64,000 nt of DNA from Psychrobacter sp. Pi2-52 (GTDB lineage Bacteria > Pseudomonadota > Gammaproteobacteria > Pseudomonadales > Moraxellaceae): assembly GCF_904846705.1 (NCBI RefSeq), contig NZ_CAJHBS010000003.1:1-64000 (forward strand), in the 5' to 3' direction. A program made the position numbers and the translations under genes. Within the stretch, counting starts at the first letter, position 1, and every line of letters begins with the position of its first letter. Under the pieces are notes generated by a model. It was not told the DNA's origin. It saw nothing but the letters and a program-made list of their open reading frames with translations, and made no database searches. Below are positions 1-64,000 of this stretch, piece after piece.

Positions 1-833
1 AAATCAGCCGCTACGGCCTTTTTATCCGTCCACGGCACAAACTTCATTGAATAGCGCACCATGTGTACGATACACAGTTGAACCTGAGCATCGGGGTAGA
101 CCGTATTGATAGCATCAGGGAAACCCTTTAGGCCATCGACACAGGTAATGAGAATATCCTGTACTCCGCGGTTTTGAAGCTCGGTAAGCACGCCAAGCCA
201 GAACTTAGCGCCTTCGTTCTCTGATAGCCACATACCAAGCAGCTCTTTTTTACCGTTAAGAGCAACACCTAGGGCTAAGTAAATGGCTTTGTTGATGATC
301 TGCTTGTCTTGACGTACTTTGACGACGATGCAGTCTAGATAGACGATAGGATAAACACTGCTCAGCAGCCTGTTCTGCCATGCGGTGATGTCATCTATAA
401 TGTTGTCAGTAACTCTTGAAACTAAGCTGCTTGAGATATCTACATCATAGAGCTCTTTGATGCTCTCTACGATCTCAGTGGTGGTTTGACCCTTGGCGTA
501 AAGGAATATGATCTTGTCATCAAGACCTGAGATACGGGTTTGATGCTTACTAACGAGTACAGGCTCAAAGCTGCTATCACGGTCTCTTGGGGTGGAGATT
601 TCAAGATCGCCTGTATCACTGCGGACGGTCTTTTTAGTGTGTCCGTTGCGCTTGTTTGGTTTATCTGCTTTCTCATGCTTGGGGTAGCCGAGATGCTCTT
701 CCATCTCAGCCTCTAAGGCAGTATCAATAAAGGATTGCATGAGCTGCTTTTGGAAGTCTTTGATGTCATCAAAGCTTTTCATGCTACCAGCCATTTGCTC
801 GGCCAGTTTTTTAATGTCAGATTGAGTAGTCAT
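1..833 (-). mobile_element. IS256-family transposase, N-terminal part (cut by window edge)
   Basis: The frame is open from an ATG at 833 to the left edge of the window, about 277 codons. It encodes a DDE transposase of the IS256/MULE type. Visible family marks are the N-terminal EMEEHLGYPKHE block, the RNGHTKKTVRSDTGDLEI stretch, a first catalytic Asp in YLDCIVVKVR and a second in CVDGLKGFPDAI. The catalytic Glu and the C-terminus lie outside the window. An AT-rich leader at 834-895 should include the terminal inverted repeat, but only one end is present, so the exact boundary cannot be set. The reading frame is intact as far as it goes, so the element may be active. Confidence 0.92.
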
Positions 834-1191
834 TGCTTATTCTCCGGTTAGTAGATTATAAGCAGTTACACAGTTTTTAGGAAACTCCCCTCAATGAAGT
901 TGAAAAAGAGCTGTTAAAGCTTTAAAAATTTCTCATAATCTTTAGAAACACTTTGCTCCACTATAGAACATCTAGATATTTCAATATAACGATTAATTAT
1001 CTTAATATCACACCATCGTCTAAACTAGCACCCTCTTCTCTTCTCTTCTCTTCTGCCATCCTATTAGCTTCTAAAATATTTACTCACAAAGAATATAATC
1101 TTCTAACCAGGTTTTAATTTGCATAAAAAAAGCCAAGGTATACTCAGCTTTATAATATTTATCAATATGACATTATCAACCCATAGTTAAA
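834..1191. other. Spacer: IS end, CTCTT repeat and SulP downstream region
   Basis: No gene is visible. The left part (834 to about 895) belongs to the insertion sequence leader and terminal repeat. At 1033-1054 there are four perfect CTCTT units plus CT. The rest is A+T-rich and lies downstream of the SulP gene. Confidence 0.6.
1033..1054. repeat. Pentanucleotide tandem repeat (CTCTT)4
   Basis: Four perfect CTCTT copies followed by CT lie between the transposase leader and the end of the SulP gene. The unit is the same as the one in Neisseria opa leader peptides, but here it is in no recognisable reading frame. Four units is short for a phase-variable tract. Confidence 0.8.
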
Positions 1192-2691
1192 CTAATGCGC
1201 GCCTAAGCTTTGCTCAGCATCTGGCTTATCATGCACACCGAAATTGTCTATCATCGCTTGGCTCGCCTCATTCAAACCGATGAGCTCTACTTCAGTGCCT
1301 TCGCGGCGAAATTTAATAATCACTTTATCTATGGCGGCGACTGCTGTCACGTCCCAAAAATGCGCGCGCGACACGTCAATGACCACGTTAGAGACAGATT
1401 CTTTAATATCAAAGGAATCAATCATACGCTCTGCTGATGAGAAAAGTACTTGTCCGTCCACTCGATAATAACGCGTTTGCGATGCTTCATCCATGTGACT
1501 ATTCACACTCATATAGCGCTCAATTTTATTGGCAAAGAACAATGCTGACAGCAATACCCCAATCAATACGCCATAGGCCAAGTTATGCGTTGCGACCACC
1601 ACAGCAACGGTCGTAATCATGACAACATTGCTTTGCAGCGGCTTGGTTTTTAGCTCCTTAAACGAACCCCAGTTAAAAGTACCGATAGACACCATAATCA
1701 TCACAGCGACCAATGCGGCCATTGGAATAATCTTTAACCAATCGCTTAGGAATACAACCATCAGTAATAAAAATACGCCTGCTACCAAGGTAGAGAGACG
1801 CGTATAACCGCCTGATTTGACGTTGATGATAGACTGCCCAATCATCGCACAGCCTGCCATCCCGCCAAAAAAACTACTAACCACGTTGGCAATACCTTGG
1901 CCTTTGCACTCTTGCGTACGGTCGCCTTTGGTATCAGTCAAATCATCTACGATAGTCATGGTCATCATAGACTCAAGTAAGCCAACTATCGCCAGACTAA
2001 TAGAATACGGGAAAATAATAATCAACGTATCTAAGTTCAACGGGATATCAGGTATCAAAAACATCGGCAGAGTGTCAGGCAGCTGCCCCATATCATTGAT
2101 GGTTCGCGCCTCTGTACCTAATAAGATAGCTATAGCCGTAACTAGTACAATACTAACCAATGGCGATGGAATCACTTTACCAATCTTTGGAATATATGGA
2201 TAGCCATAGATAATGACTAGACCTAGGGCCACAAGACCGTATACGTGTACTAGGTTTGAACCTGCCTGCGGCATCAGCTCAGGAACCTGTGACATAAAAA
2301 TCAAAATAGCCAAGGCATTGATAAAGCCGAGCACTACGGATTGAGACACATACTTCATCAGATTCCCCAGCTTTAAGAAGCCAAAGATAATCTGTATAAC
2401 ACCTGTCAGCACACTGGCTGCTAACAAATACTGCAAGCCATAATCTTTGACCAGTGTCACCATTAGTAACGCCATCGCACCAGTCGCCGCCGAAATCATC
2501 GCTGGACGACCGCCAACAAACGAAATCACTACCGCGATACAAAACGAGGCATAAAGCCCTACTTGGGGATCGACACCGGCAATGATAGAAAACGCAATCG
2601 CTTCAGGGATAAGCGCCAAAGCGACGACCATGCCAGCCAAGACATCGCCTCTCACATTGGATAGCCAATGCTCTTTAATTGTATTTAACAT
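1192..2691 (-). CDS. SulP/SLC26-family anion transporter with STAS domain
   Basis: Inner-membrane anion transporter of 499 residues. The first ~390 residues are a run of hydrophobic segments typical of SulP. They begin with the family pattern near residues 14-45 ([20 protein letters not shown]), followed by GLYASF and a [13 protein letters not shown] block. The last ~95 residues form a cytoplasmic STAS domain ([17 protein letters not shown]). Family members carry sulfate, bicarbonate or organic anions with H+ or Na+. No carbonic anhydrase gene or cys gene is adjacent, so the substrate cannot be read from context. The ATG at 2691 has only a weak upstream GAG. The gene stands alone between an insertion sequence and a long spacer. 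Confidence 0.92.
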
Positions 2692-3369
2692 ATTTAACTC
2701 AGTTTTGGAGAACTGCTTTAGTCTGTCAATAAACGAAGTATCTAATCACTATTTAGAAAACATCTAATTGGAAAGCATCTAAAAAGTAGTTAAAAATCAG
2801 CTCACATGAAAAGTCTGACGCATCTCTATCTAGGCACATCTCTATTTATACCCTTTGATATCCAGACACGTTGCCCATTGCCTATCAAATGATAAATATA
2901 AAAATGTGAACGAGCATAGTTAGCGAGTTATCGTCATAACTTACTCTTAGTGGGGTAATCTTTACGATCCATTAGATATATCGAATAGTGATACAAACGT
3001 TCAAGCAGTGCGTGCGCACAAGAAAAAGCGTTAGACGCTTTATGAGAGTAATTGCTATAGGAAGCAATCATTACTGAGGAGGGGTACAGCTAGGGTGGCG
3101 TATTCATCTTTGCGGTGACAGCTTTTATAGAGTTAAGAAATGATATTTCGCGTCATTTTAACATACATAAAGTAGATTAATAAAAACATCTCCCTTTTGG
3201 CGAGGATTCAACTCCTTTAGCTAACCCAATTACCGAGCTTAAGTAACCACCCTACGCTTCTGTTTGAATAAATTTATAGCCTTTTGGGCTTTACAGATTT
3301 CGTTTCTATATTAGAATCATACGTGACATTGAATAGTGTCTCCATATACCCCATCGCTAGGAAACTGAC
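2692..3369. other. Long spacer with several stem-loops, possible structured RNA
   Basis: No protein gene is visible in 678 bases. The middle part (about 2990-3300) is rich in pairing segments. AGGGTGG at 3092-3098 is complementary to CCACCCT at 3247-3253. ATTGCT at 3051-3056 pairs with AGCAAT at 3063-3068. AATGA and TCATT flank 3140-3160, and a short AGCC/GGCT hairpin lies near 3278-3291. It does not match any riboswitch consensus I know. It could be a leader of the bestrophin gene, a small RNA or decayed repeat DNA. Confidence 0.35.
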
Positions 3370-4329
3370 ATGATTGTCCGGCAAACACCCAATGCCCTTA
3401 AGATATTTTTCACTCTGCGTGGATCAATCATTCCAAAAATTTATCCGCAAATTTTGCTGATTACTATTCTTAGTACGCTCATCACGATTATTCAGCACTG
3501 GATGCCTGACTCGTTTCCTTATTATGGTATGGCAACGTTTACCTTGCTCGGGATTGCCTTATCGTTGTTTCTTGGGTTTCGAAACAATGCCAGTTATCAG
3601 CGTTGGTGGGAAGCGCGCGGACTGTGGGGTCAGCTGGTATATGACTCTCGTAGCTTAACGCGCCAAGTACTGTCTTTTATAGATGAGGACGATGCGACTG
3701 CCATAGATGATAGCGAGGATAACAATGCAACTGGACGCGATACTCAGCGAACGATGGTATATCTGACCATTGCGTTTGCCCATGCGGTGCGCCACCGATT
3801 GCGTGGTACGCCACCTTGGGCGGATATCGAGCCTTTTGTCGCATCGAGGCATCATGCCCGTATGCACCAAGCGAAAAACGTACCTGATTATATAATGCGC
3901 CTGATGGGTAAGCAGCTAAGCGACATTCGGCGTCAGGGACTGGTATCGGAGCAAGTCATACAAAACATGGACGAGCGCCTGACCTCTATGACAATTGTAC
4001 TGGCAGCGTGCGAGCGCATTCATAACACACCACTGCCCTTTGCTTACATGCTGCTGGTACATCGCACGACCTATTTATATTGCATTATGTTGCCCTTCGG
4101 TTTGGTGGCATCACTCGGTTGGGCAACCCCGTTGGTTTGTGCGGTGATTGCTTATACCTTTTTTGGTTTGGATGCGCTTAGTGAAGAGTTAGAAGAGCCT
4201 TTTGGTTTGGCCGCTAACCAGTTACCTTTGACTGCCTTGTCACGCACTATCGAGATTAACCTGCGAGAAGCATTGGGAGAGACGGATATTCCACCTGATA
4301 TCACTCCTATCAATGGTTATTTGCAATAG
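3370..4329 (+). CDS. Bestrophin-like channel protein (UPF0187 family)
   Basis: Membrane protein of 319 residues in the bacterial bestrophin family, which form pentameric ion channels in the inner membrane. The family motif is clear: GFRNNASYQRWWEARGLWG near residues 77-95, after two hydrophobic segments (about 27-45 and 52-72). Another hydrophobic pair follows around 235-275. The C-terminal part, with LSEELEEPFG near residue 276, is also characteristic. The ATG is preceded by AGGAA at about 7 bases. Ion selectivity in bacterial homologues varies (the best studied one conducts Na+), so the ion here is unknown. It stands alone, in front of another gene-poor spacer. Confidence 0.88.
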   Translation: MIVRQTPNALKIFFTLRGSIIPKIYPQILLITILSTLITIIQHWMPDSFPYYGMATFTLLGIALSLFLGFRNNASYQRWWEARGLWGQLVYDSRSLTRQVLSFIDEDDATAIDDSEDNNATGRDTQRTMVYLTIAFAHAVRHRLRGTPPWADIEPFVASRHHARMHQAKNVPDYIMRLMGKQLSDIRRQGLVSEQVIQNMDERLTSMTIVLAACERIHNTPLPFAYMLLVHRTTYLYCIMLPFGLVASLGWATPLVCAVIAYTFFGLDALSEELEEPFGLAANQLPLTALSRTIEINLREALGETDIPPDITPINGYLQ

Positions 4330-4768
4330 CTTTTATAATAGTTTTAATAAAAGCCATTTAGCTTACTACTTCAAGATGAAACGGACTAAATACAGACTTC
4401 ACTTGAATAATCACCTATAGACCACTATAAACAGTGCATATATTCTCTGCCTAATATAGCCATTCCACTATAAAAGTATGACAGCGTTAACCTCGCTTGA
4501 AGTATCACAGTTACATCTACACTCGGTTGCCTTGTACTACTTTTAAATTGAATCGACTATAGCTTGACTGATTTAAGTGCCACTTACGACCATACTGAGC
4601 CTGTCTCAGATTTTTGCGTTATGCTTTTGGCATGATTTGAGCAGATGTTTAACTAACTAAATGTCTATAGCAGCGATTTTCGAATTACTTAATGTTAGTT
4701 ACTTACTTATTTACTACTAATGACTGATTAACTTTTTCCTATTTATCTATATAAGCGAGGCTCATATC
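4330..4768. other. Spacer with a dispersed-repeat-like segment
   Basis: No gene is visible in 439 bases. The segment around 4518-4561, ending in GAATCGACTATAG, resembles 41224-41272, which ends in GAACCGACTATAT. Both also share a TTGCCTT core. The region should contain the promoter of the DUF493 gene. Confidence 0.4.
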
Positions 4769-5161
4769 ATGAGTGATGATTCAAAAGACAACAACGACAA
4801 CAGCCCAAATAACCCAACCAGCAATCAGCCATCAGTTAAAGTCACTGACCTGACGCCAAATAAAGGCGCATTGGTAGGCAAAAAGACTGATATTCAAAAC
4901 CCAGAGCTTTGGGAGTTCCCGATGAACTACCCACTGAGCATCATCGGTCATGAAGGCGAGCGTGAGAGTTTGCTTAATGAAGTGAAGCTAATTTTGGGTA
5001 GCCAATTCCCTGATTTTGATTTGGCATCTATCGAAGTTAAGCCGTCTAAAACGGGTCGTTTTCACTCAGCACGGGTCAATTTGTACCTCACCGCTGCTGA
5101 GCAAGTGAATGCGCTTTATGCCTCACTTGATAATGCAAAAACGGTTCGTATTGTTTTATAA
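4769..5161 (+). CDS. DUF493 (YbeD-like) family protein
   Basis: Small cytosolic protein of 130 residues. The first ~45 residues are a hydrophilic Asn/Ser/Asp-rich tail that is absent from E. coli YbeD (87 residues). The rest matches the DUF493 fold, an ACT-like ferredoxin-like domain: ELWEFPMNYPLSIIG, then a helix, then SKTGRFHSARVNLYL and a C-terminal VRIVL. In E. coli ybeD lies next to lipB and is thought to be a small regulatory protein. Here lipB is 45 kb away at 50118, so the link is lost. An AGCGAGG sequence lies about ten bases before the ATG. The molecular role is unknown. Confidence 0.85.
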   Translation: MSDDSKDNNDNSPNNPTSNQPSVKVTDLTPNKGALVGKKTDIQNPELWEFPMNYPLSIIGHEGERESLLNEVKLILGSQFPDFDLASIEVKPSKTGRFHSARVNLYLTAAEQVNALYASLDNAKTVRIVL

Positions 5162-5660
5162 GTCGCATAAAAAACTTTCACGCCTTTTTAGTCCAAATCG
5201 TCACTCGCTAGTAATAAGTTATGGGTGGCGATTTTTTGTGGTTTGATGTACAATCTGCGCCCGCATTATTGCCGCCATGACTCCCATTATCAGTCGACAA
5301 TAACCGAGAGAATGAAAAGTAAATCTCACGATATTTTTACAAAAATTTTATTATTGACCGCATTTGCGTCTAACCCTTATCCCATCGTCCTTTGCCAAAA
5401 TTTGGACTGCCTACAACCTTGTAGCAACATAGTTTTATTCTAAAATCAATATAGTATTTTCAAAATTTTCCCGCTATATTGTGCCTACCGATTAACAAAC
5501 ACGCTATATGTAGTACTCAGTGATCTTTGCTATCACTATGGGTAGTGGCTGCTTGTTGCCAAAAAACTACTGCTACCATCGACTACAATCGCGTCATAAA
5601 GAATGTCTGCCGCCCACTCGGCGCGCAGCATCACAATAAGCAATCAAAATAGAGGCCAGC
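5162..5660. other. nrdA upstream region
   Basis: No credible gene lies here. A 72-codon frame at 5225-5443 has no family resemblance and no Shine-Dalgarno sequence. The main content is the nrdA control region with two NrdR-like boxes at 5501-5516 and 5533-5548. Confidence 0.6.
5501..5548. promoter_or_regulatory. Twin NrdR boxes upstream of nrdA
   Basis: Two 16-bp boxes resemble the NrdR consensus ACACTATATATAGTGT. Box 1 is 5501-5516 (ACGCTATATGTAGTAC, about 12 of 16 matches). Box 2 is 5533-5548 (TCACTATGGGTAGTGG, about 11 of 16, with a CACTA/TAGTG palindrome). Their centres are 32 bp apart, about three helical turns, which is the usual arrangement for NrdR sites. NrdR is a zinc-finger, ATP-cone repressor of ribonucleotide reductase genes. 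The boxes lie about 113-160 bp upstream of the nrdA ATG. The nrdR gene itself is not in the window. Confidence 0.75.
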
Positions 5661-7937
5661 ATGACACATATTGACAGAATCCAAGTAACCAAACGTGATG
5701 GACGTTTAGAGCCTATTGATTTAGACAAAATTCACAAGGTAATAGCGTGGGCAGCTCATGGCTTGGACAACGTGTCTGTGTCTCAAGTTGAGCTAAAGTC
5801 GCACATCCAGTTTTATGAAGGTATCAAGACTCGTGACATTCACGAAACCATCATCAAGTCTGCCGCCGACCTAATCTCTGAAACCACGCCTGACTATCAA
5901 TATCTGGCTGCGCGTTTGGCTATCTTCCATCTACGTAAGATTGCTTATAACAAATTCACCCCGCCGCACCTATATGACCATGTCAAAACTTTGACTGATG
6001 CTGGCAAATACGATCAGCATATCCTAGCTGACTATAGCCGTGCTGAATTTGATGAGTTAGAAGAGTACCTTGATCACTGGCGCGATATGAATCTTGCTTA
6101 TGCTGCTGTTGAGCAAATGGCTGGTAAATATCTGGTACAGGATCGCGTGAGCAAGACTGTCTATGAGAGCCCGCAGTTCTTATATATGCTGGTCGGTATG
6201 TGTCTGTTTAGCCAATACGACAAGTCAGATCGACTTGATTTCGTCAAACGCTTCTATGATGCGACCTCAGAATTCAAAATCTCACTACCGACGCCTATTA
6301 TGTCAGGTGTGCGTACGCCATCGCGCCAGTTCAGCTCGTGCGTATTGATCGAATGTGGTGATAGCCTAGACTCTATCAACGCGACCACCAGCGCCATCGT
6401 ACGCTATGTGTCACAGCGTGCTGGTATCGGCATCAACGCAGGTCGCATCCGTGCCCTTGGTAGCCCTATCCGTGGCGGTGAAGCACAGCATACTGGCTGT
6501 ATCCCATTCTACAAATTATTCCAGACTGCTGTTAAATGCTGCTCACAAGGTGGCGTCCGTGGCGGTGCTGCGACTCTTTTCTACCCACTATGGCATTTAG
6601 AAGTTGAGTCATTACTGGTACTGAAAAACAACCGCGGCGTCGAAGACAACCGTGTCCGTCATATGGATTACGGCGTACAGTTAAACAAAACGATGTACAC
6701 GCGCCTAATCAAAGGCCAAGATATCTCGCTATTCTCACCAGGTGACACGCCAGGCCTATATGATGCATTCTTTGAAGATCAAGACAAATTCGAAGAGTTA
6801 TATACCAAGTACGAAAATGATCCTAACGTACGTAGCCGTCAGATCCCAGCAGCTGATTTGTTCAGCCTAATGATGCAAGAGCGCGCGAGCACAGGTCGTA
6901 TCTACATCCAAAACGTCGATCATTGCAACACGCATAGCCCATTTGACGCGACGGTTGCCCCGATTCGCCAGTCAAACCTATGTATGGAAATCGCGCTACC
7001 GACCAAGCCACTGGACAACATCAATGACGAAGAAGGCGAAATCGCCCTTTGTACGCTATCAGCGGTCAACTTGGGTAAAGTCGAAAACGTTAGCGACATC
7101 GAAGAGCCAGCTGAGCTAATCGTGCGGGCGCTTGATGCCCTGCTCGACTATCAAGACTATCCAGTAAAAGCGGCTCAAAACGGCAGCATGCGTCGTCGTA
7201 CGCTCGGTGTGGGCGTAATCAACTATGCTTACTACTTAGCTAAGAATGGCGCACGCTACTCTGACGACAGCGCACTTGGTCTGACCCATCAGACGTTTGA
7301 AGCGTTGCAGTTCTATCTCTTGAAAGCGTCAAACAAATTGGCAAAAGAGCAAGGCGCGTGTCCTGCGTTCAATGAGACTACATACTCGCAAGGTATCTTG
7401 CCGATTGATACGTACAAAGCCGACTTGGATAAAATCTGCCAAGAGCCGCTACATCTAGACTGGGAAACGCTACGTGGCGAGATCACAGAGCACGGTCTAC
7501 GCAACTCTACCCTAACCGCCTTGATGCCGTCTGAGACCTCTAGTCAGATCGCCAACGCGACCAACGGTATCGAGCCACCACGTGGTCTGGTCTCTATCAA
7601 AGCGTCTAAAGATGGCATCTTAAAGCAAGTCGTGCCTGAGATTGATAAGCTAAAAGATCAGTACGAGCTACTATGGCAAATGCCAAACAATGACGGTTAC
7701 CTAAAGCTGGTCGCTATCATGCAAAAATTCGTCGATCAAAGTATCTCTGCCAACACCAACTACGATCCAGTTCGTTATGCTGGTGGCCGTGTACCGATGA
7801 AGATCTTGCTAAAAGACTTGCTAAACGCTTATAAAATGGGTGTGAAGACGTTGTACTACCATAACACTCGTGATGGTGCGAACGATGCCCAAGCGGATAT
7901 GGAAGATGATTGTGCTGGCGGTGCGTGTAAGATTTAA
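5661..7937 (+). CDS. nrdA: Ribonucleoside-diphosphate reductase class Ia, alpha subunit
   Basis: Large subunit (758 residues; E. coli 761) of the aerobic enzyme that turns ribonucleoside diphosphates into deoxyribonucleotides. Residues 5-95 form an ATP-cone for overall activity control. Active-site residues are visible: Cys227 and Cys464 as the redox pair, and Cys441 and Glu443 in NLCMEIALP (E. coli Cys225, Cys462, Cys439, Glu441). The C-terminus DDCAGGACKI carries the mobile cysteine pair that is re-reduced by thioredoxin or glutaredoxin. Twin NrdR boxes lie upstream. Unusually, nrdB is not directly downstream: about 2.2 kb with an unknown gene and repeats separates them. Confidence 0.98.
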   Translation: MTHIDRIQVTKRDGRLEPIDLDKIHKVIAWAAHGLDNVSVSQVELKSHIQFYEGIKTRDIHETIIKSAADLISETTPDYQYLAARLAIFHLRKIAYNKFTPPHLYDHVKTLTDAGKYDQHILADYSRAEFDELEEYLDHWRDMNLAYAAVEQMAGKYLVQDRVSKTVYESPQFLYMLVGMCLFSQYDKSDRLDFVKRFYDATSEFKISLPTPIMSGVRTPSRQFSSCVLIECGDSLDSINATTSAIVRYVSQRAGIGINAGRIRALGSPIRGGEAQHTGCIPFYKLFQTAVKCCSQGGVRGGAATLFYPLWHLEVESLLVLKNNRGVEDNRVRHMDYGVQLNKTMYTRLIKGQDISLFSPGDTPGLYDAFFEDQDKFEELYTKYENDPNVRSRQIPAADLFSLMMQERASTGRIYIQNVDHCNTHSPFDATVAPIRQSNLCMEIALPTKPLDNINDEEGEIALCTLSAVNLGKVENVSDIEEPAELIVRALDALLDYQDYPVKAAQNGSMRRRTLGVGVINYAYYLAKNGARYSDDSALGLTHQTFEALQFYLLKASNKLAKEQGACPAFNETTYSQGILPIDTYKADLDKICQEPLHLDWETLRGEITEHGLRNSTLTALMPSETSSQIANATNGIEPPRGLVSIKASKDGILKQVVPEIDKLKDQYELLWQMPNNDGYLKLVAIMQKFVDQSISANTNYDPVRYAGGRVPMKILLKDLLNAYKMGVKTLYYHNTRDGANDAQADMEDDCAGGACKI

Positions 7938-7941
7938 GAAC

Positions 7942-8000
7942 CGTTAAAAAATTGCACTGCAATTTTAGGTTCGCAAGAGAAATTCTTTAAATAGAATTTC
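7942..8000 (+). repeat. 59-bp double-hairpin repeat, copy 1
   Basis: This segment matches 53975-54033 at about 52 of 59 positions with no gaps. Each copy holds two adjacent stem-loops: AAAATTG/CAATTTT, then GAAATTCT/AGAATTTC. The arms of both hairpins are kept and most differences fall in loops or spacers. It lies 5 bases after the nrdA stop codon. A further small GC-rich hairpin (GCGGGT 8010-8015, ACCCGC 8032-8037) follows. Confidence 0.85.
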
Positions 8001-8081
8001 TGACGGGTTGCGGGTTTGGCTTTTAGGTTAGACCCGCTGTGCGTTGTTATCATATATTTATCTACTAATATCGAGATAACT

Positions 8082-9224
8082 ATGATCTTCCCTTATAAAA
8101 GTCCTCAATTTGAAAACCTAAAGCGAAGGTTTGAAAACCAAATACATAAGCATTCTGAATATTTAGATTTGAGTACAGAGACAAATGACCTAGTTAAAGC
8201 CGTACTCAATATATTAGACAGTAAGAACAAAAAAAACTTATCTATTTTAGATAGTATTGATCTTAAGTATCACAACTGGGAAAAAATAGGTGTTGCACTG
8301 AATGATAACGCCTTAGCGGAAGACAATAAATGCTTGTATGATTTCTCTAAACAAGAGAAACCTCGAGCTAGTTTAGTTAGAAAAGTTATAGAGTCTATAT
8401 ATATAGTATTGCTAGCAGACATATATGAGGCTTCATTAATAACTACTGTTGAAACACATAGATCTTTTTTTGAGCAGGCAGTAGTAAGCTTACAGTCTTA
8501 CTCTTATACATTGACATATGACAGTCTAAATAAACTTTGCTATTTGTGGTATATCATTCCACAAGAAGTATTCTCAAGACATTTAAATCGACGTCTTAAT
8601 AGTTCGGTCATCCAAACTATTAATAAGTTGCATGAACATCAAGACATCATTGAGGAAGAAAATAGAAAAAACATTCTACTGAAAAAGGATATTATAGAAA
8701 TACAAGAAACTCTGAACAACCAAAAAAGTGAATATAACTTTGTCGGCTTGTCCAATGGTTTTAGAACACTTAGAGAGCAGAAGAAAAAAGAATTGAACAG
8801 TCAAGGCTATATATATTATGGTCTGATGGCTGTAATAGTTTTACTTATAGTCTTAAAATCTGTCTGGTCGGCTTATTATTTAAGTTCCAATAGTTTTGAG
8901 AACCCAATATTTATCATAGTTACTATCTCGACTATCTTGTTTCTTTTCATACTTCTTTATTTCTTTAAAATATCATTGGTTAACGTTAGGTCTATCAAAT
9001 CACAAATATTACAAATAGACTTACGTCTCACTCTCTGTCAGTTTATACATAACTACGACTCTGACACTAAGGGGTTAAGAGAAGGTATGAAAGAAAGCTT
9101 CGAAAGGTTCGAGAGTGTCATTTTCGCTCCTATCGTAGCTACTGAAGACCAAATGCCATCGACATTTGACGGAATTGAACAATTGACTGGAATGATAGGT
9201 CTCTTTAATAAGAAGTCGGACTAA
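8082..9224 (+). CDS. Unknown A+T-rich protein with coiled coil and two membrane segments
   Basis: I do not recognise a family. The ATG at 8082 is preferred because GAG lies about seven bases upstream. An in-frame ATG at 8016 lies in the preceding hairpin repeat. The 380-residue product has a soluble, mostly helical N-terminal part (1-180), a charged coiled-coil-like stretch (about 183-218), two membrane helices (about 243-264 and 276-297) joined by a short loop, and an ~80-residue soluble C-terminal part ending in a short conserved-looking block (FERFESVIFAPIVATEDQ). The predicted topology has both ends in the cytoplasm. Its A+T content is visibly higher than nrdA and nrdB, and it is bracketed by repeats, which suggests acquisition by transfer. 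It does not look like a ribonucleotide reductase accessory. Confidence 0.8.
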   Translation: MIFPYKSPQFENLKRRFENQIHKHSEYLDLSTETNDLVKAVLNILDSKNKKNLSILDSIDLKYHNWEKIGVALNDNALAEDNKCLYDFSKQEKPRASLVRKVIESIYIVLLADIYEASLITTVETHRSFFEQAVVSLQSYSYTLTYDSLNKLCYLWYIIPQEVFSRHLNRRLNSSVIQTINKLHEHQDIIEEENRKNILLKKDIIEIQETLNNQKSEYNFVGLSNGFRTLREQKKKELNSQGYIYYGLMAVIVLLIVLKSVWSAYYLSSNSFENPIFIIVTISTILFLFILLYFFKISLVNVRSIKSQILQIDLRLTLCQFIHNYDSDTKGLREGMKESFERFESVIFAPIVATEDQMPSTFDGIEQLTGMIGLFNKKSD

Positions 9225-9238
9225 CGAGCGTAAGCTTA

Positions 9239-9295
9239 GTTGTAGGATGCGCCCAAACGAAAAAGCCGTTAAGAAAAAAGAAAGCCGCTCTAACA
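9239..9295 (+). repeat. Direct repeat, copy 1
   Basis: GTTGTAGGATGCGCCCAAAC followed by a GTTAAGAAAAAAGAAAG core and a CTCTAACA end. A second copy lies 158 bp downstream at 9397-9453, with only scattered differences. It starts 14 bases after the stop codon of the unknown A+T-rich gene. Confidence 0.85.
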
Positions 9296-9310
9296 AGGCT
9301 TTTTAGCACG

Positions 9311-9380
9311 TAGGTTGGGTTGACGAAGGAAACCCAACGGTTTGAGTCTTTGTTGGGTCTCGTACCTCGACACCAACCTA
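9311..9380. repeat. REP-like palindromic element
   Basis: Outer arms TAGGTTGG (9311-9318) and CCAACCTA (9373-9380) are perfect inverted repeats. Inside, GTTGGGT (9314-9320) can pair with ACCCAAC (9332-9338). The core GGGTTGACGAAGGAAACCC is a common form of bacterial REP-type repeats seen in many genomes. Such elements are often spread by RAYT transposases, but none is in this window. Confidence 0.7.
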
Positions 9381-9396
9381 CTCAAAATCATAGAAA

Positions 9397-9453
9397 GTTG
9401 TAGGGTGCGCCCAAACAGAAGAATCGTTAAGAAAAAAGAAAGATGCCCTAACA
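9397..9453 (+). repeat. Direct repeat, copy 2
   Basis: Second copy of the 57-bp repeat of 9239-9295, beginning GTTGTAGGGTGCGCCCAAAC and ending CCCTAACA. The two copies flank the REP-like palindrome. Confidence 0.85.
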
Positions 9454-9654
9454 CGGTCGTTTAGCCCCGACTATAGCGATATCCTGCTGACGCCGATGGC
9501 GATGCAGTCTGTGACTGAGCGTAGTATCGGGACAACAGGAATGCGGTCAGACACAATAGACTGCACGCCAGCGGCAAAGCAGATACAAGCGGTAGGCGGG
9601 ATTGGCTACTGTTATAATGAAAACATACAGACAGAATAAAACGACGGAGGTCAT

Positions 9655-10026
9655 GTGCAATATACCGCAATCATCAAAGACGGTGGTTTGTTTATCCCAA
9701 ACGTATTTTCAGACCTAAACGATGGTGGCTCGCATATCGTACAAGTCGAGGTTGATATTGCAGAGGTGCGTCAGCAGTTAGGTGTGAATGAAGCACCAAA
9801 GACAACTATCGCCAAAAAAAGCGTGGCAAAAGCAGTCAAAAAACCCGTATCGAGAACGGCTAAAAAAGACTTAAAAATAGCAGCAGAAGAGTCTGATGTG
9901 AGTACCCTACGCAAAAGCGCACTTGATGAATTAGAAGCGCTTGATGATAGTGAACTGAGCGAGATATTCAAAGCCTATATGAACGATGGGCAAGAGTCAT
10001 CACAGATATCACTAGAGAACCTCTAA
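9655..10026 (+). CDS. Small protein with antitoxin-like N-terminus, unknown
   Basis: GTG start with a strong GGAGG four bases upstream. The out-of-frame ATG that overlaps it at 9653 is unlikely to be used. The product has 123 residues. Residues 1-35 (MQYTAIIKDGGLFIPNVFSD) have the layout of DNA-binding antitoxin N-termini of the AF2212/DUF104 or AbrB kind: a short strand, GG, then a Pro and a strand. This is a weak resemblance only. Residues 45-75 are Lys/Ala-rich and basic. The C-terminal ~40 residues are acidic (LDELEALDDSELSEIFKAYM). No toxin gene follows: nrdB starts 97 bases later. It may be a solitary antitoxin or something unrelated. Confidence 0.72.
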   Translation: MQYTAIIKDGGLFIPNVFSDLNDGGSHIVQVEVDIAEVRQQLGVNEAPKTTIAKKSVAKAVKKPVSRTAKKDLKIAAEESDVSTLRKSALDELEALDDSELSEIFKAYMNDGQESSQISLENL

Positions 10027-10123
10027 GCTAAAACGCTATAATCCAAAAACGTGTCATAACATCAAATCAAAACCAGTCAAACCCATATAAATTAATAACC
10101 GTATCAATTATAAAGGCAGTCCC

Positions 10124-11257
10124 ATGACTTACTCGATTTTTTCTCAAACGCCAAACAATGCGCTAAAAGAGCCGATGTTCTTTGGTCAGCCCGTCAACGT
10201 GGCGCGCTATGACCAACAAAAGCACCCTATCTTTGAGCAATTGATTGAAAAGCAGCTATCGTTCTTTTGGCGTCCAGAAGAAGTTGATGTGTCACGCGAT
10301 CGTATCGACTTCAGCAATCTGTCGTCGCATGAGCAGCATATATTTTTGAGCAACCTCAAGTACCAGACCCTACTCGACTCTATCCAAGGTCGTAGTCCAA
10401 ACGTAGTGCTACTGCCGCTGGTGTCTATCCCTGAGCTTGAGACATGGATTGAGACATGGTCGTTCTCTGAGACCATTCACTCACGCAGCTATACGCATAT
10501 CATTCGTAATATCGTCAATGACCCAAATATTATCTTTGATGACATTATGCAAAACGAGCACATCTTAGGCCGTGCTTCTGATATCGCTCAGTACTATGAT
10601 GAGCTATACCGCAACTCACAGCTATATAGCCTGTACGGTCCAGGTACGCACAATATCAATGGTGAGCAAGTGACCGTTGATTTGAGATCACTGAAAAAGC
10701 AAATGTACCTGTGTATCATGGCGGTCAACGTCCTAGAAGCCATTCGTTTCTATGTATCGTTTGCCTGCTCGTTTGCTTTTGCTGAGCGCAAATTGATGGA
10801 AGGTAACGCCAAAATCATCAAGCTAATCGCTCGTGATGAAGCGCTGCATTTGACTGGTACGCAGCACATGCTGAACCTGATGCGCAACGGTCGTGACGAT
10901 CCTGAGATGGTCGAGATTGCTGCAGAGTGTTATGAAGAAAGTATCGAGATCTTCCGCAAGGCTGCTGAGCAAGAAAAAGAATGGGCAGGCTATCTGTTCA
11001 AAGATGGCTCGATGATTGGTCTAAACAAAGACATTCTGTGCCAATATATCGAATACATCACTAACTTGCGTATGGAAACCGTCGGCTTGCCAGCGGCGTT
11101 CCCGAACTCAAAATCAAACCCAATCCCGTGGATCAACACGTGGTTGTCGTCTGACAATGTGCAAGTAGCCCCACAAGAGACCGAGATTAGCTCGTACTTG
11201 GTTGGTCAGATTGACTCTGACTTATCAGACAGTGATTTTGATGACTTTGAACTATAA
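10124..11257 (+). CDS. nrdB: Ribonucleoside-diphosphate reductase class Ia, beta subunit
   Basis: Small subunit (377 residues; E. coli 376) that carries the di-iron tyrosyl radical. The radical tyrosine is Tyr123 in [12 protein letters not shown]. The first iron ligands are Asp85, Glu116 and His119, and the second set lies in the later helices, including [12 protein letters not shown] near residue 240. The acidic C-terminal tail ([13 protein letters not shown]) is the part that docks onto NrdA. The ATG has AAAGGCAG upstream. It probably has its own promoter because ~2.2 kb separates it from nrdA. The ferredoxin gene follows after 139 bases. Confidence 0.98.
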
Positions 11258-11396
11258 GAGCTGAGTTGTAAGAGCTTTGAGCTATAAAGGTTTGAGCGGT
11301 AGATCTTTGAAGTTATAAAATTTCTATCGCGGTAATCGTCTTATGGGTTAATAGTAGGGATAGCAATAGCACAGACATATCCCAATAGGATTAACA

Positions 11397-11666
11397 ATGA
11401 CTTGGGTAATGACCAGTAAAAAGCAGTTCTATCTACACGATGACGAGAGTCTGCTAGATGGACTGCTACGCACCGGACACGATGTGAACTATCAATGCCG
11501 CGAAGGCTATTGTGGTAGCTGCCGAGTCAAACGTATTGCTAGCTCGCATACGGTCGATTATCCATTTGACCCACTGGCGATGATTGAAGAAGATGAGATC
11601 CTGCCCTGCTGCTGCCGTGTGCAAGGCGTTATTTATATCAATCATGACCCGATTGAGAAGTTATAG
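11397..11666 (+). CDS. yfaE: YfaE-type [2Fe-2S] ferredoxin for NrdB cofactor upkeep
   Basis: Plant-type [2Fe-2S] ferredoxin of 89 residues, close to E. coli YfaE (84). Cluster ligands are Cys34, Cys39 and Cys42 in CREGYCGSC, and one of the three cysteines in LPCCCRVQG near 71-73. In E. coli, nrdA-nrdB-yfaE are linked and YfaE supplies electrons to assemble and maintain the di-iron tyrosyl cofactor of NrdB. The same position here supports that role. A bidirectional terminator follows at 11723-11759. Confidence 0.92.
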   Translation: MTWVMTSKKQFYLHDDESLLDGLLRTGHDVNYQCREGYCGSCRVKRIASSHTVDYPFDPLAMIEEDEILPCCCRVQGVIYINHDPIEKL

Positions 11667-11722
11667 CAGGGTTATATATAGATAAAGCTAGCCTTCTAGT
11701 TTCAAAAACACCAGCTCCAACT

Positions 11723-11759
11723 AAAAGCGCGCTCCTTTAGATAAGGAGCGCGCTTTTTT
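11723..11759. terminator. Bidirectional terminator, ferredoxin/HtrA
   Basis: Perfect 15-bp inverted repeat AAAAGCGCGCTCCTT / AAGGAGCGCGCTTTT around a five-base loop, with T-runs on both strands. It serves the convergent ferredoxin and protease genes. Confidence 0.93.
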
Positions 11760-11836
11760 ATGCTATTAGCCAAATGCATGTGCTGTCTCATACATACATT
11801 ATGAGTCAGCACATAGTCGTAAGAAGAACCTACGAC

Positions 11837-13162
11837 TTACTGCGACGCGGCATCTTGTTCAAACAGTTTCATTAGCTCTTCGCGCATACGATCACGCTCT
11901 GCCTTTGACATCATCGGTGTTTCTTCATCACCTTGAATGTTTGGCTGCTCCATTCCGCCCATGCTCTCATTTTGTAGTACGACAGGACGCTCAAGTGGTT
12001 CTTGTGCTGGACGCTCTTCTAACGTGATTTTTACTTGGGCGTTTTTACCTTGACGTAATATCTGCGCATCCAGTTCAGTATTTGGTGGCTTACGAGCAAC
12101 ATACTGAATTAAGGTATTGGCATCTGTCATCTCGACATCGTCGATGGTTAGGACGATATCACCGACGCGTAGACCGCTTTTCGCCGCTGGGCTGTTATCA
12201 ATGACGTTTAGTACTTCTACGCCTGTTGATGTCTCTAACTGCGTTGGATCACGTAGCTGTGACTGAATCTCGATACCTAACCAGCCACGACTGACACGGC
12301 CGTCTTTAATCAAAGCATTCATCACTTGCTCAACCAATGCCGTCGGAATCGCAAAGCCAATACCCATCGAGCCACCAGAGCGCGAGAATATCACGGTATT
12401 GATACCGACTAGCTCGCCATGAGCATCGACCAGTGCACCGCCTGAGTTACCCGGATTAATCGCCGCATCAGTCTGGATAAAGTCTTCAAATTTATTGACG
12501 CCCAGTCCAGTACGACCAGTCGCTGAGATAATCCCCTGCGTCACTGTCTGACCCACACCGAACGGATTACCAATTGCTAAGGCCAAATCCCCTACACGAA
12601 TCGGATCTTCGCGGAAGCCGAGTGGTGTCAGCCCTGTCATATCGACCTTAATCACAGCTAGATCACTATCAGGATCTGTACCAATGATTCTGGCACGACT
12701 CTTACGACCATCATTAAACGCGACTGTGATCTCATCGGCCTTTTCGATTACGTGGGCATTGGTCACGATATAACCGTCTTCTGATACGATCACACCAGAG
12801 CCTAAATTGGTATTGCCCTGCTCTTGTGATGGGCCACCATGATATTCAAAAAACCGGCGTAGTACGGGATCATCCATATAAGGATGCTCGGTCATCGTTT
12901 GCGTCGTATAGATATTAACCACAGACTGCGACGCTCGCGCCACCGCATTATGATAAGAAGAGATAGGCGCTGGCGTGTCCGACACTGGCTCTGCTACCTG
13001 CTGCTCCGCAGGCGGGGTTCTCGGCGGCTCCCATGTAGCCTCCGACGTCGATTTCATACTCGTGAACAACCAGATAAACGCTGCCAACACTAGCAGCAAT
13101 AAGACCCAAGGTAACCATTTTAATAAAGACGCCTTGTTATTGGTGTTCCGGGATGACGACAT
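11837..13162 (-). CDS. Membrane-anchored HtrA/DegS-like serine protease
   Basis: Trypsin-like HtrA protease of 441 residues. One N-terminal membrane helix (about 14-34) anchors it in the inner membrane with the rest in the periplasm. The catalytic triad is His137 (TNAHVIE), Asp167 (DSDLAVIK) and Ser240 (NPGNSGGAL). A single PDZ domain spans about 285-380 and includes GVEVLNV and KSGLRVGDIVL. One PDZ plus an N-terminal anchor is the DegS layout, so it may cleave an anti-sigma factor in envelope stress. The C-terminal ~60 residues after the PDZ are Glu/Met-rich and not part of DegS. A soluble DegQ-like role is the alternative. Divergent from the NIF3 gene. Confidence 0.9.
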   Translation of the reverse strand: MSSSRNTNNKASLLKWLPWVLLLLVLAAFIWLFTSMKSTSEATWEPPRTPPAEQQVAEPVSDTPAPISSYHNAVARASQSVVNIYTTQTMTEHPYMDDPVLRRFFEYHGGPSQEQGNTNLGSGVIVSEDGYIVTNAHVIEKADEITVAFNDGRKSRARIIGTDPDSDLAVIKVDMTGLTPLGFREDPIRVGDLALAIGNPFGVGQTVTQGIISATGRTGLGVNKFEDFIQTDAAINPGNSGGALVDAHGELVGINTVIFSRSGGSMGIGFAIPTALVEQVMNALIKDGRVSRGWLGIEIQSQLRDPTQLETSTGVEVLNVIDNSPAAKSGLRVGDIVLTIDDVEMTDANTLIQYVARKPPNTELDAQILRQGKNAQVKITLEERPAQEPLERPVVLQNESMGGMEQPNIQGDEETPMMSKAERDRMREELMKLFEQDAASQ

Positions 13163-13542
13163 ATAAAACCTCTATAAATTTATTGCAAACAGACAGTGAA
13201 AAACGATGTGAGATAATGGCGACCGCTTAGCTAATCTTGACCCATTCATAGGATGGACAAATGCTATACAGCTAGGCAGACTCACGTGTATAAATTATAA
13301 CCGCAATACCAGTAAATAGTAACGTATCGTGTACCATTTCAGTTATCCAGCTTGTCTGCTTGCTTACAACGGCATGTTAAAATAGCTTTTACGATGCTCG
13401 ACACTTCAACATTTCGAGAATTGAACATAAAGCGAGAAGTCCAAAACCAAACACTCTCAAACATGACAGATAATACATAATTTTTGCTTAGTTAATCTAC
13501 AGCACCTTACGACATACATTTTATTGATGACAGGAAAACATA
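13163..13542. other. Divergent promoter region, HtrA/NIF3
   Basis: No gene is visible in 380 bases. The spacer must hold the promoters of the protease (minus) and the NIF3 protein (plus). I see no clear operator. Confidence 0.5.
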
Positions 13543-14367
13543 ATGACTGCAAATCATACGACAGCTGAATCCAATACTCAAAGCATTAGCGCTCAGGCAT
13601 TGACACAGTTCTGTGACGACTACTTATCTACCAGCGCGTTTAAAGACTATGCGCCAAATGGTCTACAAATCGATGGTGGACGCCCGATTCAACGTATCGT
13701 CACTGGTGTCACGGCTTGTGAAGCCTTGATAGATGCTGCTATCGCTGACAATGCCGATGCGATTATGGTACATCATGGATACTTCTGGAAAGGCGAACCT
13801 GCTACGCTCACTGGGATGAAAGGTCGACGCGTGCGCAAGCTGATGCAACACGGTATTTCTATGATTGGCTATCATCTACCGCTTGATGCACACCCAATCT
13901 CTGGCAACAACGCAAAACTTGCTGACATGCTCGGCATGACGATTACTGGTGCGCTCTATCCTACCGAATCCCATCCTGTGGGCAATATCGCTACTTGCAC
14001 ACCGCAAAGTACTGACGATCTCATTGCTACCATTACTCAAGCTTTAGGTCGTGCGCCATTACATATCTCAGCTGAGTATCATGCAGACTCAGCTTCTCAG
14101 ACAAATGGCAGGCTGATCGAACGTGTGGGTATATGTACAGGCGGTGCGCAAGACATGATTGAGCAAGCGGCTAGCATGGGCTGTGATGCGTTTATCTCTG
14201 GTGAGATATCTGAGCGTACCACACATAGCGCGCGCGAGCTTGGGATTGACTATTTTGCTTGTGGTCATCATGCAACGGAGCGTGGCGGTATTCAGGCGTT
14301 AGGAGAGATAGTCGCTCAAAAATTTGGTCTGCCAGTTACTTTTATCGATATCAAAAACCCAGCATAA
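13543..14367 (+). CDS. NIF3/YbgI-family dinuclear metal protein
   Basis: Cytosolic protein of 274 residues in the NIF3 (GTP cyclohydrolase I type 2-like) family, which form hexameric rings with a two-metal site. The metal-binding motifs are present: VHHGYFW (His77, His78), GYHLPLDAH (His111, Asp115) and, near the C-terminus, GHHATERGGI. E. coli YbgI has 247 residues. The ATG follows GACAGGAAAACATA with AGGA at a good distance. The real substrate of the family is unsettled. The gene stands alone. Confidence 0.93.
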   Translation: MTANHTTAESNTQSISAQALTQFCDDYLSTSAFKDYAPNGLQIDGGRPIQRIVTGVTACEALIDAAIADNADAIMVHHGYFWKGEPATLTGMKGRRVRKLMQHGISMIGYHLPLDAHPISGNNAKLADMLGMTITGALYPTESHPVGNIATCTPQSTDDLIATITQALGRAPLHISAEYHADSASQTNGRLIERVGICTGGAQDMIEQAASMGCDAFISGEISERTTHSARELGIDYFACGHHATERGGIQALGEIVAQKFGLPVTFIDIKNPA

Positions 14368-14800
14368 ACTAGCCACTTAAAAAGCCATTTTAAACGGTTA
14401 TTATTTATAGAGAAAAATTTGCAGAGAAAAACTTCTAGAGAAAACGATAGTTCAAAAGCCAAACCAGACTTGCTAACAGCTTCAGTCAAACCATAAGCAC
14501 AAAGTCTAGTTTGACTGCTATTTGAACTTTGTTATTCTATTTTTGATTATCGTGTACCAAATATCTGGAAAATTAACCGTTTATATTTTAATTGTTAAGT
14601 TTTATCGCTTTTTTCTTAACTCTACTTGAATAATGCAATTAGTAACCGCATATTACTACTCGTAAGAAAGAACGTTTTGTCATGAAACTTCCCATTATTA
14701 CAGCTTCCGGTTATGGCACTAAAATAATGCTGGTAGTTGTTTAAGACTTTATCATGCTATATCAGCGATAAGATTTTAAACCGCTACCCATTGAAATACT

Positions 14801-14866
14801 ATGTTTGCACTATATATGTTAGCGGCATGGTATTTTTTTATTTTTGGTGTCGCGATGACGGTATGA
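14801..14866 (+). CDS. Candidate 21-residue hydrophobic peptide
   Basis: ATG-initiated frame that encodes a single membrane-helix-like peptide rich in Phe, Leu, Ala and aromatic residues (starts MFALYMLAAW). No Shine-Dalgarno sequence is evident and no family is recognised. It is listed only because short membrane peptides of this kind can be real. Confidence 0.15.
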   Translation: MFALYMLAAWYFFIFGVAMTV

Positions 14867-15332
14867 CATAGTCAGTTTGATAGACCGCTATAAACTATCA
14901 ATTCTGGTTATTTTGCTTACCCTCATCGCTGGACAAACAACTTTATTAGCCAGCTATTCTATTACTAGTAACTTAATATTAGTGATTCAAAGTATAGCCA
15001 GCCATCAAAGTTAGCATAGTTAAAACAGATGAATGTATTTGCCTCATTGGCAAAACCTTACATCAATGTTTCAAGCTATGTCTTTGTCTCAATAACTTAA
15101 TCATGACCTTACCTATGTTTGATATATAGTTGTTTGGCCACTAGCCATATTTAGTTATCGATGAAGAAATCATCTGATTTATATCCTTCGCGTTGTTGTG
15201 CGTTCAGTATTTTAAACCAGTATTTATAAATACGGGTTAGAACGTTTTTATGACATATCGATAGCTGGCTGACGACAAACTATCCCACTAACTCTTAGAG
15301 AGAGTACGCTAGTGGCGCTATAGTCAAACAAG

Positions 15333-15371
15333 ATAGAGCGGCATTTATCCTATTAAAAATGCCACTCTATT
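15333..15371. other. Imperfect hairpin upstream of the MltF-like gene
   Basis: ATAGAGCGGCATTT and AAATGCCACTCTAT form a 14-bp stem with one weak position around an 11-base loop, about 90 bases before the start codon. It is followed by A+T-rich DNA but not by a long T-run. It may act in the leader or end an upstream transcript. Confidence 0.4.
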
Positions 15372-15462
15372 TAAGATACGATATCGATATATGTCAATAT
15401 TATGCACATATATTTATACGTGTTTTTGCGGTAAGAAGGATGGCTAAAATCAGGAGACATCC

Positions 15463-16671
15463 ATGCAGCGTATTACTTATCGTGTAAAAGTATCTGCGCA
15501 AGGGGCCAAACGCCGTATTTCTTATTTACTGCGTCCATCTAAACGCCTACTGAACACCAAAAGTAACATCGTTTCATCCGTTACCCCTATTGCGTCTAAT
15601 CGTTTTGCCAGAACCAAGAAGCTGGCACAAATCTCTAGCATCGCTCTACTCTCGTTGCCCGCTGAGAGTTTGACGACTATGAACACATCGGTACCAGCTT
15701 ATGACAACGTCATGCTGGAAAACACCTTGACCATTGCTGCGGTACCAGGCGATAGCACTTACTTTGCTACCGATGGCTTCCAACATGGTTTTGGGTTTGA
15801 TCTGGTGCGCACTTATGCCGACGAGCTCGGTGTCGATATCAATCTAAAAGCCTATGCCAGTGAAGAAGCGGCGCTAAAGGCACTAAGAACCGGCAACGCT
15901 GACATGGCGTTGACTACGGCTAGCACCAAGCTAAAAAGCCAGCTAAATTTATCGTCAATCAATGTCAGCTGTGGTTACGATTCTAGTCTGACTAAGAACG
16001 GTCTACATCCTAAGGTAAGTTGGACGTTTAGCTCATCCAATGATCCACTATCAAGGAAGGCCAGTTACTTTTTGTGCGACAGCATCAAGCTACAAAACAC
16101 ACAAAAACTTGCCGCGTTCTACAATCAAAACTTGCTTAAAGATGCCTATAGTCAGGATCATTTCCAGAGAACGTTGACGGAAAAGTTACCGGACTATCAA
16201 TCTTCGTTTGAAGAGCAAGCACGTAATTACAATCACGATTGGGAACTGCTGGTCGCGATGGGTTATCAAGAGTCACACCTTGATGCCAATGCTGTGTCGC
16301 CGACTGGCGTACGCGGGTTAATGATGCTGACCAATAACACTGCAAAAGCGATGGGCGTCTCAGACCGTGTCGATCCTTACCAAAGCATTGGTGGCGGTGC
16401 ACGCTATCTAGAGCAAGTGAAAGCAGATTTCTCTGATGTGCCAAAAACTGACCGTATCTGGTTTGCCCTTGCAGGTTATAACATGGGTCCCAATGCGGTA
16501 AAAAGAATCCAACGTGAACTACGAGCTCAAGGTATCGATGATAAGAGCTGGGCGAACGTCTATGCTTATTTAGCAGATAATAGAGCGTCGAATAGCCGCT
16601 ATGGTCAAGCGATGCACTATGTCAGTAATATCAGAAGCTATCTTGAGACTATTAAAACTCAGACTGTCTAA
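15463..16671 (+). CDS. MltF-like lytic transglycosylase with shortened binding domain
   Basis: Protein of 402 residues with the MltF order of domains. Residues ~88-155 match the start of a family 3 solute-binding domain (TLTIAAVPGDS, GFGFDLVRTYADELG, ADMALTTAS). This part is much shorter than in E. coli MltF (518 residues in total). Residues ~250-395 are an SLT domain with catalytic Glu270 in MGYQESHLD and the ALAGYNMGPNAV motif. It cleaves peptidoglycan glycan strands with 1,6-anhydro ends. The first ~55 residues are basic and give no clean signal peptide, only a weak hydrophobic patch at 56-66, so localisation is uncertain. AGGAGA precedes the ATG. Confidence 0.85.
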   Translation: MQRITYRVKVSAQGAKRRISYLLRPSKRLLNTKSNIVSSVTPIASNRFARTKKLAQISSIALLSLPAESLTTMNTSVPAYDNVMLENTLTIAAVPGDSTYFATDGFQHGFGFDLVRTYADELGVDINLKAYASEEAALKALRTGNADMALTTASTKLKSQLNLSSINVSCGYDSSLTKNGLHPKVSWTFSSSNDPLSRKASYFLCDSIKLQNTQKLAAFYNQNLLKDAYSQDHFQRTLTEKLPDYQSSFEEQARNYNHDWELLVAMGYQESHLDANAVSPTGVRGLMMLTNNTAKAMGVSDRVDPYQSIGGGARYLEQVKADFSDVPKTDRIWFALAGYNMGPNAVKRIQRELRAQGIDDKSWANVYAYLADNRASNSRYGQAMHYVSNIRSYLETIKTQTV

Positions 16672-16733
16672 TTTTTAGATATTACTAGGCGGTTTGTAAG
16701 CTAAACTTTCACAGTTATTTATTCTTGTTAAAT

Positions 16734-16768
16734 AAAAAAAAGCTGCTCTTTATAAGAGCAGCTTTTTT
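16734..16768. terminator. Bidirectional terminator between the two transglycosylase genes
   Basis: AGCTGCTCTT (16741-16750) and AAGAGCAGCT (16754-16763) form a stem flanked by an A-run on the left and a T-run on the right. It serves the convergent MltF-like and MltD-like genes. Confidence 0.92.
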
Positions 16769-16837
16769 CATGCGTTACGATTAATAATTAACATTAATGA
16801 CGTCTTATTTGGACGGCATTCATTAATATTTTATTCA

Positions 16838-19822
16838 TTAACGATTTGGAACAGTTAGACGCTGACCACGCTGCAACATCGTATCAGCGGCGATATTATT
16901 CATATCAGCCAGCTCTTGTGTTGAGACACCATATTTACGTGCTAGACCAATCAAGCTATCACCCGAGCCAACCGTATAGCTTACCGTTGCTTTTGGTACT
17001 TTAAGCGTTTGGCCGCGCTGTAGCTGAGCATTGGTCGCTAGATCGTTGGTCGCTGCCAAATCCTCTACCGATATGCCAAACTGACGTGCTAGAGCAATCA
17101 GGCCATCACCAGATTTAACTTTGTAGCTTTCAGTATTGCTCAGTTTTGTTCCGCTGCTTGCTGAGCTACTACTACTAGCAGAGCTGCTGCTTTGACTGCT
17201 ACTAGATGCGCTTGCCACACTGCCACTAGCAGGGATAGTGATAGTACGACCCAGTATCAAATTCGAATTGGTATTCAAATTGTTTGCTGATGCCAAATCA
17301 CTTAAGCCAATATTGTAGCGTTTGGCGACACCCGTTAAGGTATCACCTGATTTTACTTTGTAGCTGACCGCTTTGTCATTCAACTGACGATCGACCAATT
17401 CTTTAGAAGCAGGAACTTTAATCGTTTGACCACGTTGCAAGCGAGCTTTCGCATCAAAGTTGCTGTTTACCGCAGCAAGTTCCGTTGCACTCACTCCGAT
17501 GCTGTTCGCAATACCAATCAGCGTATCACCTGATTTTACTTTGTAATTGGTGGTCGCGACCGAGCTTGAGCTATTACTACTACTAGCACTTGTCGTACTT
17601 GTAGCATCGAAATCAACACTGGCTGGCACTTTAAGCGTCTGACCAACATATAGCGAACTTGTGCTGTTGATACCGTTGAGACTGGCTAAAGTATCTGTCG
17701 ACACATTGAATTGACGTGCCAATGCAATTAATCCGTCCCCTGCTTTTACTTTATAGTTTTTGGTCGCAGTGCTTGATTTACTCGGCTTGGTAGAAGGCGC
17801 TGCAGGTGTCGTCGCAGGTGTAGTCACTTTACCCGGTATGAGCCATAGTTTCTGACCTCTGAGCAGATCAGCACGGCTGCTCAGGTTGTTATAGCTGGCT
17901 AGCTGAGTGACCGATAAGCCAAAACGATTAGCCGTACCGATAAGCGTATCACCGCCTTGTACGACGTAACTGTCAGGCTGACTAGCGGCGGCGTTATTAG
18001 CAGTGCTCAGTGGCTCGATAGTCTTGGCATTATATAGATATAACGTACTGCCAGAGAGCAAATTGGCACTGGCATCTATCTGGTTCCATTCTGCGATATC
18101 ACGCCAGCTAACCCCTGCTCGACTCGCAATGTTCGAGAGCGTATCGCCACGTTTGACCGTATAAGTGGTACGAGTGCCTTGAGGTTTTGGCTTACTTACC
18201 GAGGTTTTAGCAAAGCTAAGTTTCTTCTCTGCACCACTCGCTTCTAAGATAGACTGCTGTGTTTGTACGGCTGATAGATTAATGTTGCCATCAGCATTGA
18301 TAACATTGGTCTCAGAGGTATTTCTCCGGATTTGATTGGCAATGAAATCACGCTCTTCTTTGCTAAGCGGTGGCTCTTGGACAATCGTATTGTTCTGAGT
18401 AATCTGAGCTGAGGTAGTCGGTAGACTGTTACTGCTCTTAAGCTCAGCATTGATTTTGTTAGTCTCTGCTGTGGTCAGTGGTGGCTCAGTACGAGCTGAA
18501 GAATTGCCACTGTATACCGAGCTGCTAGTTGGCGTCGCAGATGGTGAGATGTAGCTGGTAGTCTGCTGAGGTACACTTGCGCTAGCGGCATAATCAGCCA
18601 ATGCACTACCAGTAGACGGTAGTGATGAGGCAGTATAGGGTTTGTTATTATAGCTTGGCGTAGTCGCTGTCGTGCTTGAGCTACCTGCGTTGTTTGAGGC
18701 GAGTACATTGCCTGTACCGTTACCTCTGAGCCCACTTAATTTGGCATCAGCATTGAGGCTGACGTCGTTAGGAATGATGACACGCTGTGGACCTGAAGAA
18801 TCAACGCGGCCTGATGTCAGTGCAGTGTTTAGACGCTCTAGCTCATCATAGCTGACTCCAGTTAACTGCGATACTTCTGCCAAGCTCACACCATAGTTAA
18901 CTGGTACACTACGGAAATGCTGACGGTTAGCGATAGCTGGTAGATACACACCATACTGCTCAGGCTTAGCGACGATTTCGGCTACAGCTAAGAAACGCGG
19001 CACATAGTTCATCGTTTCAGTCGGTAATTGAAGTGACCAGTAATCTGTTGGCAGTCCGCGCGCTGCGTTGGCATCAATTGCTTTTTGTACACGGCCAGGT
19101 CCAGCGTTATAAGCAGCCAATGCTAGCTCCCAACTACCGAACTGGTTGTGCAATGCTGTCAAAAAGTCATAGGCAGCACGTGTCGATTCGATCACATCGC
19201 GACGACCATCATAAGTGCTGCTTTGGTTCAAGCCATAGATACGGCCTGTACTTGGAATAAACTGCCATAAGCCCGCAGCTGCCGCACTACTCGTACCACT
19301 TGGATCGTAAGAGCTTTCGATAACTGGTAACAAGGCAAGCTCTGTTGGAATATTGCGACGCTCTGCCTCTCGTACCGTATGATAGATATAACGACTGGCA
19401 CGTGCAGTTAGGCGATTGAGATAATCCTGTCTACTGGTAAACCAGCTTTTTTGACCTTCAATGCGCTGATTATAGATTGGCTTACCACCATTCATGCGGT
19501 AGCCTGCGCGTAGACGATTCCACAAATCACCATATTGCTGAATAGCAAGCTGGTTACCTTCTACCATGGTCATGTCAGTAGCTTCTAACAAGTCAGCCAA
19601 CTCATCCAAACTCTCTGCATCCAAAAACGCAGTTGAGTAGTCTGCACTACCTGTATTAGCCCCTTGACTGGCAGGACTTTTGGTAATGACAGATGAGCTA
19701 TTGGTCGCACCTTTGTTTTTTACCGCTGATGTATTGCTACACGCACTAATCAGTAAAGTGGATACCGCAAGCGTCAATGGCAACGCAATAAATGAGCGAG
19801 AGTGTGATAGCACAGTAGACAT
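16838..19822 (-). CDS. mltD: MltD-like lipoprotein transglycosylase with seven LysM domains
   Basis: Protein of 994 residues, about twice E. coli MltD (452). A lipoprotein signal ends in LISAC with Cys28 as the lipidated residue. The SLT domain spans ~150-270 with catalytic Glu169 (LPVIESSYDP) and LALAAYNAGPGRV. A low-complexity Ser/Thr/Ala region (~365-540) follows. Then come seven LysM peptidoglycan-binding repeats, recognised by VK(S/A)GDxLxxxA starts and GQxLKVP ends and separated by Ser-rich linkers, one almost pure Ser/Ala. E. coli MltD has two LysM. It should cut glycan strands at the outer membrane face. The ATG at 19822 has AGGA some distance upstream. Confidence 0.94.
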   Translation of the reverse strand: MSTVLSHSRSFIALPLTLAVSTLLISACSNTSAVKNKGATNSSSVITKSPASQGANTGSADYSTAFLDAESLDELADLLEATDMTMVEGNQLAIQQYGDLWNRLRAGYRMNGGKPIYNQRIEGQKSWFTSRQDYLNRLTARASRYIYHTVREAERRNIPTELALLPVIESSYDPSGTSSAAAAGLWQFIPSTGRIYGLNQSSTYDGRRDVIESTRAAYDFLTALHNQFGSWELALAAYNAGPGRVQKAIDANAARGLPTDYWSLQLPTETMNYVPRFLAVAEIVAKPEQYGVYLPAIANRQHFRSVPVNYGVSLAEVSQLTGVSYDELERLNTALTSGRVDSSGPQRVIIPNDVSLNADAKLSGLRGNGTGNVLASNNAGSSSTTATTPSYNNKPYTASSLPSTGSALADYAASASVPQQTTSYISPSATPTSSSVYSGNSSARTEPPLTTAETNKINAELKSSNSLPTTSAQITQNNTIVQEPPLSKEERDFIANQIRRNTSETNVINADGNINLSAVQTQQSILEASGAEKKLSFAKTSVSKPKPQGTRTTYTVKRGDTLSNIASRAGVSWRDIAEWNQIDASANLLSGSTLYLYNAKTIEPLSTANNAAASQPDSYVVQGGDTLIGTANRFGLSVTQLASYNNLSSRADLLRGQKLWLIPGKVTTPATTPAAPSTKPSKSSTATKNYKVKAGDGLIALARQFNVSTDTLASLNGINSTSSLYVGQTLKVPASVDFDATSTTSASSSNSSSSVATTNYKVKSGDTLIGIANSIGVSATELAAVNSNFDAKARLQRGQTIKVPASKELVDRQLNDKAVSYKVKSGDTLTGVAKRYNIGLSDLASANNLNTNSNLILGRTITIPASGSVASASSSSQSSSSASSSSSASSGTKLSNTESYKVKSGDGLIALARQFGISVEDLAATNDLATNAQLQRGQTLKVPKATVSYTVGSGDSLIGLARKYGVSTQELADMNNIAADTMLQRGQRLTVPNR

Positions 19823-20066
19823 GATATTGGAGGTTTCCTAACGACAGAAATTAATAAGATAAAGTTGATGGATAGTATAGTATGCAATGTAAAGCAAAGA
19901 CTAGCCTAATATAAAAGATAATAATAGACGCTCAAGTAGCCTATAAAACTAAGTAATAACTGTTTAACCAACTAAAACCTCTTATAAGTTAGAATCTCAG
20001 CCAGTTAGATTAGCTATTGGTTATATTGCTTATTGTATTTTTGAGTCTTGCTTGGTCAATGGCGAC

Positions 20067-20561
20067 TTAATTAATAGCTACCTGTGATACTGCGCGCAAG
20101 AGCACTGCATTGCCAGTAGATAAGGTCAAGGTCACACGAGATGTAGTGACAAATGATACTTGCTGACCATTTTTTACCCAGCTCTCATTGGTCGTCACAT
20201 TGGCTTTGGCTTGTGAACCAGTAATCACCACATTATCTACCGAAATATCATAGCGATAATTAGACGTATCATTCCAGCTGTTTTGAAGCAGCTTTAAATA
20301 GGCATCTTTATCTAAACTGGTAGATTTACCTTTTCTAGATAAAGAAATAAGCGCGTCATCTGACACAAGGCGCGATACCTGATTGATACTCTGGCTATTC
20401 GCTGATGCTTTCATTGCGGCGGCATAGTTCTGCACCAAATCTTCGGTCATAGTTGCCGCTTGTGCATTGATACTGATGGTGCTGGCTACTGCTACGATTG
20501 CAGTGATGCTGGCGCTTTTCACCAATAGAGCTAACAGCCTATTTCCCAATAATTTTTTCAT
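20067..20561 (-). CDS. Secreted protein of unknown function, NTF2-like shape
   Basis: The start was set at the ATG at 20561, which has AAGGA at 6 bases. An upstream in-frame ATG at 20597 lacks this. The 164-residue product has a signal peptide (MKKLLGNRLLALLVKSA, cleavage probably after AQA near residue 35). The mature part alternates helix and strand, and its length and pattern suit an NTF2/SnoaL-like cone domain, but I see no catalytic residues and do not recognise a family. It lies downstream of, and in the same direction as, the CorC-like gene, but 385 bases separate them. Probably periplasmic. Confidence 0.78.
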   Translation of the reverse strand: MKKLLGNRLLALLVKSASITAIVAVASTISINAQAATMTEDLVQNYAAAMKASANSQSINQVSRLVSDDALISLSRKGKSTSLDKDAYLKLLQNSWNDTSNYRYDISVDNVVITGSQAKANVTTNESWVKNGQQVSFVTTSRVTLTLSTGNAVLLRAVSQVAIN

Positions 20562-20946
20562 GATAATCCTTAGCGATATTTTTTTCGTTAGTGTCATATA
20601 GTGACGATTAACGCTCTTTTATCATTTATTTTGGCAGTGTATCTGTATAGATATATCTATATAAGTATACTCATATCATATGCCGAGCCTATCATCGAAT
20701 TCTCACAGCCATGTGACACCCTGTGTAATTATTGCGACTAGAAACACAGACTATCAAATCAAATACTCTTAACATTTTATGCTGTAAATCCTAGCTCAAA
20801 CAGTTAAATTCTTTGTAGCTCTAGCTTGATAGTCAGCCCATAATGAGCTGACCATTTTTAAACCATCAATCTTTAGAACCATCAATACTTATGATTGAAC
20901 TATCAACGCTAGAGTGTGGCTTCATTAAGGCGTCATTAAGGCTTCG
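20562..20946. other. Spacer with a perfect palindrome
   Basis: No gene. TATAGATATATCTATA at 20646-20661 is a perfect 16-bp palindrome in the likely promoter region of the secreted protein. Near 20921-20950 the phrase TTAAGGC repeats downstream of the CorC-like gene. Confidence 0.5.
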
Positions 20947-22260
20947 TTAGGACTTAGGTTCGTTGTTACTATCTTCATACTGCTCATCATCGCTGAGCTT
21001 CATACCTAAACGCTCTACCCGTCTGTCCATCATCTGACGAGCCAAGGCCTGCATGTCTTCGACGCGGTCAATCTCATCAACAATCTCAAGACCTAACAAT
21101 GTCTCAAACACATCTTCTAACGTGACAAGCCCTTTAACTTCACCATATTCGCCGACTGTAATGGCGATATGAATACGGTTTTTTAGCATCAACTCTAACA
21201 AGTCAAACAGCTTCATTTTAGAGAAAACAAAAGTGATGTCACGCTGAAATTGCGTCAACGGCTTGTGCATAGCATGATTAACTTTAGCCAGTAGCATGTC
21301 CGTTTTTAGGACAAAGCCTGTAATGTTATCCAAATCACCATCATAGATTGGCAAGCGAGAAAACGTCAGCTTCGGACGATCAACCAATAGTTCAGCAACG
21401 GTTTTATTCTCTTCGAATGCAAGCATCACCGAGCGCGGGGTCATGATGTCTTCGACTTTAATCGCGCCAAATGCAAGCAAGTTACGAATGATACGCGATT
21501 CTAGTGGGTCAATTTGCCCTGACTCTTCACCGATACTCGCAAGAGCAGCAAACTCACGGCGGCTAAATGTTTGCGGCTCTTTACCACGTACCAATAGTTT
21601 TGTCAGACGCTCTGAGAACCAAATTAACGGATATAGCAGCATGATGATGCCACGAACGAAATAAGCAACCAAACCACTTAGCTGACGCCAGTAAACCGTA
21701 CCTAAAGTTTTTGGGATAATCTCAGACAAGAATAAGATAGCAAGCGTCATAAGGGCCGAAAACAGACCAAACCACGCACTACCAAAGACGATTGTGGCCT
21801 GTGCACCCGCTCCAATAGAACCAAGTGTATGAGCAACGGTATTTAACGTTAAAATAGCGGCTAGCGACTGGTCAATATTGTCCACTTTGAGACTTTTAAG
21901 CATTTCTGCTTTTTTTGGACTGGTCTCTTGTACATCAGCAATAAACGATGGCGTCATGCTCAGCAGAACAGACTCTGCTAATGAACAGACAAAAGAGACA
22001 CCAATGGCGAGTAAGACAAAAAATATCAATAAAGAAACGCTAAGCGCAGTTGGTGCTGCCGCCCCGCTGGATGTTGATACAGCACCAGCTGCCCACACTG
22101 CCTGCGGTAGCATAAAGATTGCTAATGCAGATAGTGCCGAAAAAGAAGTATAACCAAATCGAGAACTAGTAGTCATTCTCGGGGGAGGTTCTGCAGATGC
22201 GTCTTTACGATGAGCGCGCGGACGACATAAACGAGGTACAAACATAAAAGTGGTGAACAA
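20947..22260 (-). CDS. DUF21/CBS (CorC/HlyC-type, CNNM family) membrane protein
   Basis: Membrane protein of 437 residues. It has a DUF21 transmembrane domain (about residues 75-215, including LAESVLLS and LSEIIPKTLG) and then a tandem CBS pair (about 270-390, with VEDIMTPRSVM and GLVTLEDVFETLLGLEIVDE). This is the CNNM/CorB type, linked to Mg2+ or Co2+ transport or export. The C-terminal CorC-HlyC domain is missing. Residues 1-28 are Arg/Pro-rich. An in-frame ATG at 22176 (MTTSSRFGY) leads directly into a hydrophobic segment and could be the true start. Neither has a good Shine-Dalgarno sequence. Confidence 0.88.
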   Translation of the reverse strand: MFTTFMFVPRLCRPRAHRKDASAEPPPRMTTSSRFGYTSFSALSALAIFMLPQAVWAAGAVSTSSGAAAPTALSVSLLIFFVLLAIGVSFVCSLAESVLLSMTPSFIADVQETSPKKAEMLKSLKVDNIDQSLAAILTLNTVAHTLGSIGAGAQATIVFGSAWFGLFSALMTLAILFLSEIIPKTLGTVYWRQLSGLVAYFVRGIIMLLYPLIWFSERLTKLLVRGKEPQTFSRREFAALASIGEESGQIDPLESRIIRNLLAFGAIKVEDIMTPRSVMLAFEENKTVAELLVDRPKLTFSRLPIYDGDLDNITGFVLKTDMLLAKVNHAMHKPLTQFQRDITFVFSKMKLFDLLELMLKNRIHIAITVGEYGEVKGLVTLEDVFETLLGLEIVDEIDRVEDMQALARQMMDRRVERLGMKLSDDEQYEDSNNEPKS

Positions 22261-22792
22261 GTTAGGTAACCTAAAAAGAGTAAAAGGAAGATAATGTCAT
22301 GAGCAATTTATATTGATTTTCAGATTATCATTAACAAAATAATAAAAGACATCTGTCTATCGTATAAATAGTTACTCAAAGCTGATTTAATCGCTATTTC
22401 AAAGCCATACTATGCTTTAAAAATCCGTAATATGGTTCAATATATAGCATACTAAATACAGGCCATCATTGCCATTTGATAGTAGCATTGATGATACCAT
22501 TTCACAATAAGTCACCATTTTTAAGTTTTTGTTTTTTGATGACTTTTATTGCCCTACTATTAACGGTTGTATGACGACATCTTTACTAGCCAATTCATGA
22601 CAGTTATTTAGCCTGAGGCTTTATATGTATTATTCGAATATAGTAAAAACATTGTTGTCCAACTCGTTGGCTGATAGTATGCCTTACGCTAAGAAAAACA
22701 CGCTCAGCCTATGATTAACAGTTACCAAGTCTGGGATTTTTTGTTACTATGCGTCTAATTTTATTATTGTCTATGACTTACTGAGAGATATT
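22261..22792. other. Divergent promoter region, CorC-like/yajC
   Basis: No gene is visible in 532 A+T-rich bases. tgt, the usual gene before yajC in many gamma-proteobacteria, is absent. The spacer should hold the sec operon promoter, but I could not single one out. Confidence 0.5.
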
Positions 22793-23122
22793 ATGAGCTT
22801 ATTTATTCAAGCTGCCCATGCTGCACCAGAGACTGCAGGTGCTGCAGGTCTATTCGGTCAGATTTTACTGCCTGTTGCGTTTTTTGCGATTTTTTACTTC
22901 TTGGTCATTCGCCCGCAGTCTAAGCGTACCAAAGAACACCGTGCCATGGTTAACGCATTAACCGTGGGTAGTGAAATCATTTTCGCTGGTGGTTTAATGG
23001 GCCGTATTAAAGCAATCGAAGGCGATTATGCCGTTGTGAGCCTAAACAACAATACTGACGTGAAAGTACAACGTGCTTCTGTTATTTCAGTATTGCCTGC
23101 TGGCACGATCGAAAGCGTTTAA
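22793..23122 (+). CDS. yajC: Preprotein translocase accessory subunit YajC
   Basis: Small inner-membrane protein of 109 residues (E. coli 110) that associates with SecDF in the holo-translocon. A single membrane helix lies at about residues 23-43 (FGQILLPVAFFAIFYFLVI), followed by the conserved RPQSKRTKEHRAMVNAL and a soluble domain with GSEIIFAGGLMGRI. The ATG is preceded by TGAGAG. secD follows after ~390 bases that contain a terminator, so only partial cotranscription is expected. Confidence 0.96.
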   Translation: MSLFIQAAHAAPETAGAAGLFGQILLPVAFFAIFYFLVIRPQSKRTKEHRAMVNALTVGSEIIFAGGLMGRIKAIEGDYAVVSLNNNTDVKVQRASVISVLPAGTIESV

Positions 23123-23125
23123 TTA

Positions 23126-23171
23126 GAATGTTCACTAGCTTTTATTAGTGAAAATTTATTAGTGAACATTC
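23126..23171. other. Inverted repeat with alternative pairing after yajC
   Basis: GAATGTTCACTA (23126-23137) and TAGTGAACATTC (23160-23171) are perfect 12-bp inverted repeats. A third segment, TAGTGAA at 23146-23152, can pair with the same left arm. Two mutually exclusive hairpins are therefore possible, just after the yajC stop codon. Confidence 0.75.
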
Positions 23172-23204
23172 AATAGTCGTCGCATTAACGAATGTAATGA
23201 CTAA

Positions 23205-23236
23205 AAAATGACCGTATATGATTTACGGTCATTTTT
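23205..23236 (+). terminator. Terminator after yajC
   Basis: AAAATGACCGTA (23205-23216) and TACGGTCATTTT (23224-23235) form a 12-bp stem with a seven-base loop, followed by T. Confidence 0.85.
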
Positions 23237-23514
23237 CGCTATTAGCGCAGTAAGGTAAAATTGCTATATAAATTAAGCTTACTGTTTAGATGTCCTATCT
23301 TTATCCAATCTAGCCATATGATTTTTGGTGACCAGATAAACAGACATCTGTATTATTTGCTTTACTGTTTTATGCGTTACTATCATCGCGGATGATCGCA
23401 ATTGTGCATGATGACGGCTGCTGAACATAGCACTCGACCGTTGCTATCGCTAACTTCCCATCTGCTAACTTGTGGCCTACGTCGCCAGTCGTTTATCAAC
23501 TTAAAGAAGTGATT

Positions 23515-25392
23515 ATGCAATATCCCGCTTGGAAATACTTACTAATTGCCGTCGTGCTACTCGTTGCCGGTCTATATGCTGCCCCCAACCTTTATCCTGA
23601 CGAACCTGCTGTGCAGATTACGAGCGCAGCCGCAGGAACTCAGCTATCTGAAGGCATCTTAACCGAGTCTCAAAGCTTACTCGAAGAGGCAGGTCTAGAT
23701 AACCACGATGGTACGTTTGAGGGCAACAGCGCGCTGGTACGCCTCAACAATCCAGTCGATCAGCTAAAAGCGCAAGAAGTGCTACGTCAAAACTTGGGCG
23801 AAGACTATGTCGTTGCCCTTAACCTAGCACAGACTACCCCGCAATGGCTACGCGATATCGGTGCAAGACCGATGAAGCTTGGTCTCGATTTGCGTGGTGG
23901 TGTACGCTTTGTACTCGAAGTCGATATGGACAAAGCGCTTGAACAGCGTTTGACCAGCGCCAGTCGTGATATGCGACGTGAGCTACGTGCTGAGCGAGTA
24001 GCAATCAAAGGTATCAAAACCGAAGATCGCGGCGTGGTATTGCATTTTGCTGATACTGATACTCGTAACCGTGCCCAAAATGTATTGCAAGGCTCGATGA
24101 GCAATACGTTTAACTTGCAGTCTTCTATTGATGATCAAGGTCCTGCATTGGTCTTATCGTATAACGATGCGACACTTGACGAAATCAATAGCTACGCGGT
24201 CAATCAGAACTTAACGACTCTACGTAACCGTATTGCTGAGCTGGGTGTTACCGAAGCTTTGGTACAGTCGCAAGGCGCTAGCCGTATCGTCGTTGAGCTA
24301 CCTGGTGTACAAGATACTGCTGAAGCAAAACGTGTACTTGGTCGTACTGCAAACCTTGAGTTCCGTATGGTGGCAGAAGATGCTGACACTTATACTGGTG
24401 GCATACCTCCAGCGGGCACAGAAGCATTCCCATTCGAAACACTTGATGGTCCTCCTGTACTGTTAGATCGTCAAGCGATCGTCACCGGGGACAAAGTAAC
24501 CAATGCACAAACTGGCTTGGATGAAAGTGGTCTACCTGAAGTAAGTATTACCTTGGACAGTGCTGGCGGCAAGCTCATGCAGAACGCCACTCGTACAGCG
24601 GTTGGTCAACAGATGGCTGTATTGTTCATTGAAAACAAACAAAGAATCACTTACGAAGAAGATCCAGCCACTGGTGAGACGACTGAAGTACGCACACCTT
24701 ACGCTGAAACCAAAGTCATCAACCGCGCCAACATTCAGGCGGTACTGGGTTCGTCATTCCGTATTACTGGTCTAGATAGTAGTGCTGAAGCAGCTGAGCT
24801 TGCCCTATTGCTACGTTCAGGCGCACTTGCTGCACCGATGTATTTCGTAGAAGAGCGCACTATTGGTCCATCACTCGGTCAAGAAAACATTGATAAAGGA
24901 TTGTTCTCTACGCAAGTCGGCTATCTATTAGTCTTCGCGTTTATGATTATCTTCTATCGTCTGTTCGGTGTGATTGCCAACGTTGCGCTAGCCGTTAACG
25001 TTATTATTATCATTGCGATTATGTCAATTTTGGGTTCATCACTTACCCTACCGGGTATCGCAGGTATCGTTTTGACCATTGGTATGGCAGTTGATGCCAA
25101 CGTGCTGATCTTTGAGCGAATACGAGAAGAGATTGCCAATGGTGTGCGGCCAAAATCAGCCATTGTGGCAGGTTTCGATCGCGCATTTAGCAGTATTTTT
25201 GATGCCAACATTACAACCTTATTGGTCGCGTTTATCCTATTTGCGATTGGTACTGGTCCGATTAAAGGCTTTGCGATTACGCTAGCTATTGGTATTGTCA
25301 GCTCGCTATTCACCGCTATTTTGGTGACACGTGCACTGGTACAAATTGCTTATGGTAAGCGTAAATCCATCAAAAGTCTGAGCATCGGTTAG
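23515..25392 (+). CDS. secD: Protein translocase subunit SecD
   Basis: The start was set at the ATG at 23515 (AAGAAG upstream), which gives MQYPAWKYLL and 625 residues (E. coli 615). The longer frame would need a TTG. SecD is half of the proton-driven SecDF motor that pulls exported proteins into the periplasm. Visible marks: an N-terminal membrane helix, KLGLDLRGGVRFVLEVD near residue 121, a large periplasmic domain, and the C-terminal six-helix block with GIVLTIGMAVDANVLIFERIREE. The secF ATG follows after 9 bases, so the two are cotranscribed and probably translationally coupled. Confidence 0.97.
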   Translation: MQYPAWKYLLIAVVLLVAGLYAAPNLYPDEPAVQITSAAAGTQLSEGILTESQSLLEEAGLDNHDGTFEGNSALVRLNNPVDQLKAQEVLRQNLGEDYVVALNLAQTTPQWLRDIGARPMKLGLDLRGGVRFVLEVDMDKALEQRLTSASRDMRRELRAERVAIKGIKTEDRGVVLHFADTDTRNRAQNVLQGSMSNTFNLQSSIDDQGPALVLSYNDATLDEINSYAVNQNLTTLRNRIAELGVTEALVQSQGASRIVVELPGVQDTAEAKRVLGRTANLEFRMVAEDADTYTGGIPPAGTEAFPFETLDGPPVLLDRQAIVTGDKVTNAQTGLDESGLPEVSITLDSAGGKLMQNATRTAVGQQMAVLFIENKQRITYEEDPATGETTEVRTPYAETKVINRANIQAVLGSSFRITGLDSSAEAAELALLLRSGALAAPMYFVEERTIGPSLGQENIDKGLFSTQVGYLLVFAFMIIFYRLFGVIANVALAVNVIIIIAIMSILGSSLTLPGIAGIVLTIGMAVDANVLIFERIREEIANGVRPKSAIVAGFDRAFSSIFDANITTLLVAFILFAIGTGPIKGFAITLAIGIVSSLFTAILVTRALVQIAYGKRKSIKSLSIG

Positions 25393-25401
25393 GAGAATAT
25401 T

Positions 25402-26664
25402 ATGGCGATCGATAATAACAACCCTTTAGAACAGCAGAATAATCCTGATCGAAATGGCTCAAACGGTGACACGACCAATGCAAGTACGCGTCGCCGTAAC
25501 AAACCGCGTCGTGATGGTAAAGGTAGCAATACTAAAACCAATAACCCTACTACCGCAAAGTCAGGTAAAAGCTCTAGTCGTCGCGGTGGTAAAGGTCAAA
25601 ATGCCGAAGACAGTCAAGCACTGTCTACCGCTGTTGATTCTGACGTAATATCAGGTGACGCCGCTGATGATGCAGCAGCTGTCGCTGAAGGTGGCATCAA
25701 GGCAGTTGGCAACCAACGTATCATTCCATTTATGAAGATAGAAAAGCCGATGGCACTACTATCTTTATTTATGGTGATCGGTAGTATCATTGCTATCGCG
25801 GTAAATGGTCTGAACTTAGGTCTTGATTTTACTGGTGGTGTCTCTGCTGATGTTCGTTATGAGCAGCCTGTTGAGCAAGTTGCTGTTGTACAAGCACTAG
25901 CAAACAATGGCTTTGATGATGCGGTTGTACAGTATCTAGGTACGCGTGAAGAGCTATTGGTACGTCTACCTCCTCAGTCTGATAACGTCGATGGACTAAG
26001 CGCAAATCTGACGCAAGCATTGGCACTACCTAGCAATACCGCTACGATTAGCAACGTAAATATCATCGGTAGCCAAGTTGGTAATGAGGTTTATCTAAAC
26101 TCAGTCATGGCATTGGTATTGGCACTGGTATGTATGCTTGGCTATGTTGCCCTACGCTTCCAGTTCAAATTGTCTCTAGGTGCTGTACTGTCACTATTTC
26201 ATGATGCCGTCGTAACCATCGGTGTATTTGCTCTATTCGGTTTCCCATTTGACTTAACAGTCTTGGCTGCGGTATTAGCATTGATTGGTTATTCATTGAA
26301 CGATACCATCGTTGTCTATGACCGTATTCGTGAAAACTTCCGCCGTGTTCGCGGAATTACGCCAGAACAGACGATTGATTTGTCATTGACCGAGACGCTA
26401 CGCCGTACGATTATGACCATCTCAACTGTTCTATTGGTCGTATTGGCTATGCTCTTCTTGGGCGGTGATGGATTATACTGGTTCTCAGTAGCTCTGTTTA
26501 TTGGTTTGCTTGCGGGTACTTACTCATCGACTTATATCGCCAGTTCGATTCCGCTGCGCATGGGTCTGTCGCGTGATGACTTTATCGTAAAAGTAAAACC
26601 AGAGTTTGAAGAAGAAATCGTTACCTTTAATGATCCAAAAATGTTTGAGCAAGACAACGTTTAG
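25402..26664 (+). CDS. secF: Protein translocase subunit SecF with long disordered N-terminal tail
   Basis: SecF of 420 residues, about 100 longer than E. coli SecF (323). Residues ~115-135 are the first membrane helix, followed by GLNLGLDFTGGV and the C-terminal helices with LALIGYSLNDTIVVYDRIRENFRR. The first ~105 residues are an unusual extension. They are rich in Asn, Gly, Ser, Thr and Lys/Arg (for example RRRNKPRRDGKG), then acidic and Ala-rich. This tail faces the cytoplasm and could bind ribosome, RNA or lipid, but its role is unknown. AGGAG precedes the ATG. Confidence 0.96.
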   Translation: MAIDNNNPLEQQNNPDRNGSNGDTTNASTRRRNKPRRDGKGSNTKTNNPTTAKSGKSSSRRGGKGQNAEDSQALSTAVDSDVISGDAADDAAAVAEGGIKAVGNQRIIPFMKIEKPMALLSLFMVIGSIIAIAVNGLNLGLDFTGGVSADVRYEQPVEQVAVVQALANNGFDDAVVQYLGTREELLVRLPPQSDNVDGLSANLTQALALPSNTATISNVNIIGSQVGNEVYLNSVMALVLALVCMLGYVALRFQFKLSLGAVLSLFHDAVVTIGVFALFGFPFDLTVLAAVLALIGYSLNDTIVVYDRIRENFRRVRGITPEQTIDLSLTETLRRTIMTISTVLLVVLAMLFLGGDGLYWFSVALFIGLLAGTYSSTYIASSIPLRMGLSRDDFIVKVKPEFEEEIVTFNDPKMFEQDNV

Positions 26665-26752
26665 TAAGGTATATTAGATAGATTGATACGTTGAACTAGC
26701 GTGTTATCACACTTTATATAATTACTGATTGTACAGCTACAACGTTTAAATA

Positions 26753-26791
26753 AGAGCACCTGACTCATGAATAATGAGTCTAGGTGCTTTT
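26753..26791 (+). terminator. Terminator after secF
   Basis: AGCACCTGACTCAT and ATGAGTC-T-AGGTGCT form a 14-bp stem with one bulge, followed by TTTT. The ATG frame beginning inside it at 26767 is therefore not a start for the next gene. Confidence 0.9.
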
Positions 26792-26895
26792 GTCTTTATA
26801 GCTATTTTGTCTCTTATATTAAATGTACTGCCTTACAATTTTATTACCATTTAACGAATATACCTCTTTATCGTTCACGTATAAACGAGTCACCC

Positions 26896-28299
26896 ATGTC
26901 AGCTAATTCAGCAACTTCTCACGCGATGCCACCTATTGATACAAGCTATAAACGTATTGTCGCGATTGCGCTGCCTGTACTGCTAGCCAATTTGGCTATG
27001 CCATTGCAGAGCGTTATTGATACGGCCATTGTAGGCAACATGAATGACACAGCGAAACTTGCTGGTATGGGTTTGGCCATACAACTGCTGTCGCTATTGC
27101 TTGTTAGCTTTAACTTTTTGCAGTATGCATCATCTGGGCTTGCTGCGCAGGCATTGGGACAATTGGCTAATAATAGCAATGCATCAGCTCTATCAGTGCC
27201 CACGCCTTTGCTGTCTATCTTACAGCGCGCATTACTATTGGCATTCGTTATCGGAGCAATATTACTACTGGCAAAGCCATGGCTGATTGATTTTGGCTTA
27301 CAAGCACTATCAGCCAATCCTGAGAGTGGACGCGCGGCGAAAGCCTACTTAGATGTACGCTTTTGGGGCGTGATCGCGGAGCTGATGAATTTTGCATTTA
27401 TTGGTTGGTTTGCAGGACAAGGTAAGACCCGTTATATGCTTTATCAGCAGGGCTTTATTGCTGTACTTAATATCGTACTGACTCTGTTTTTTGTATTTGC
27501 AATGCAGATGGGGTTGGCTGGTGTCGCACTGGGAACGACTATTGCATTTTGGTTTGGAATACTGATGGCATTATGGTTAAGTCGCCAACATTTAAAAATA
27601 TCATGGACAGCATTATTTAAAGCGGATCGACAGTATTTTACGAAAGAAAAGATGCTTAGGCTATTTTCTTTAAACAAAGATATCTTTGTACGCACTCTTA
27701 TCTTAACGCTAAGCTTTGCTTGGATTACTCGCCTATCTGCCCAAAGCGGAGATGTCATACTGGCTGCTAACGCTATTTTATTGCAAGTATTAAGTATATC
27801 CGCCTTCGCTCTTGATGGCGTCGCTGTCTCTGCTGAAACATTGAGTGGACAAGCTGCAGGAAGGCGCGCTTGGCCACGTTTTCGTATTATTGTGAAGCGT
27901 ACAGGCGTAGTTAGTTATGGTCTTGCTATCATGTTGAGCGTCATTTGGTGGCTTTCGATGCCTACGTATTTAGGATTGATGACCAATATTGATTCGGTAT
28001 TTGCCCTCGCCTATGACTACCATTTATATGCCGTATTATTGCCTCTTGTAGGCGTTGGTGCCTATTGGCTAGATGGGATATTTTTCGGTTTGACAGCTGG
28101 TAGCGTGATTCGTAATGCGGCGCTGATACTGGCTGCTATTTTCTTCCCGTTGAGCTGGTTGCTCTATCAACAATGGGATATGACAGGTATTTGGCTTAGC
28201 GTGTGGTGTCTATTATTATTGAGACTAGTCATTCTAGGTGGGTTTTTGTACCGTGCCAATCAGACTGGCAGCTATGAAAAACTACAACCTGAAGCTTAG
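26896..28299 (+). CDS. MATE-family efflux transporter (DinF-like)
   Basis: Inner-membrane multidrug or toxin exporter of 467 residues with about 12 hydrophobic segments. The start was chosen at the ATG at 26896 (MSANSATS, ACGAG upstream), because the longer frame begins inside the secF terminator. The N-terminal repeat begins with RIVAIALPVLLANLAMPLQSVIDTAIVG, the family pattern in which the first helix leads into SVIDTAIVG. The second half begins around DIFVRTLILTLSFAW. The LAANAILLQVLSISAFALDG block points to the DinF branch. Substrates are unknown. DinF in E. coli sits with lexA, but here there is no lexA and no visible SOS box. Confidence 0.9.
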   Translation: MSANSATSHAMPPIDTSYKRIVAIALPVLLANLAMPLQSVIDTAIVGNMNDTAKLAGMGLAIQLLSLLLVSFNFLQYASSGLAAQALGQLANNSNASALSVPTPLLSILQRALLLAFVIGAILLLAKPWLIDFGLQALSANPESGRAAKAYLDVRFWGVIAELMNFAFIGWFAGQGKTRYMLYQQGFIAVLNIVLTLFFVFAMQMGLAGVALGTTIAFWFGILMALWLSRQHLKISWTALFKADRQYFTKEKMLRLFSLNKDIFVRTLILTLSFAWITRLSAQSGDVILAANAILLQVLSISAFALDGVAVSAETLSGQAAGRRAWPRFRIIVKRTGVVSYGLAIMLSVIWWLSMPTYLGLMTNIDSVFALAYDYHLYAVLLPLVGVGAYWLDGIFFGLTAGSVIRNAALILAAIFFPLSWLLYQQWDMTGIWLSVWCLLLLRLVILGGFLYRANQTGSYEKLQPEA

Positions 28300-28454
28300 T
28301 TGATTTTATACTATGTTTGCTCTATCAATTTTCGATAAATCATTTTTATTAAGCTCGTTTTTCATTTTTTAATTTTGCAGCAATACCGTTTGAATTAATA
28401 ATTTTTATATCGATAGATTTATAAAAATATCATAAGAAAAATTTAGGATGTCAT

Positions 28455-29186
28455 GTGAATACTCATTCAAATGAATTAAGTCATCAACCTGAAAACCGCT
28501 ACCACTGGGCTGACGGCTTTAAAAAAAGCTTGCCAGTTGCTATGGGATATCTGCCTGCCGGTATTGCCTTTGGTGTACTCGCACAGGTGGCAGGTATCCC
28601 GATATGGGCAACGATTATGCTCAGTATCGTTCTCTATGCTGGTGCAGCTCAGTATGCTTGTCTGCCGATGCTAAGCGCTGGCTTACCGATTGGCAATATC
28701 GCCACCAATATTGCCGCGATTAATCTACGTCATGTATTCTATGGTATGCCGTTATTACAGTATTTACCGAAAAATAAGCTGGCCAAGACGTATTGTCTGT
28801 TTGCTTTGACCGACGAGACTTTTTCGATCATGACCAGCTTACCAAATGAGTCGCGACGAGCGCTCATACTTCCTATCAGCCTCTTTAACCAAAGCTGGTG
28901 GGTACTCGCGAGTACGGTTGGCGTAATGATTGGTAGTACGCTCAGTGATTTGGTGCCAAATTTAGATTTTGCTTTGGTTTGTCTGTTTGCGATTCTTGCT
29001 TATGAGCAGTTTCAAAGTATCAAACGCTACTTCCCGATTGGTATTGCCGTGCTTGGCTTAATCATTGCCTCGCTATTTACCAGCGACTGGTTGTTACTAG
29101 TAGCCATCACTATCTGTATGTTTATGATTTTGGTACGTGGGTTTTGGATAGAGCGTCAAAAGACGGGAGAACATTATGACCAGTAG
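28455..29186 (+). CDS. azlC: AzlC-family branched-chain amino acid exporter, large subunit
   Basis: Inner-membrane protein of 243 residues with seven to eight hydrophobic segments. The GTG start has AGGATG upstream. The overlapping ATG at 28453 is followed directly by TGA. The conserved AzlC opening is visible: SLPVAMGYLPAGIAFGVLAQ, then LYAGAAQYACLPML and NLRHVFYGMPL. Together with AzlD it exports branched-chain amino acids or analogues (compare YgaZH in E. coli). The stop overlaps the azlD start by 11 bases, which indicates translational coupling. Confidence 0.93.
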   Translation: MNTHSNELSHQPENRYHWADGFKKSLPVAMGYLPAGIAFGVLAQVAGIPIWATIMLSIVLYAGAAQYACLPMLSAGLPIGNIATNIAAINLRHVFYGMPLLQYLPKNKLAKTYCLFALTDETFSIMTSLPNESRRALILPISLFNQSWWVLASTVGVMIGSTLSDLVPNLDFALVCLFAILAYEQFQSIKRYFPIGIAVLGLIIASLFTSDWLLLVAITICMFMILVRGFWIERQKTGEHYDQ

Positions 29187-29535
29187 TTATCTTATTTTTG
29201 CTACGCTGGCCATGGCAGCAGTGACCTTTATCACTCGTGCGCTACCCGCGCTGATACCTAGAAAGCTACTAGACACACCTTGGCTACATCGGTTAAATGA
29301 GAGCTTGCCATTATCAGTGATGGTGCTGCTAATTTTGACTAGCCTTTCCTATCAAGACATATCGACGACTGTTACTTTAAGCGACACTGAATTACATCTA
29401 TTAATGGCACAAATCGGCGCACTTATTTTGGTATTATTTATTTATCATATCAGCCGTCAGCTTTTGGTCAGTATGGTTGTTGGTATTGCGGCAATCAACG
29501 GGCTGTTTTGGTTATTTAACAGCTTCTTAGGCTAA
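29176..29535 (+). CDS. azlD: AzlD-family branched-chain amino acid exporter, small subunit
   Basis: Small membrane protein of 119 residues with four hydrophobic segments and the AzlD motif TRALPALIPRKL near residue 20, followed by LNESLPLSVMVLLILTSL. It is the partner of AzlC. It starts inside the end of azlC (GGGAGAACATT before the ATG). A bidirectional terminator follows 55 bases later. Confidence 0.92.
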   Translation: MTSSYLIFATLAMAAVTFITRALPALIPRKLLDTPWLHRLNESLPLSVMVLLILTSLSYQDISTTVTLSDTELHLLMAQIGALILVLFIYHISRQLLVSMVVGIAAINGLFWLFNSFLG

Positions 29536-29590
29536 AACTGTTTTGACCATTTATATAATCGTCAGTACTCTTAGCTATACCTTAAACATA

Positions 29591-29624
29591 AAAAAGCTAG
29601 ATTCTATTTAGAATCTAGCTTTTT
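29591..29624. terminator. Bidirectional terminator azlD/purF
   Basis: Perfect 14-bp inverted repeat AAAAAGCTAGATTC / GAATCTAGCTTTTT with a six-base loop and T-runs on both strands. Confidence 0.95.
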
Positions 29625-29654
29625 CTTATCTAAAAATAATGGCTTTAGTTTAGC

Positions 29655-31190
29655 TTAAAGCTCTTCTACACCCATCATATCAACTGGGGTATCAGCCACT
29701 ATTTGTACGCCTTTTTTACCCGTTTTGGCAGTATCGTTACGCTGCTCTTGCAGGTGATCAAGATACGCTTCATTGATCTGACCAGTGATGTAACAGCCGT
29801 TAAATACCGCACAATCAAAACCTTCCACTCGGCTATGCTTGGTATCTTTTACTGCGTCGATTAAATCATCCAAATCTTGGAAAATCAAACGATCTGCACC
29901 GATGATATCACGTACTTCTTCAACGCTATTGCCTGAGGCAATAAGCTCGCTACGTACGGGCATATCAATACCGTATACGTTTGGAAATTTCACTGGTGGC
30001 GCAGCGCTGGCAAAAAACACCTTGTTAGCACCAGCATCTCGTGCCATTTGAATGATTTCATGACAAGTCGTACCACGAACGATAGAATCATCAACCAACA
30101 GTACGTTTTTGCCTTTGAACTCTAACGGTACAGCGCTCAGCTTTTGACGAACTGATTTTTTGCGCTGCTGCTGACCTGGCATAATAAACGTACGACCGAT
30201 GTAGCGGTTTTTCATAAACCCTTCACGGTACTTGACGTTCATTTTTAGCGCTAACTCCATCGCTGAAGTACGCGACGTGTCTGGAATTGGAATGACCACA
30301 TCGATATCGTGATCCTCACCCCATTCAGCAAGGATTTTATCTGCCAGTTTTTCACCCATGCGTAGGCGAGATTTATAAACTGAGATATTGTCCATAATCG
30401 AATCTGGACGAGCAAAGTAAACATATTCAAAGATACAAGGCGTGTATTCTTTTTGCTCGACGCACTGATGCGTATGTAGTTTATGGTTTAAATCGATAAA
30501 AATCGCTTCGCCTGGTTTTACATCACGAACGATAGTGAAGCCAGAACCTGTCAATGCAACTGATTCAGAGGCAACCATATACTCAGTGCCGCCATTCGGT
30601 GCCATACGCTTACCAAAGATAAGTGGACGGATACCATTTGGATCGCGGAATGCCAGTAAGCCATGACCAGTGATCAAAGCGACAACGCCATAAGCACCTT
30701 CACAGCGTTTATAGACAGCTTTTACTGCTTCAAAAATATCATCAGCCGTTGGATGGGTTTTGCCTAGATTCTGCATCTCATGTGCCAATACGTTTAACAG
30801 TACTTCAGAATCTGAGTCAGTATTAAGATGGCGACGATCCTCGATGTACAAAGATTTGGCCAAACTCTCAGCATTGGTCAAGTTACCATTGTGCGCAAGG
30901 GTAATACCATACGGTGAGTTGACATAAAATGGTTGTGCTTCGGCGCTGCTAGAAGTACCAGCTGTCGGGTAACGAACGTGACCGATACCGAACTTACCAA
31001 CCAGTTTCATCATATGACGATTCATAAATACGTCACGTACCATGCCATTTTCTTTACGTAGATAAAGTCGCCCATCTTGCAAAGTGACAATACCTGCTGC
31101 ATCTTGCCCGCGATGCTGTAGCATCGTCAAACCGTCATAAAGAATCTGATTGACTGGTTCGTGAGCTGCAACTCCAATGACTCCACACAT
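29655..31190 (-). CDS. purF: Amidophosphoribosyltransferase
   Basis: First committed enzyme of purine synthesis: it transfers the glutamine amide to PRPP to give phosphoribosylamine. The 511-residue protein begins MCGVIGV, where Cys2 becomes the N-terminal nucleophile of the glutaminase domain. The phosphoribosyltransferase half has the PRPP loop [17 protein letters not shown] near residue 365 and the [12 protein letters not shown] block. It is close in length to E. coli PurF (505). cvpA lies 236 bases upstream in the same direction, the common cvpA-purF order. No pur operator was identified. Confidence 0.98.
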
Positions 31191-31426
31191 AATAGCTATA
31201 TCCTATTTTGACTCATACATTAGTACGACAATAACGGCAAACTTAACGACAGTATGTTGCTAAAACCATTCACTATCGCACGCCGCTAACCTGATGATAT
31301 TGTAAGAAACTTAACGAGATTTTTCGATAATCTATGTTTGATTATCAGTGACACGTGCAAAAATTTAGAAGTATAAAAAGAAGTAAAATAATAGACACTT
31401 AGATAAAATAATAGGCAATTAAACAA

Positions 31427-31924
31427 TTACGACTGATTGACCTGATCCCAAGCCATTCCTAGTACGTCCGATACCAACGCCTTGCCCATCGGTGCATATG
31501 GCATCAGCTCAGGCGCTAGTACTGAGGTTTGCCACTGCGGCATCTGTACTAGCAATGGCGCACTGACGCTCAATACAACCAAGACCATTAGTACGTTTTT
31601 GGCAGCACCCAGTACGCCGCCTGCCATTTTGTCCAAGACGCCCAAACGTAAGGTTTTGAGCACGCCTGAGAATACAAACGCCATCAGATGCATGATTGCC
31701 AATATGGCAATCACTACCAATAAAAAAGCCATGGCCATCTGTAACACAGGGTTTTGTACGATACCCGTCAACTGGGGCGACACCACTCCTGCCAGTCTAG
31801 TAGCAGCGATAAGGGCGATAAACCAACCTACCAAGCCTATTGCTGTTTTAATCAGTCCTACTTGAAAGCCGCGCCATAAGCCAATCAAGACAACAATAGC
31901 AATCACAATATCTAAACCACTCAT
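31427..31924 (-). CDS. cvpA: CvpA family membrane protein
   Basis: Inner-membrane protein of 165 residues (E. coli CvpA 162) with four hydrophobic segments. The family start is MSGLDIVIAIVVLIGLWRGFQVG and the GGVLGAAKNVL motif sits near residue 102. CvpA was first linked to colicin V production and later to envelope integrity; the biochemical role is unclear. The pyrD start side lies beyond its 5' end, and pyrD ends 30 bases before the cvpA start, so pyrD-cvpA-purF may be one transcript. Confidence 0.93.
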   Translation of the reverse strand: MSGLDIVIAIVVLIGLWRGFQVGLIKTAIGLVGWFIALIAATRLAGVVSPQLTGIVQNPVLQMAMAFLLVVIAILAIMHLMAFVFSGVLKTLRLGVLDKMAGGVLGAAKNVLMVLVVLSVSAPLLVQMPQWQTSVLAPELMPYAPMGKALVSDVLGMAWDQVNQS

Positions 31925-31954
31925 GCTTTACGCCTTATTACCTTATTTATTGGA

Positions 31955-32989
31955 TTAGCTTTCCATGGCATCGTAATAGCCACCGATTGCCTGAATGCAA
32001 GACTGCACCAGCCCAGGACCACGATAGATAAGCCCCGTATAGAGCTGTACCATGTCTGCGCCTGCTTCGATTTTTTTGACAGCTTTGGCACCGCTATCAA
32101 TACCGCCTACGCCTATCAAAGCGACTTTACCATCTAACTGATCAGAGAATTGTTGCAAAATCTGGGTACTAATATGACTCACAGGACGACCAGATAAGCC
32201 GCCCATTTGGTCGCCATCACGCAAGTCTTCGACACCTACACGGCTTAGCGTTGTATTGGTCGCAATCAAACCATCAATCTCAAAGTCTATTAATTGCTGC
32301 GAGATATAATCAACTTGTAATGGCTCTAAATCTGGAGCAACCTTAAGCACTAATGGGACATAAAAACCATATTCAGTAGCTAACTGACTGTGACGGTTTT
32401 TAATCGTATCCATCAGCTGAGTCAGCGCTTCACCACTTTGCAAATCACGTAAGTTTTTGGTGTTTGGCGATGAGATGTTGACCGTAATGTATGAGGCATG
32501 CGGATACACACGCTCTAAGCAATACACATAATCATCGGCGGCTTGCTCTACCGGCGTATCGGCATTTTTGCCAATATTGATACCGATATTGCCTTTGTAT
32601 TTACAGCGTTTGACATTGTCGATTAGATAATCAACGCCTTCATTGTTAAAGCCCATACGATTAATAATCGCGTCTGCTTGCTTGATTCTAAACAGCCTTG
32701 GCTTATCGTTGCCTACTTGCGGTCTTGGCGTGACGGTTCCTACTTCTATAAAACCAAACCCTAGCTCAGCCAGCGCGTCAATATAATCGCCGTTTTTATC
32801 CAAGCCTGCTGCCAGACCAACTGGGTTAGAGAATTGCAACCCCATACAGTCTGTTGGTTGCATTGACTGACCATACGCCAAGCCTAAAACACGCGCTTTA
32901 TGCGCTTTATCCAATAAAGATAGCGTCATCTCATGGGCGTGTTCGGGATCCATATTAAACAAAAAAGGACGAAGTAAGGCATAAGACAT
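31955..32989 (-). CDS. pyrD: Dihydroorotate dehydrogenase, class 2 (quinone-linked)
   Basis: Enzyme of pyrimidine synthesis (344 residues; E. coli 336) that oxidises dihydroorotate to orotate at the inner membrane and passes electrons to quinone. Class 2 marks are the N-terminal helical membrane-contact segment ([20 protein letters not shown]), the FMN site [16 protein letters not shown], the catalytic serine in [14 protein letters not shown], and the [19 protein letters not shown] phosphate loop. Upstream of it on the same strand is a small membrane protein gene. Confidence 0.97.
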
Positions 32990-33203
32990 AGTGATGGCAG
33001 ACCCTGCTTGGAAGAAATAGTGAATAAAAAATGCGAATGAAATCGGGCGCAGCGATTATATCAGCTTAACAGAAATAAGAGCAAAGTTTCAGTCGCTAAA
33101 TTTCTACATTTAAGCGGCAACCAATACTGATGAATCTCTGCTACGTAACGATAACCTGCCGTTTTCTAAGCTAAAAACATAGTATAAAGGTACTCTTAAA
33201 CGT

Positions 33204-33605
33204 CTAAGGTACTGGGCGTCCATCAGTCAACGCAATCCAACCACGTATAATGCGATATAAATGCCAGATGAAGGTAAAGGTCATAATCAGTAAACCAAGC
33301 CCAGCCAGTAATATTGAGCCAATAGCGATATTGCCACTATCCGCCAATACGCTAACGCCAAAGCCGCCTAGCGCAAAGGTAATCAAAATGATGCCAATGA
33401 CGAACCAAACGATACTGTACCAAAAGGTCTTGATTTGCCAATCGAAATGCGTGGCTAACCATGAACCATTAGCATCATGGCGTTTGGCATAGTTCATGAC
33501 AATCGGCACAATCCACAACAGACCCGCGGTAAAGTAGCTGATCACATATAAGAAATAAGTGATGTGGTTATAAGTAATTAAAGAACGGCGCTTATCGTTG
33601 CTCAT
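33204..33605 (-). CDS. Small integral membrane protein, unknown
   Basis: The start was set at the ATG at 33605 (MSNDKRR), with GGGACA upstream; an in-frame ATG lies four codons earlier. The product has 133 residues and three to four hydrophobic segments, with a conserved-looking DWQIKTFWYSIVW stretch after the first pair and a C-terminal HLYRIIRGWIALTDGRPVP. The layout resembles DUF4870-like small membrane proteins, but I am not sure. No function can be given. Confidence 0.8.
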   Translation of the reverse strand: MSNDKRRSLITYNHITYFLYVISYFTAGLLWIVPIVMNYAKRHDANGSWLATHFDWQIKTFWYSIVWFVIGIILITFALGGFGVSVLADSGNIAIGSILLAGLGLLIMTFTFIWHLYRIIRGWIALTDGRPVP

Positions 33606-33807
33606 ACTGTCCCGCATTATGTGAGGTTTTCCTTACTGGTAATATTTTTGTTCAATAGTCATATGGTTAACTATTTAATGGAGCCGGATAAATGGCTTTT
33701 CAATGATACCAATGATAAAGCATCGTTTTGCTGTCGAGGATTGAGTGTCGAGTACTAGACACACAGTAATATAAGTATCTAAAATATTTATCACAAAATG
33801 ATGCGTT

Positions 33808-34377
33808 TTAAGAAGTGACCGTTGCTTGTACCTGTATAGATTTATTGGTCAGATCTTGCTGCATAGATAGCTGTGTAAATTGCCAACCTTGCTGTTCAAG
33901 CTTACCCAGTGCAGTGCTGACAACCGCTTGACTAGGATGCGTAAAGCTCAGTTGCACTGCATCACCAGTCGCAACCACCTGAGCACCTGCTATACCTGAG
34001 TTATTGAGCAGCGCATTGATACGACTAGCGGGTGGCATATCAGCCTCTCCAGTAGCGTTGTTCCCAGTATTCAATGCACTACTATCAATGTTACCTGCTT
34101 GAGCACGCAACCAAAAATAATCTGCCACTTGCTCCTGATAGTCACTCTTACTATCGCTCGCTGCTTGATGAACGCTATAGCCACCATAGCCGCCTATAAA
34201 CAACAGTAGAAATACGGATAATACAGCTAATGCTAGCTGATCACGGGGAGGTAATGCTTGCCAGCGCGTCGTTAGTACATTTTGATAATTATTCATACGC
34301 TCTGAGAATACTTGAGCCTTAGTACTGGTTGCAGAGACAGCTGCATGACGTTTGGTACGGCGTTGTAATCGTTTCAT
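33808..34377 (-). CDS. gspM: Type II secretion system protein M
   Basis: Bitopic inner-membrane protein of 189 residues. A basic cytoplasmic N-terminus (~45 residues) is followed by one membrane helix (about 48-67) and a periplasmic part. The C-terminal ~80 residues (RINALLNNSGIAG to VQATVTS) have the ferredoxin-like GspM pattern, with an LEQQGWQFTQLSM helix-strand. GspM works with GspL, GspE and GspF in the inner-membrane platform that drives the pseudopilus. gspL lies 32 bases upstream. The other gsp genes are not in the window. Confidence 0.88.
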   Translation of the reverse strand: MKRLQRRTKRHAAVSATSTKAQVFSERMNNYQNVLTTRWQALPPRDQLALAVLSVFLLLFIGGYGGYSVHQAASDSKSDYQEQVADYFWLRAQAGNIDSSALNTGNNATGEADMPPASRINALLNNSGIAGAQVVATGDAVQLSFTHPSQAVVSTALGKLEQQGWQFTQLSMQQDLTNKSIQVQATVTS

Positions 34378-34409
34378 GTTTTGACCTTTATTACCAATAC
34401 CTTGATGAG

Positions 34410-35681
34410 TTACGACGCTGCCGCATTGTTTGCCATGTCGCTGCTTTCTGCAATATTGTTTTCTACCACATGGACGGTGACTTGACCACTAAACTGACCT
34501 TGCTCATTACTATTCACTTGCGCAAGTTTGGCATTTAAGCCTTGTGCTACCAGCGTGCTCGTAAATTTATCAAGACTACCGCGATCTGGAGCAATCAAGG
34601 TAAAGCTGAGCGCCGATGGTTGCATTACCAGTGACTGTGCATGCAATGAGGACTGCTTAATTAATGGTGATATGCGTGACAGTGCGGCCATGTGCGATGC
34701 AGGCGCTTGGCTATCGCTACGCAGTTTTGGTTGCAGCTGTACCTGCAGTTTGGTGCGCGTACTCAGTGGCTCATTGGCGAACCAAGACTGATATTGTGCT
34801 GCAATTGCAGTCTTGGTTGCGGCGGTCGCTTGATTATACTTGTACCACTGCACACCATCGGTTGCCATTTGCAGCACTAACGCTGATAGCGCAACCATCA
34901 TCGCCACTCGCAAATATGGTGATAGTTGTGAGTCAGTAGATTTCATAAAGAAATTAAGCGCGTGACGTTCAGGACTGTCAATTGGCTTAGGTACTGTAGG
35001 CAGGGTCGTCAGCAATAGCTGATGATCAGCGATCAACGCTTTAGTTTGCGCCGCTAACTCTAGCGTCGATGAGGAATCTAGCGAGTCAAGCGATACTTCA
35101 ATAGCTGCCTCAATAGAAGGCAACACCATTACCTCACTTAAATGCGGGAAACGCTCAAACATTAGTGGTAAATAGCTGACGGCCATACCTTGACGCAATG
35201 ATTGGCGCAGCAGCATAGTCTGCGAATCTTGATAAAGAGTCACTTGCTGACCTGCGCCCTCTTCTGGCGGTGGCAACAATAAAAAATCTGGCAGTAACGC
35301 TACTATATTCATACCGGCTAGCTGCGCACTTTGCTGCCATGCCTCAATATCGTTTTGTGCCAGTGCATACAATTGCGTCGTATCAGCATGGCTCAATTGG
35401 CGGATGTTTAATTGCTCAATAGGTGTTAATGAAGTTTCTTCAAATAAGTACTGCTTACCACTATTACCAAGCTGTTTAAGCTGAGCAACATTAAGCGCCG
35501 TATCCACTTGCAACGCATGACTTGAGGGAAAATATAGACAAAGCGCCTTTTGGCTACTGGACTTATAGTTACCATAGATTGTCTGTAGCTGTTGCCAACC
35601 ATTAACCATTTGCCATTGCTGTACATCTTCGTGCCAGACAGCTAGCGGGCTATGCTGCGCTCGTAACCAAACATGTAACAC
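34410..35681 (-). CDS. gspL: Type II secretion system protein L
   Basis: Start set at a GTG at 35681, which has AGGA eight bases upstream; the longer frame needs a TTG. The 423-residue product has a cytoplasmic actin-like domain (1 to ~240), one membrane helix (about 258-275) and a periplasmic ferredoxin-like domain. It ties the GspE ATPase to the membrane platform of type II secretion. Compared with well-known GspL proteins it is diverged, and it was identified mainly by its layout and its pairing with gspM. The pair is separated from the rest of the secretion genes, as is usual in Moraxellaceae. Confidence 0.85.
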   Translation of the reverse strand: MLHVWLRAQHSPLAVWHEDVQQWQMVNGWQQLQTIYGNYKSSSQKALCLYFPSSHALQVDTALNVAQLKQLGNSGKQYLFEETSLTPIEQLNIRQLSHADTTQLYALAQNDIEAWQQSAQLAGMNIVALLPDFLLLPPPEEGAGQQVTLYQDSQTMLLRQSLRQGMAVSYLPLMFERFPHLSEVMVLPSIEAAIEVSLDSLDSSSTLELAAQTKALIADHQLLLTTLPTVPKPIDSPERHALNFFMKSTDSQLSPYLRVAMMVALSALVLQMATDGVQWYKYNQATAATKTAIAAQYQSWFANEPLSTRTKLQVQLQPKLRSDSQAPASHMAALSRISPLIKQSSLHAQSLVMQPSALSFTLIAPDRGSLDKFTSTLVAQGLNAKLAQVNSNEQGQFSGQVTVHVVENNIAESSDMANNAAAS

Positions 35682-35870
35682 TGAACGTGTCCTCAATTAT
35701 TGCTGCGGTTATCAAAATATTGTTAATGACTGATGCGGTTTTTGAAAGAGCTGGACGATTTTATACGATTAATAACTGGCATGCTTCTCGCAAATACCAC
35801 TTCAGATCCGTTATATTCAATCAACTATGCTCTAGCAAGTTACATATAAACAAAATATTAGAAATCTAGT

Positions 35871-36329
35871 CTAGTAAGGCTGGTCAGGAACAAAACGATC
35901 AACTTCCGTTGCCATGCCAGTCATCACAAATTCCATATCAAACACTCTGGCTTCCGCTAGAGAAAATGACTCAGGATAATCCCCTGTAAGCAATCCCGCG
36001 ATATAGGCGACGATAGACATATGACAAACAACGACCAAACACTCAGCTTCAATATTGGCAATATCTATCAAAGCTTGGCGAGCGTCATCCGAGGGCGTGA
36101 TATTGTCTTGCACAGATGAGGCGGCTTGCGGTGCTCGTGACTGGAACGCAGACAAAGTCTGCTCCGCTCTAATATAAGGGCTAACTACAAAACGATCTGG
36201 GCTATAGTGAGTGGTCACATACTCTGCCGTTTGCGCTGCCTGCTGCTGACCAAAGTCAGTCAGCTGACGTGCACTATCTGGACGTGTTTCGTCTTCTGCT
36301 TGACCATGACGTACTAATACAATTTTCAT
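35871..36329 (-). CDS. sixA: SixA-type phosphohistidine phosphatase
   Basis: Histidine-phosphatase family enzyme of 152 residues (E. coli SixA 161). The N-terminal VLVRHGQAEDE has the RHG motif with the phospho-accepting His, and a second catalytic His is in VVCHMSIVAYIAG near residue 101. SixA removes phosphate from His residues in phosphotransfer proteins. It lies 57 bases downstream of gpsA in the same direction and is probably cotranscribed with it. Confidence 0.9.
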   Translation of the reverse strand: MKIVLVRHGQAEDETRPDSARQLTDFGQQQAAQTAEYVTTHYSPDRFVVSPYIRAEQTLSAFQSRAPQAASSVQDNITPSDDARQALIDIANIEAECLVVVCHMSIVAYIAGLLTGDYPESFSLAEARVFDMEFVMTGMATEVDRFVPDQPY

Positions 36330-36386
36330 AACCTTCCTTGGAGCGCTAAGTTCGACTCTCTTGATACTGATTTTTAATGATGTGTC

Positions 36387-37679
36387 TTACTTATCAGCAT
36401 CGCTGTCTTTGCTTTTAGTATTGCTATTAGAGGTTTTCATATGAGCCGTAAGTGCTGCATTGCTATGATCATGCGCCATGACAAACTCAACATCGCTACG
36501 GAATCCTGCTTCCATTAGATGTAGCGCAACGCCTAGAGCGGCCTTGTCTTCATAAATGACCGCATAGAGCGCATGAGTAATTGGCATATAGATACCCGCT
36601 TTGGTCGCTTTTTCATGTACTTGCTGAATGGTATTTACCCCTTCAGCAGTTTGGCCAAGCTTTTTGACCGCAGCATCAATACTCATACCGCGTCCAAGCA
36701 TATTACCGATACGATAGTTACGACTTAGCTCTGAGCTACAAGTGGCGTATAAGTCGCCTACCCCTGACAAGCCCAAGAAGGTGAGCGGATTGGCACCTTC
36801 CTCAACGCCGAAACGACTCATTTCTGCCAAAGCACGAGTAAGAATCATCGCTTTAGTATTCTCACCTACTTCATAAGCTGCCGCCATACCCATGGCAATT
36901 GCGTAGATGTTTTTAAGCGCGCCGCCAAGCTCGACGCCGCGTATATCATCACTAGCAAACACTCTAAAGAAGGCGCTGTGTAATGCTGCTTGTACGGCAT
37001 GACGCAACGGCTCTGACTCACTTGCGATAACCGTAGCAGACGGCATATTTTTCATGATTTCTATGGCGAGGTTCGGCCCTGACATAACGCCAAAGTTCAC
37101 TTCTGGCAACACTTCTTTGATGATATCGCTCATCATCGCAAAGGTGTCTTTTTCCATACCTTTAGTCAACGACACAATAGACTGACCACTGATAAAAGGC
37201 GCGATGTTTTTTAGCGTTTCACGAAAGGCTAAACCTGGCACAGCGATAAAAATAATGTCTTTATCTTTGACGCTTGCCGCCAAATCATGGCTGTATTTCA
37301 GTCGATCATCAAGCTTATAGCCTGGTAGATACTTTTTATTGGTCTGTGTTTTGGCCATCGCTTTTACGGTACGCTTATTACGTACCCACAGCGTAGTATC
37401 ACAGCCATTACGTGCGGCTAAATTTGCCATTGCTGTACCGAAGCTACCACCACCTAAAAACGCCAAGCGCAGCTTGGTCGGATTGCTATGAATGTCGGCC
37501 ATATCCTTTGCCACAGCTGATTCAACAGGGCTAGGATTTGACTTTTTTCGGCCGAGACCTGACTTGGTTGCTCGCTCAAAAATACCTGCAAGCATACCGT
37601 TCTGCTTTTCAGACGACTCTTTGTCCGTCTCATTCTTAGCACTGGTTTTGTCTTTATTACTATTGTTAGGACTTGTCAT
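36387..37679 (-). CDS. gpsA: Glycerol-3-phosphate dehydrogenase [NAD(P)+] with N-terminal extension
   Basis: Makes sn-glycerol 3-phosphate from dihydroxyacetone phosphate for phospholipid synthesis. The 430-residue product is about 90 longer than E. coli GpsA (339). The enzyme starts near residue 69 (LRLAFLGGGSFGTAMANLAARNG, the Rossmann loop), with catalytic-type GVELGGALKNIYAIAMGMA and GLSGVGDLYATCSS blocks. The first ~60 residues are Lys/Ser/Asn/Glu-rich and look disordered. An internal ATG at residue 60 with AAGGAT only two bases away could be a second start. The C-terminus also carries an Asn/Ser/Lys tail. Confidence 0.95.
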   Translation of the reverse strand: MTSPNNSNKDKTSAKNETDKESSEKQNGMLAGIFERATKSGLGRKKSNPSPVESAVAKDMADIHSNPTKLRLAFLGGGSFGTAMANLAARNGCDTTLWVRNKRTVKAMAKTQTNKKYLPGYKLDDRLKYSHDLAASVKDKDIIFIAVPGLAFRETLKNIAPFISGQSIVSLTKGMEKDTFAMMSDIIKEVLPEVNFGVMSGPNLAIEIMKNMPSATVIASESEPLRHAVQAALHSAFFRVFASDDIRGVELGGALKNIYAIAMGMAAAYEVGENTKAMILTRALAEMSRFGVEEGANPLTFLGLSGVGDLYATCSSELSRNYRIGNMLGRGMSIDAAVKKLGQTAEGVNTIQQVHEKATKAGIYMPITHALYAVIYEDKAALGVALHLMEAGFRSDVEFVMAHDHSNAALTAHMKTSNSNTKSKDSDADK

Positions 37680-37805
37680 GTTCTTTTATCCGTGTTGACT
37701 GACGTATTATCAATAGAATCTATCGTGCTCAGCGACTGGCCTTATTATCTTTGAATTACAACTTTATGAAATTATAATCTTATTAATAGACAGTACTGAG
37801 CTACA

Positions 37806-38474
37806 TTACGACTCGAAGCGAACTAGCGGTTCGATATCAATAGGTTTGCGTTTGGACTCATCCTTGGGACTTGTGCCAGTATAAACAAAAGCGGTCACAT
37901 AATCATCCTCGCCTACACCGAAATACGCTTTTACTGCAGGCTCATTACACAGCAGCCCAGTGCGCCAAACGGTACTAAACCCTTGAGCTTTTAATGCTAA
38001 GATTAGGTTTTGTACAGCAGCACCCGCACTGAGCATCTGCTCAAAAGGTGGCACTTTTTTGTGCTCTTGCATTTGAGTCACAGCCGTTATGATTAGCGGC
38101 GCTCGCAGCGGCATATTTTGAGTTTTAATGATGGTCTTCTCAGACAACTCTTCGCCATCTTGTAGCGCTTTTGCTTGGGCTGCTTCGAGCAAGGCACGGC
38201 CTAACTCATGGCGTGCCTCACCTTGCGTCACGATAAACCGCCACGGACGCAATTTTTTATGATCTGGCGCAGTTGCCGCACACTCAATGGCAGATTCAAT
38301 CTGCGCCCGCGTCGGTGCTGGCTCATCTAGATTGCCCATGCTGCGTCTTGAATTTATCCAACCTATCAGCTCGTCACTGGTAGATGAGATATCATTCGCT
38401 GCTACATTCTTCACAGACAGTTTTTTATCTTCTATTTCTTGGCTTTCATTATCAGCATTGTCAGTTGTAGTCAT
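37806..38474 (-). CDS. Nitroreductase-family protein (YdjA-like)
   Basis: FMN-dependent oxidoreductase of 222 residues. A hydrophilic N-terminal tail of ~35 residues precedes the domain, which starts at WINSRRSMGNLDEPAPTR. The marks INSRRS, AATAPDHKKLRPWRF and AGAAVQNLILALKAQGFSTVW fit the short YdjA subgroup (E. coli YdjA 183 residues). The natural substrate is unknown. It lies between gpsA and zapE on the same strand. Confidence 0.88.
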   Translation of the reverse strand: MTTTDNADNESQEIEDKKLSVKNVAANDISSTSDELIGWINSRRSMGNLDEPAPTRAQIESAIECAATAPDHKKLRPWRFIVTQGEARHELGRALLEAAQAKALQDGEELSEKTIIKTQNMPLRAPLIITAVTQMQEHKKVPPFEQMLSAGAAVQNLILALKAQGFSTVWRTGLLCNEPAVKAYFGVGEDDYVTAFVYTGTSPKDESKRKPIDIEPLVRFES

Positions 38475-38595
38475 TGTTTTATCCTTATTTATTATTATCT
38501 ATCACTGCTTATTATTTATAATATCATTTTCTTATTTTTTAACAGTTATAGAGCAGTTGAGAGCGACACATAGGCAGTCTCAACTCAGCAATAAA

Positions 38596-39708
38596 CTACG
38601 CAACATCTTCGACTCGGTGGTCCATGCGTAGATAGTCCTCTGACTGCATCTCAAGCAGACGTGAGCGAGTACGCTCAATCTCAAACGCCAGCTTCTCTCC
38701 TTGATACAAGTCTAGAATCGGCTGCTCTGCCCGTACCAATAGTTTTACACGGCGATCATAAAATTCATCGACGAGGTAAATGAAACGGCGCGTTGGATCA
38801 CGCAAGTCGTCATCTAGTGCTGGCACAGAGTCAACTAAAACGGTACTAAAGCGTTTGGCAAGCTCAATAAAATCGGCGGCTGATCGCGGCGCCATACAAA
38901 GATGACGGAAGTCACAGAATAAGATATCTTCGGTACAAGCGTTGATTTTTACTTCTCGTCCATTGATAGTAATAGGCTCTTTGCTGATTTTCTGATTATT
39001 CGATAAGCTCGCAAAACGGTTGGCTAACCAATGATAGTTCGCCTTAGTAAGCGGCGCTTCGTATAACTCAGCTTGTTGCAATACGCGCAGACGATAATCA
39101 ATTCCCGAGTCGATATTCATTACCGTCGTATGACGCTCAACTTCCGCAATGGCAGGCATAAAACGGTCACGATGTAAGCCATCTTTATACAGTCCAGCTG
39201 GCTCAATGTTTGAGGTAGCAACCAAAGTTATACCGCGATTGAACAGCATAGTGAACAAATCGCCTAATATCATGGCATCAGAGACATTAGAAACAAAAAA
39301 CTCGTCAAAACAGATGATAACCGCTTCTTTATAAATAATATCAGCGACTTTCTCTAACGGATCACTCTCACCTTGTAGTTTGTTAAGCTCTCTATGGACA
39401 CGCTGCATAAAATGATGGAAATGCAGACGCATCTTGCGCTCGATGGTCAATGAGTCATAAAACATGTCCATCATCCACGTTTTACCGCGGCCGACACCGC
39501 CCCACATATAAAGACCCGTTGGCGCGACAGGCTTAGATTTTAAAAAGCCAAAAAAACCTTTCTTTTGCGGTGCGCTATTGATGAGCTGATGGTATATCTC
39601 ATCAAGATAGCTCATGGCCTGAAATTGCTGCTCATCCCGAGTAAACTCATCTGTACTGACGGCTTTCTCGTAACGTTGCAATGGAGATAAACTCATAATA
39701 CGACTCAT
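38596..39708 (-). CDS. zapE: Cell division ATPase ZapE
   Basis: AFG1-like AAA ATPase of 370 residues (E. coli 375). Walker A is in MWGGVGRGKTWMMD near residue 71 and Walker B in VICFDEFFVSN near 135. A sensor segment follows (LVATSNIEPAGLY). ZapE associates with the FtsZ ring late in division. A second ATG four codons downstream (MSLSPLQ) is an equally good start because neither has a clear Shine-Dalgarno sequence. Confidence 0.94.
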   Translation of the reverse strand: MSRIMSLSPLQRYEKAVSTDEFTRDEQQFQAMSYLDEIYHQLINSAPQKKGFFGFLKSKPVAPTGLYMWGGVGRGKTWMMDMFYDSLTIERKMRLHFHHFMQRVHRELNKLQGESDPLEKVADIIYKEAVIICFDEFFVSNVSDAMILGDLFTMLFNRGITLVATSNIEPAGLYKDGLHRDRFMPAIAEVERHTTVMNIDSGIDYRLRVLQQAELYEAPLTKANYHWLANRFASLSNNQKISKEPITINGREVKINACTEDILFCDFRHLCMAPRSAADFIELAKRFSTVLVDSVPALDDDLRDPTRRFIYLVDEFYDRRVKLLVRAEQPILDLYQGEKLAFEIERTRSRLLEMQSEDYLRMDHRVEDVA

Positions 39709-39829
39709 CGTTGAATTAAATAAATATCAAAATAGTAGGGTAATTTAGCATAACGCTGGTGCTACCAAGCAAGCCATGCTAAACCATATCAAAACGGAAA
39801 CCATCAAGCTGAATTAGCTATGAATAAAC

Positions 39830-40489
39830 TTAGCTGTCCTGCCCAAAGCTATGCTGGTCTAGTAATCCTTTGAGCTCTGATAAGCGACCATGGAAGAAAT
39901 GACCCGCGCCATCGACCACGCTGACTTCAATGCCTAATCGGTCTGCAAATGCCTGCATATTGTCAGGTTCAATCACCTCATCCGCATTACCATAAATCTC
40001 AAAAGTTCTATCCGCAGGCAAATTAATATCAGTACTGTCATTTTTTTCGACTGATGGTGCGATAAGGGCAATTTTTGTGACCTCAAAGTCACCCAATCCC
40101 CATATATGTGAGGCTTCAAACACTTGCTCAGCCACTCGTGCAGTAACATAGCCACCAAAAGAAAAACCACCCAGCCATAGCTTTCGAGCATTGGTTTGTT
40201 CAGCAATCCATTGTAGCACGGTCATTGCATCGACCACTTCACCTTCCGCGTAATCATGCTCGCCTGTCGATTGACCAACGCCGCGAAAGTTAAAGCGTAC
40301 CACATGCATACCATTATCACGGGCAAAGCGATACATGGTGGTGACCACTTTGTTATTCATCGTACCATCAAACAACGGATTGGGATGGCACAGCAGCGCC
40401 ACAGTATCTGTATTTGGATCATTGGGATTGTCATTTTGCCACAGTGCGTCAACCTCGAGCACGCCAGCAGGAGCAGGAATCAATTGCAT
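39830..40489 (-). CDS. Alpha/beta hydrolase, small serine hydrolase
   Basis: Cytosolic hydrolase of 219 residues. The nucleophile elbow is GFSFGGY near residue 108, with an oxyanion-type HPNPLFDGTMNNKVV near residue 35 and a likely catalytic His in DGAGHFFHGRL near residue 197. This HPhP..GG(T/S)M..KV pattern is that of a widespread conserved hydrolase group often labelled as CocE/NonD-like or dienelactone hydrolase-like. The substrate is not known. Confidence 0.88.
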   Translation of the reverse strand: MQLIPAPAGVLEVDALWQNDNPNDPNTDTVALLCHPNPLFDGTMNNKVVTTMYRFARDNGMHVVRFNFRGVGQSTGEHDYAEGEVVDAMTVLQWIAEQTNARKLWLGGFSFGGYVTARVAEQVFEASHIWGLGDFEVTKIALIAPSVEKNDSTDINLPADRTFEIYGNADEVIEPDNMQAFADRLGIEVSVVDGAGHFFHGRLSELKGLLDQHSFGQDS

Positions 40490-40791
40490 AGTATTACTTA
40501 TTAATAAAAAATGAATGGCTCAATTATCCTAGATACAATTTATATTTCAAGTGATTTGCTGTGTACGGATGCGACTTGTTTTATTTTTGGTCAATAACGG
40601 TTGTCTGCCGTTTTGGAATATTGCTGTTCTTAAAGTTTTAAACTGGTTTATATCTGGGGTAAGGTTCATCGGCAATATACCTGTAATACAGCACACAATA
40701 ACTGTCTAGACACTTAATATCTGGATAAGTTACATTCATAAAGCTTTGCCTATAGCTAAGACGTTCAGCTTATATAAATCAGGAATTATTT
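40490..40791. other. Divergent promoter region
   Basis: No gene in ~300 bases between the hydrolase (minus) and a lipoprotein gene (plus). A small AACGG/CCGTT hairpin lies near 40597-40616. No operator is recognised. Confidence 0.4.
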
Positions 40792-41160
40792 ATGAATACT
40801 TTTAATAAAACTACCAGCTTAACGGCAACGTTAGTGGCTGCACTTGCTTTGAGCGCCTGTCAAAGTACGCCTTCTTCACCAGTGATCCAGCGTGCCAACT
40901 CTATCTATGAGACAACCGGTATCGCTGATACCAAGGTCAAAGCACAACAAAATGCGATCGATAGTGCGCAAAAAACTTGTCGAAGTAAGCAAGTGATTAT
41001 CGTTGATGACAACGTAAAATATAATGGTATCTTAAACGAACGTACTGGTCGTATGGTTGGCCAAGTAGGTGCTGTCGTCGGCTCGATATTTGGCACGGGC
41101 ACACCAGATTTGTCACGTAGCGATGATTACGAATACACCATTAACTTCCGTTGCCAATAA
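40792..41160 (+). CDS. Small putative lipoprotein, unknown
   Basis: Protein of 122 residues with a lipoprotein signal: a basic start, a hydrophobic core and the lipobox ALSAC with Cys23. The mature part has two conserved-looking Cys (residue ~63 and the C-terminal one in INFRCQ) that could form a disulfide. It also has a Gly-rich VGQVGAVVGSIFGTG stretch that resembles the Gly-zipper of outer-membrane lipoproteins. No family is recognised. CAGGAATT precedes the ATG. Confidence 0.82.
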   Translation: MNTFNKTTSLTATLVAALALSACQSTPSSPVIQRANSIYETTGIADTKVKAQQNAIDSAQKTCRSKQVIIVDDNVKYNGILNERTGRMVGQVGAVVGSIFGTGTPDLSRSDDYEYTINFRCQ

Positions 41161-41530
41161 ATATCGTCAATACCATATAAATCAGATACCGTGTTAAGCT
41201 CACTCAGTCTACTATTTGTAGCACTTTCGCTTGCCTTCCTTGTATCTGAATTATCTTGAACCGACTATATCTAGCTAAAAACATCTATCTATTTTTCTCT
41301 ACACGACAACTTCTTTTAGACGCAAACAGGTTTACGATCTAACCGCCAACATTAAGTGACATGCAATCCTTCTCTAATTAAACAGCCAACAAACTACGAT
41401 ATAGATAATATATCAATCAAAGCTTGTTGGCTTCGCTTTTTGTGCTCTTCTTTTTAAGTTAAACTATCCGCTATCGTATTCAGCACATCCTCGTCAGTCT
41501 TTATATTTTCATTATCTTTGGTCTAATATT
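41161..41530. other. Spacer with dispersed-repeat-like segment and long hairpin
   Basis: No gene. 41224-41272 resembles 4518-4561. AGCCAACAA (41384-41392) and TTGTTGGCT (41424-41432) form a long-loop hairpin followed by a short T-run, a possible terminator for the lipoprotein gene. Confidence 0.5.
41384..41444 (+). terminator. Possible terminator upstream of xseA
   Basis: Nine-base perfect arms AGCCAACAA / TTGTTGGCT around a 31-base loop, then CGCTTTTTG. The large loop makes this less certain than the other terminators. Confidence 0.5.
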
Positions 41531-43063
41531 ATGCGCAAACCCAATCTTTCAAATATTAAACAGGCCAAAGTATTAGCACCTGCCAAAGATTTGGCCACTC
41601 TAGAGGCTGAACTCGCTGAGCAGGAAGATCATTTAGAGGATACGGTCCTACGCCTGAGTGATTACTTATCAGCAGTTGAAATGGTCATCAAACAAACTTT
41701 TGACCACCGTGTATGGGTAAAAGCTGAAATCCGTAATCTGTCGAGTAAAGGTGGTCATTACTACTTTGAACTGGCCGAAAAAGATGACGATGGCAAAGTG
41801 GTCGCCAGCTGCCGTGGCAATCTCTGGCGCTTTAAAGCTGCTCGTGTATTAGCTAAGTTTGAACGTGCGACTGGCATGCCGCTTGAGCGCGATTTGACCG
41901 TACTCCTTAAAGTATCGGCAGGATTCCATGCCCAGTACGGCTTTTCAATCACCATTGAAGATATCGATCCCAGCTATACGCTAGGCGACTTGGCACGGCA
42001 ATATGCAGAAATGGTTGACCGCCTAACAGGTGAAGGGTTATTACATCTTAATCAGCAATTACCTGCCCCTTTTGATATTGAGCATGTGCTGGTCATCGCC
42101 CCTGAAAAGGCAGCTGGATTAGGGGATTTTCAAGCAGATGCTAATCGCTTAGACAGTACAGGTGCGTGTCACTTCCACTACCATAGTGCGACTTTTCAGG
42201 GCAATCATGCACCCGCTGAAATCCGCCAAGCCATCGTTAGCGCCCAGCAGCAGTTTTACGATACTTATCAGCGTCTACCTGATTTACTAGTCATTATTCG
42301 TGGTGGCGGTGCGGTTGGTGACTTAGCTTATCTCAATGATTATGAGTTGGCAGCTCTGGTTGCTGAGCAGCCCGTCCCTGTCTGGGTGGGCATCGGTCAT
42401 GAGCGTGACAAAGTCATCTTAGATGAAGTGGCGCATACTAGCTTTGATACACCCTCAAAGGTGATTGCTGCTATCCATAGCCACTTGGTCAAGCTCGTCA
42501 CTCAGACGCTACAATATCAAGCACAAATCAAGCAAGCGGCTCAGCGTCAACTGAATACTGCTGAGCAACAAACCGCACGCCAGTTAAGCCAAATACAGTC
42601 GCAAACGATTGGGCAGCTCACCGCTCTACGAAAGGACAGTGACTATGCATGGCGCAGTATTCAGCAAAGTGCCCAGCGCCAAGTAAAGCAAGCAGTCAGA
42701 CTGACGGCTGAGCGATACACACAAACGCAAACCTTAGCGCATCAAAAGCTCGCAAAAGCCGCGACTAATAGCAAAAGTTATCAAGAATCAATCATGCAGA
42801 ACGCGCAGCAGCAAATTGTGCAAGCACAGCGCGATAGCGAATATCTACGTGACATCGTGCTATTACATCGCCCCTCTCGCGTGCTCAAGCAGGGCTATAC
42901 CATGCTCACGGATGCTCGAAACAAGCAAATACTCACTAGTAGTACCCAACTGTATCCTGAGCAAACCGTCAATATCATTTTAAAAGATGGCAACGCAAAA
43001 GCGCAAATTATCGATGTCAATATGGATAAGAAAGCGATAGAAACTTCAGATACTCCAACTTGA
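41531..43063 (+). CDS. xseA: Exodeoxyribonuclease VII large subunit
   Basis: Large subunit (510 residues; E. coli 456) of the nuclease that degrades single-stranded DNA to acid-soluble oligonucleotides. After a ~45-residue N-terminal extension come the OB-fold domain (VWVKAEIRNLSSKGGHYYFELAEKDD), the catalytic domain (VLVIAPEKAAGLGDF, IIRGGGAVGDLAYLNDYELA, GIGHERDKVILDEVAHTSFDTPSKVI) and a long coiled coil rich in Gln and Ala that binds XseB. xseB follows after 61 bases. Confidence 0.97.
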   Translation: MRKPNLSNIKQAKVLAPAKDLATLEAELAEQEDHLEDTVLRLSDYLSAVEMVIKQTFDHRVWVKAEIRNLSSKGGHYYFELAEKDDDGKVVASCRGNLWRFKAARVLAKFERATGMPLERDLTVLLKVSAGFHAQYGFSITIEDIDPSYTLGDLARQYAEMVDRLTGEGLLHLNQQLPAPFDIEHVLVIAPEKAAGLGDFQADANRLDSTGACHFHYHSATFQGNHAPAEIRQAIVSAQQQFYDTYQRLPDLLVIIRGGGAVGDLAYLNDYELAALVAEQPVPVWVGIGHERDKVILDEVAHTSFDTPSKVIAAIHSHLVKLVTQTLQYQAQIKQAAQRQLNTAEQQTARQLSQIQSQTIGQLTALRKDSDYAWRSIQQSAQRQVKQAVRLTAERYTQTQTLAHQKLAKAATNSKSYQESIMQNAQQQIVQAQRDSEYLRDIVLLHRPSRVLKQGYTMLTDARNKQILTSSTQLYPEQTVNIILKDGNAKAQIIDVNMDKKAIETSDTPT

Positions 43064-43124
43064 CCACATAATAACATCTACAGATTATTACTCATCTACT
43101 TACCTTTAACAATTAGGAAATTTT

Positions 43125-43370
43125 ATGACAACCCCTACTCGCCGACGCAAAAAAGCCGCCCCAAAAACCTTTAAGGCGGCTTACGATATCTTAAAAACCA
43201 ATGCAGCTGAACTACAGCAACAGGATGAGCCTGATATTGATAATCTAATGACAACGGTCGAAGAATCTATTGCCGCTTATCGCGTTTGCGAGACTCGTAT
43301 CAATGCTGTACAGCAAGCACTAGATGCGGCCTTTGCCGAAGAAAAATCTACCAGTAGTGTTGATAGTTAA
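43125..43370 (+). CDS. xseB: Exodeoxyribonuclease VII small subunit
   Basis: Small helical subunit of 81 residues (E. coli 80). The typical pattern is present: TFKAAYDILKTNAAELQ, a short acidic stretch, then DNLMTTVEESIAAYRVCETRI. Several XseB copies wrap around the coiled coil of XseA. TTAGGAAATTTT precedes the ATG. It probably shares the xseA transcript. Confidence 0.93.
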   Translation: MTTPTRRRKKAAPKTFKAAYDILKTNAAELQQQDEPDIDNLMTTVEESIAAYRVCETRINAVQQALDAAFAEEKSTSSVDS

Positions 43371-43398
43371 AAAAACAGCCACTAGATAGCAGCTGTTT
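43366..43398 (-). terminator. Terminator after pncB (minus strand)
   Basis: AAACAGC (43373-43379) and GCTGTTT (43392-43398) form a 7-bp stem. On the minus strand it is followed by a T-run (plus-strand A-run 43368-43375), so it suits the end of pncB. It overlaps the end of xseB. Confidence 0.65.
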
Positions 43399-43461
43399 GG
43401 TCAAGCCAAGCGTATCAATCTCATTTGGCACATTTGGCAACGCAACAGTTTGATATTCAGT

Positions 43462-44688
43462 TTACTCTGGTTCGTCAACCTCAAACACTTGACGCAGATA
43501 GGCAAGATACGTGTCGTTATTGATCATGGTCTTGCCTGGGCTATCAGACAGCTTAGCGACTGGCTGACCATTGCACTCTACCAACTTGAGCACGATATTA
43601 ATCGGCGTAATGCCCATATCATTGGTCAGATTGGTGCCAATACCAAAGCTAGTTCTAATGCGACCTTTAAAGTATTGATGCAGCTCCCACGCCTTCTCTA
43701 AATTTAACCCATCGCTAAAAGTTAGAATCTTGGTTTTTGGGTCTATCTTTAGCTTCTCATAATGGGCAATTGCCTTATCACCCCAAATATATGGGTCGCC
43801 GCTATCATGACGCAGACCGTCGAATAGTTTAGCAAAATACAAATCGAAATCACGTAAGAACGCATCCATGCCGACTACGTCTGTCAATGCAATACCCAAG
43901 TCGCCACGGTACTCATGTACCCACGCTTCAAGTGCGGCCTTTTGTGAATCACGCAGACGCACATCTAATGCCTGAAACGCCTGCATAAACTCATGTGCCA
44001 TCGTGCCTATTGGCGTCATTCCTAACTGCTTGGCCAAATACACGTTTGATGTACCACCGACTATCTTTGGCTCAGCTTTATGTAGCGTCTCCACTACATG
44101 TGCCTGCCAGCGTCGACTAAAGCGCCTACGTGTGCCAAAATCCGCAACGATAAATGGCGGTGTATCCTGATCGTACTGAGTTTGCGCATCGGCGTACTGA
44201 TGTAATAGTGCTACTTTTTCATCGAGGCGACGTTGTCCTTCTTCTATCACGCTGTCATTAGATAGCGCATTAAAATATAGCTCATTGACGATAGCCAGTA
44301 CAAATACTTCAAAGAACATCGCTTGAATCATTGGCCCTTCGATATCGATAAACAGGCGACCTTTATCGTCTGTACTTACCGTAATAAAGCGACGTTTTAG
44401 CTTAAATAATTCTAGATAATCAACGAAATCTGAGCGAATAAAGCGTAAGCTACGTAAGTACTCTAGCTCATCTGGTAAAAAGCGCAATTCGCATAAGCTG
44501 TCTAGTTGCTGCTCTAGATCTTTTTGGATATCAGCCAATGGATAGGCTGCATCTTTGTTATTACGGCAGCGAAAGCGATAAACACCATGGGTTTGCGGGA
44601 ACTGATGCAGCATGGCTTGTAACATCGTAAATTTGTACAAATCATTATCAAGCAATGAAGTAATAATAGGTGCATAAGAAACGGTCAT
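43462..44688 (-). CDS. pncB: Nicotinate phosphoribosyltransferase
   Basis: Salvage enzyme of NAD synthesis (408 residues; E. coli 400) that joins nicotinate to PRPP with ATP hydrolysis. Family blocks are visible: [19 protein letters not shown] at the N-terminus, [17 protein letters not shown] near residue 155, [23 protein letters not shown] with the reactive-His region near 190-215, and [10 protein letters not shown] and [10 protein letters not shown] near the C-terminus. It is monocistronic as far as can be seen. Confidence 0.97.
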
Positions 44689-44954
44689 GCTATAGCCTTA
44701 AAAGTGCAAAATAAGAAACAAACGTCATTTGATAGACAAAGCGACATCATATGTGGACGATAAACAATACACGCTCATTCATTATGAGCCATCGATAAAC
44801 CGTTCAGTATAACGAAGTTTGGTATTTATTTCAGAGTTCACTTTTGATTGCCGAAAAAGAACAGTAAAATTCCAATAAAACAATTACTCAGACCATTCAT
44901 AAAAATATCGTATAAGTCTATCCAGACAACCTATTCATGGATGGTTAACACAGT

Positions 44955-45866
44955 TTAAGCTTTTGCACTCATAAACTGCTCCACATAGTCATCAGCAGGA
45001 TTTTGCCGTAACTCTCTTGGCGTCCCCGTTTGTATGAGTCGACCACCATTTAGCATACTGATACGCTGACCTACTTTGACAGCTTCATCGATATCATGGG
45101 TAATAAATACAATGGTTTTGTTCAGTCGATCTTGTAATTCGAGTAGTTGGTCTTGCAGCTGAGCGCGAATGAGCGGATCAAGTGCAGAGAACGCTTCATC
45201 CATTAGCAAAATTGGATTGTCCGTCGCTAAAGCTCGAGCCAGACCAACGCGCTGCTGCATACCGCCTGATAGCTCATCAGGGTAACTGTTTTCCAGATTT
45301 GATAGCCCTACTTCATTCAGCCAATGTCGAGCCGTTTCATTTCGCTCGTTTACGCTCATTTTTCGGACACGCAGACCATAAGCGACGTTTTGTATGACCG
45401 TCATATGCGGCACTAAGCCGAAATGCTGAAAAACCATACTGACGGTCTGCTGACGATAATGCTGCAACTGCTTATCGTTGAGCGCTAAAATATTAATAGC
45501 CGTAGCAGAACTCTCTTCTACTACCGTACTTTTATTATCTGTCGCTGATTGCCTATCAGTCGTTGTATGAGTCGCATCTTCTCTATTCAGAGCAGTATCT
45601 ACCCATATCTCACCACTGGTTGGATCTATCAAGCGGTTAATATGGCGTATCAGCGTTGACTTGCCCGATCCTGATAAACCCATGATGCAATGCAACTCGC
45701 CTGCCTTGATATCTAGATTGATATCATAAAGACCAACTGAATAGCCCGTTTGCTCTTTTACTTTGATGCTATCCATACCCTCAGCCAGCAATGCCAATGC
45801 AGACTGTGCTTGCGTACTACTGGCATTATAAATCTTACTGATATTTTTTAGTTGAATATGATTCAT
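44955..45866 (-). CDS. Betaine/proline-type ABC importer ATPase, without CBS domains and with an insert
   Basis: ATG at 45866 with GAGAG upstream was chosen over a GTG four codons earlier. The 303-residue ATPase has Walker A (GLSGSGKST), Q-loop (MVFQHFGLVPH), signature (LSGGMQQR) and Walker B (ILLMDEAFSALD). The early ALLAEGMDSIKVKEQTG insert before the first strand is the ProV/OpuAA subtype mark for quaternary amine import. Two oddities: the C-terminal CBS pair of ProV/OpuAA, which senses ionic strength, is missing; and a ~30-residue Thr/Ser/Asp/Asn-rich insert lies between Walker A and the Q-loop. The fused binding-protein/permease gene lies 86 bases upstream in the same direction. Confidence 0.92.
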   Translation of the reverse strand: MNHIQLKNISKIYNASSTQAQSALALLAEGMDSIKVKEQTGYSVGLYDINLDIKAGELHCIMGLSGSGKSTLIRHINRLIDPTSGEIWVDTALNREDATHTTTDRQSATDNKSTVVEESSATAINILALNDKQLQHYRQQTVSMVFQHFGLVPHMTVIQNVAYGLRVRKMSVNERNETARHWLNEVGLSNLENSYPDELSGGMQQRVGLARALATDNPILLMDEAFSALDPLIRAQLQDQLLELQDRLNKTIVFITHDIDEAVKVGQRISMLNGGRLIQTGTPRELRQNPADDYVEQFMSAKA

Positions 45867-45951
45867 CGGTGCTCTCACTATTCACGTGGTTTTTATCATT
45901 AGGGCTTCGGTCAATTACCATGGGTTCAATCGTATACCACTAGACAAATTT

Positions 45952-47880
45952 TTATCCAATCGGACGTCTGCCTGCTTCGATGGTTTTTTGACGGGTACGC
46001 TTACCTTGACCGAATGCTTGCGTGATACGGTCAATGATAATAGCAACGATAACGATGGCCGTACCTGCTTGTAGACCCTGACCGATATTGAGCGTTTGGA
46101 TAGACTGCAATACATCTTCACCAAGCCCAGGAGCACCAATCATTGAAGCCAATACCACCATGGCAAGTGACATCATCACAGCCTGATTGATACCTGCCAT
46201 AATACTGGGCAATGCTTGTGGCAATTTAATCCAAAGGAGCAGCTGTAGGTGGGTACTACCAAAGGAGCGTCCTGCCTCGACCATTTCATGATTAACTTGT
46301 GTAATCCCTAATGTCGTCAAACGAATCAAGGGTGGCAGCGCATAAATCACAGTCGCGAATAACGCAGGCACTTTACCAATACCAAACAGCATCAGCACTG
46401 GTATGAGATATACAAAACTCGGCATGGTCTGCATGATATCTAGTACTGGCGTCACAATCTTGCGTAGCAGTTTGCTACCTGACATAGCAATACCAATAGG
46501 AATACCAATCACCACCGTGACCAGTACCGATACGATAAGCAGCGCTAAAGTATCAATCAGTGCGCCCCATAAACCAAAAGCACCTATCAAAAACAACCCT
46601 GCACCACATGCCAGCGCAAACCAAATTTTGCGAACACCAAACCAGCCAAGCACAGTCACAAATGCAATAATCAACCAAGGAGGGATAACCGTTAATAATC
46701 GCTCAATAGGTAATAGCAGATAAGTAAGGGCCATCGTGCTAATAGTACGGAATACATCGCCATAGTTTTGGACAACATTTGCTAAAGCATTATTAAGTGG
46801 GGTCTCAAGCGACCATGAAGGAAAGCTTGAGGCGAGCGCTGACGCATTGATATTAGATGCAGTTGTACCGGTAGAGGTAGCACCCGTTGAGCTAAGACCT
46901 AACTTGGTAGCGAGATTGGTAGCGGCTTCATCGGACAGCCATGCTTGCCAAACCTCTGGGTTGTCACGCAAAAACACCATGGCTTGCTCATCGCCAGTGC
47001 GTTTACTTTCGCTCATCTCCAAGATAGCACCGTTGAGCTCATCAGAGGTAAATTGCACCTTTTCAAAGACATCTGCTAGTTCGGGATTGGATTCGACAAA
47101 CGGGGTAGAAACAGCAATACCTAACGGTGATACTGGGAATCCTGACACGCAATCCATCTTACCATCAGCGAGCAGCAGATTTTGCCAACAAGCATCCTCA
47201 TAAGCTGGAAACTCTAATGGCGCAAGGTCATATTTTGCCATTAGCCCAGTGGGCTGCCAGTAGTAAAATAACAGTGGCTTATGCTGCTCGAAAGCGGAGG
47301 CAATTTCGGCATCGAGAGCAGCACCTGTACCAGGGTGTACGTTGTTAAAAAGACTGTCTAGACCGGTGGTTTTTAGCAAACGTGTGTTGAAAATCTCACA
47401 CGTCCAACCAGAGGGACAGTTCATAAATCGTGATCTACTAGGATCTTCAGGATCTTTAAATAGCTCAGTATATTTAGGCAAATCTTGATAGCTGCGTAGT
47501 CCAGGGTTTTCTTCCAAGACATATCTTGGGACATACCAGCCTTGAGTTGCACCGCCTTTTAGCGTATCGCCGATGATGGCCACTTTATTCTGCTCAATGG
47601 CTTTTTCCATGATTGGAGAGCGACCAACCCACTGCTCCCCGATGACCTGAATGTCATTCTGTGAGAGCGCTGTATCAAGTGCAGGCCCTGCTCCTGGTAC
47701 TTCCTCTACCGTACAACCGTATCCATCTTCTACGATATGTCTGAGTACGCCGGAGGTGAACTGCCCACTCTCCCAGGTTAGCGCCCCAAATTTGATCGGT
47801 GATTCACACGCCGCTGACGCCGATACAGGCAATAGTATCGCGCTCATCCACAGTAAGCTTAATGCAATCCATTGGCGCAT
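45952..47880 (-). CDS. Fused substrate-binding protein and permease of betaine-type ABC importer
   Basis: One polypeptide of 642 residues with two parts. A signal peptide (1 to ~24, ending ASAA) leads into an OpuAC-type substrate-binding domain (~26-310) with ALTWESGQF, VPGAGPALDTALSQ and YYWQPTGLMAKYDL. A hydrophilic linker (~320-360) and then a ProW/OpuAB-type permease (~365-635) follow. The permease has the transmission loop EAGRSFGSTHLQLLLWIKLPQALPSIMAGINQ. The order binding domain-permease differs from OpuABC of Lactococcus, where the permease comes first. It imports an osmoprotectant such as glycine betaine, choline or proline betaine; the exact ligand is not known. Confidence 0.9.
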   Translation of the reverse strand: MRQWIALSLLWMSAILLPVSASAACESPIKFGALTWESGQFTSGVLRHIVEDGYGCTVEEVPGAGPALDTALSQNDIQVIGEQWVGRSPIMEKAIEQNKVAIIGDTLKGGATQGWYVPRYVLEENPGLRSYQDLPKYTELFKDPEDPSRSRFMNCPSGWTCEIFNTRLLKTTGLDSLFNNVHPGTGAALDAEIASAFEQHKPLLFYYWQPTGLMAKYDLAPLEFPAYEDACWQNLLLADGKMDCVSGFPVSPLGIAVSTPFVESNPELADVFEKVQFTSDELNGAILEMSESKRTGDEQAMVFLRDNPEVWQAWLSDEAATNLATKLGLSSTGATSTGTTASNINASALASSFPSWSLETPLNNALANVVQNYGDVFRTISTMALTYLLLPIERLLTVIPPWLIIAFVTVLGWFGVRKIWFALACGAGLFLIGAFGLWGALIDTLALLIVSVLVTVVIGIPIGIAMSGSKLLRKIVTPVLDIMQTMPSFVYLIPVLMLFGIGKVPALFATVIYALPPLIRLTTLGITQVNHEMVEAGRSFGSTHLQLLLWIKLPQALPSIMAGINQAVMMSLAMVVLASMIGAPGLGEDVLQSIQTLNIGQGLQAGTAIVIVAIIIDRITQAFGQGKRTRQKTIEAGRRPIG

Positions 47881-48274
47881 ACTCTTTCCTATTATTATGT
47901 TATATCAGCATGAAGTCACTATAAAAACAATAGAACTAAAAAACAGCTGAACGTCGCTATATTAAGTTTACCAAGGCTAGCCATAGACCATTCAGCTACT
48001 ATCTACTGTTGTTTAGACTTACTACAAAGTGTAGCGATTTATAGAAGTGATGACAAACGCTTATTTGTCGATTAGTTCAGTATATAAATTCACGATAATC
48101 TTGATAAAGCTCTTGAGATAAGTCGCTCTTAGTTCTAGAAATCCATGTTTGTAAGTTTATATTTCAGACAAAAAAATAGCACCTATCTGGATAGGTGCTA
48201 TTGGTTATGGTATCGATTGAAAAAGGTCACTATGAATTTCTATAGCTACTATAAAATGTCTAACTCAAGAATTG
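47881..48274. other. Spacer upstream of the betaine importer
   Basis: No gene in ~390 bases. It holds the promoter of the minus-strand importer operon (no operator recognised) and, at 48171-48203, the terminator of the aldehyde dehydrogenase gene. Confidence 0.5.
48171..48203 (-). terminator. Terminator after the aldehyde dehydrogenase
   Basis: AATAGCACCTATC and GATAGGTGCTATT form a 13-bp perfect inverted repeat with a T-run on the minus strand, 70 bases after the stop codon of the minus-strand gene. Confidence 0.92.
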
Positions 48275-49759
48275 TTATTTCAAGAACAACGCCATCGCCT
48301 TTTTAAACAGTCCACCATACGGCGGCAATAATAAATTCAGACCATTGAGCTTAGTTTGTACAAAAATCGGCTTCATATGGCTGAGGCGTTCAAAACCAGC
48401 CTTACCGTGATACGCGCCAGTACCAGAGTCACCCACACCACCAAACGGCAAGTCATGCTGAGCCACATGTATCAAAACTTCGTTGATACATAAGCCACCC
48501 GAGACCGTATTATTACGCACGTTTTCGATACTGCTGTAGTTGTCACTAAACACATATAGCGCCAATGGGCGTGGGCGTGAGTTCACAAAGTAAATGGCAT
48601 CATCAAGCGTCTCATAATGCATCAGCGGCAATATCGGAGCAAAAATCTCATTTTGCATAAGGTCGCTGTCAGGCGCAGGCTCGCTGACGATGACTGGCGG
48701 CATTAGACGGGTTTCTATATTGGGTTCGGCGCCAGTTAACGCATGTACCTCGCCACCTGTTAGCGCATCTAAATAGCCTTTTACCCGTTTGAACTGCTCA
48801 CCATTAATAATGCGAGAGTAATCTGGGTTTTCTTCAATACTAGGATAATGCTTGGTCATCCACTCTTTTGCGAGTTGGATGAATTGGTCATGGTATTGAC
48901 GCTGAATCAAGACATAATCTGGCGCAATACACGTCTGTCCAGCATTTAGTGTCTTACCCATCATCACCCGATTGACGACAGACTCTAGATTGGCATCATC
49001 TAGTACGATCACTGGTGATTTACCACCAAGCTCAAGCGTCACTGGTGTTAGATTTGGCGCAGCAGCAGCCATGACCTTTTTGCCCACCGCAGTCGATCCG
49101 GTATATAGCAGATGGTCGAATGGTAGCTCACTAAAGGCGGCGGCAATCTCAACTTCACCGAGCACCACGCAGATCATATCTGGCGAAAAATAACGAGCAA
49201 TGGCATCAGCAAACGTTTGAGCAAATTGCGGCGCGGCCTCACTCATTTTGACCATAATGCGGTTGCCCGCGGTGATTGCATCAATCATCGGGCCAATTGC
49301 TAAAAATAACGGATAATTCCAAGGCACCATGATACCGACCACACCCAATGGCTGAGGCTGGATTTCATTATGAGCTGGCATATACAGCGCTGAGATCGGT
49401 GCGCGGTGTGCTTTCATCCATTTTTTGCCGTGTTTTTTGGCGTGACTGATACCGGTAAAACTAGGAAACAACTCAGCAAACTGAGTCTCTGACTGGCTAC
49501 GATAGCCAAAGTCTGCACTAATCGCCTTTGCAAAACTCTCTTGGTTGTCACTAAGCATCACTTCTAGATTGTCTAGCTGCGTCGTACGAGTGCCCCAATC
49601 GTTGATTGGTTGGGTACGGCTTAACATTTGCAAGCGTGAAAATTGCGCTTTCATTTCATCGATAGTCGTCGCCGTACTTAGGGCTTCAGGCACACGCTGC
49701 AGCGCAAAACCTGTCTCGGTCACTGGCTGCTCATGAGCGCTTTGGTTGCTATCTGTCAT
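48275..49759 (-). CDS. Aldehyde dehydrogenase, coniferyl aldehyde dehydrogenase type
   Basis: NAD(P)-dependent aldehyde dehydrogenase of 494 residues. Catalytic Glu is in TLELGGKSPVIV near residue 245, and catalytic Cys in NAGQTCIAPDYV near residue 280. The short form, the RMLSRTQPINDWGTRTTQL-like start and the C-terminal hydrophobic tail (LNLLLPPYGGLFKKAMALFLK) match the coniferyl/fatty aldehyde (CalB, class 3-like) group. A role in oxidising fatty aldehydes is also possible, and would fit the acyl-CoA reductase at 56480, but they are not linked. The reading frame is intact. Confidence 0.9.
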   Translation of the reverse strand: MTDSNQSAHEQPVTETGFALQRVPEALSTATTIDEMKAQFSRLQMLSRTQPINDWGTRTTQLDNLEVMLSDNQESFAKAISADFGYRSQSETQFAELFPSFTGISHAKKHGKKWMKAHRAPISALYMPAHNEIQPQPLGVVGIMVPWNYPLFLAIGPMIDAITAGNRIMVKMSEAAPQFAQTFADAIARYFSPDMICVVLGEVEIAAAFSELPFDHLLYTGSTAVGKKVMAAAAPNLTPVTLELGGKSPVIVLDDANLESVVNRVMMGKTLNAGQTCIAPDYVLIQRQYHDQFIQLAKEWMTKHYPSIEENPDYSRIINGEQFKRVKGYLDALTGGEVHALTGAEPNIETRLMPPVIVSEPAPDSDLMQNEIFAPILPLMHYETLDDAIYFVNSRPRPLALYVFSDNYSSIENVRNNTVSGGLCINEVLIHVAQHDLPFGGVGDSGTGAYHGKAGFERLSHMKPIFVQTKLNGLNLLLPPYGGLFKKAMALFLK

Positions 49760-50117
49760 TTGTCTTCCTTGTCATAATCATAGTAATAGTCATAAGGTTT
49801 GTAGTCACTATACTATATTGGGTTAGAGGCTCTATCTTTCTAGTCAGGTGCACTCTTTGATAACCTACTCTGACTATAAATTTCATCAGATTCCATTCAT
49901 CACACTTTAATGTAGCGCATCGACTGAGCAATGAACAGCACCTTTGGTTGACTACTGCGTCTGTACTAGCAGCACCGCTATGAACCACTTGCCACTGTTC
50001 TATACCTATTATTTCGTCATCAATTACTAGCTGTTTGCTATTAGCATTTACGCCATTTACAGACATTGCGACAGTATATATCTTTGGGCGATAGTCGCCA
50101 AAACTGCTACACTACCG
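49760..50117. other. Divergent spacer, aldehyde dehydrogenase/lipB
   Basis: No convincing gene. A minus-strand frame of 105 codons (49749-50066) fills most of it but has no Shine-Dalgarno sequence and no family resemblance. Confidence 0.45.
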
Positions 50118-51005
50118 ATGAGCATTATTTATTTTAAACTTGATAATAATAAGACAGATACTCTCATGCAAAATGACACACAACCCCTCAATGATACGCT
50201 TGTCAGAAAATCTCTCTCAGCCGCCGATTATGTCCCTACTCTCGATGCGATGCTGGCACGCACCCTCGAACGTATCGATCTAAAAAAACAACAAGGGCTA
50301 CGTACGCCTGATGAACTGTGGATTGTTGATCATAACGACGTCTACACGCTTGGACAGGCAGGCAAAGAAGAGCACATATTACAGCGTACTGATACGCCTA
50401 TCATCAAGACCGATCGCGGTGGTCAGGTGACATGGCATGGTCATGGGCAGTTAGTGATCTATTGGTTGTTTGATTTGGACAGTCTTAAATGGAGTGTGCG
50501 CAATCTTGTCTCCCACGCTGAGCAAGCGATAGAAGATGTCATCAATGACTGTTTGCGTAGCTCACCATCTAATAGTGATAATATCAGTGCTCATGCGCGC
50601 CGCGATGCCCCAGGTGTCTACCTATATGCAGATACTGCTGCAACAGATGACCGCACCGCTACAGATGACAACTCTCTTGATAATAAGATTATGCTTGGCA
50701 AAATGGCCTCGCTAGGCTTTAAGATTAAGCATGGCTTTAGCTACCATGGTATTGCGATTAATTTAAATTGTGACCTATCTTCATTTAACGCCATCAATCC
50801 TTGTGGCTATGCCGGCATGCAAATGTTGCGACTGTCTGATTTTGTAGCCATGCAGACAGATTCAGAGCAAACAGAGCCAGAGGCGCAAACTGAACAGCAA
50901 ATGAGCAATTTATTCAGCTATGAGACAGTCACTCAAAAACTTATTGATAACATCGCCAAGCGCCATGCTGGACTGATTGAATTGCGAGCTATCGCACCCA
51001 AGTAA
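50118..51005 (+). CDS. lipB: Octanoyltransferase LipB with internal inserts
   Basis: Transfers octanoate from acyl carrier protein to lipoyl domains, the first step of lipoate synthesis. Family motifs: DELWIVDHNDVYTLGQAGKEEH, TDRGGQVTWHGHGQLVIYWLFDL, the catalytic Lys in KMASLGFKIKHGFSYHG and the catalytic Cys in INPCGYAGMQM. At 295 residues it is much longer than E. coli LipB (213). Extra parts are a ~40-residue N-terminal stretch, a Ser/Asn/Asp/Thr-rich insert around 155-195, and a Glu/Gln/Thr-rich insert near 250. A second in-frame ATG at 50166 (MQNDTQ) is a possible start; neither has a clear Shine-Dalgarno sequence. Confidence 0.95.
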   Translation: MSIIYFKLDNNKTDTLMQNDTQPLNDTLVRKSLSAADYVPTLDAMLARTLERIDLKKQQGLRTPDELWIVDHNDVYTLGQAGKEEHILQRTDTPIIKTDRGGQVTWHGHGQLVIYWLFDLDSLKWSVRNLVSHAEQAIEDVINDCLRSSPSNSDNISAHARRDAPGVYLYADTAATDDRTATDDNSLDNKIMLGKMASLGFKIKHGFSYHGIAINLNCDLSSFNAINPCGYAGMQMLRLSDFVAMQTDSEQTEPEAQTEQQMSNLFSYETVTQKLIDNIAKRHAGLIELRAIAPK

Positions 51006-51199
51006 GTTTTGAGCCCACTTTTGCATAATCTTTTTTTGCATAATATCTTGCACGCTTAGACTTAAGCATTAAGAGAAAATTCAGTACAAACTTGCTATAA
51101 TCGCATGCAGTACAAATCGGACGCAGCAACTATCCTTGCTGTCTCCCTAGCTCAACCCCTTATTCAAACATTTAAAACAAAAGCAAATTGGAGCATTTT

Positions 51200-51730
51200 A
51201 TGGCAGATTTTAACAAAATTTTGGACGCAGGCGACGTAGACGGCGGCATCATCAACGTAGTAGTAGAGATCCCAGCTGGTAGCAGCCATAAAATTGAGTG
51301 GAATCGCGAATTAGCAGTATTTGAGCTTGACCGTATTGACCCACAGATTTTTGCCAAACCTTGTAACTATGGTTTCATCCCACAAACACTTGACGAAGAC
51401 GGCGATGAGCTTGACGTACTGCTATTGACTGAGCAGCCATTACCGACTGGTATTTTCTTAAAAGCAAAAGTTATCGGCGTGATGAAGTTTGTTGATGATG
51501 GCGAAGTAGATGACAAAATCGTTGTTGTCCCTGCTGATGACCGTGACACAGGCAATGCTTACAACAGCTTAGAAGACCTACCAAAGCAGCTGATCAACCA
51601 ATTAGAGTTCCATTTCAGTCATTACAAAGACCTGAAAAAAGCTGGTACGACGGTTGTTGAATCTTGGGGTGATGTTGCAGAAGCGAAAGAAGTTATCAAA
51701 GAGTCTATCCAACGCTGGAAAGATCTATAA
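51200..51730 (+). CDS. ppa: Inorganic pyrophosphatase
   Basis: Family I enzyme that hydrolyses pyrophosphate to phosphate. The start was set at the ATG at 51200, with TTGGAG seven bases upstream; the longer frame would use that TTG. The 176-residue protein matches E. coli Ppa (176). Active-site blocks are visible: IPAGSSHKIEWN, FAKPCNYGFIPQT, DEDGDELDVLLLTEQP and the VVPADDRD segment. A hairpin (51739-51758) and a strong terminator follow. Confidence 0.97.
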   Translation: MADFNKILDAGDVDGGIINVVVEIPAGSSHKIEWNRELAVFELDRIDPQIFAKPCNYGFIPQTLDEDGDELDVLLLTEQPLPTGIFLKAKVIGVMKFVDDGEVDDKIVVVPADDRDTGNAYNSLEDLPKQLINQLEFHFSHYKDLKKAGTTVVESWGDVAEAKEVIKESIQRWKDL

Positions 51731-51770
51731 TTATCAAATATTGGCAAAAATGCCAATAACGATAAATAAG

Positions 51771-51809
51771 AAAATACCGCAGTCACCATAGTGGCCGCGG
51801 TATTTTTTT
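51771..51809. terminator. Terminator after ppa
   Basis: AAAATACCGC and GCGGTATTTT arms with an inner CAC/GTG pair, followed by a T-run of seven. A separate smaller hairpin, TATTGGCA / TGCCAATA, lies just before it at 51739-51758. Confidence 0.92.
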
Positions 51810-51887
51810 GCTTGAACATTGCTTATCTAACATGGTTATAATGAGCATATAACTCATTCGCACTTATACGCCGTAATAAGGACAGTC

Positions 51888-52352
51888 ATGTTTAACCCCG
51901 ACCCTAGCGCAAAACCGGTCAATACCAAGTTGCCAAGAGACGTCATTATGATGGTCGAAAAAAACAACCTAGTAATGGCTATTAAAACTTTGGCGGCAGA
52001 CGAAAACATCAGTATGGATGAAGCCAAAAGTAGAATTGATGCTTATGAGACCCAGCTGAAAGTAAAGCAACAACAGAAGCTCAACACCATCGCTAGTAAA
52101 CAAGGCATTCCAAATCAAGCCATCAGCTTTGATAGAGAGCAAGAGGAAGACGAGCCTGGACCATTGGTAAAAAACCGTGTTAAAACCACCAAACAGAGTC
52201 AAGGGTTTAAAGGGCTGCAAGACGGTGTCGATAGTCAATTGAATGACTTAGGCTACAAGAAACCTCTACTACCTTATTGGCTAAAACGATTGCTCGTCAT
52301 TGCTGTCTTGATGATAGGAATATTTTGGATATTGTGGCGAGTATTTGGTTAA
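51888..52352 (+). CDS. Tail-anchored protein with an L7/L12 C-domain-like segment, unknown
   Basis: Protein of 154 residues. Residues ~16-55 (LPRDVIMMVEKNNLVMAIKTLAADENISMDEAKSRIDAYE) have the helix pattern of the ribosomal L7/L12 C-terminal domain: a helix, then AIK, then EAK. A Lys/Gln-rich coiled-coil-like part and an acidic stretch follow. The last 25 residues hold one membrane helix (RLLVIAVLMIGIFWILW), so it is probably anchored in the inner membrane by its C-terminus with its body in the cytoplasm. AAGGACAGTC precedes the ATG. Function unknown. Confidence 0.82.
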   Translation: MFNPDPSAKPVNTKLPRDVIMMVEKNNLVMAIKTLAADENISMDEAKSRIDAYETQLKVKQQQKLNTIASKQGIPNQAISFDREQEEDEPGPLVKNRVKTTKQSQGFKGLQDGVDSQLNDLGYKKPLLPYWLKRLLVIAVLMIGIFWILWRVFG

Positions 52353-52406
52353 GTGATTTAGCTAAATAAGAAACTGGCTCAACATATTCCCCATATAGCC
52401 ACATAC

Positions 52407-52439
52407 CGACTAGCTATAATTTAAGAATGTAGCTAGTCG
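52407..52439. other. Hairpin between convergent genes
   Basis: CGACTAGCT (52407-52415) and AGCTAGTCG (52431-52439) are a perfect 9-bp inverted repeat between the tail-anchored protein and the TauE-like gene, which point toward each other. There is no T-run, so terminator function is unsure. Confidence 0.5.
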
Positions 52440-52498
52440 AATAGTTCATTGGAAACCTGCCTTTGAATCCTTCCAAGTGTCAATTAATCTCAAATTAC

Positions 52499-53314
52499 TT
52501 AGAGCAATCCTTTATATAAGAAGTAACAGCCTACGACGGTCAACAGTACTGCAAAGCATTTTTTCAGCAACTGCGGCGATAATGCGTGAGCGACTTTTGC
52601 GCCTAGCTTGGCGGTAAAGAAGCTCATAATGCTAATGCCTAAAAAAGCATAGATGTGAACAAAGCCAATCGTATTGGGCACGTCGACTTGAGCTTGCATG
52701 CCAAAGAACATAAACCCTAGCGCGCCTGCAATGGCGATCGGCAATCCACATGCGGCTGAGGTTCCAACTGCTTTTTGCATAACCACACCGTAACGTGTGA
52801 GATAAGGTACGGTTAAGCTACCACCGCCAATCCCAAAAATAGCAGAAGCGATACCGATACCCGCCCCTGCTGCTAGCTGCTTAGGCTTTGAAGGCAAGGC
52901 TATATGGACATTACCAGCGTCATTATTTGCTTTCTTTTTGCCACCCATAAACATTTTATAAGCGACCCAAAGCAAAAACACACCAACAATCAACTGCAGA
53001 TATAACCCAGATATCTGTCCTGCGATCCCTGCACCTAAAAAGCACCCTATTGCTAAGCCTGGCGTCAGATTTTTAAAGACAGGCCACATGACTGCGCCTT
53101 TCTTATTGTGCGCCATGAGCGAGCTTATGGATGTAACGATGATAGTCGCTAGTGAAGTACCCAAGGCCAAGTGCATAATACTGTCAGGACTGTAACCCAT
53201 TTGCGTAAAGACAATAAATAGCAGTGGTACGATAATAGTGCCACCGCCTACTCCAAATAGCCCTGCAGCAAATCCTGCTAGCGCCCCTATTATTAAAAAA
53301 GTTATTAATTCCAC
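52499..53314 (-). CDS. TauE/SafE-family (sulfite exporter-like) membrane protein
   Basis: Inner-membrane protein of 271 residues with about eight hydrophobic segments in two repeats. Both repeats start with the family Gly-rich motif: GFAAGLFGVGGGTIIVPLL near residue 14 and ASAIFGIGGGSLTVPYLTRYG near 157. Members export sulfite, sulfoacetate or related organic anions, but most are uncharacterised. It lies 113 bases downstream of the flavin reductase on the same strand, so it may be the last gene of the methionine operon, though the spacing also allows its own promoter. Confidence 0.92.
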   Translation of the reverse strand: MELITFLIIGALAGFAAGLFGVGGGTIIVPLLFIVFTQMGYSPDSIMHLALGTSLATIIVTSISSLMAHNKKGAVMWPVFKNLTPGLAIGCFLGAGIAGQISGLYLQLIVGVFLLWVAYKMFMGGKKKANNDAGNVHIALPSKPKQLAAGAGIGIASAIFGIGGGSLTVPYLTRYGVVMQKAVGTSAACGLPIAIAGALGFMFFGMQAQVDVPNTIGFVHIYAFLGISIMSFFTAKLGAKVAHALSPQLLKKCFAVLLTVVGCYFLYKGLL

Positions 53315-53427
53315 AGGATAGTTACTTCTTATTTAGATTTAATGAGATGATAATTATAGTTAAACGACTGCTCAATATTGAACGAGCAATAGCCCATAGG
53401 CTTAGGTGTTGGATTATAGATATTGGA

Positions 53428-53943
53428 TTAAATAAGCTCCACTTGCCCCACTCTAGAATAGGCACGGTTAAAGTAAACCAACCCTTCATCAGTTCCGCCT
53501 TGTGGCTCAGCCTGATTGATGGCGACAACGCGACACATAAAGACGCTATGCGTACCGACTTCTTGAATTTGTTCAATCTCACAATCAAAACTGACTAAGG
53601 CATCTTCTAACACAGGAGCGCCTGTTTGTAATTGTATCCAAGAACCATATTCAAACCGTTCTTCTGAACACAGTTTAGAGGCAAAAGCATTGGACAGCTG
53701 CTCATGTTGCGCGCCTAATACATTGACACTCAAAATCTTGTTTTCCAGAAAGTAGCTATGTGACCGAGACGTTTGATTCATACAGACAAGCAAGGTCGGC
53801 GGTGTGTCTGTGACACTACATACTGCCGATGCTGTAAACCCATGTACGCCCGTTGCACCTGCTGTGGTCACCACATTGACCGCAGTCGTTAGCAAAGACA
53901 TGGCATCTCTAAAGTCGGTCGCGTCAATCCTATCTTTAATCAT
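53428..53943 (-). CDS. Flavin reductase domain protein (HpaC/RutF-like)
   Basis: Protein of 171 residues in the flavin reductase family, which use NAD(P)H to supply free reduced FMN or FAD to partner monooxygenases. Marks are the N-terminal FRDAMSLLTTAVNVVTTAGATGVHGFTASAVCSVTDTPPTLLVCMNQTSRSHS region (substrate/flavin loop TASAVCSVT), LSVNVLGAQHEQLSNAFA and the C-terminal VYFNRAYSRV. It lies 105 bases downstream of the core methionine synthase, and a 59-bp repeat sits in the gap. In this setting its product, reduced flavin, may serve the oxygen-dependent MesD/DUF1852 reaction; that is inference. Confidence 0.9.
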   Translation of the reverse strand: MIKDRIDATDFRDAMSLLTTAVNVVTTAGATGVHGFTASAVCSVTDTPPTLLVCMNQTSRSHSYFLENKILSVNVLGAQHEQLSNAFASKLCSEERFEYGSWIQLQTGAPVLEDALVSFDCEIEQIQEVGTHSVFMCRVVAINQAEPQGGTDEGLVYFNRAYSRVGQVELI

Positions 53944-53974
53944 TGCTTCAATCCTGAGAAACGTTAAAAAATAA

Positions 53975-54033
53975 CGTTAAAAAATTGTGCTTCAATTTTA
54001 GTTTTGCAAGGGAAATTCTCTAAATAGAATTTC
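53975..54033 (-). repeat. 59-bp double-hairpin repeat, copy 2
   Basis: Matches 7942-8000 at about 52 of 59 positions without gaps, with both stem-loops kept (AAAATTG/CAATTTT and GAAATTCT/AGAATTTC). It lies 15 bases after the stop of the core methionine synthase gene, inside the operon and in the opposite orientation to transcription compared with the nrdA copy. Confidence 0.85.
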
Positions 54034-54048
54034 CTAAATAGCTAAACT

Positions 54049-55077
54049 CTAAGCAGTTAGTTCTTGACGAACGATTTGAGCACCAGCGCTTAGTGCTGCG
54101 AGCTTACCACGTGCGACTTGGCGAGACAAAGGTGCCATGCCGCAGTTGGTCGCAGGATACAGCTTATCGGCATCAACAAATTGTAGCGCTTTGCGTAGCG
54201 TATCGGCCACCTCTTCTGGTGTCTCAATAGTGTTGGTTGCCACATCAATGGCACCGACCATCACTTTTTTACCACGAATCAATTCAATCAGATCCATAGG
54301 TACACGTGAGTTTTGACACTCCAGTGAGATGATATCGATTTTCGACTGTTGCAGTTTAGGGAACGCTTTTTCATATTCGCGCCACTCTGAGCCCAGTGTC
54401 TTTTTCCAATCGGTATTGGCTTTGATGCCATAGCCGTAGCAAATATGGACAGCTGTCTCACATTTCAGGCCTTCAATGGCGCGCTCTAAAGTCGCAATAC
54501 CCCAGTCGTTTACATCATCAAAGAACACATTAAATGCAGGCTCATCAAACTGGATAATATCGACGCCAGCCGCTTCTAATTCTTTCGCTTCCTGGTTCAG
54601 GATTTTAGCAAATTCCCAAGCCAATTTTTCACGGCTTTTATAATGACCGTCATATAACGTATCAATCATCGTCATCGGCCCTGGCAACGCCCATTTGATT
54701 GGCTGATCGGTTTGCTGACGTAAAAACTTGGCATCATCAACGAATACGGACTTTGGGCGGCTCACCGCACCAACGACTGATGGCACGCTCGCATCGTAGC
54801 GATTACGGATTTTGACCGTTTCACGCTTCTCAAAGTCGACACCATCAAGGTGTTCGATGAACGTAGTCACAAAATGCTGACGGGTCTGCTCGCCATCACT
54901 CACAATATCAATCCCTGCATGCTGCTGCTCTTGCAATGATACGCGTAGTGCATCTTGCTTGGCTTCAAGCAACTGCTCGCCCTCTAACGCCCAAGGTGAC
55001 CAAATTTTCTCTGGTTCTGCTAGCCAAGAAGGTTTTGGTAAGCTGCCAGCGGTAGACGTCGGTAATAGTAGTTTCAT
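54049..55077 (-). CDS. mesD: Core methionine synthase, MesD type (MetE C-terminal domain only)
   Basis: Methyltransferase of 342 residues that corresponds only to the catalytic C-terminal half of MetE (E. coli MetE 753 residues); the folate-binding N-terminal half is absent. The zinc ligands for homocysteine are in place: His211 and Cys213 (VHICYGYG), Glu253 (SLECQNS) and Cys312 (TNCGMAP). The start MKLLLPTSTAGSLPKPSWL is typical. Core synthases of aerobes next to DUF1852 form the MesD family, reported to need DUF1852 and oxygen but not methylfolate or cobalamin. The methyl donor is unknown. The DUF1852 gene ends 54 bases upstream. Confidence 0.92.
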   Translation of the reverse strand: MKLLLPTSTAGSLPKPSWLAEPEKIWSPWALEGEQLLEAKQDALRVSLQEQQHAGIDIVSDGEQTRQHFVTTFIEHLDGVDFEKRETVKIRNRYDASVPSVVGAVSRPKSVFVDDAKFLRQQTDQPIKWALPGPMTMIDTLYDGHYKSREKLAWEFAKILNQEAKELEAAGVDIIQFDEPAFNVFFDDVNDWGIATLERAIEGLKCETAVHICYGYGIKANTDWKKTLGSEWREYEKAFPKLQQSKIDIISLECQNSRVPMDLIELIRGKKVMVGAIDVATNTIETPEEVADTLRKALQFVDADKLYPATNCGMAPLSRQVARGKLAALSAGAQIVRQELTA

Positions 55078-55131
55078 ACGATTTATCTTCTAATTAATTT
55101 ATTTTTTATTATGTTGATGAGTGATGCTCAG

Positions 55132-56169
55132 TTAAGCGGCTTGCTTCCTAGCCGTTTCTTTATCAGCAGCTTCTTTTTGAGCAGTATCGCCTGTTACATC
55201 ATAGCTTGCAGCCCATTCCTCAAGGATTGTTTGATACGGCTTGATAAAGTGTGTTTCAGTAAATCTGCCTTGGGTCACTGCCATCTGACTGCGTTCAGCA
55301 CGGTCATAGACCACTTGAGTCAACGAATAATCTTGGTAATTCAGGCTAGGTTGATACACTTGACCAGCGCTTGAGTTGGCATTGTAAATCTCAGGACGGT
55401 AAATCTTCTGAAAGGTCTCCATAGTACTGATTGCACTAATCAGCTCAAGATCGGTGTAATCACCGAGCAAGTCCCCTGCAAAATAAAATGCTAGCGGTGC
55501 AGCGCTACCCTCAGGCTTAAAATAACGTACCGTTAAGCCCATTTTATGAAAATAGTCGTCGGTCAACGAGTATTCATCTTGCTTGTATTCAATGCCCAAT
55601 ACAGGGTGCTGATTGACAGTACGGTAGTAAGTCTTGCTGGTTGACACGCTCAGGCAAATCACAGGTTTTTTGTGAAAATGAGCGTTGTAAGCCTCTGAAT
55701 TCAGTAAGTACTGAAACAATTTGCCGTGCAACTCACCAAAATTATCTGGCGTTATGGAGGCTAGTTTTTTGTCGCGATGCTCTGGTAACACAATACTAAA
55801 ATCATAATCACGCACATAAGAGGAGAAACTGTTGCCAACCATACCGTCGATACGCTTGTTTTCTTTGTGATCCACAATCGTTGTTTTTAGCGTTTCGATA
55901 ATAGGAAAGGTCTGACCATTGCCTTTAACATCCAGATCGACAGAAATGATATCAACTTCAACAGAATAACGATCTGCTGTCAGATTGTCCCAATGCGCCA
56001 ATGCATTGAATCGATTATTAATCATGGTTAACGTTTTGCGTAAGTTCTCTTGGCGGTGCTCGCCGCGTGCCAAATTTGCAAAATTAGTTGTCAAACGCGT
56101 GCTATCTGCAGGCTGATAGTTTTCGTCAAAACGAATGTGCTTAATTGAACAATTGAATTCTTTACTCAT
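55132..56169 (-). CDS. mesX: DUF1852 protein, MesD partner (MesX)
   Basis: Protein of 345 residues in family DUF1852, with no predicted membrane segment or signal peptide. It begins MSKEFNCSIKHIRFDENY and contains RLTTNFANLARGEHRQENLRKTL and a DGMVGNSFSSYVRDYDFS block. I see no classic cofactor-binding motif. The family occurs beside short MetE proteins in aerobic gamma-proteobacteria such as Acinetobacter, and the protein is genetically required for MesD activity. It may generate or hand over the methyl group in an oxygen-dependent step; this is inference. It is the first gene of the operon, with a MetR-like palindrome upstream. The last ~25 residues are Ala/Lys/Glu-rich. Confidence 0.9.
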   Translation of the reverse strand: MSKEFNCSIKHIRFDENYQPADSTRLTTNFANLARGEHRQENLRKTLTMINNRFNALAHWDNLTADRYSVEVDIISVDLDVKGNGQTFPIIETLKTTIVDHKENKRIDGMVGNSFSSYVRDYDFSIVLPEHRDKKLASITPDNFGELHGKLFQYLLNSEAYNAHFHKKPVICLSVSTSKTYYRTVNQHPVLGIEYKQDEYSLTDDYFHKMGLTVRYFKPEGSAAPLAFYFAGDLLGDYTDLELISAISTMETFQKIYRPEIYNANSSAGQVYQPSLNYQDYSLTQVVYDRAERSQMAVTQGRFTETHFIKPYQTILEEWAASYDVTGDTAQKEAADKETARKQAA

Positions 56170-56223
56170 GGTGATCCGCTACCTTATTTATCTGAGATAA
56201 AACCAAATCTGTGTATGAGGTGA

Positions 56224-56229
56224 ATCATA
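56224..56229 (-). promoter_or_regulatory. Possible -10 element for mesX-mesD
   Basis: Minus-strand TATGAT, with TTTATT about 16 bases further upstream as a weak -35. It would place the transcription start near 56217, about 48 bases before the mesX ATG. Confidence 0.4.
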
Positions 56230-56269
56230 CCGAAATCTAAACATGAATAAAAACGATACAATTTAAACA

Positions 56270-56292
56270 TAAGATGAATTTCATTCATCTTA
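56270..56292. promoter_or_regulatory. MetR-like operator upstream of mesX
   Basis: TAAGATGAA (56270-56278) and TTCATCTTA (56284-56292) are a perfect 9-bp inverted repeat with a five-base spacer. Its core TGAATTTCATTCA matches the MetR consensus TGAA-NN(A/T)NN-TTCA exactly. MetR is a LysR-type activator that uses homocysteine as co-inducer. The centre lies about 64 bases before the likely transcription start, the classic place for LysR-type recognition sites. No metR gene is in the window. Confidence 0.72.
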
Positions 56293-56420
56293 CTGAAAAT
56301 TAGATATATAAAGGAAATTTAACAGAGGAAGTTTTGAGTATTTATTTATCGCATAATTGAGCCTTTAACATACTGGTGGCGAAGAAGGCTTTTATACTGC
56401 TTAAGAGTATTTGAGGCATT

Positions 56421-56448
56421 AAAAAAGGACACCGCAGCGTCCTTTTTT
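56421..56448. terminator. Terminator after acr1
   Basis: AAAAAAGGAC (56421-56430) and GTCCTTTTTT (56439-56448) around an eight-base loop, with T-runs on both strands. It ends minus-strand transcription from acr1, so mesX has its own promoter. Confidence 0.92.
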
Positions 56449-56479
56449 ATTCTAAATCAAGGCTCATATACAGCCTATT

Positions 56480-57367
56480 CTAATGATGCTCACCAGGCAG
56501 TATTCTGGCAAAGGCACGCTGAGCAAGGTTTGGTTTCTTATCAGTAGTCAGTCCAGCGCGGGTGCTTGGAAAAATACGATAACCCATCGATTGAATACCA
56601 ACGTTGATTGCTGGTGCTAGTGAATAAGTGGCTGATGCAAACTTACCCATGTTGCTGGCAATACTGTTTGGTTTATGAACGATGGCTTTTGCGACCATCA
56701 TCGCCGCTTCATCAGGCATTAATGCAGGCATGTAGCGGTACAACTTAGTAGGCTCAATCATCGGGGTACGCACCAATGGCATAAAAATATTGGTAATCGT
56801 CACATTATCGCCCTTCACTTCAGCAGCTAAGCAGCGGCTAAAGGCATCCAATGCCGATTTTGAGGCGACATAAGCGGCAAAACGCGGACTGTTTGCCAAT
56901 ACGCCAATAGAGGAGATATTCACAATTTGACCAGTCTGACGTTCAATCATCCTCGGCAAGAAGCTAAGAATTATTTTGACGGCGCCAAAATAATTGATAT
57001 CCATAGTACGCTCAAAATCATGGAAACGATCAATAGACTCGTGAACCGAACGCCGAATTGAACGACCAGCGTTATTGACCAAGACATCAACATGTCCGAA
57101 ATCTGCCAAAATTTGCGTGCTAACTTTTTCGATATCATCCATATTGGTCAAATCACAAGGGTAATAACTGGCATTGCCACCAAGCTCCTCGATACTTTCT
57201 TTAACGGCTTTTAGTTTGTCTTCGGTACGTGCTAATAAGATAACATGCGCACCGCATTCACTAAGTAAATATGCTGTACGCTCGCCGATACCACTTGAAG
57301 CGCCTGTGATGATAATATTCTTGCCTTTGACGGCTTTGGTGATTGCTTTTTTCGAGAGATTGGCCAT
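56480..57367 (-). CDS. acr1: Fatty acyl-CoA reductase, Acr1-like short-chain dehydrogenase
   Basis: SDR enzyme of 295 residues, the same length as Acinetobacter Acr1, which reduces long-chain acyl-CoA to fatty aldehyde for wax ester synthesis. The NADPH loop is TGASSGIG (residues 21-28), followed by NNAGRS, and catalytic Ser152/Tyr166/Lys170 (NISSIG, YVASK). Stretches as I recall them from Acr1 are nearly the same: HESxDRFHDFERTM, then NISSIGVLAN, then MPLVRTPMI, and the C-terminal ARxxPGEH. The assignment rests on remembered similarity, so another SDR role remains possible. The wax ester synthase gene is not in the window. The gene is monocistronic. Confidence 0.85.
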   Translation of the reverse strand: MANLSKKAITKAVKGKNIIITGASSGIGERTAYLLSECGAHVILLARTEDKLKAVKESIEELGGNASYYPCDLTNMDDIEKVSTQILADFGHVDVLVNNAGRSIRRSVHESIDRFHDFERTMDINYFGAVKIILSFLPRMIERQTGQIVNISSIGVLANSPRFAAYVASKSALDAFSRCLAAEVKGDNVTITNIFMPLVRTPMIEPTKLYRYMPALMPDEAAMMVAKAIVHKPNSIASNMGKFASATYSLAPAINVGIQSMGYRIFPSTRAGLTTDKKPNLAQRAFARILPGEHH

Positions 57368-57595
57368 AAAAAGTCCTTTTCGTTTATTCTATAGTTATTG
57401 GCATTCGGTTATAGCATAGCAAAAAAATGTCGTAGGGAGTGAACAAAACCATAGTGGGCGTTAGCTAACGGAACTTTTACAAATTTCGTCGTCAACATAA
57501 ATATTTATAAATACATTTTTAGCTTGTTGTTAATTACTAAGTACTAAGTGTTAAGTGCTATGCTTTTTTCTAATCCATTACGAGGAGTACCTGCT

Positions 57596-57997
57596 TTGAT
57601 AGACACACTAACTCACTATATCGACTTAATTGCCAAAATGATCGAAGTCATTGGCGTCCTCATTATGTTTTTTGGACTATTTCTTGCTTTATATAGAGCT
57701 TTTCGAGCGTCTGGTCATTTTAATAATGATACTTATGTAGAGATCAGACAGACCGTAGGCAAGTCTATATTGTTGGGGTTAGAGGTACTAATCGCCGCTG
57801 ATATCGTGGCTACTGTCGTCACCGAGCCATCGCTACGCAGCGTACTGGTGCTAGGTTTTATCGTACTGATTCGAACCTTTTTAAGCTTATCATTACAGGT
57901 TGAACTAGAAGGTCGATTCCCTTGGCAAAATAGAAAACCTGCGCCTGATAAACCGTCTGATACTGATAATCATACTGTGCCAATTGATAAAGCATAG
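57596..57997 (+). CDS. DUF1622 membrane protein
   Basis: Start set at a TTG at 57596 with a strong GAGGAG seven bases upstream; a longer frame from a GTG at 57548 or ATG at 57560 has no such site. The 133-residue protein has three hydrophobic segments: IEVIGVLIMFFGLFLALYRAF, SILLGLEVLIAADIVATVV and SVLVLGFIVLIRTFLSLSL. This is the DUF1622 layout, ending in a soluble Pro/Asp-rich tail. The LxLEVLIAADIVxT and IRTFLSxSLxxE marks are typical. Function unknown. Divergent from acr1. Confidence 0.85.
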   Translation: MIDTLTHYIDLIAKMIEVIGVLIMFFGLFLALYRAFRASGHFNNDTYVEIRQTVGKSILLGLEVLIAADIVATVVTEPSLRSVLVLGFIVLIRTFLSLSLQVELEGRFPWQNRKPAPDKPSDTDNHTVPIDKA

Positions 57998-58076
57998 CTG
58001 TTGGATAAAAATGCCATCAAAAAGCGATGCATAGACATGATTAGCACTGGTTTATAAAACAAAATTTAAACGATTA

Positions 58077-59108
58077 CTACTCGTGCGCCTGTAAAAAAGT
58101 CTCGACCACTTTGAATTGCCCAGCGGTACTTTCTTCACCATACATCGCCTGTCTAAAGGCGTTAGAATTTGGAATGCCTGTCGTATACCATGCAATATGT
58201 TTGCGAGCGATACGGCAGCCTGAGTACTCCCCGTAGAAATCATAAAGCTCTTGCAAATGGGCCAGTACGATCTCTTTTATTTCACTAACGCTCGGTGCCT
58301 CTAGACGCTCGCCAGTACGCAAGAAATGCTCAATATCGCGAAATATCCATGGTTGCCCTTGTGCAGCACGCCCAATCATCACTGCATCACAGCCTGTCAT
58401 CTCATAGACGTGTTGGGCTTTTTGCGCGCTGTCGATATCGCCATTGGCAATGACAGGAATACTAATACTTTCTTTAACTTCGCGTATTAGCTCATAGCGT
58501 GCATTGCCTGTATACATGTCTTCACGCGTACGTCCATGAATAGCAATTGCTGCAATGCCTGCCTGCTCAGCACGCTTAGCGACTCGTAAGATGTTTTCAC
58601 GACCGTTTTCGAAACCCAGACGTGTCTTTAGCGTGACAGGCGCATCCACGGCATTGACCGTTGCATCTAACAGTCGCGCGACCAAATCCTCGTCTTGCAA
58701 CAATGCAGAGCCTGCCAGCTTACGGCAAACTTTTTTGGCCGGACAGCCCATATTGATATCGATAATCTGTGCACCATTATCAATTTGATAACGGGCGGCT
58801 TCAGCCAGTTTATCCGGCTCAGCTCCTGCTATCTGCGCCGAGATAGGCGCAATCTCATTGTCAAAATTGGCACGGTACAAGGATTTTTTGCGCGCATAAA
58901 GTGCCGTATCAGCGATGATCATTTCACTGACCGCATGACCTGCGCCAAATGATTTGCACAATCGACGAAAGGGGTTGTCCGTTACGCCTGCCATCGGTGC
59001 GACCATCAAACGGTTTTCAATCGTCAGGCCACCGATATTTAATGGCTGTAATAGAGGATGATCAGACAAAGTCGAAGAAGAAGGTAAAACAGGAGAATCA
59101 ATAGGCAT
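58077..59108 (-). CDS. dusB: tRNA-dihydrouridine synthase B
   Basis: FMN enzyme of 343 residues (E. coli DusB 321) that reduces uridine in tRNA to dihydrouridine. Marks: LMVAPMAGVTDNPFRRLC (residues ~34-51), the tRNA/FMN segment DINMGCPAKKVCRKLAGSALL with catalytic Cys, IHGRTREDMYTG and ANGDI. The first ~22 residues are a Ser/Pro-rich extension. fis, which follows dusB in E. coli, is not present. The ATG directly abuts the T-run of an intrinsic terminator (59109-59145), so there is no normal Shine-Dalgarno sequence, which is odd. Confidence 0.96.
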   Translation of the reverse strand: MPIDSPVLPSSSTLSDHPLLQPLNIGGLTIENRLMVAPMAGVTDNPFRRLCKSFGAGHAVSEMIIADTALYARKKSLYRANFDNEIAPISAQIAGAEPDKLAEAARYQIDNGAQIIDINMGCPAKKVCRKLAGSALLQDEDLVARLLDATVNAVDAPVTLKTRLGFENGRENILRVAKRAEQAGIAAIAIHGRTREDMYTGNARYELIREVKESISIPVIANGDIDSAQKAQHVYEMTGCDAVMIGRAAQGQPWIFRDIEHFLRTGERLEAPSVSEIKEIVLAHLQELYDFYGEYSGCRIARKHIAWYTTGIPNSNAFRQAMYGEESTAGQFKVVETFLQAHE

Positions 59109-59145
59109 AAAAAAACGGCTTGATTTGTAAGGAAAACAAGCCGTT
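59109..59145 (-). terminator. Terminator abutting the dusB start codon
   Basis: On the minus strand AACGGCTTG and CAAGCCGTT form a 9-bp stem with a 14-base loop, then a T-run that ends right before the dusB ATG at 59108. It lies 85 bases after the stop codon of the BCCT carrier, which it presumably terminates. Confidence 0.88.
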
Positions 59146-59229
59146 ATTCTAAGGATTCCTGCGTTTATTGCAAGCGATTAACGTGAATAGCTTGCATAAG
59201 CATTACACGTTTTTGATACATTTCATGCA

Positions 59230-61275
59230 TTATTTATCAAGCACACTGCCCTGCTCTAGTGTGATGTCATCATCATGCTCTTGCATACGCCACGGCAGGC
59301 TATCAGGCGACACATTGAGGAAATGTAAATACTTCTCAAACTGATCAATAATGTCATTAATCACTGATTCAGATTTGTAGCCGTATAAGTCATAGGTCTG
59401 ACCACCACGGCGTAGATACACCTCAGCGCGATGATGATGCTCTTGTGGCAAGGTATCCGCACTGTCTTCAGTATAATAATCAGGCGCATCATGCTCAGAT
59501 AAGCGAACTTCATACCAAAACTCGACATCGTCACCGCGTTGTAACTCAAGCACCGCACGGTTATTGACCGCGTCATAGTTGACCTCAGTCGTCCAGCCAG
59601 TTTCTGCAAATTTAGACGACACCTCCATCATCGAAGGCATAACCACTTCTTTGATATAACTTAAAACCTTGTCACGCGTTGGCTTATCGGTCATATAATC
59701 AATACGCTCGCGCCATGCAGACGGTTTGAGTAAATGCGGCGGCAGTCTGTTGTCATTACCAAGGCTCTGATTACGATGTCCTTCGATACGCAGCGCACGC
59801 CACATACCAAACATAGAAATAAGAATAATAATCGCAAATGGTAACGCACTAACGATAGCTGCTGTTTGTAGGGCTTCTAAACCGCCTGCAAGTAGTAATA
59901 CTGCTGCGACAGCACCTTCAGTCACTACCCAAAAGCTGCGCTGCCACCATGGTGTATCACTGCGACCACCTGCCGCTAGCGAGTCGATTACCAATGAGCC
60001 AGAATCCGATGACGTCACAAAAAAGGTAATAATCAATAAAATGGTCAACGACGACACAAATTCAGTAAACGGTAGATTCTCTAACAGTTTAAATAAAGCA
60101 ATTGCTTGGTTGTTTTGTACTTCACTGATTAATGAGGTATAACCATCGACCATGATCATGTGTAGTGCGGTATCGCCAAACACCGAAAACCAAAAGAATG
60201 TAAAGAAGGTCGGTACCAGCATCACACCCAAAACGAACTCACGAATAGTACGACCACGGCTAATCTTGGCGATAAACAGACCTACAAATGGCGCCCATGC
60301 AATCGTCCATGCAAAAATAAATAAAGTCCAGCTGCCGATCCAATTGCTATTCTCGTATGCCTGCAAGCTAAAGGTACGCTCGACAATATTACCCAAATAG
60401 CTACCCGTATTTTCCATAAAGGCATTTAAGATAAAAATGGTCGGACCGACAACAAATACGAACAGCATCAACGCAGTTGCTAATAGCATATTTAAAATAG
60501 ATAAGCGTTTTACACCCTTATCCATCCCTGCCAATACCGATACCAATGCCGCGGCTGTCACCAAGGCAATGGCAATCACCTGTACGGTGGTATTTACTGG
60601 AATAATATCTGGCAATAGATAATTGAGTCCCGCATTGATTTGCGACACCGATAAGCCAAGACTGGTCGCAATACCAAACATCGTACCTAATATCGCAAAC
60701 ACATCGACTGTATGACCGATAGGGCCATGAATCCTTTCACCAATAATCGGATACAGCGTCGAGCGTATTGATAGTGGTAGACCATGACGAAACGCAAAAT
60801 AAGCTAGTGATAAACCAACGACACCATAAATCGCCCAAATATGAAAACCCCAATGAAAATACGCAATTTGCATTGCCTCTTTTGCCGCAGCAATAGTCTG
60901 CGGATCCGACATTGGCGGACTAGAAAAGTGCATCACTGGTTCTGCTACCCCATAAAACAGTAGCGCAATCCCGTAACCTGCCGAAAACAGCATGGCAAAC
61001 CATTCCAGGAATCCGTACTCCGCCTCAGCATGATCAGGGCCCAGCTTGATACTGCCATAAGACGAAAACGCCAGTACAATAATGAACATCAAAAACAGTG
61101 CCACTGCCAGCATATAAAACCAGCCGAATGTCTCAGTCGTAAAACTAAGCACATCACTAAACAGAGCACCCGCTGCTTCAGGATTAATAGCCGTACCAAT
61201 GACCAATAACAGCATAATAATTGCTGCAGGTACAAAGACTGGTAATAAAATAGTCGAACGAGGTAATTTACTCAT
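59230..61275 (-). CDS. betT: BCCT-family carrier, BetT-like
   Basis: ATG at 61275 with TGAGGA upstream was chosen; the longer frame starts at that TTG. The 681-residue protein (E. coli BetT 677) has ~12 membrane helices and the BCCT marks GMDKGVKRLS, FIFAWTIAWAPFVGLFIAKISRGRTIREF and FVTSSDSGSLVID. The first ~510 residues are the carrier. The last ~170 residues are a large cytoplasmic domain typical of BetT-like choline carriers (GWTTEVNYDAVNNRAVLELQR), rather than BetP or CaiT. Choline uptake is the best guess, but betaine is possible. No bet oxidation genes (betA, betB) are adjacent. Confidence 0.92.
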   Translation of the reverse strand: MSKLPRSTILLPVFVPAAIIMLLLVIGTAINPEAAGALFSDVLSFTTETFGWFYMLAVALFLMFIIVLAFSSYGSIKLGPDHAEAEYGFLEWFAMLFSAGYGIALLFYGVAEPVMHFSSPPMSDPQTIAAAKEAMQIAYFHWGFHIWAIYGVVGLSLAYFAFRHGLPLSIRSTLYPIIGERIHGPIGHTVDVFAILGTMFGIATSLGLSVSQINAGLNYLLPDIIPVNTTVQVIAIALVTAAALVSVLAGMDKGVKRLSILNMLLATALMLFVFVVGPTIFILNAFMENTGSYLGNIVERTFSLQAYENSNWIGSWTLFIFAWTIAWAPFVGLFIAKISRGRTIREFVLGVMLVPTFFTFFWFSVFGDTALHMIMVDGYTSLISEVQNNQAIALFKLLENLPFTEFVSSLTILLIITFFVTSSDSGSLVIDSLAAGGRSDTPWWQRSFWVVTEGAVAAVLLLAGGLEALQTAAIVSALPFAIIILISMFGMWRALRIEGHRNQSLGNDNRLPPHLLKPSAWRERIDYMTDKPTRDKVLSYIKEVVMPSMMEVSSKFAETGWTTEVNYDAVNNRAVLELQRGDDVEFWYEVRLSEHDAPDYYTEDSADTLPQEHHHRAEVYLRRGGQTYDLYGYKSESVINDIIDQFEKYLHFLNVSPDSLPWRMQEHDDDITLEQGSVLDK

Positions 61276-61588
61276 GAAAGATAATATCCTCAAAAGTTGA
61301 CGATGCCTTTTTATAGAAAAGTTTTAATTAAGGCAAAGATTAGAAAATGTGTGTGAATGGTTATAATAATTATCACACTCTTTTCCAAAACCCTAGACAA
61401 GCGTTCAACTCGTAACATGACTTTAACGAATGTTACATGACTATTACCAAGAAAATAAAAAAGGCAGCTTGCTAGCTGCCTTTGGATTGTATATGTACTC
61501 TACTTTGGTAATTTATAATCTATAAATGCTCGCTAATTCATAAATACCAGTATTTGTTGTACCTAAACAGAAGCAATCTGTCTCCTAA
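61276..61588. other. Spacer between HIT protein and BCCT carrier
   Basis: No gene in 313 bases. Contains the carrier promoter region and a terminator at 61456-61483. Confidence 0.5.
61456..61483 (-). terminator. Terminator after the HIT-family gene
   Basis: AAAGGCAGCT (61460-61469) and AGCTGCCTTT (61474-61483) with a four-base loop; the minus strand continues into a T-run. It lies about 105 bases after the stop codon of the minus-strand HIT gene. Confidence 0.9.
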
Positions 61589-62029
61589 CTATGCATCAAT
61601 CACTGCCGCCAACTTCTGCGCAATATCTGCCAAATCACTATTATCGGCTTGGGTCACTGCATGACGACCCAATTCATGAATACTTGATGGAATGAGATGC
61701 ACATGATAATGAAAGACCGTTTGACCTGCTTGTGAGCCATTCAACTGCATTTGGATAACGCCTTCACGCTCAAATACTTGGCGCTGAGCTTGCATGACTT
61801 TCTTAGACGTCATTAGCACCGCAGCAGCATATTCAGGCTCAAGATCCGCCAAATCAACGGCTTTCTGTTTTGGTATGACCAATACATGGCCTTCTGCTTG
61901 TGGCATGATATCCATAAAGGCGAGCGTTTTATCATCTTCATATACTTTGTGATATGGAATATCACCATCTAACATTTTGGCAAAAATATTATTGTCGTCA
62001 TAAGCAGTCTTTTGATTTACTTCAGTCAT
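61589..62029 (-). CDS. HIT-family protein (HinT-like nucleotide hydrolase)
   Basis: Histidine-triad protein of 146 residues. The triad is in VFHYHVHLIPS near residue 101, and the nucleotide-binding start is DNNIFAKMLDGDIPYHKVYEDDKTLAFMDI. HinT-type enzymes cleave adenosine phosphoramidates and aminoacyl-AMP. The C-terminal tail (AVTQADNSDLADIAQKLAAVIDA) is the helix typical of HIT proteins in proteobacteria. AGGAAAAAATA precedes the ATG. Its place between a carrier and an unknown gene gives no functional hint. Confidence 0.93.
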   Translation of the reverse strand: MTEVNQKTAYDDNNIFAKMLDGDIPYHKVYEDDKTLAFMDIMPQAEGHVLVIPKQKAVDLADLEPEYAAAVLMTSKKVMQAQRQVFEREGVIQMQLNGSQAGQTVFHYHVHLIPSSIHELGRHAVTQADNSDLADIAQKLAAVIDA

Positions 62030-62256
62030 TATTTTTTCCTTTAAGAGTTTTATTATTAGTTAATTAATAGCTCAATAGCTATCCAAAATAGATAAAAGCA
62101 TCTGTCATATAGTGGACGAAATATAACTTTAGTACAAGTCAGTATGACAACCGAATTTGAAAAATATCAAGCCATATTCCAACCATGCTAGCTCACTAAT
62201 TTATTGGCGAGTCATGCCCTTAAAATGTTATATTAACCCTCTATTTTAATAACGCT

Positions 62257-63018
62257 ATGTTTATGGATTTGCCTACTTTGCCAACTCAAACAAATATGGA
62301 TAACACTACCGCAACCCTTGATAATCAGGAAGAACACTCTGATATTGAGAGTGAAAGTGGTACTCAAACCATTGATCCGAACGCTATCATATTAGCAGAA
62401 GCATTGACTGATAAAGCCATCAGCTGGCAGATACACAATTGTAAAATTATAAAGAAGACTGTCACGCAAGATTTGCCACTGCCCTTTTTGTATCACTATG
62501 ACAGTTTAGATAATGCGATCAAACAGACGCACCCGCTTACTCCTGAGCTGCTGATTCAATTCAACACACCCATGTCGGCTCATGAAGCTGCCAAATTAAT
62601 TGGCATTGACGAGGAGCTGCTGACCAGTCCTTGGCATGTAAAAATTATCGGCTCGTTGGTGGTATTTAGTGAGGCATTGCAATTGGCCGTACGACTCCAC
62701 TGGACCAATACAGGTAAAGAGACGCAGCAGGTATATACCAAGGATGCCGCCGACGCTATTATTGCCGCTTTTAAAGACTGGCAGTTTTTTGGTCGTGTAG
62801 ACGTCCTTTATAAAAACAATAAGCAAATATTAATTAGTATTGACGAGCAAGACTCCAATACGCAAGCACTACCTGTCGAATCATTGCTGACGATTGACGC
62901 TAGTGGCGATTATCAACAGCTACTGGCTACTCATGCGCTTGCAGCCATTGTAAAACTAGAAGCAGACAAAGCTGATCTTCCTTGGTTTGACAAAGCCATA
63001 TTAGAACGTATTGAGTAG
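62257..63018 (+). CDS. Unknown cytosolic protein
   Basis: I do not recognise a family. The 253-residue protein has an acidic, Thr/Glu/Asn-rich N-terminal ~45 residues, then a mixed alpha/beta body with no signal peptide or membrane segment. Features are a ELLIQFNTPMSAHEAAKLIGID stretch (helix that could cap a fold), an HLHW-like RLHWTNTG strand, and a final helix ADLPWFDKAILERIE. The start is uncertain: ATG at 62257 or two codons later, with no clear Shine-Dalgarno sequence. It precedes ilvD by 220 bases in the same direction. Confidence 0.78.
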   Translation: MFMDLPTLPTQTNMDNTTATLDNQEEHSDIESESGTQTIDPNAIILAEALTDKAISWQIHNCKIIKKTVTQDLPLPFLYHYDSLDNAIKQTHPLTPELLIQFNTPMSAHEAAKLIGIDEELLTSPWHVKIIGSLVVFSEALQLAVRLHWTNTGKETQQVYTKDAADAIIAAFKDWQFFGRVDVLYKNNKQILISIDEQDSNTQALPVESLLTIDASGDYQQLLATHALAAIVKLEADKADLPWFDKAILERIE

Positions 63019-63238
63019 CTATTTTGAATAACTGTTTTTTCGCTCATCGCTTTTGGTTATTAATTCTTTATTATTAATTCACTGTTATTAGCATATTGTT
63101 TTTAGTTATTCATATCTAATGGTATGGTAACGAATTAGTATTATTCACTAGTACTCACTCTCTATAAAAAGCACACTATCCCTATTAAAACTGAGGGTGC
63201 ACATTTTTATAACCCCGCCTATTTGTAAGGAATATCAC

Positions 63239-64000
63239 ATGGATTATCGCTCAAAAACCTCTACCGGCGGTCGTAATATGGCAGGCGCGCGCGCATTATG
63301 GCGTGCAACCGGCATGACTGACGGCGACTTTGGCAAGCCAATCATTGCGATTGCTAACTCTTTTACCCAGTTTGTACCCGGCCATGTGCATCTAAAAGAC
63401 CTTGGACAACTGGTCGCCCGTGAGATTGAGCAAGCAGGCGGCGTTGCAAAAGAGTTCAATACCATTGCGGTCGATGATGGTATTGCGATGGGCCATAGCG
63501 GTATGTTGTACTCGCTACCAAGTCGTGATTTGATCGCTGATTCTGTCGAGTATATGGTCAATGCTCACTGTGCAGATGCACTAGTTTGTATTTCTAACTG
63601 TGACAAAATCACTCCGGGTATGTTGATGGCCGCCATGCGCCTTAACATTCCAGTGGTATTTATCTCAGGTGGGCCAATGGAAGCAGGCAAAATCTTAGCC
63701 AGTACCGTTGGTAAGAGCCACAATACCGATAGTAGTGACAGTAGCGCTGTTCGCAAACTTGACCTTGTCGATGCCATGATGGACGCGGCTGATGATAGCA
63801 TCAGTGATGAAGACGTCGCCGCTATCGAAGCCTCAGCCTGCCCTACTTGTGGTTCGTGCTCTGGTATGTTTACCGCCAACTCGATGAACTGCTTGACCGA
63901 AGCTTTAGGCCTAGCACTACCAGGTAATGGCTCACTGCTAGCTACTCATTCATTGCGCCGCGAGCTATTTTTAGAAGCGGGTCGTACCATTGTGTCGCTT
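63239..64000 (+). CDS. ilvD: Dihydroxy-acid dehydratase (5' part, cut by window edge)
   Basis: The first 254 codons of the Fe-S enzyme that dehydrates dihydroxy acids in valine and isoleucine synthesis (complete E. coli protein 616 residues). The start [26 protein letters not shown] is the family signature. Cluster cysteines are in [13 protein letters not shown] near residue 122 and [20 protein letters not shown] near 195. GTAAGGAATATCAC precedes the ATG. The remainder lies outside the window. Confidence 0.97.

Follow-up and report, generated by a model that had tools for sequence, protein, structure and literature searches.

The described routes of methionine synthesis run mostly via methyl-folate or corrinoids. 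Price, Deutschbauer and Arkin (2021; PMC7857596) report that the core methionine synthase MesD requires MesX (DUF1852) and O2 and does not require MetF, and that mesX and mesD alone complement E. coli growing on glucose in minimal M9 medium. Their experiments demonstrate the dependence on MesX and O2, while the function of MesX as the methyl supplier was an inference of the authors; a flavin reductase nearby was noted, and a flavin-using MesX was predicted. Among the later papers searched, which included few subscription journals and no preprints, none identifies the methyl donor or the cofactor of MesX/MesD.

The mesXD locus and its described relatives

The stretch of 64,000 nucleotides from Psychrobacter sp. 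Pi2-52 analyzed here (the window) carries mesX, mesD, a flavin reductase gene and a TauE gene on its minus strand (Table 1), separated by 54 bp (mesX-mesD), 105 bp (mesD-reductase) and 113 bp (reductase-TauE). The original prediction had proposed this four-gene run; each open frame ends where it had been placed, and the family matches agree. The same two proteins were described by Price et al. as ACIAD3523/ACIAD3524 (MesD/MesX) of Acinetobacter baylyi and Ga0059261_2929/2928 of Sphingomonas koreensis, and as in our locus a flavin reductase lies nearby in both organisms (ACIAD3522 and Ga0059261_2931) according to that paper (PMC7857596). The order of mesX and mesD is also that of the relatives compared here. 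We consider the locus almost certainly the Psychrobacter copy of the published route, and the interpretation of the operon has largely been in print since Price et al. 2021. The O2-dependent, folate-independent function that had been proposed from a study of core methionine synthases agrees with what PMC7857596 reports; by analogy with these relatives, for which it is published, the need for O2 and the independence of methyl-folate and B12 would extend to the proteins of the window.

Table 1. Coordinates of the genes and the regulatory site of the mesXD locus in the window
Feature	Position	Strand	Description
mesX (DUF1852, PF08908 'Putative oxygenase MesX')	55132-56169	minus	345 aa, ATG; presumed O2-dependent methyl source
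mesD, core methionine synthase without folate half	54049-55077	minus	342 aa, ATG
Flavin reductase, PF01613, RutF/HpaC-like	53428-53943	minus	171 aa, ATG; presumed reduced-flavin supplier
TauE/SafE (TSUP) permease, PF01925	52499-53314	minus	271 aa, GTG start
Palindrome 8+5+8, perfect	56271-56291	none	MetR consensus ATGAA-N5-TTCAT at 56274-56288; 105 bp upstream of mesX ATG

MesD was identified by PF01717 (Pfam profile search, 3.9e-38), by the NCBIfam methionine synthase model NF006589 (702.7 bits, cut-off 392) and by the MesD structure PDB 3rpd (3e-199). The model for the folate half, PF08267, reaches 21.3 bits and stays below its cut-off of 27, so that the protein consists of the catalytic half alone. 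Seven residues, H211, C213, E253, C312, S12, E63 and D178, are identical in 122/122 aligned MesD sequences, and the first four correspond to the zinc ligands of MetE. A MetE of this length that keeps the zinc ligands and lacks the folate half is what had been predicted. With an offset of 10, S12, E63 and D178 correspond to the homocysteine residues Ser22, Glu73 and Asp188 in the numbering of Price et al. (PMC7857596). Compared over 342 residues with the type-strain MesD of A. baylyi (L102, which is not the ACIAD3523 of ADP1), the identity is 89.5%, and the identity to ACIAD3523 that Price et al. used for membership in MesD was about 55% or 72% (PMC7857596).

In all 121 loci that contain both genes, among 123 mesX loci (which include one double, since L082 and L189, of 4523 bases each, are in all likelihood one contig), mesD follows mesX in the same orientation; the spacing is within 260 bp in 120 of the 121, and msuE is found between the two genes in the remaining one. 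The closest relatives are represented by the best 80 of 591 confirmed loci, a set that leans to the Moraxellaceae because the closest-scoring loci were taken. Alignment A1 omits one locus (L038) with a stop within its coordinates; alignments A2 and A3 contain 69 of these 80 loci plus the window, 11 having been omitted to thin the set, among them L075, which is near a contig end, and L119, a second copy.

The genome was also checked, as had been proposed, for metH and full metE. It contains a full metH (1670 bits) and metF, and full metE was not found because MesD is the sole PF01717 match. A second, partial match to TIGR02082 (50.6 bits, 337-aa frame) may be a stand-alone homocysteine methyltransferase. 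For de novo B12 synthesis one marker, CobI/CbiL, was searched, and its best match (67 bits, cut-off 163) is a 551-aa frame that is probably CysG. In comparison with the systems of Price et al., MetH is present and full MetE was not found here too; the TauE gene following the reductase and the exact MetR-type site upstream of mesX do not change the kind of system.

Flavin reductases and TauE permeases beside mesXD

The reductase of the window matches PF01613 (Pfam profile search, 3.9e-38) and is RutF-like rather than RutF, because its score against TIGR03615 (201 bits) is below the cut-off of 254.75. In 64 of the best 80 of 591 confirmed loci the next gene type after mesD, in the same orientation, is a PF01613 reductase, and MsuE adjoins mesXD in 2 further ones, so that this genome is not alone in having an adjacent reductase. 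The reductase is not fixed as a third gene, as the original prediction had implied: of 44 mesX genomes drawn evenly, 37 have no reductase of the PF01613 or MsuE type, the two types on which absence was judged, next to mesXD. Two genomes with mesX (G326 and G440) have zero PF01613 matches and score low against MsuE (33.1 and 31.6 bits), and in a third (G446) the sole PF01613 match is below the cut-off. Among plasmid regions with mesXD, 8 of the 10 viewed, in gene tables that are incomplete, have no adjoining reductase annotated.

The MsuE-type neighbors score 258.6 and 231.4 bits against TIGR03566 (cut-off 212.5) and fall into Pfam FMN_red; judged by their sequences, they are non-homologous to the PF01613 reductases. 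They are encoded directly upstream of mesX in two Janthinobacterium loci and in three genomes of one genus of family f13, and on one Comamonas plasmid, and in one genome (G180) msuE sits between mesX and mesD. Ten MsuE genes above the cut-off are present in the 44 genomes; four of these, from two genera, adjoin mesX, and as few as one or two events may account for such neighbors. In a tree of 29 of the 66 adjacent reductases, that of the window and 20 others, a single origin of the adjacent PF01613 reductases was rejected with a constrained tree (AU p 3e-7), one origin for those of the Moraxellaceae and Rhizobium/Pseudochrobactrum was not (AU p 0.14), and a beta-proteobacterial/Pseudomonas group (support 0.997) was separate from the Moraxellaceae group. 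As a single origin is rejected and two suffice, we count at least two PF01613 origins, and a count of three was dropped. With MsuE added, and with reductase genes found downstream of mesD, upstream of mesX and between both, the sequences suggest that unrelated flavin reductase genes came beside mesXD several separate times.

The TauE protein of the window matches PF01925 (1.7e-52, 178.9 bits, cut-off 32.6). Among the matches listed, 10 of the other 43 mesX genomes in the phylum sample have a TauE gene at most about 3 kb away from mesX; this is 10 of their 197 TauE genes, against about 0.3 expected by arithmetic from 7 kb in about 4.4 Mb, in genomes that are related to one another (five belong to a single genus, and there are 6 genera and 4 families in all) and so not independent. 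TauE is commoner near mesX than by chance. A single conserved operon partner was rejected, as adjacent TauE occurs in three lineages and one isolated locus (L159) in three arrangements, namely, same strand downstream (Moraxellaceae), divergent upstream (f16 and Colwellia) and opposite strand downstream (f9/f31). The TauE tree comprised 20 of the 41 adjacent TauE genes, that of the window and 40 others. Sulfonate or sulfite as the methyl source was considered for TauE and MsuE and then set aside, because mesXD is reported to work in E. coli grown on glucose in minimal M9 medium (PMC7857596).

Candidate control of mesX by MetR

All 24 Psychrobacter loci from the best 80 of 591 have the MetR consensus with at most one mismatch upstream of mesX, and the site is exact in 17; the control for these sites consisted of upstream regions resampled one by one with a Markov model rather than of real promoters. 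The genome of the window encodes a MetR ortholog with 47% identity to E. coli MetR (270 bits; the next match reaches 59). Genome-wide, sites with at most one mismatch are barely above the control (18 versus 16), and when the window was shuffled 100 times, 13 of the shuffles also held one exact site. From the conserved site and the ortholog, control of mesX by MetR is quite probable in the genus Psychrobacter. MetR regulons of Proteobacteria include PF08908-metE2, and our locus has the same ATGAA-N5-TTCAT upstream of mesX together with a MetR ortholog; unlike the four Moraxellaceae genomes studied in that survey, from which MetR is reported missing, the genome of the window has MetR (PMC4239095). 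Riboswitch control was rejected, as an Rfam scan of the window gave no family at the gathering score, and promoter and terminator scans were not above shuffles (9 versus 8.7 and 3 versus 3.6).

Possible chemistry of the MesX step

MesX matches PF08908 over model positions 1 to 323 of 323 (Pfam profile search, 8.9e-174, 577.4 bits, cut-off 25). It contains neither GxGxxG nor CxxC, which bears out the earlier remark that no recognizable cofactor motif is visible in DUF1852. Sequence and profile searches found no relation to known flavin monooxygenases, and sequence, single-sequence and profile searches found no solved structure. The proposed fold comparison was carried out with an AF2 model (pLDDT 85.4, pTM 0.85), and it gave no confident match to flavin monooxygenases or iron oxygenases; luciferase-type, acyl-CoA-dehydrogenase-type and Rossmann-type monooxygenases are not among the fold matches listed, an absence that excludes nothing. 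The claim that reduced flavin feeds an oxygenase step in DUF1852 thus gained no confident flavin-enzyme fold match, and the idea itself is already in the 2021 paper.

We propose that MesD would hold homocysteine on zinc and then methylate it, and that MesX would free the methyl group from a common metabolite in an O2-requiring step. We infer that this step would use reduced flavin as a diffusible cofactor from whichever flavin reductase the host provides, the Moraxellaceae keeping a RutF-like reductase in the mesXD operon. In Acinetobacter baumannii AB5075, B12 lowers DUF1852 by a log2 value of -8.33 and the flavin reductase ABUW_3196 by -2.52 (PMC12892962). MetR would turn mesX on as homocysteine accumulates because MetH is short of B12. 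We favor this explanation as a whole with some confidence; for the feeding of MesX by reduced flavin, taken by itself, the chances seem about even. A bolder version is tentative: MesX may found an unrecognized oxygenase fold in which free reduced flavin and O2 serve to take a methyl group off a central metabolite for zinc-bound homocysteine, bypassing folate and cobalamin, with at least three separate reductase hook-ups and with the TauE-type permease moving a partner compound in or out.

MesX could instead be a metal-dependent oxygenase, for example with non-heme iron, in which the metal is bound by H148, H188 and acidic side chains, E194 among them, and the reductase keeps it reduced via free reduced flavin. 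H148 and H188 are, with C172, the only His or Cys residues of the window MesX identical in 124/124 aligned sequences, E194, D121, D123, E260 and D289 reach at least 98% identity, the O2 requirement is published (PMC7857596), and the lack of a confident resemblance to flavin enzymes is compatible with a metal enzyme. There is, however, no conserved HxD/E, as His 59, 101 and 131 of the three such motifs in the window MesX are kept in only 84, 71 and 100 of the 124 sequences, and neither a cupin nor a 2-oxoglutarate oxygenase is among the fold matches listed, although this proves nothing; we regard the metal oxygenase as unlikely. Slightly less credit goes to the reductase as a general helper that shares the operon by chance, with a MesX that requires neither flavin nor reductase. 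The 37 of 44 genomes without such a neighbor fit it, and since mesX and mesD alone complemented E. coli, the adjacent reductase is dispensable there, so that its proposed need for MesD function does not hold in that host (PMC7857596), but chance association accounts poorly for two or more PF01613 lineages, plus the non-homologous MsuE, occurring in three positions. That MesX is a distant GNAT-fold enzyme, which would bind an acyl-CoA and draw its methyl from an acyl group in an O2-dependent reaction, is very improbable.

An O2-driven methyl source of two genes that functions in E. coli has been in print since 2021, and for the preferred flavin-dependent MesX the repeated recruitment of unrelated flavin reductases sharpens a remark on gene neighborhood into a prediction that can be tested in vitro. 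In the two-component flavin monooxygenases (MsuD/MsuE, HpaB/HpaC, RutA/RutF and HsaA/HsaB) a small reductase gene likewise lies beside that of an O2-dependent enzyme, and it is the reductases of these systems that give the best scores with the neighbors of mesX. This arrangement is present here and in several lineages and not in most sampled mesX genomes, and unlike the oxygenases of those systems, MesX has neither a sequence relation nor a confident fold match to the known ones.

The mesX-mesD operon and its distribution

The four consecutive minus-strand genes predicted at 52499-56169 were recovered with exact coordinates and matching Pfam families, and are separated, from mesX through mesD and the reductase to TauE, by 54, 105, and 113 bp. 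Against NCBIfam NF006589 the window MesD scores 702.7 bits (cut-off, 392), and it hits 3rpd, the solved structure of MesD, at 3e-199; the reductase is nearest to the RutF model, yet below its cut-off (201 versus 254.75). MesX had no confident match to any fold; it is 98 to 99% identical in the nearest named loci, all from Psychrobacter (among the best 80 of 591 relatives).

Features of the mesXD region in the window
Feature	Position	Strand	Assignment or remark
mesX	56169-55132	minus	Pfam MesX, "Putative oxygenase," 8.9e-174
mesD	55077-54049	minus	Pfam Meth_synt_2
Flavin reductase	53943-53428	minus	Pfam Flavin_Reduct
TauE permease	53314-52499	minus	Pfam TauE
MetR-type site	56271-56291		perfect 8+5+8 palindrome with the MetR consensus ATGAA-N5-TTCAT, 105 bp upstream of mesX

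The MesX-MesD pathway is real and interesting, and it is already described. According to the excerpts of Price et al. 2021 (PMC7857596), which defined both proteins, MesD requires MesX and O2, but not MetF; mesX plus mesD rescued both delta-metE and delta-metF strains of E. coli when air was present, but not in its absence; a flavin reductase often lies near mesXD; and MesX is predicted to use flavin. The original prediction, in which reduced flavin feeds an oxygenase-type step in MesX, concerns real genes, but restates this published model together with its open question. Among titles, beginnings of abstracts, and term counts, with subscription journals and preprints mostly outside, no publication was found that provides the methyl donor, the cofactor, or a MesX structure.

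Counting broken copies, 97 of 100 genomes of the genus carry PF08908 (mesX). In an even sample of the phylum, the family occurs in 44 of 398 genomes, representing 27 of 212 genera and including the window's own genome. We read 123 mesX loci, consisting of the best 80 of 591 relatives and 43 loci of the phylum sample, with one contig in all likelihood represented twice. In all 121 loci with both genes, mesX is followed by a same-strand mesD, and the distance is at most 260 bp in 120. The two loci without mesD are L075, which ends at a contig end, and L119 from Acinetobacter sp. S54 (NZ_JACVUI010000002.1), a second mesX copy with no adjacent mesD match; L109, the first copy of the same assembly, is accompanied by mesD and the reductase. 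Genome G180 has, besides a mesX-msuE-mesD operon, a second, broken mesX-mesD fragment (L188, G180:C1:2170000-2182000). In two Alcaligenes loci (L108, L117), mesX is immediately preceded by a same-strand, full-length metE (763 to 764 aa). The MesD proteins of family f11 (L187 in G180, L165 in G294, and L181 in G323) are unusually divergent (416 to 441 bits versus the window MesD; 56% identity in L044) and retain all seven zinc and homocysteine residues.

mesX also matches 209 records of the plasmid collection PLSDB, a few of them chromosome-sized (Pantoea, Acinetobacter, Agrobacterium, Acetobacter, Rhodococcus, and others), and the pathway therefore probably moves between bacteria. The designation "putative oxygenase MesX" is already used in some of these PLSDB entries.

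Neighboring flavin reductases and TauE

The reductase predicted as the third gene (PF01613) indeed comes after mesD in 64 of 80 close relatives (best 80 of 591), but in only 3 of the 44 phylum-sample mesX genomes (the window's own, G005, and G414), which makes it far less constant than mesD. An MsuE-type FMN reductase (Pfam FMN_red, a family distinct from PF01613) is present instead directly upstream of mesX in Janthinobacterium (L121, L136); MsuE has the same position in three genomes of one f13 genus (L168, L170, L171) and on a Comamonas plasmid, and lies between mesX and mesD in G180 (L187). MsuE NCBIfam scores were 258.6 and 231.4 (cut-off, 212.5). Ten MsuE genes exceed the cut-off in the 44 mesX genomes, and four, from two genera, adjoin mesX. 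A reductase of either family adjoins mesXD in 7 of these 44 genomes, and one is shown in 2 of 10 annotated plasmid regions (Comamonas, Acinetobacter), whose gene tables are incomplete.

In a tree of 30 adjacent PF01613 reductases (the window's included) and 20 non-adjacent ones, the adjacent proteins fall into three groups: Moraxellaceae with Wohlfahrtiimonas (support 0.745), Rhizobium/Pseudochrobactrum (1.0), and beta-proteobacteria with Pseudomonas and others (0.997). A single clade for all was rejected (AU p 3e-7), and joining the first two groups was not (AU p 0.14). The sequences argue for at least two origins of the adjacent PF01613 reductases and, since MsuE is a different family, at least three origins overall. 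Because a single PF01613 origin is rejected, we consider that this repeated recruitment supports a functional link to reduced flavin better than one inherited operon would. Against such a link, most sampled genomes have no such neighbor, no PF01613 match exists in two mesX genomes (G326, G440), and mesXD alone was enough in E. coli (excerpts of PMC7857596). Record JAHREI010000005.1 (L120), labelled Bacillus subtilis SK6B4, has a reductase that groups with that of Pseudochrobactrum L127; its organism label is probably wrong.

At least 10 of the 43 other phylum-sample mesX genomes have a TauE gene no farther than about 3 kb from mesX; among the 80 close relatives (best 80 of 591), 36 have one at up to about 4.5 kb. 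In the TauE tree, the adjacent genes belong to three lineages, plus one single sequence, and show three arrangements. The association appears to be real; Price et al. (PMC7857596) do not use the word TauE in their main text.

Methionine genes and putative MetR control

The proposed check for other methionine synthases, run on the window's genome (3.25 Mb, 99.99% complete), identified one full metH (1670 bits) and metF, and no full metE, the sole PF01717 match being MesD; CobI/CbiL, one marker of B12 synthesis, had no match above cut-off. MesXD therefore looks like the B12-free partner of MetH, which probably relies on outside B12. A partial MetH-model match (L002, G000:C16:2326-3123; 50.6 bits, 337-aa frame) may be a stand-alone homocysteine methyltransferase.

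The consensus ATGAA-N5-TTCAT matches once in the whole window, where 0.13 matches would be expected; one match is also present in 13 of 100 shuffled sequences. The stricter ATGAATN3ATTCAT is exact at two places in the genome and, with up to one mismatch, occurs 18 times versus 16 for a control pattern, so that genome-wide counts are uninformative on MetR and the weight lies on conservation. Upstream of the 123 mesX loci, the best MetR-type site agrees fully with the consensus in 34 cases and differs at one position in 56, versus 0.2% and 3.6%, respectively, in resampled upstream sequence. All 24 Psychrobacter loci (L066-L087, L089, L090), which are mutually related, have a site that deviates from the consensus at no more than one position, with starts between -113 and -144; weaker sites are frequent in Acinetobacter. 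The genome also harbors a MetR ortholog (L056, G000:C2:32953-33789) with 47% identity to E. coli MetR (270 bits, with the second-best match at 59). Annotated genes for LysR-type regulators lie close to mesXD, on either strand, in 5 of 10 plasmid regions: L250 (Rhodococcus), L253 (Acetobacter), L255 (Salipiger), L256 (Comamonas), and L258 (Acinetobacter).

The excerpts of a MetR regulon survey (PMC4239095) place PF08908-metE2 in MetR regulons and name homocysteine as what MetR responds to. In A. baumannii AB5075, B12 lowers the DUF1852 gene (log2 -8.33) and the flavin reductase gene ABUW_3196 (log2 -2.52), as reported in the excerpts of PMC12892962. The putative MetR control of mesX fits this response, because MetH supplied with B12 would use up homocysteine, the signal of MetR, and mesX would be lowered.

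As far as our searches go, what is new here is the patchy occurrence of the reductase and its repeated recruitment, the association of TauE with mesX, the lack of a confident fold match for MesX, and the MetR-type site and MetR gene in Psychrobacter. MetR is reported missing from the Moraxellaceae in the excerpts of the regulon survey (PMC4239095), whereas the Moraxellaceae genome studied here harbors both a MetR ortholog and a MetR-type site.
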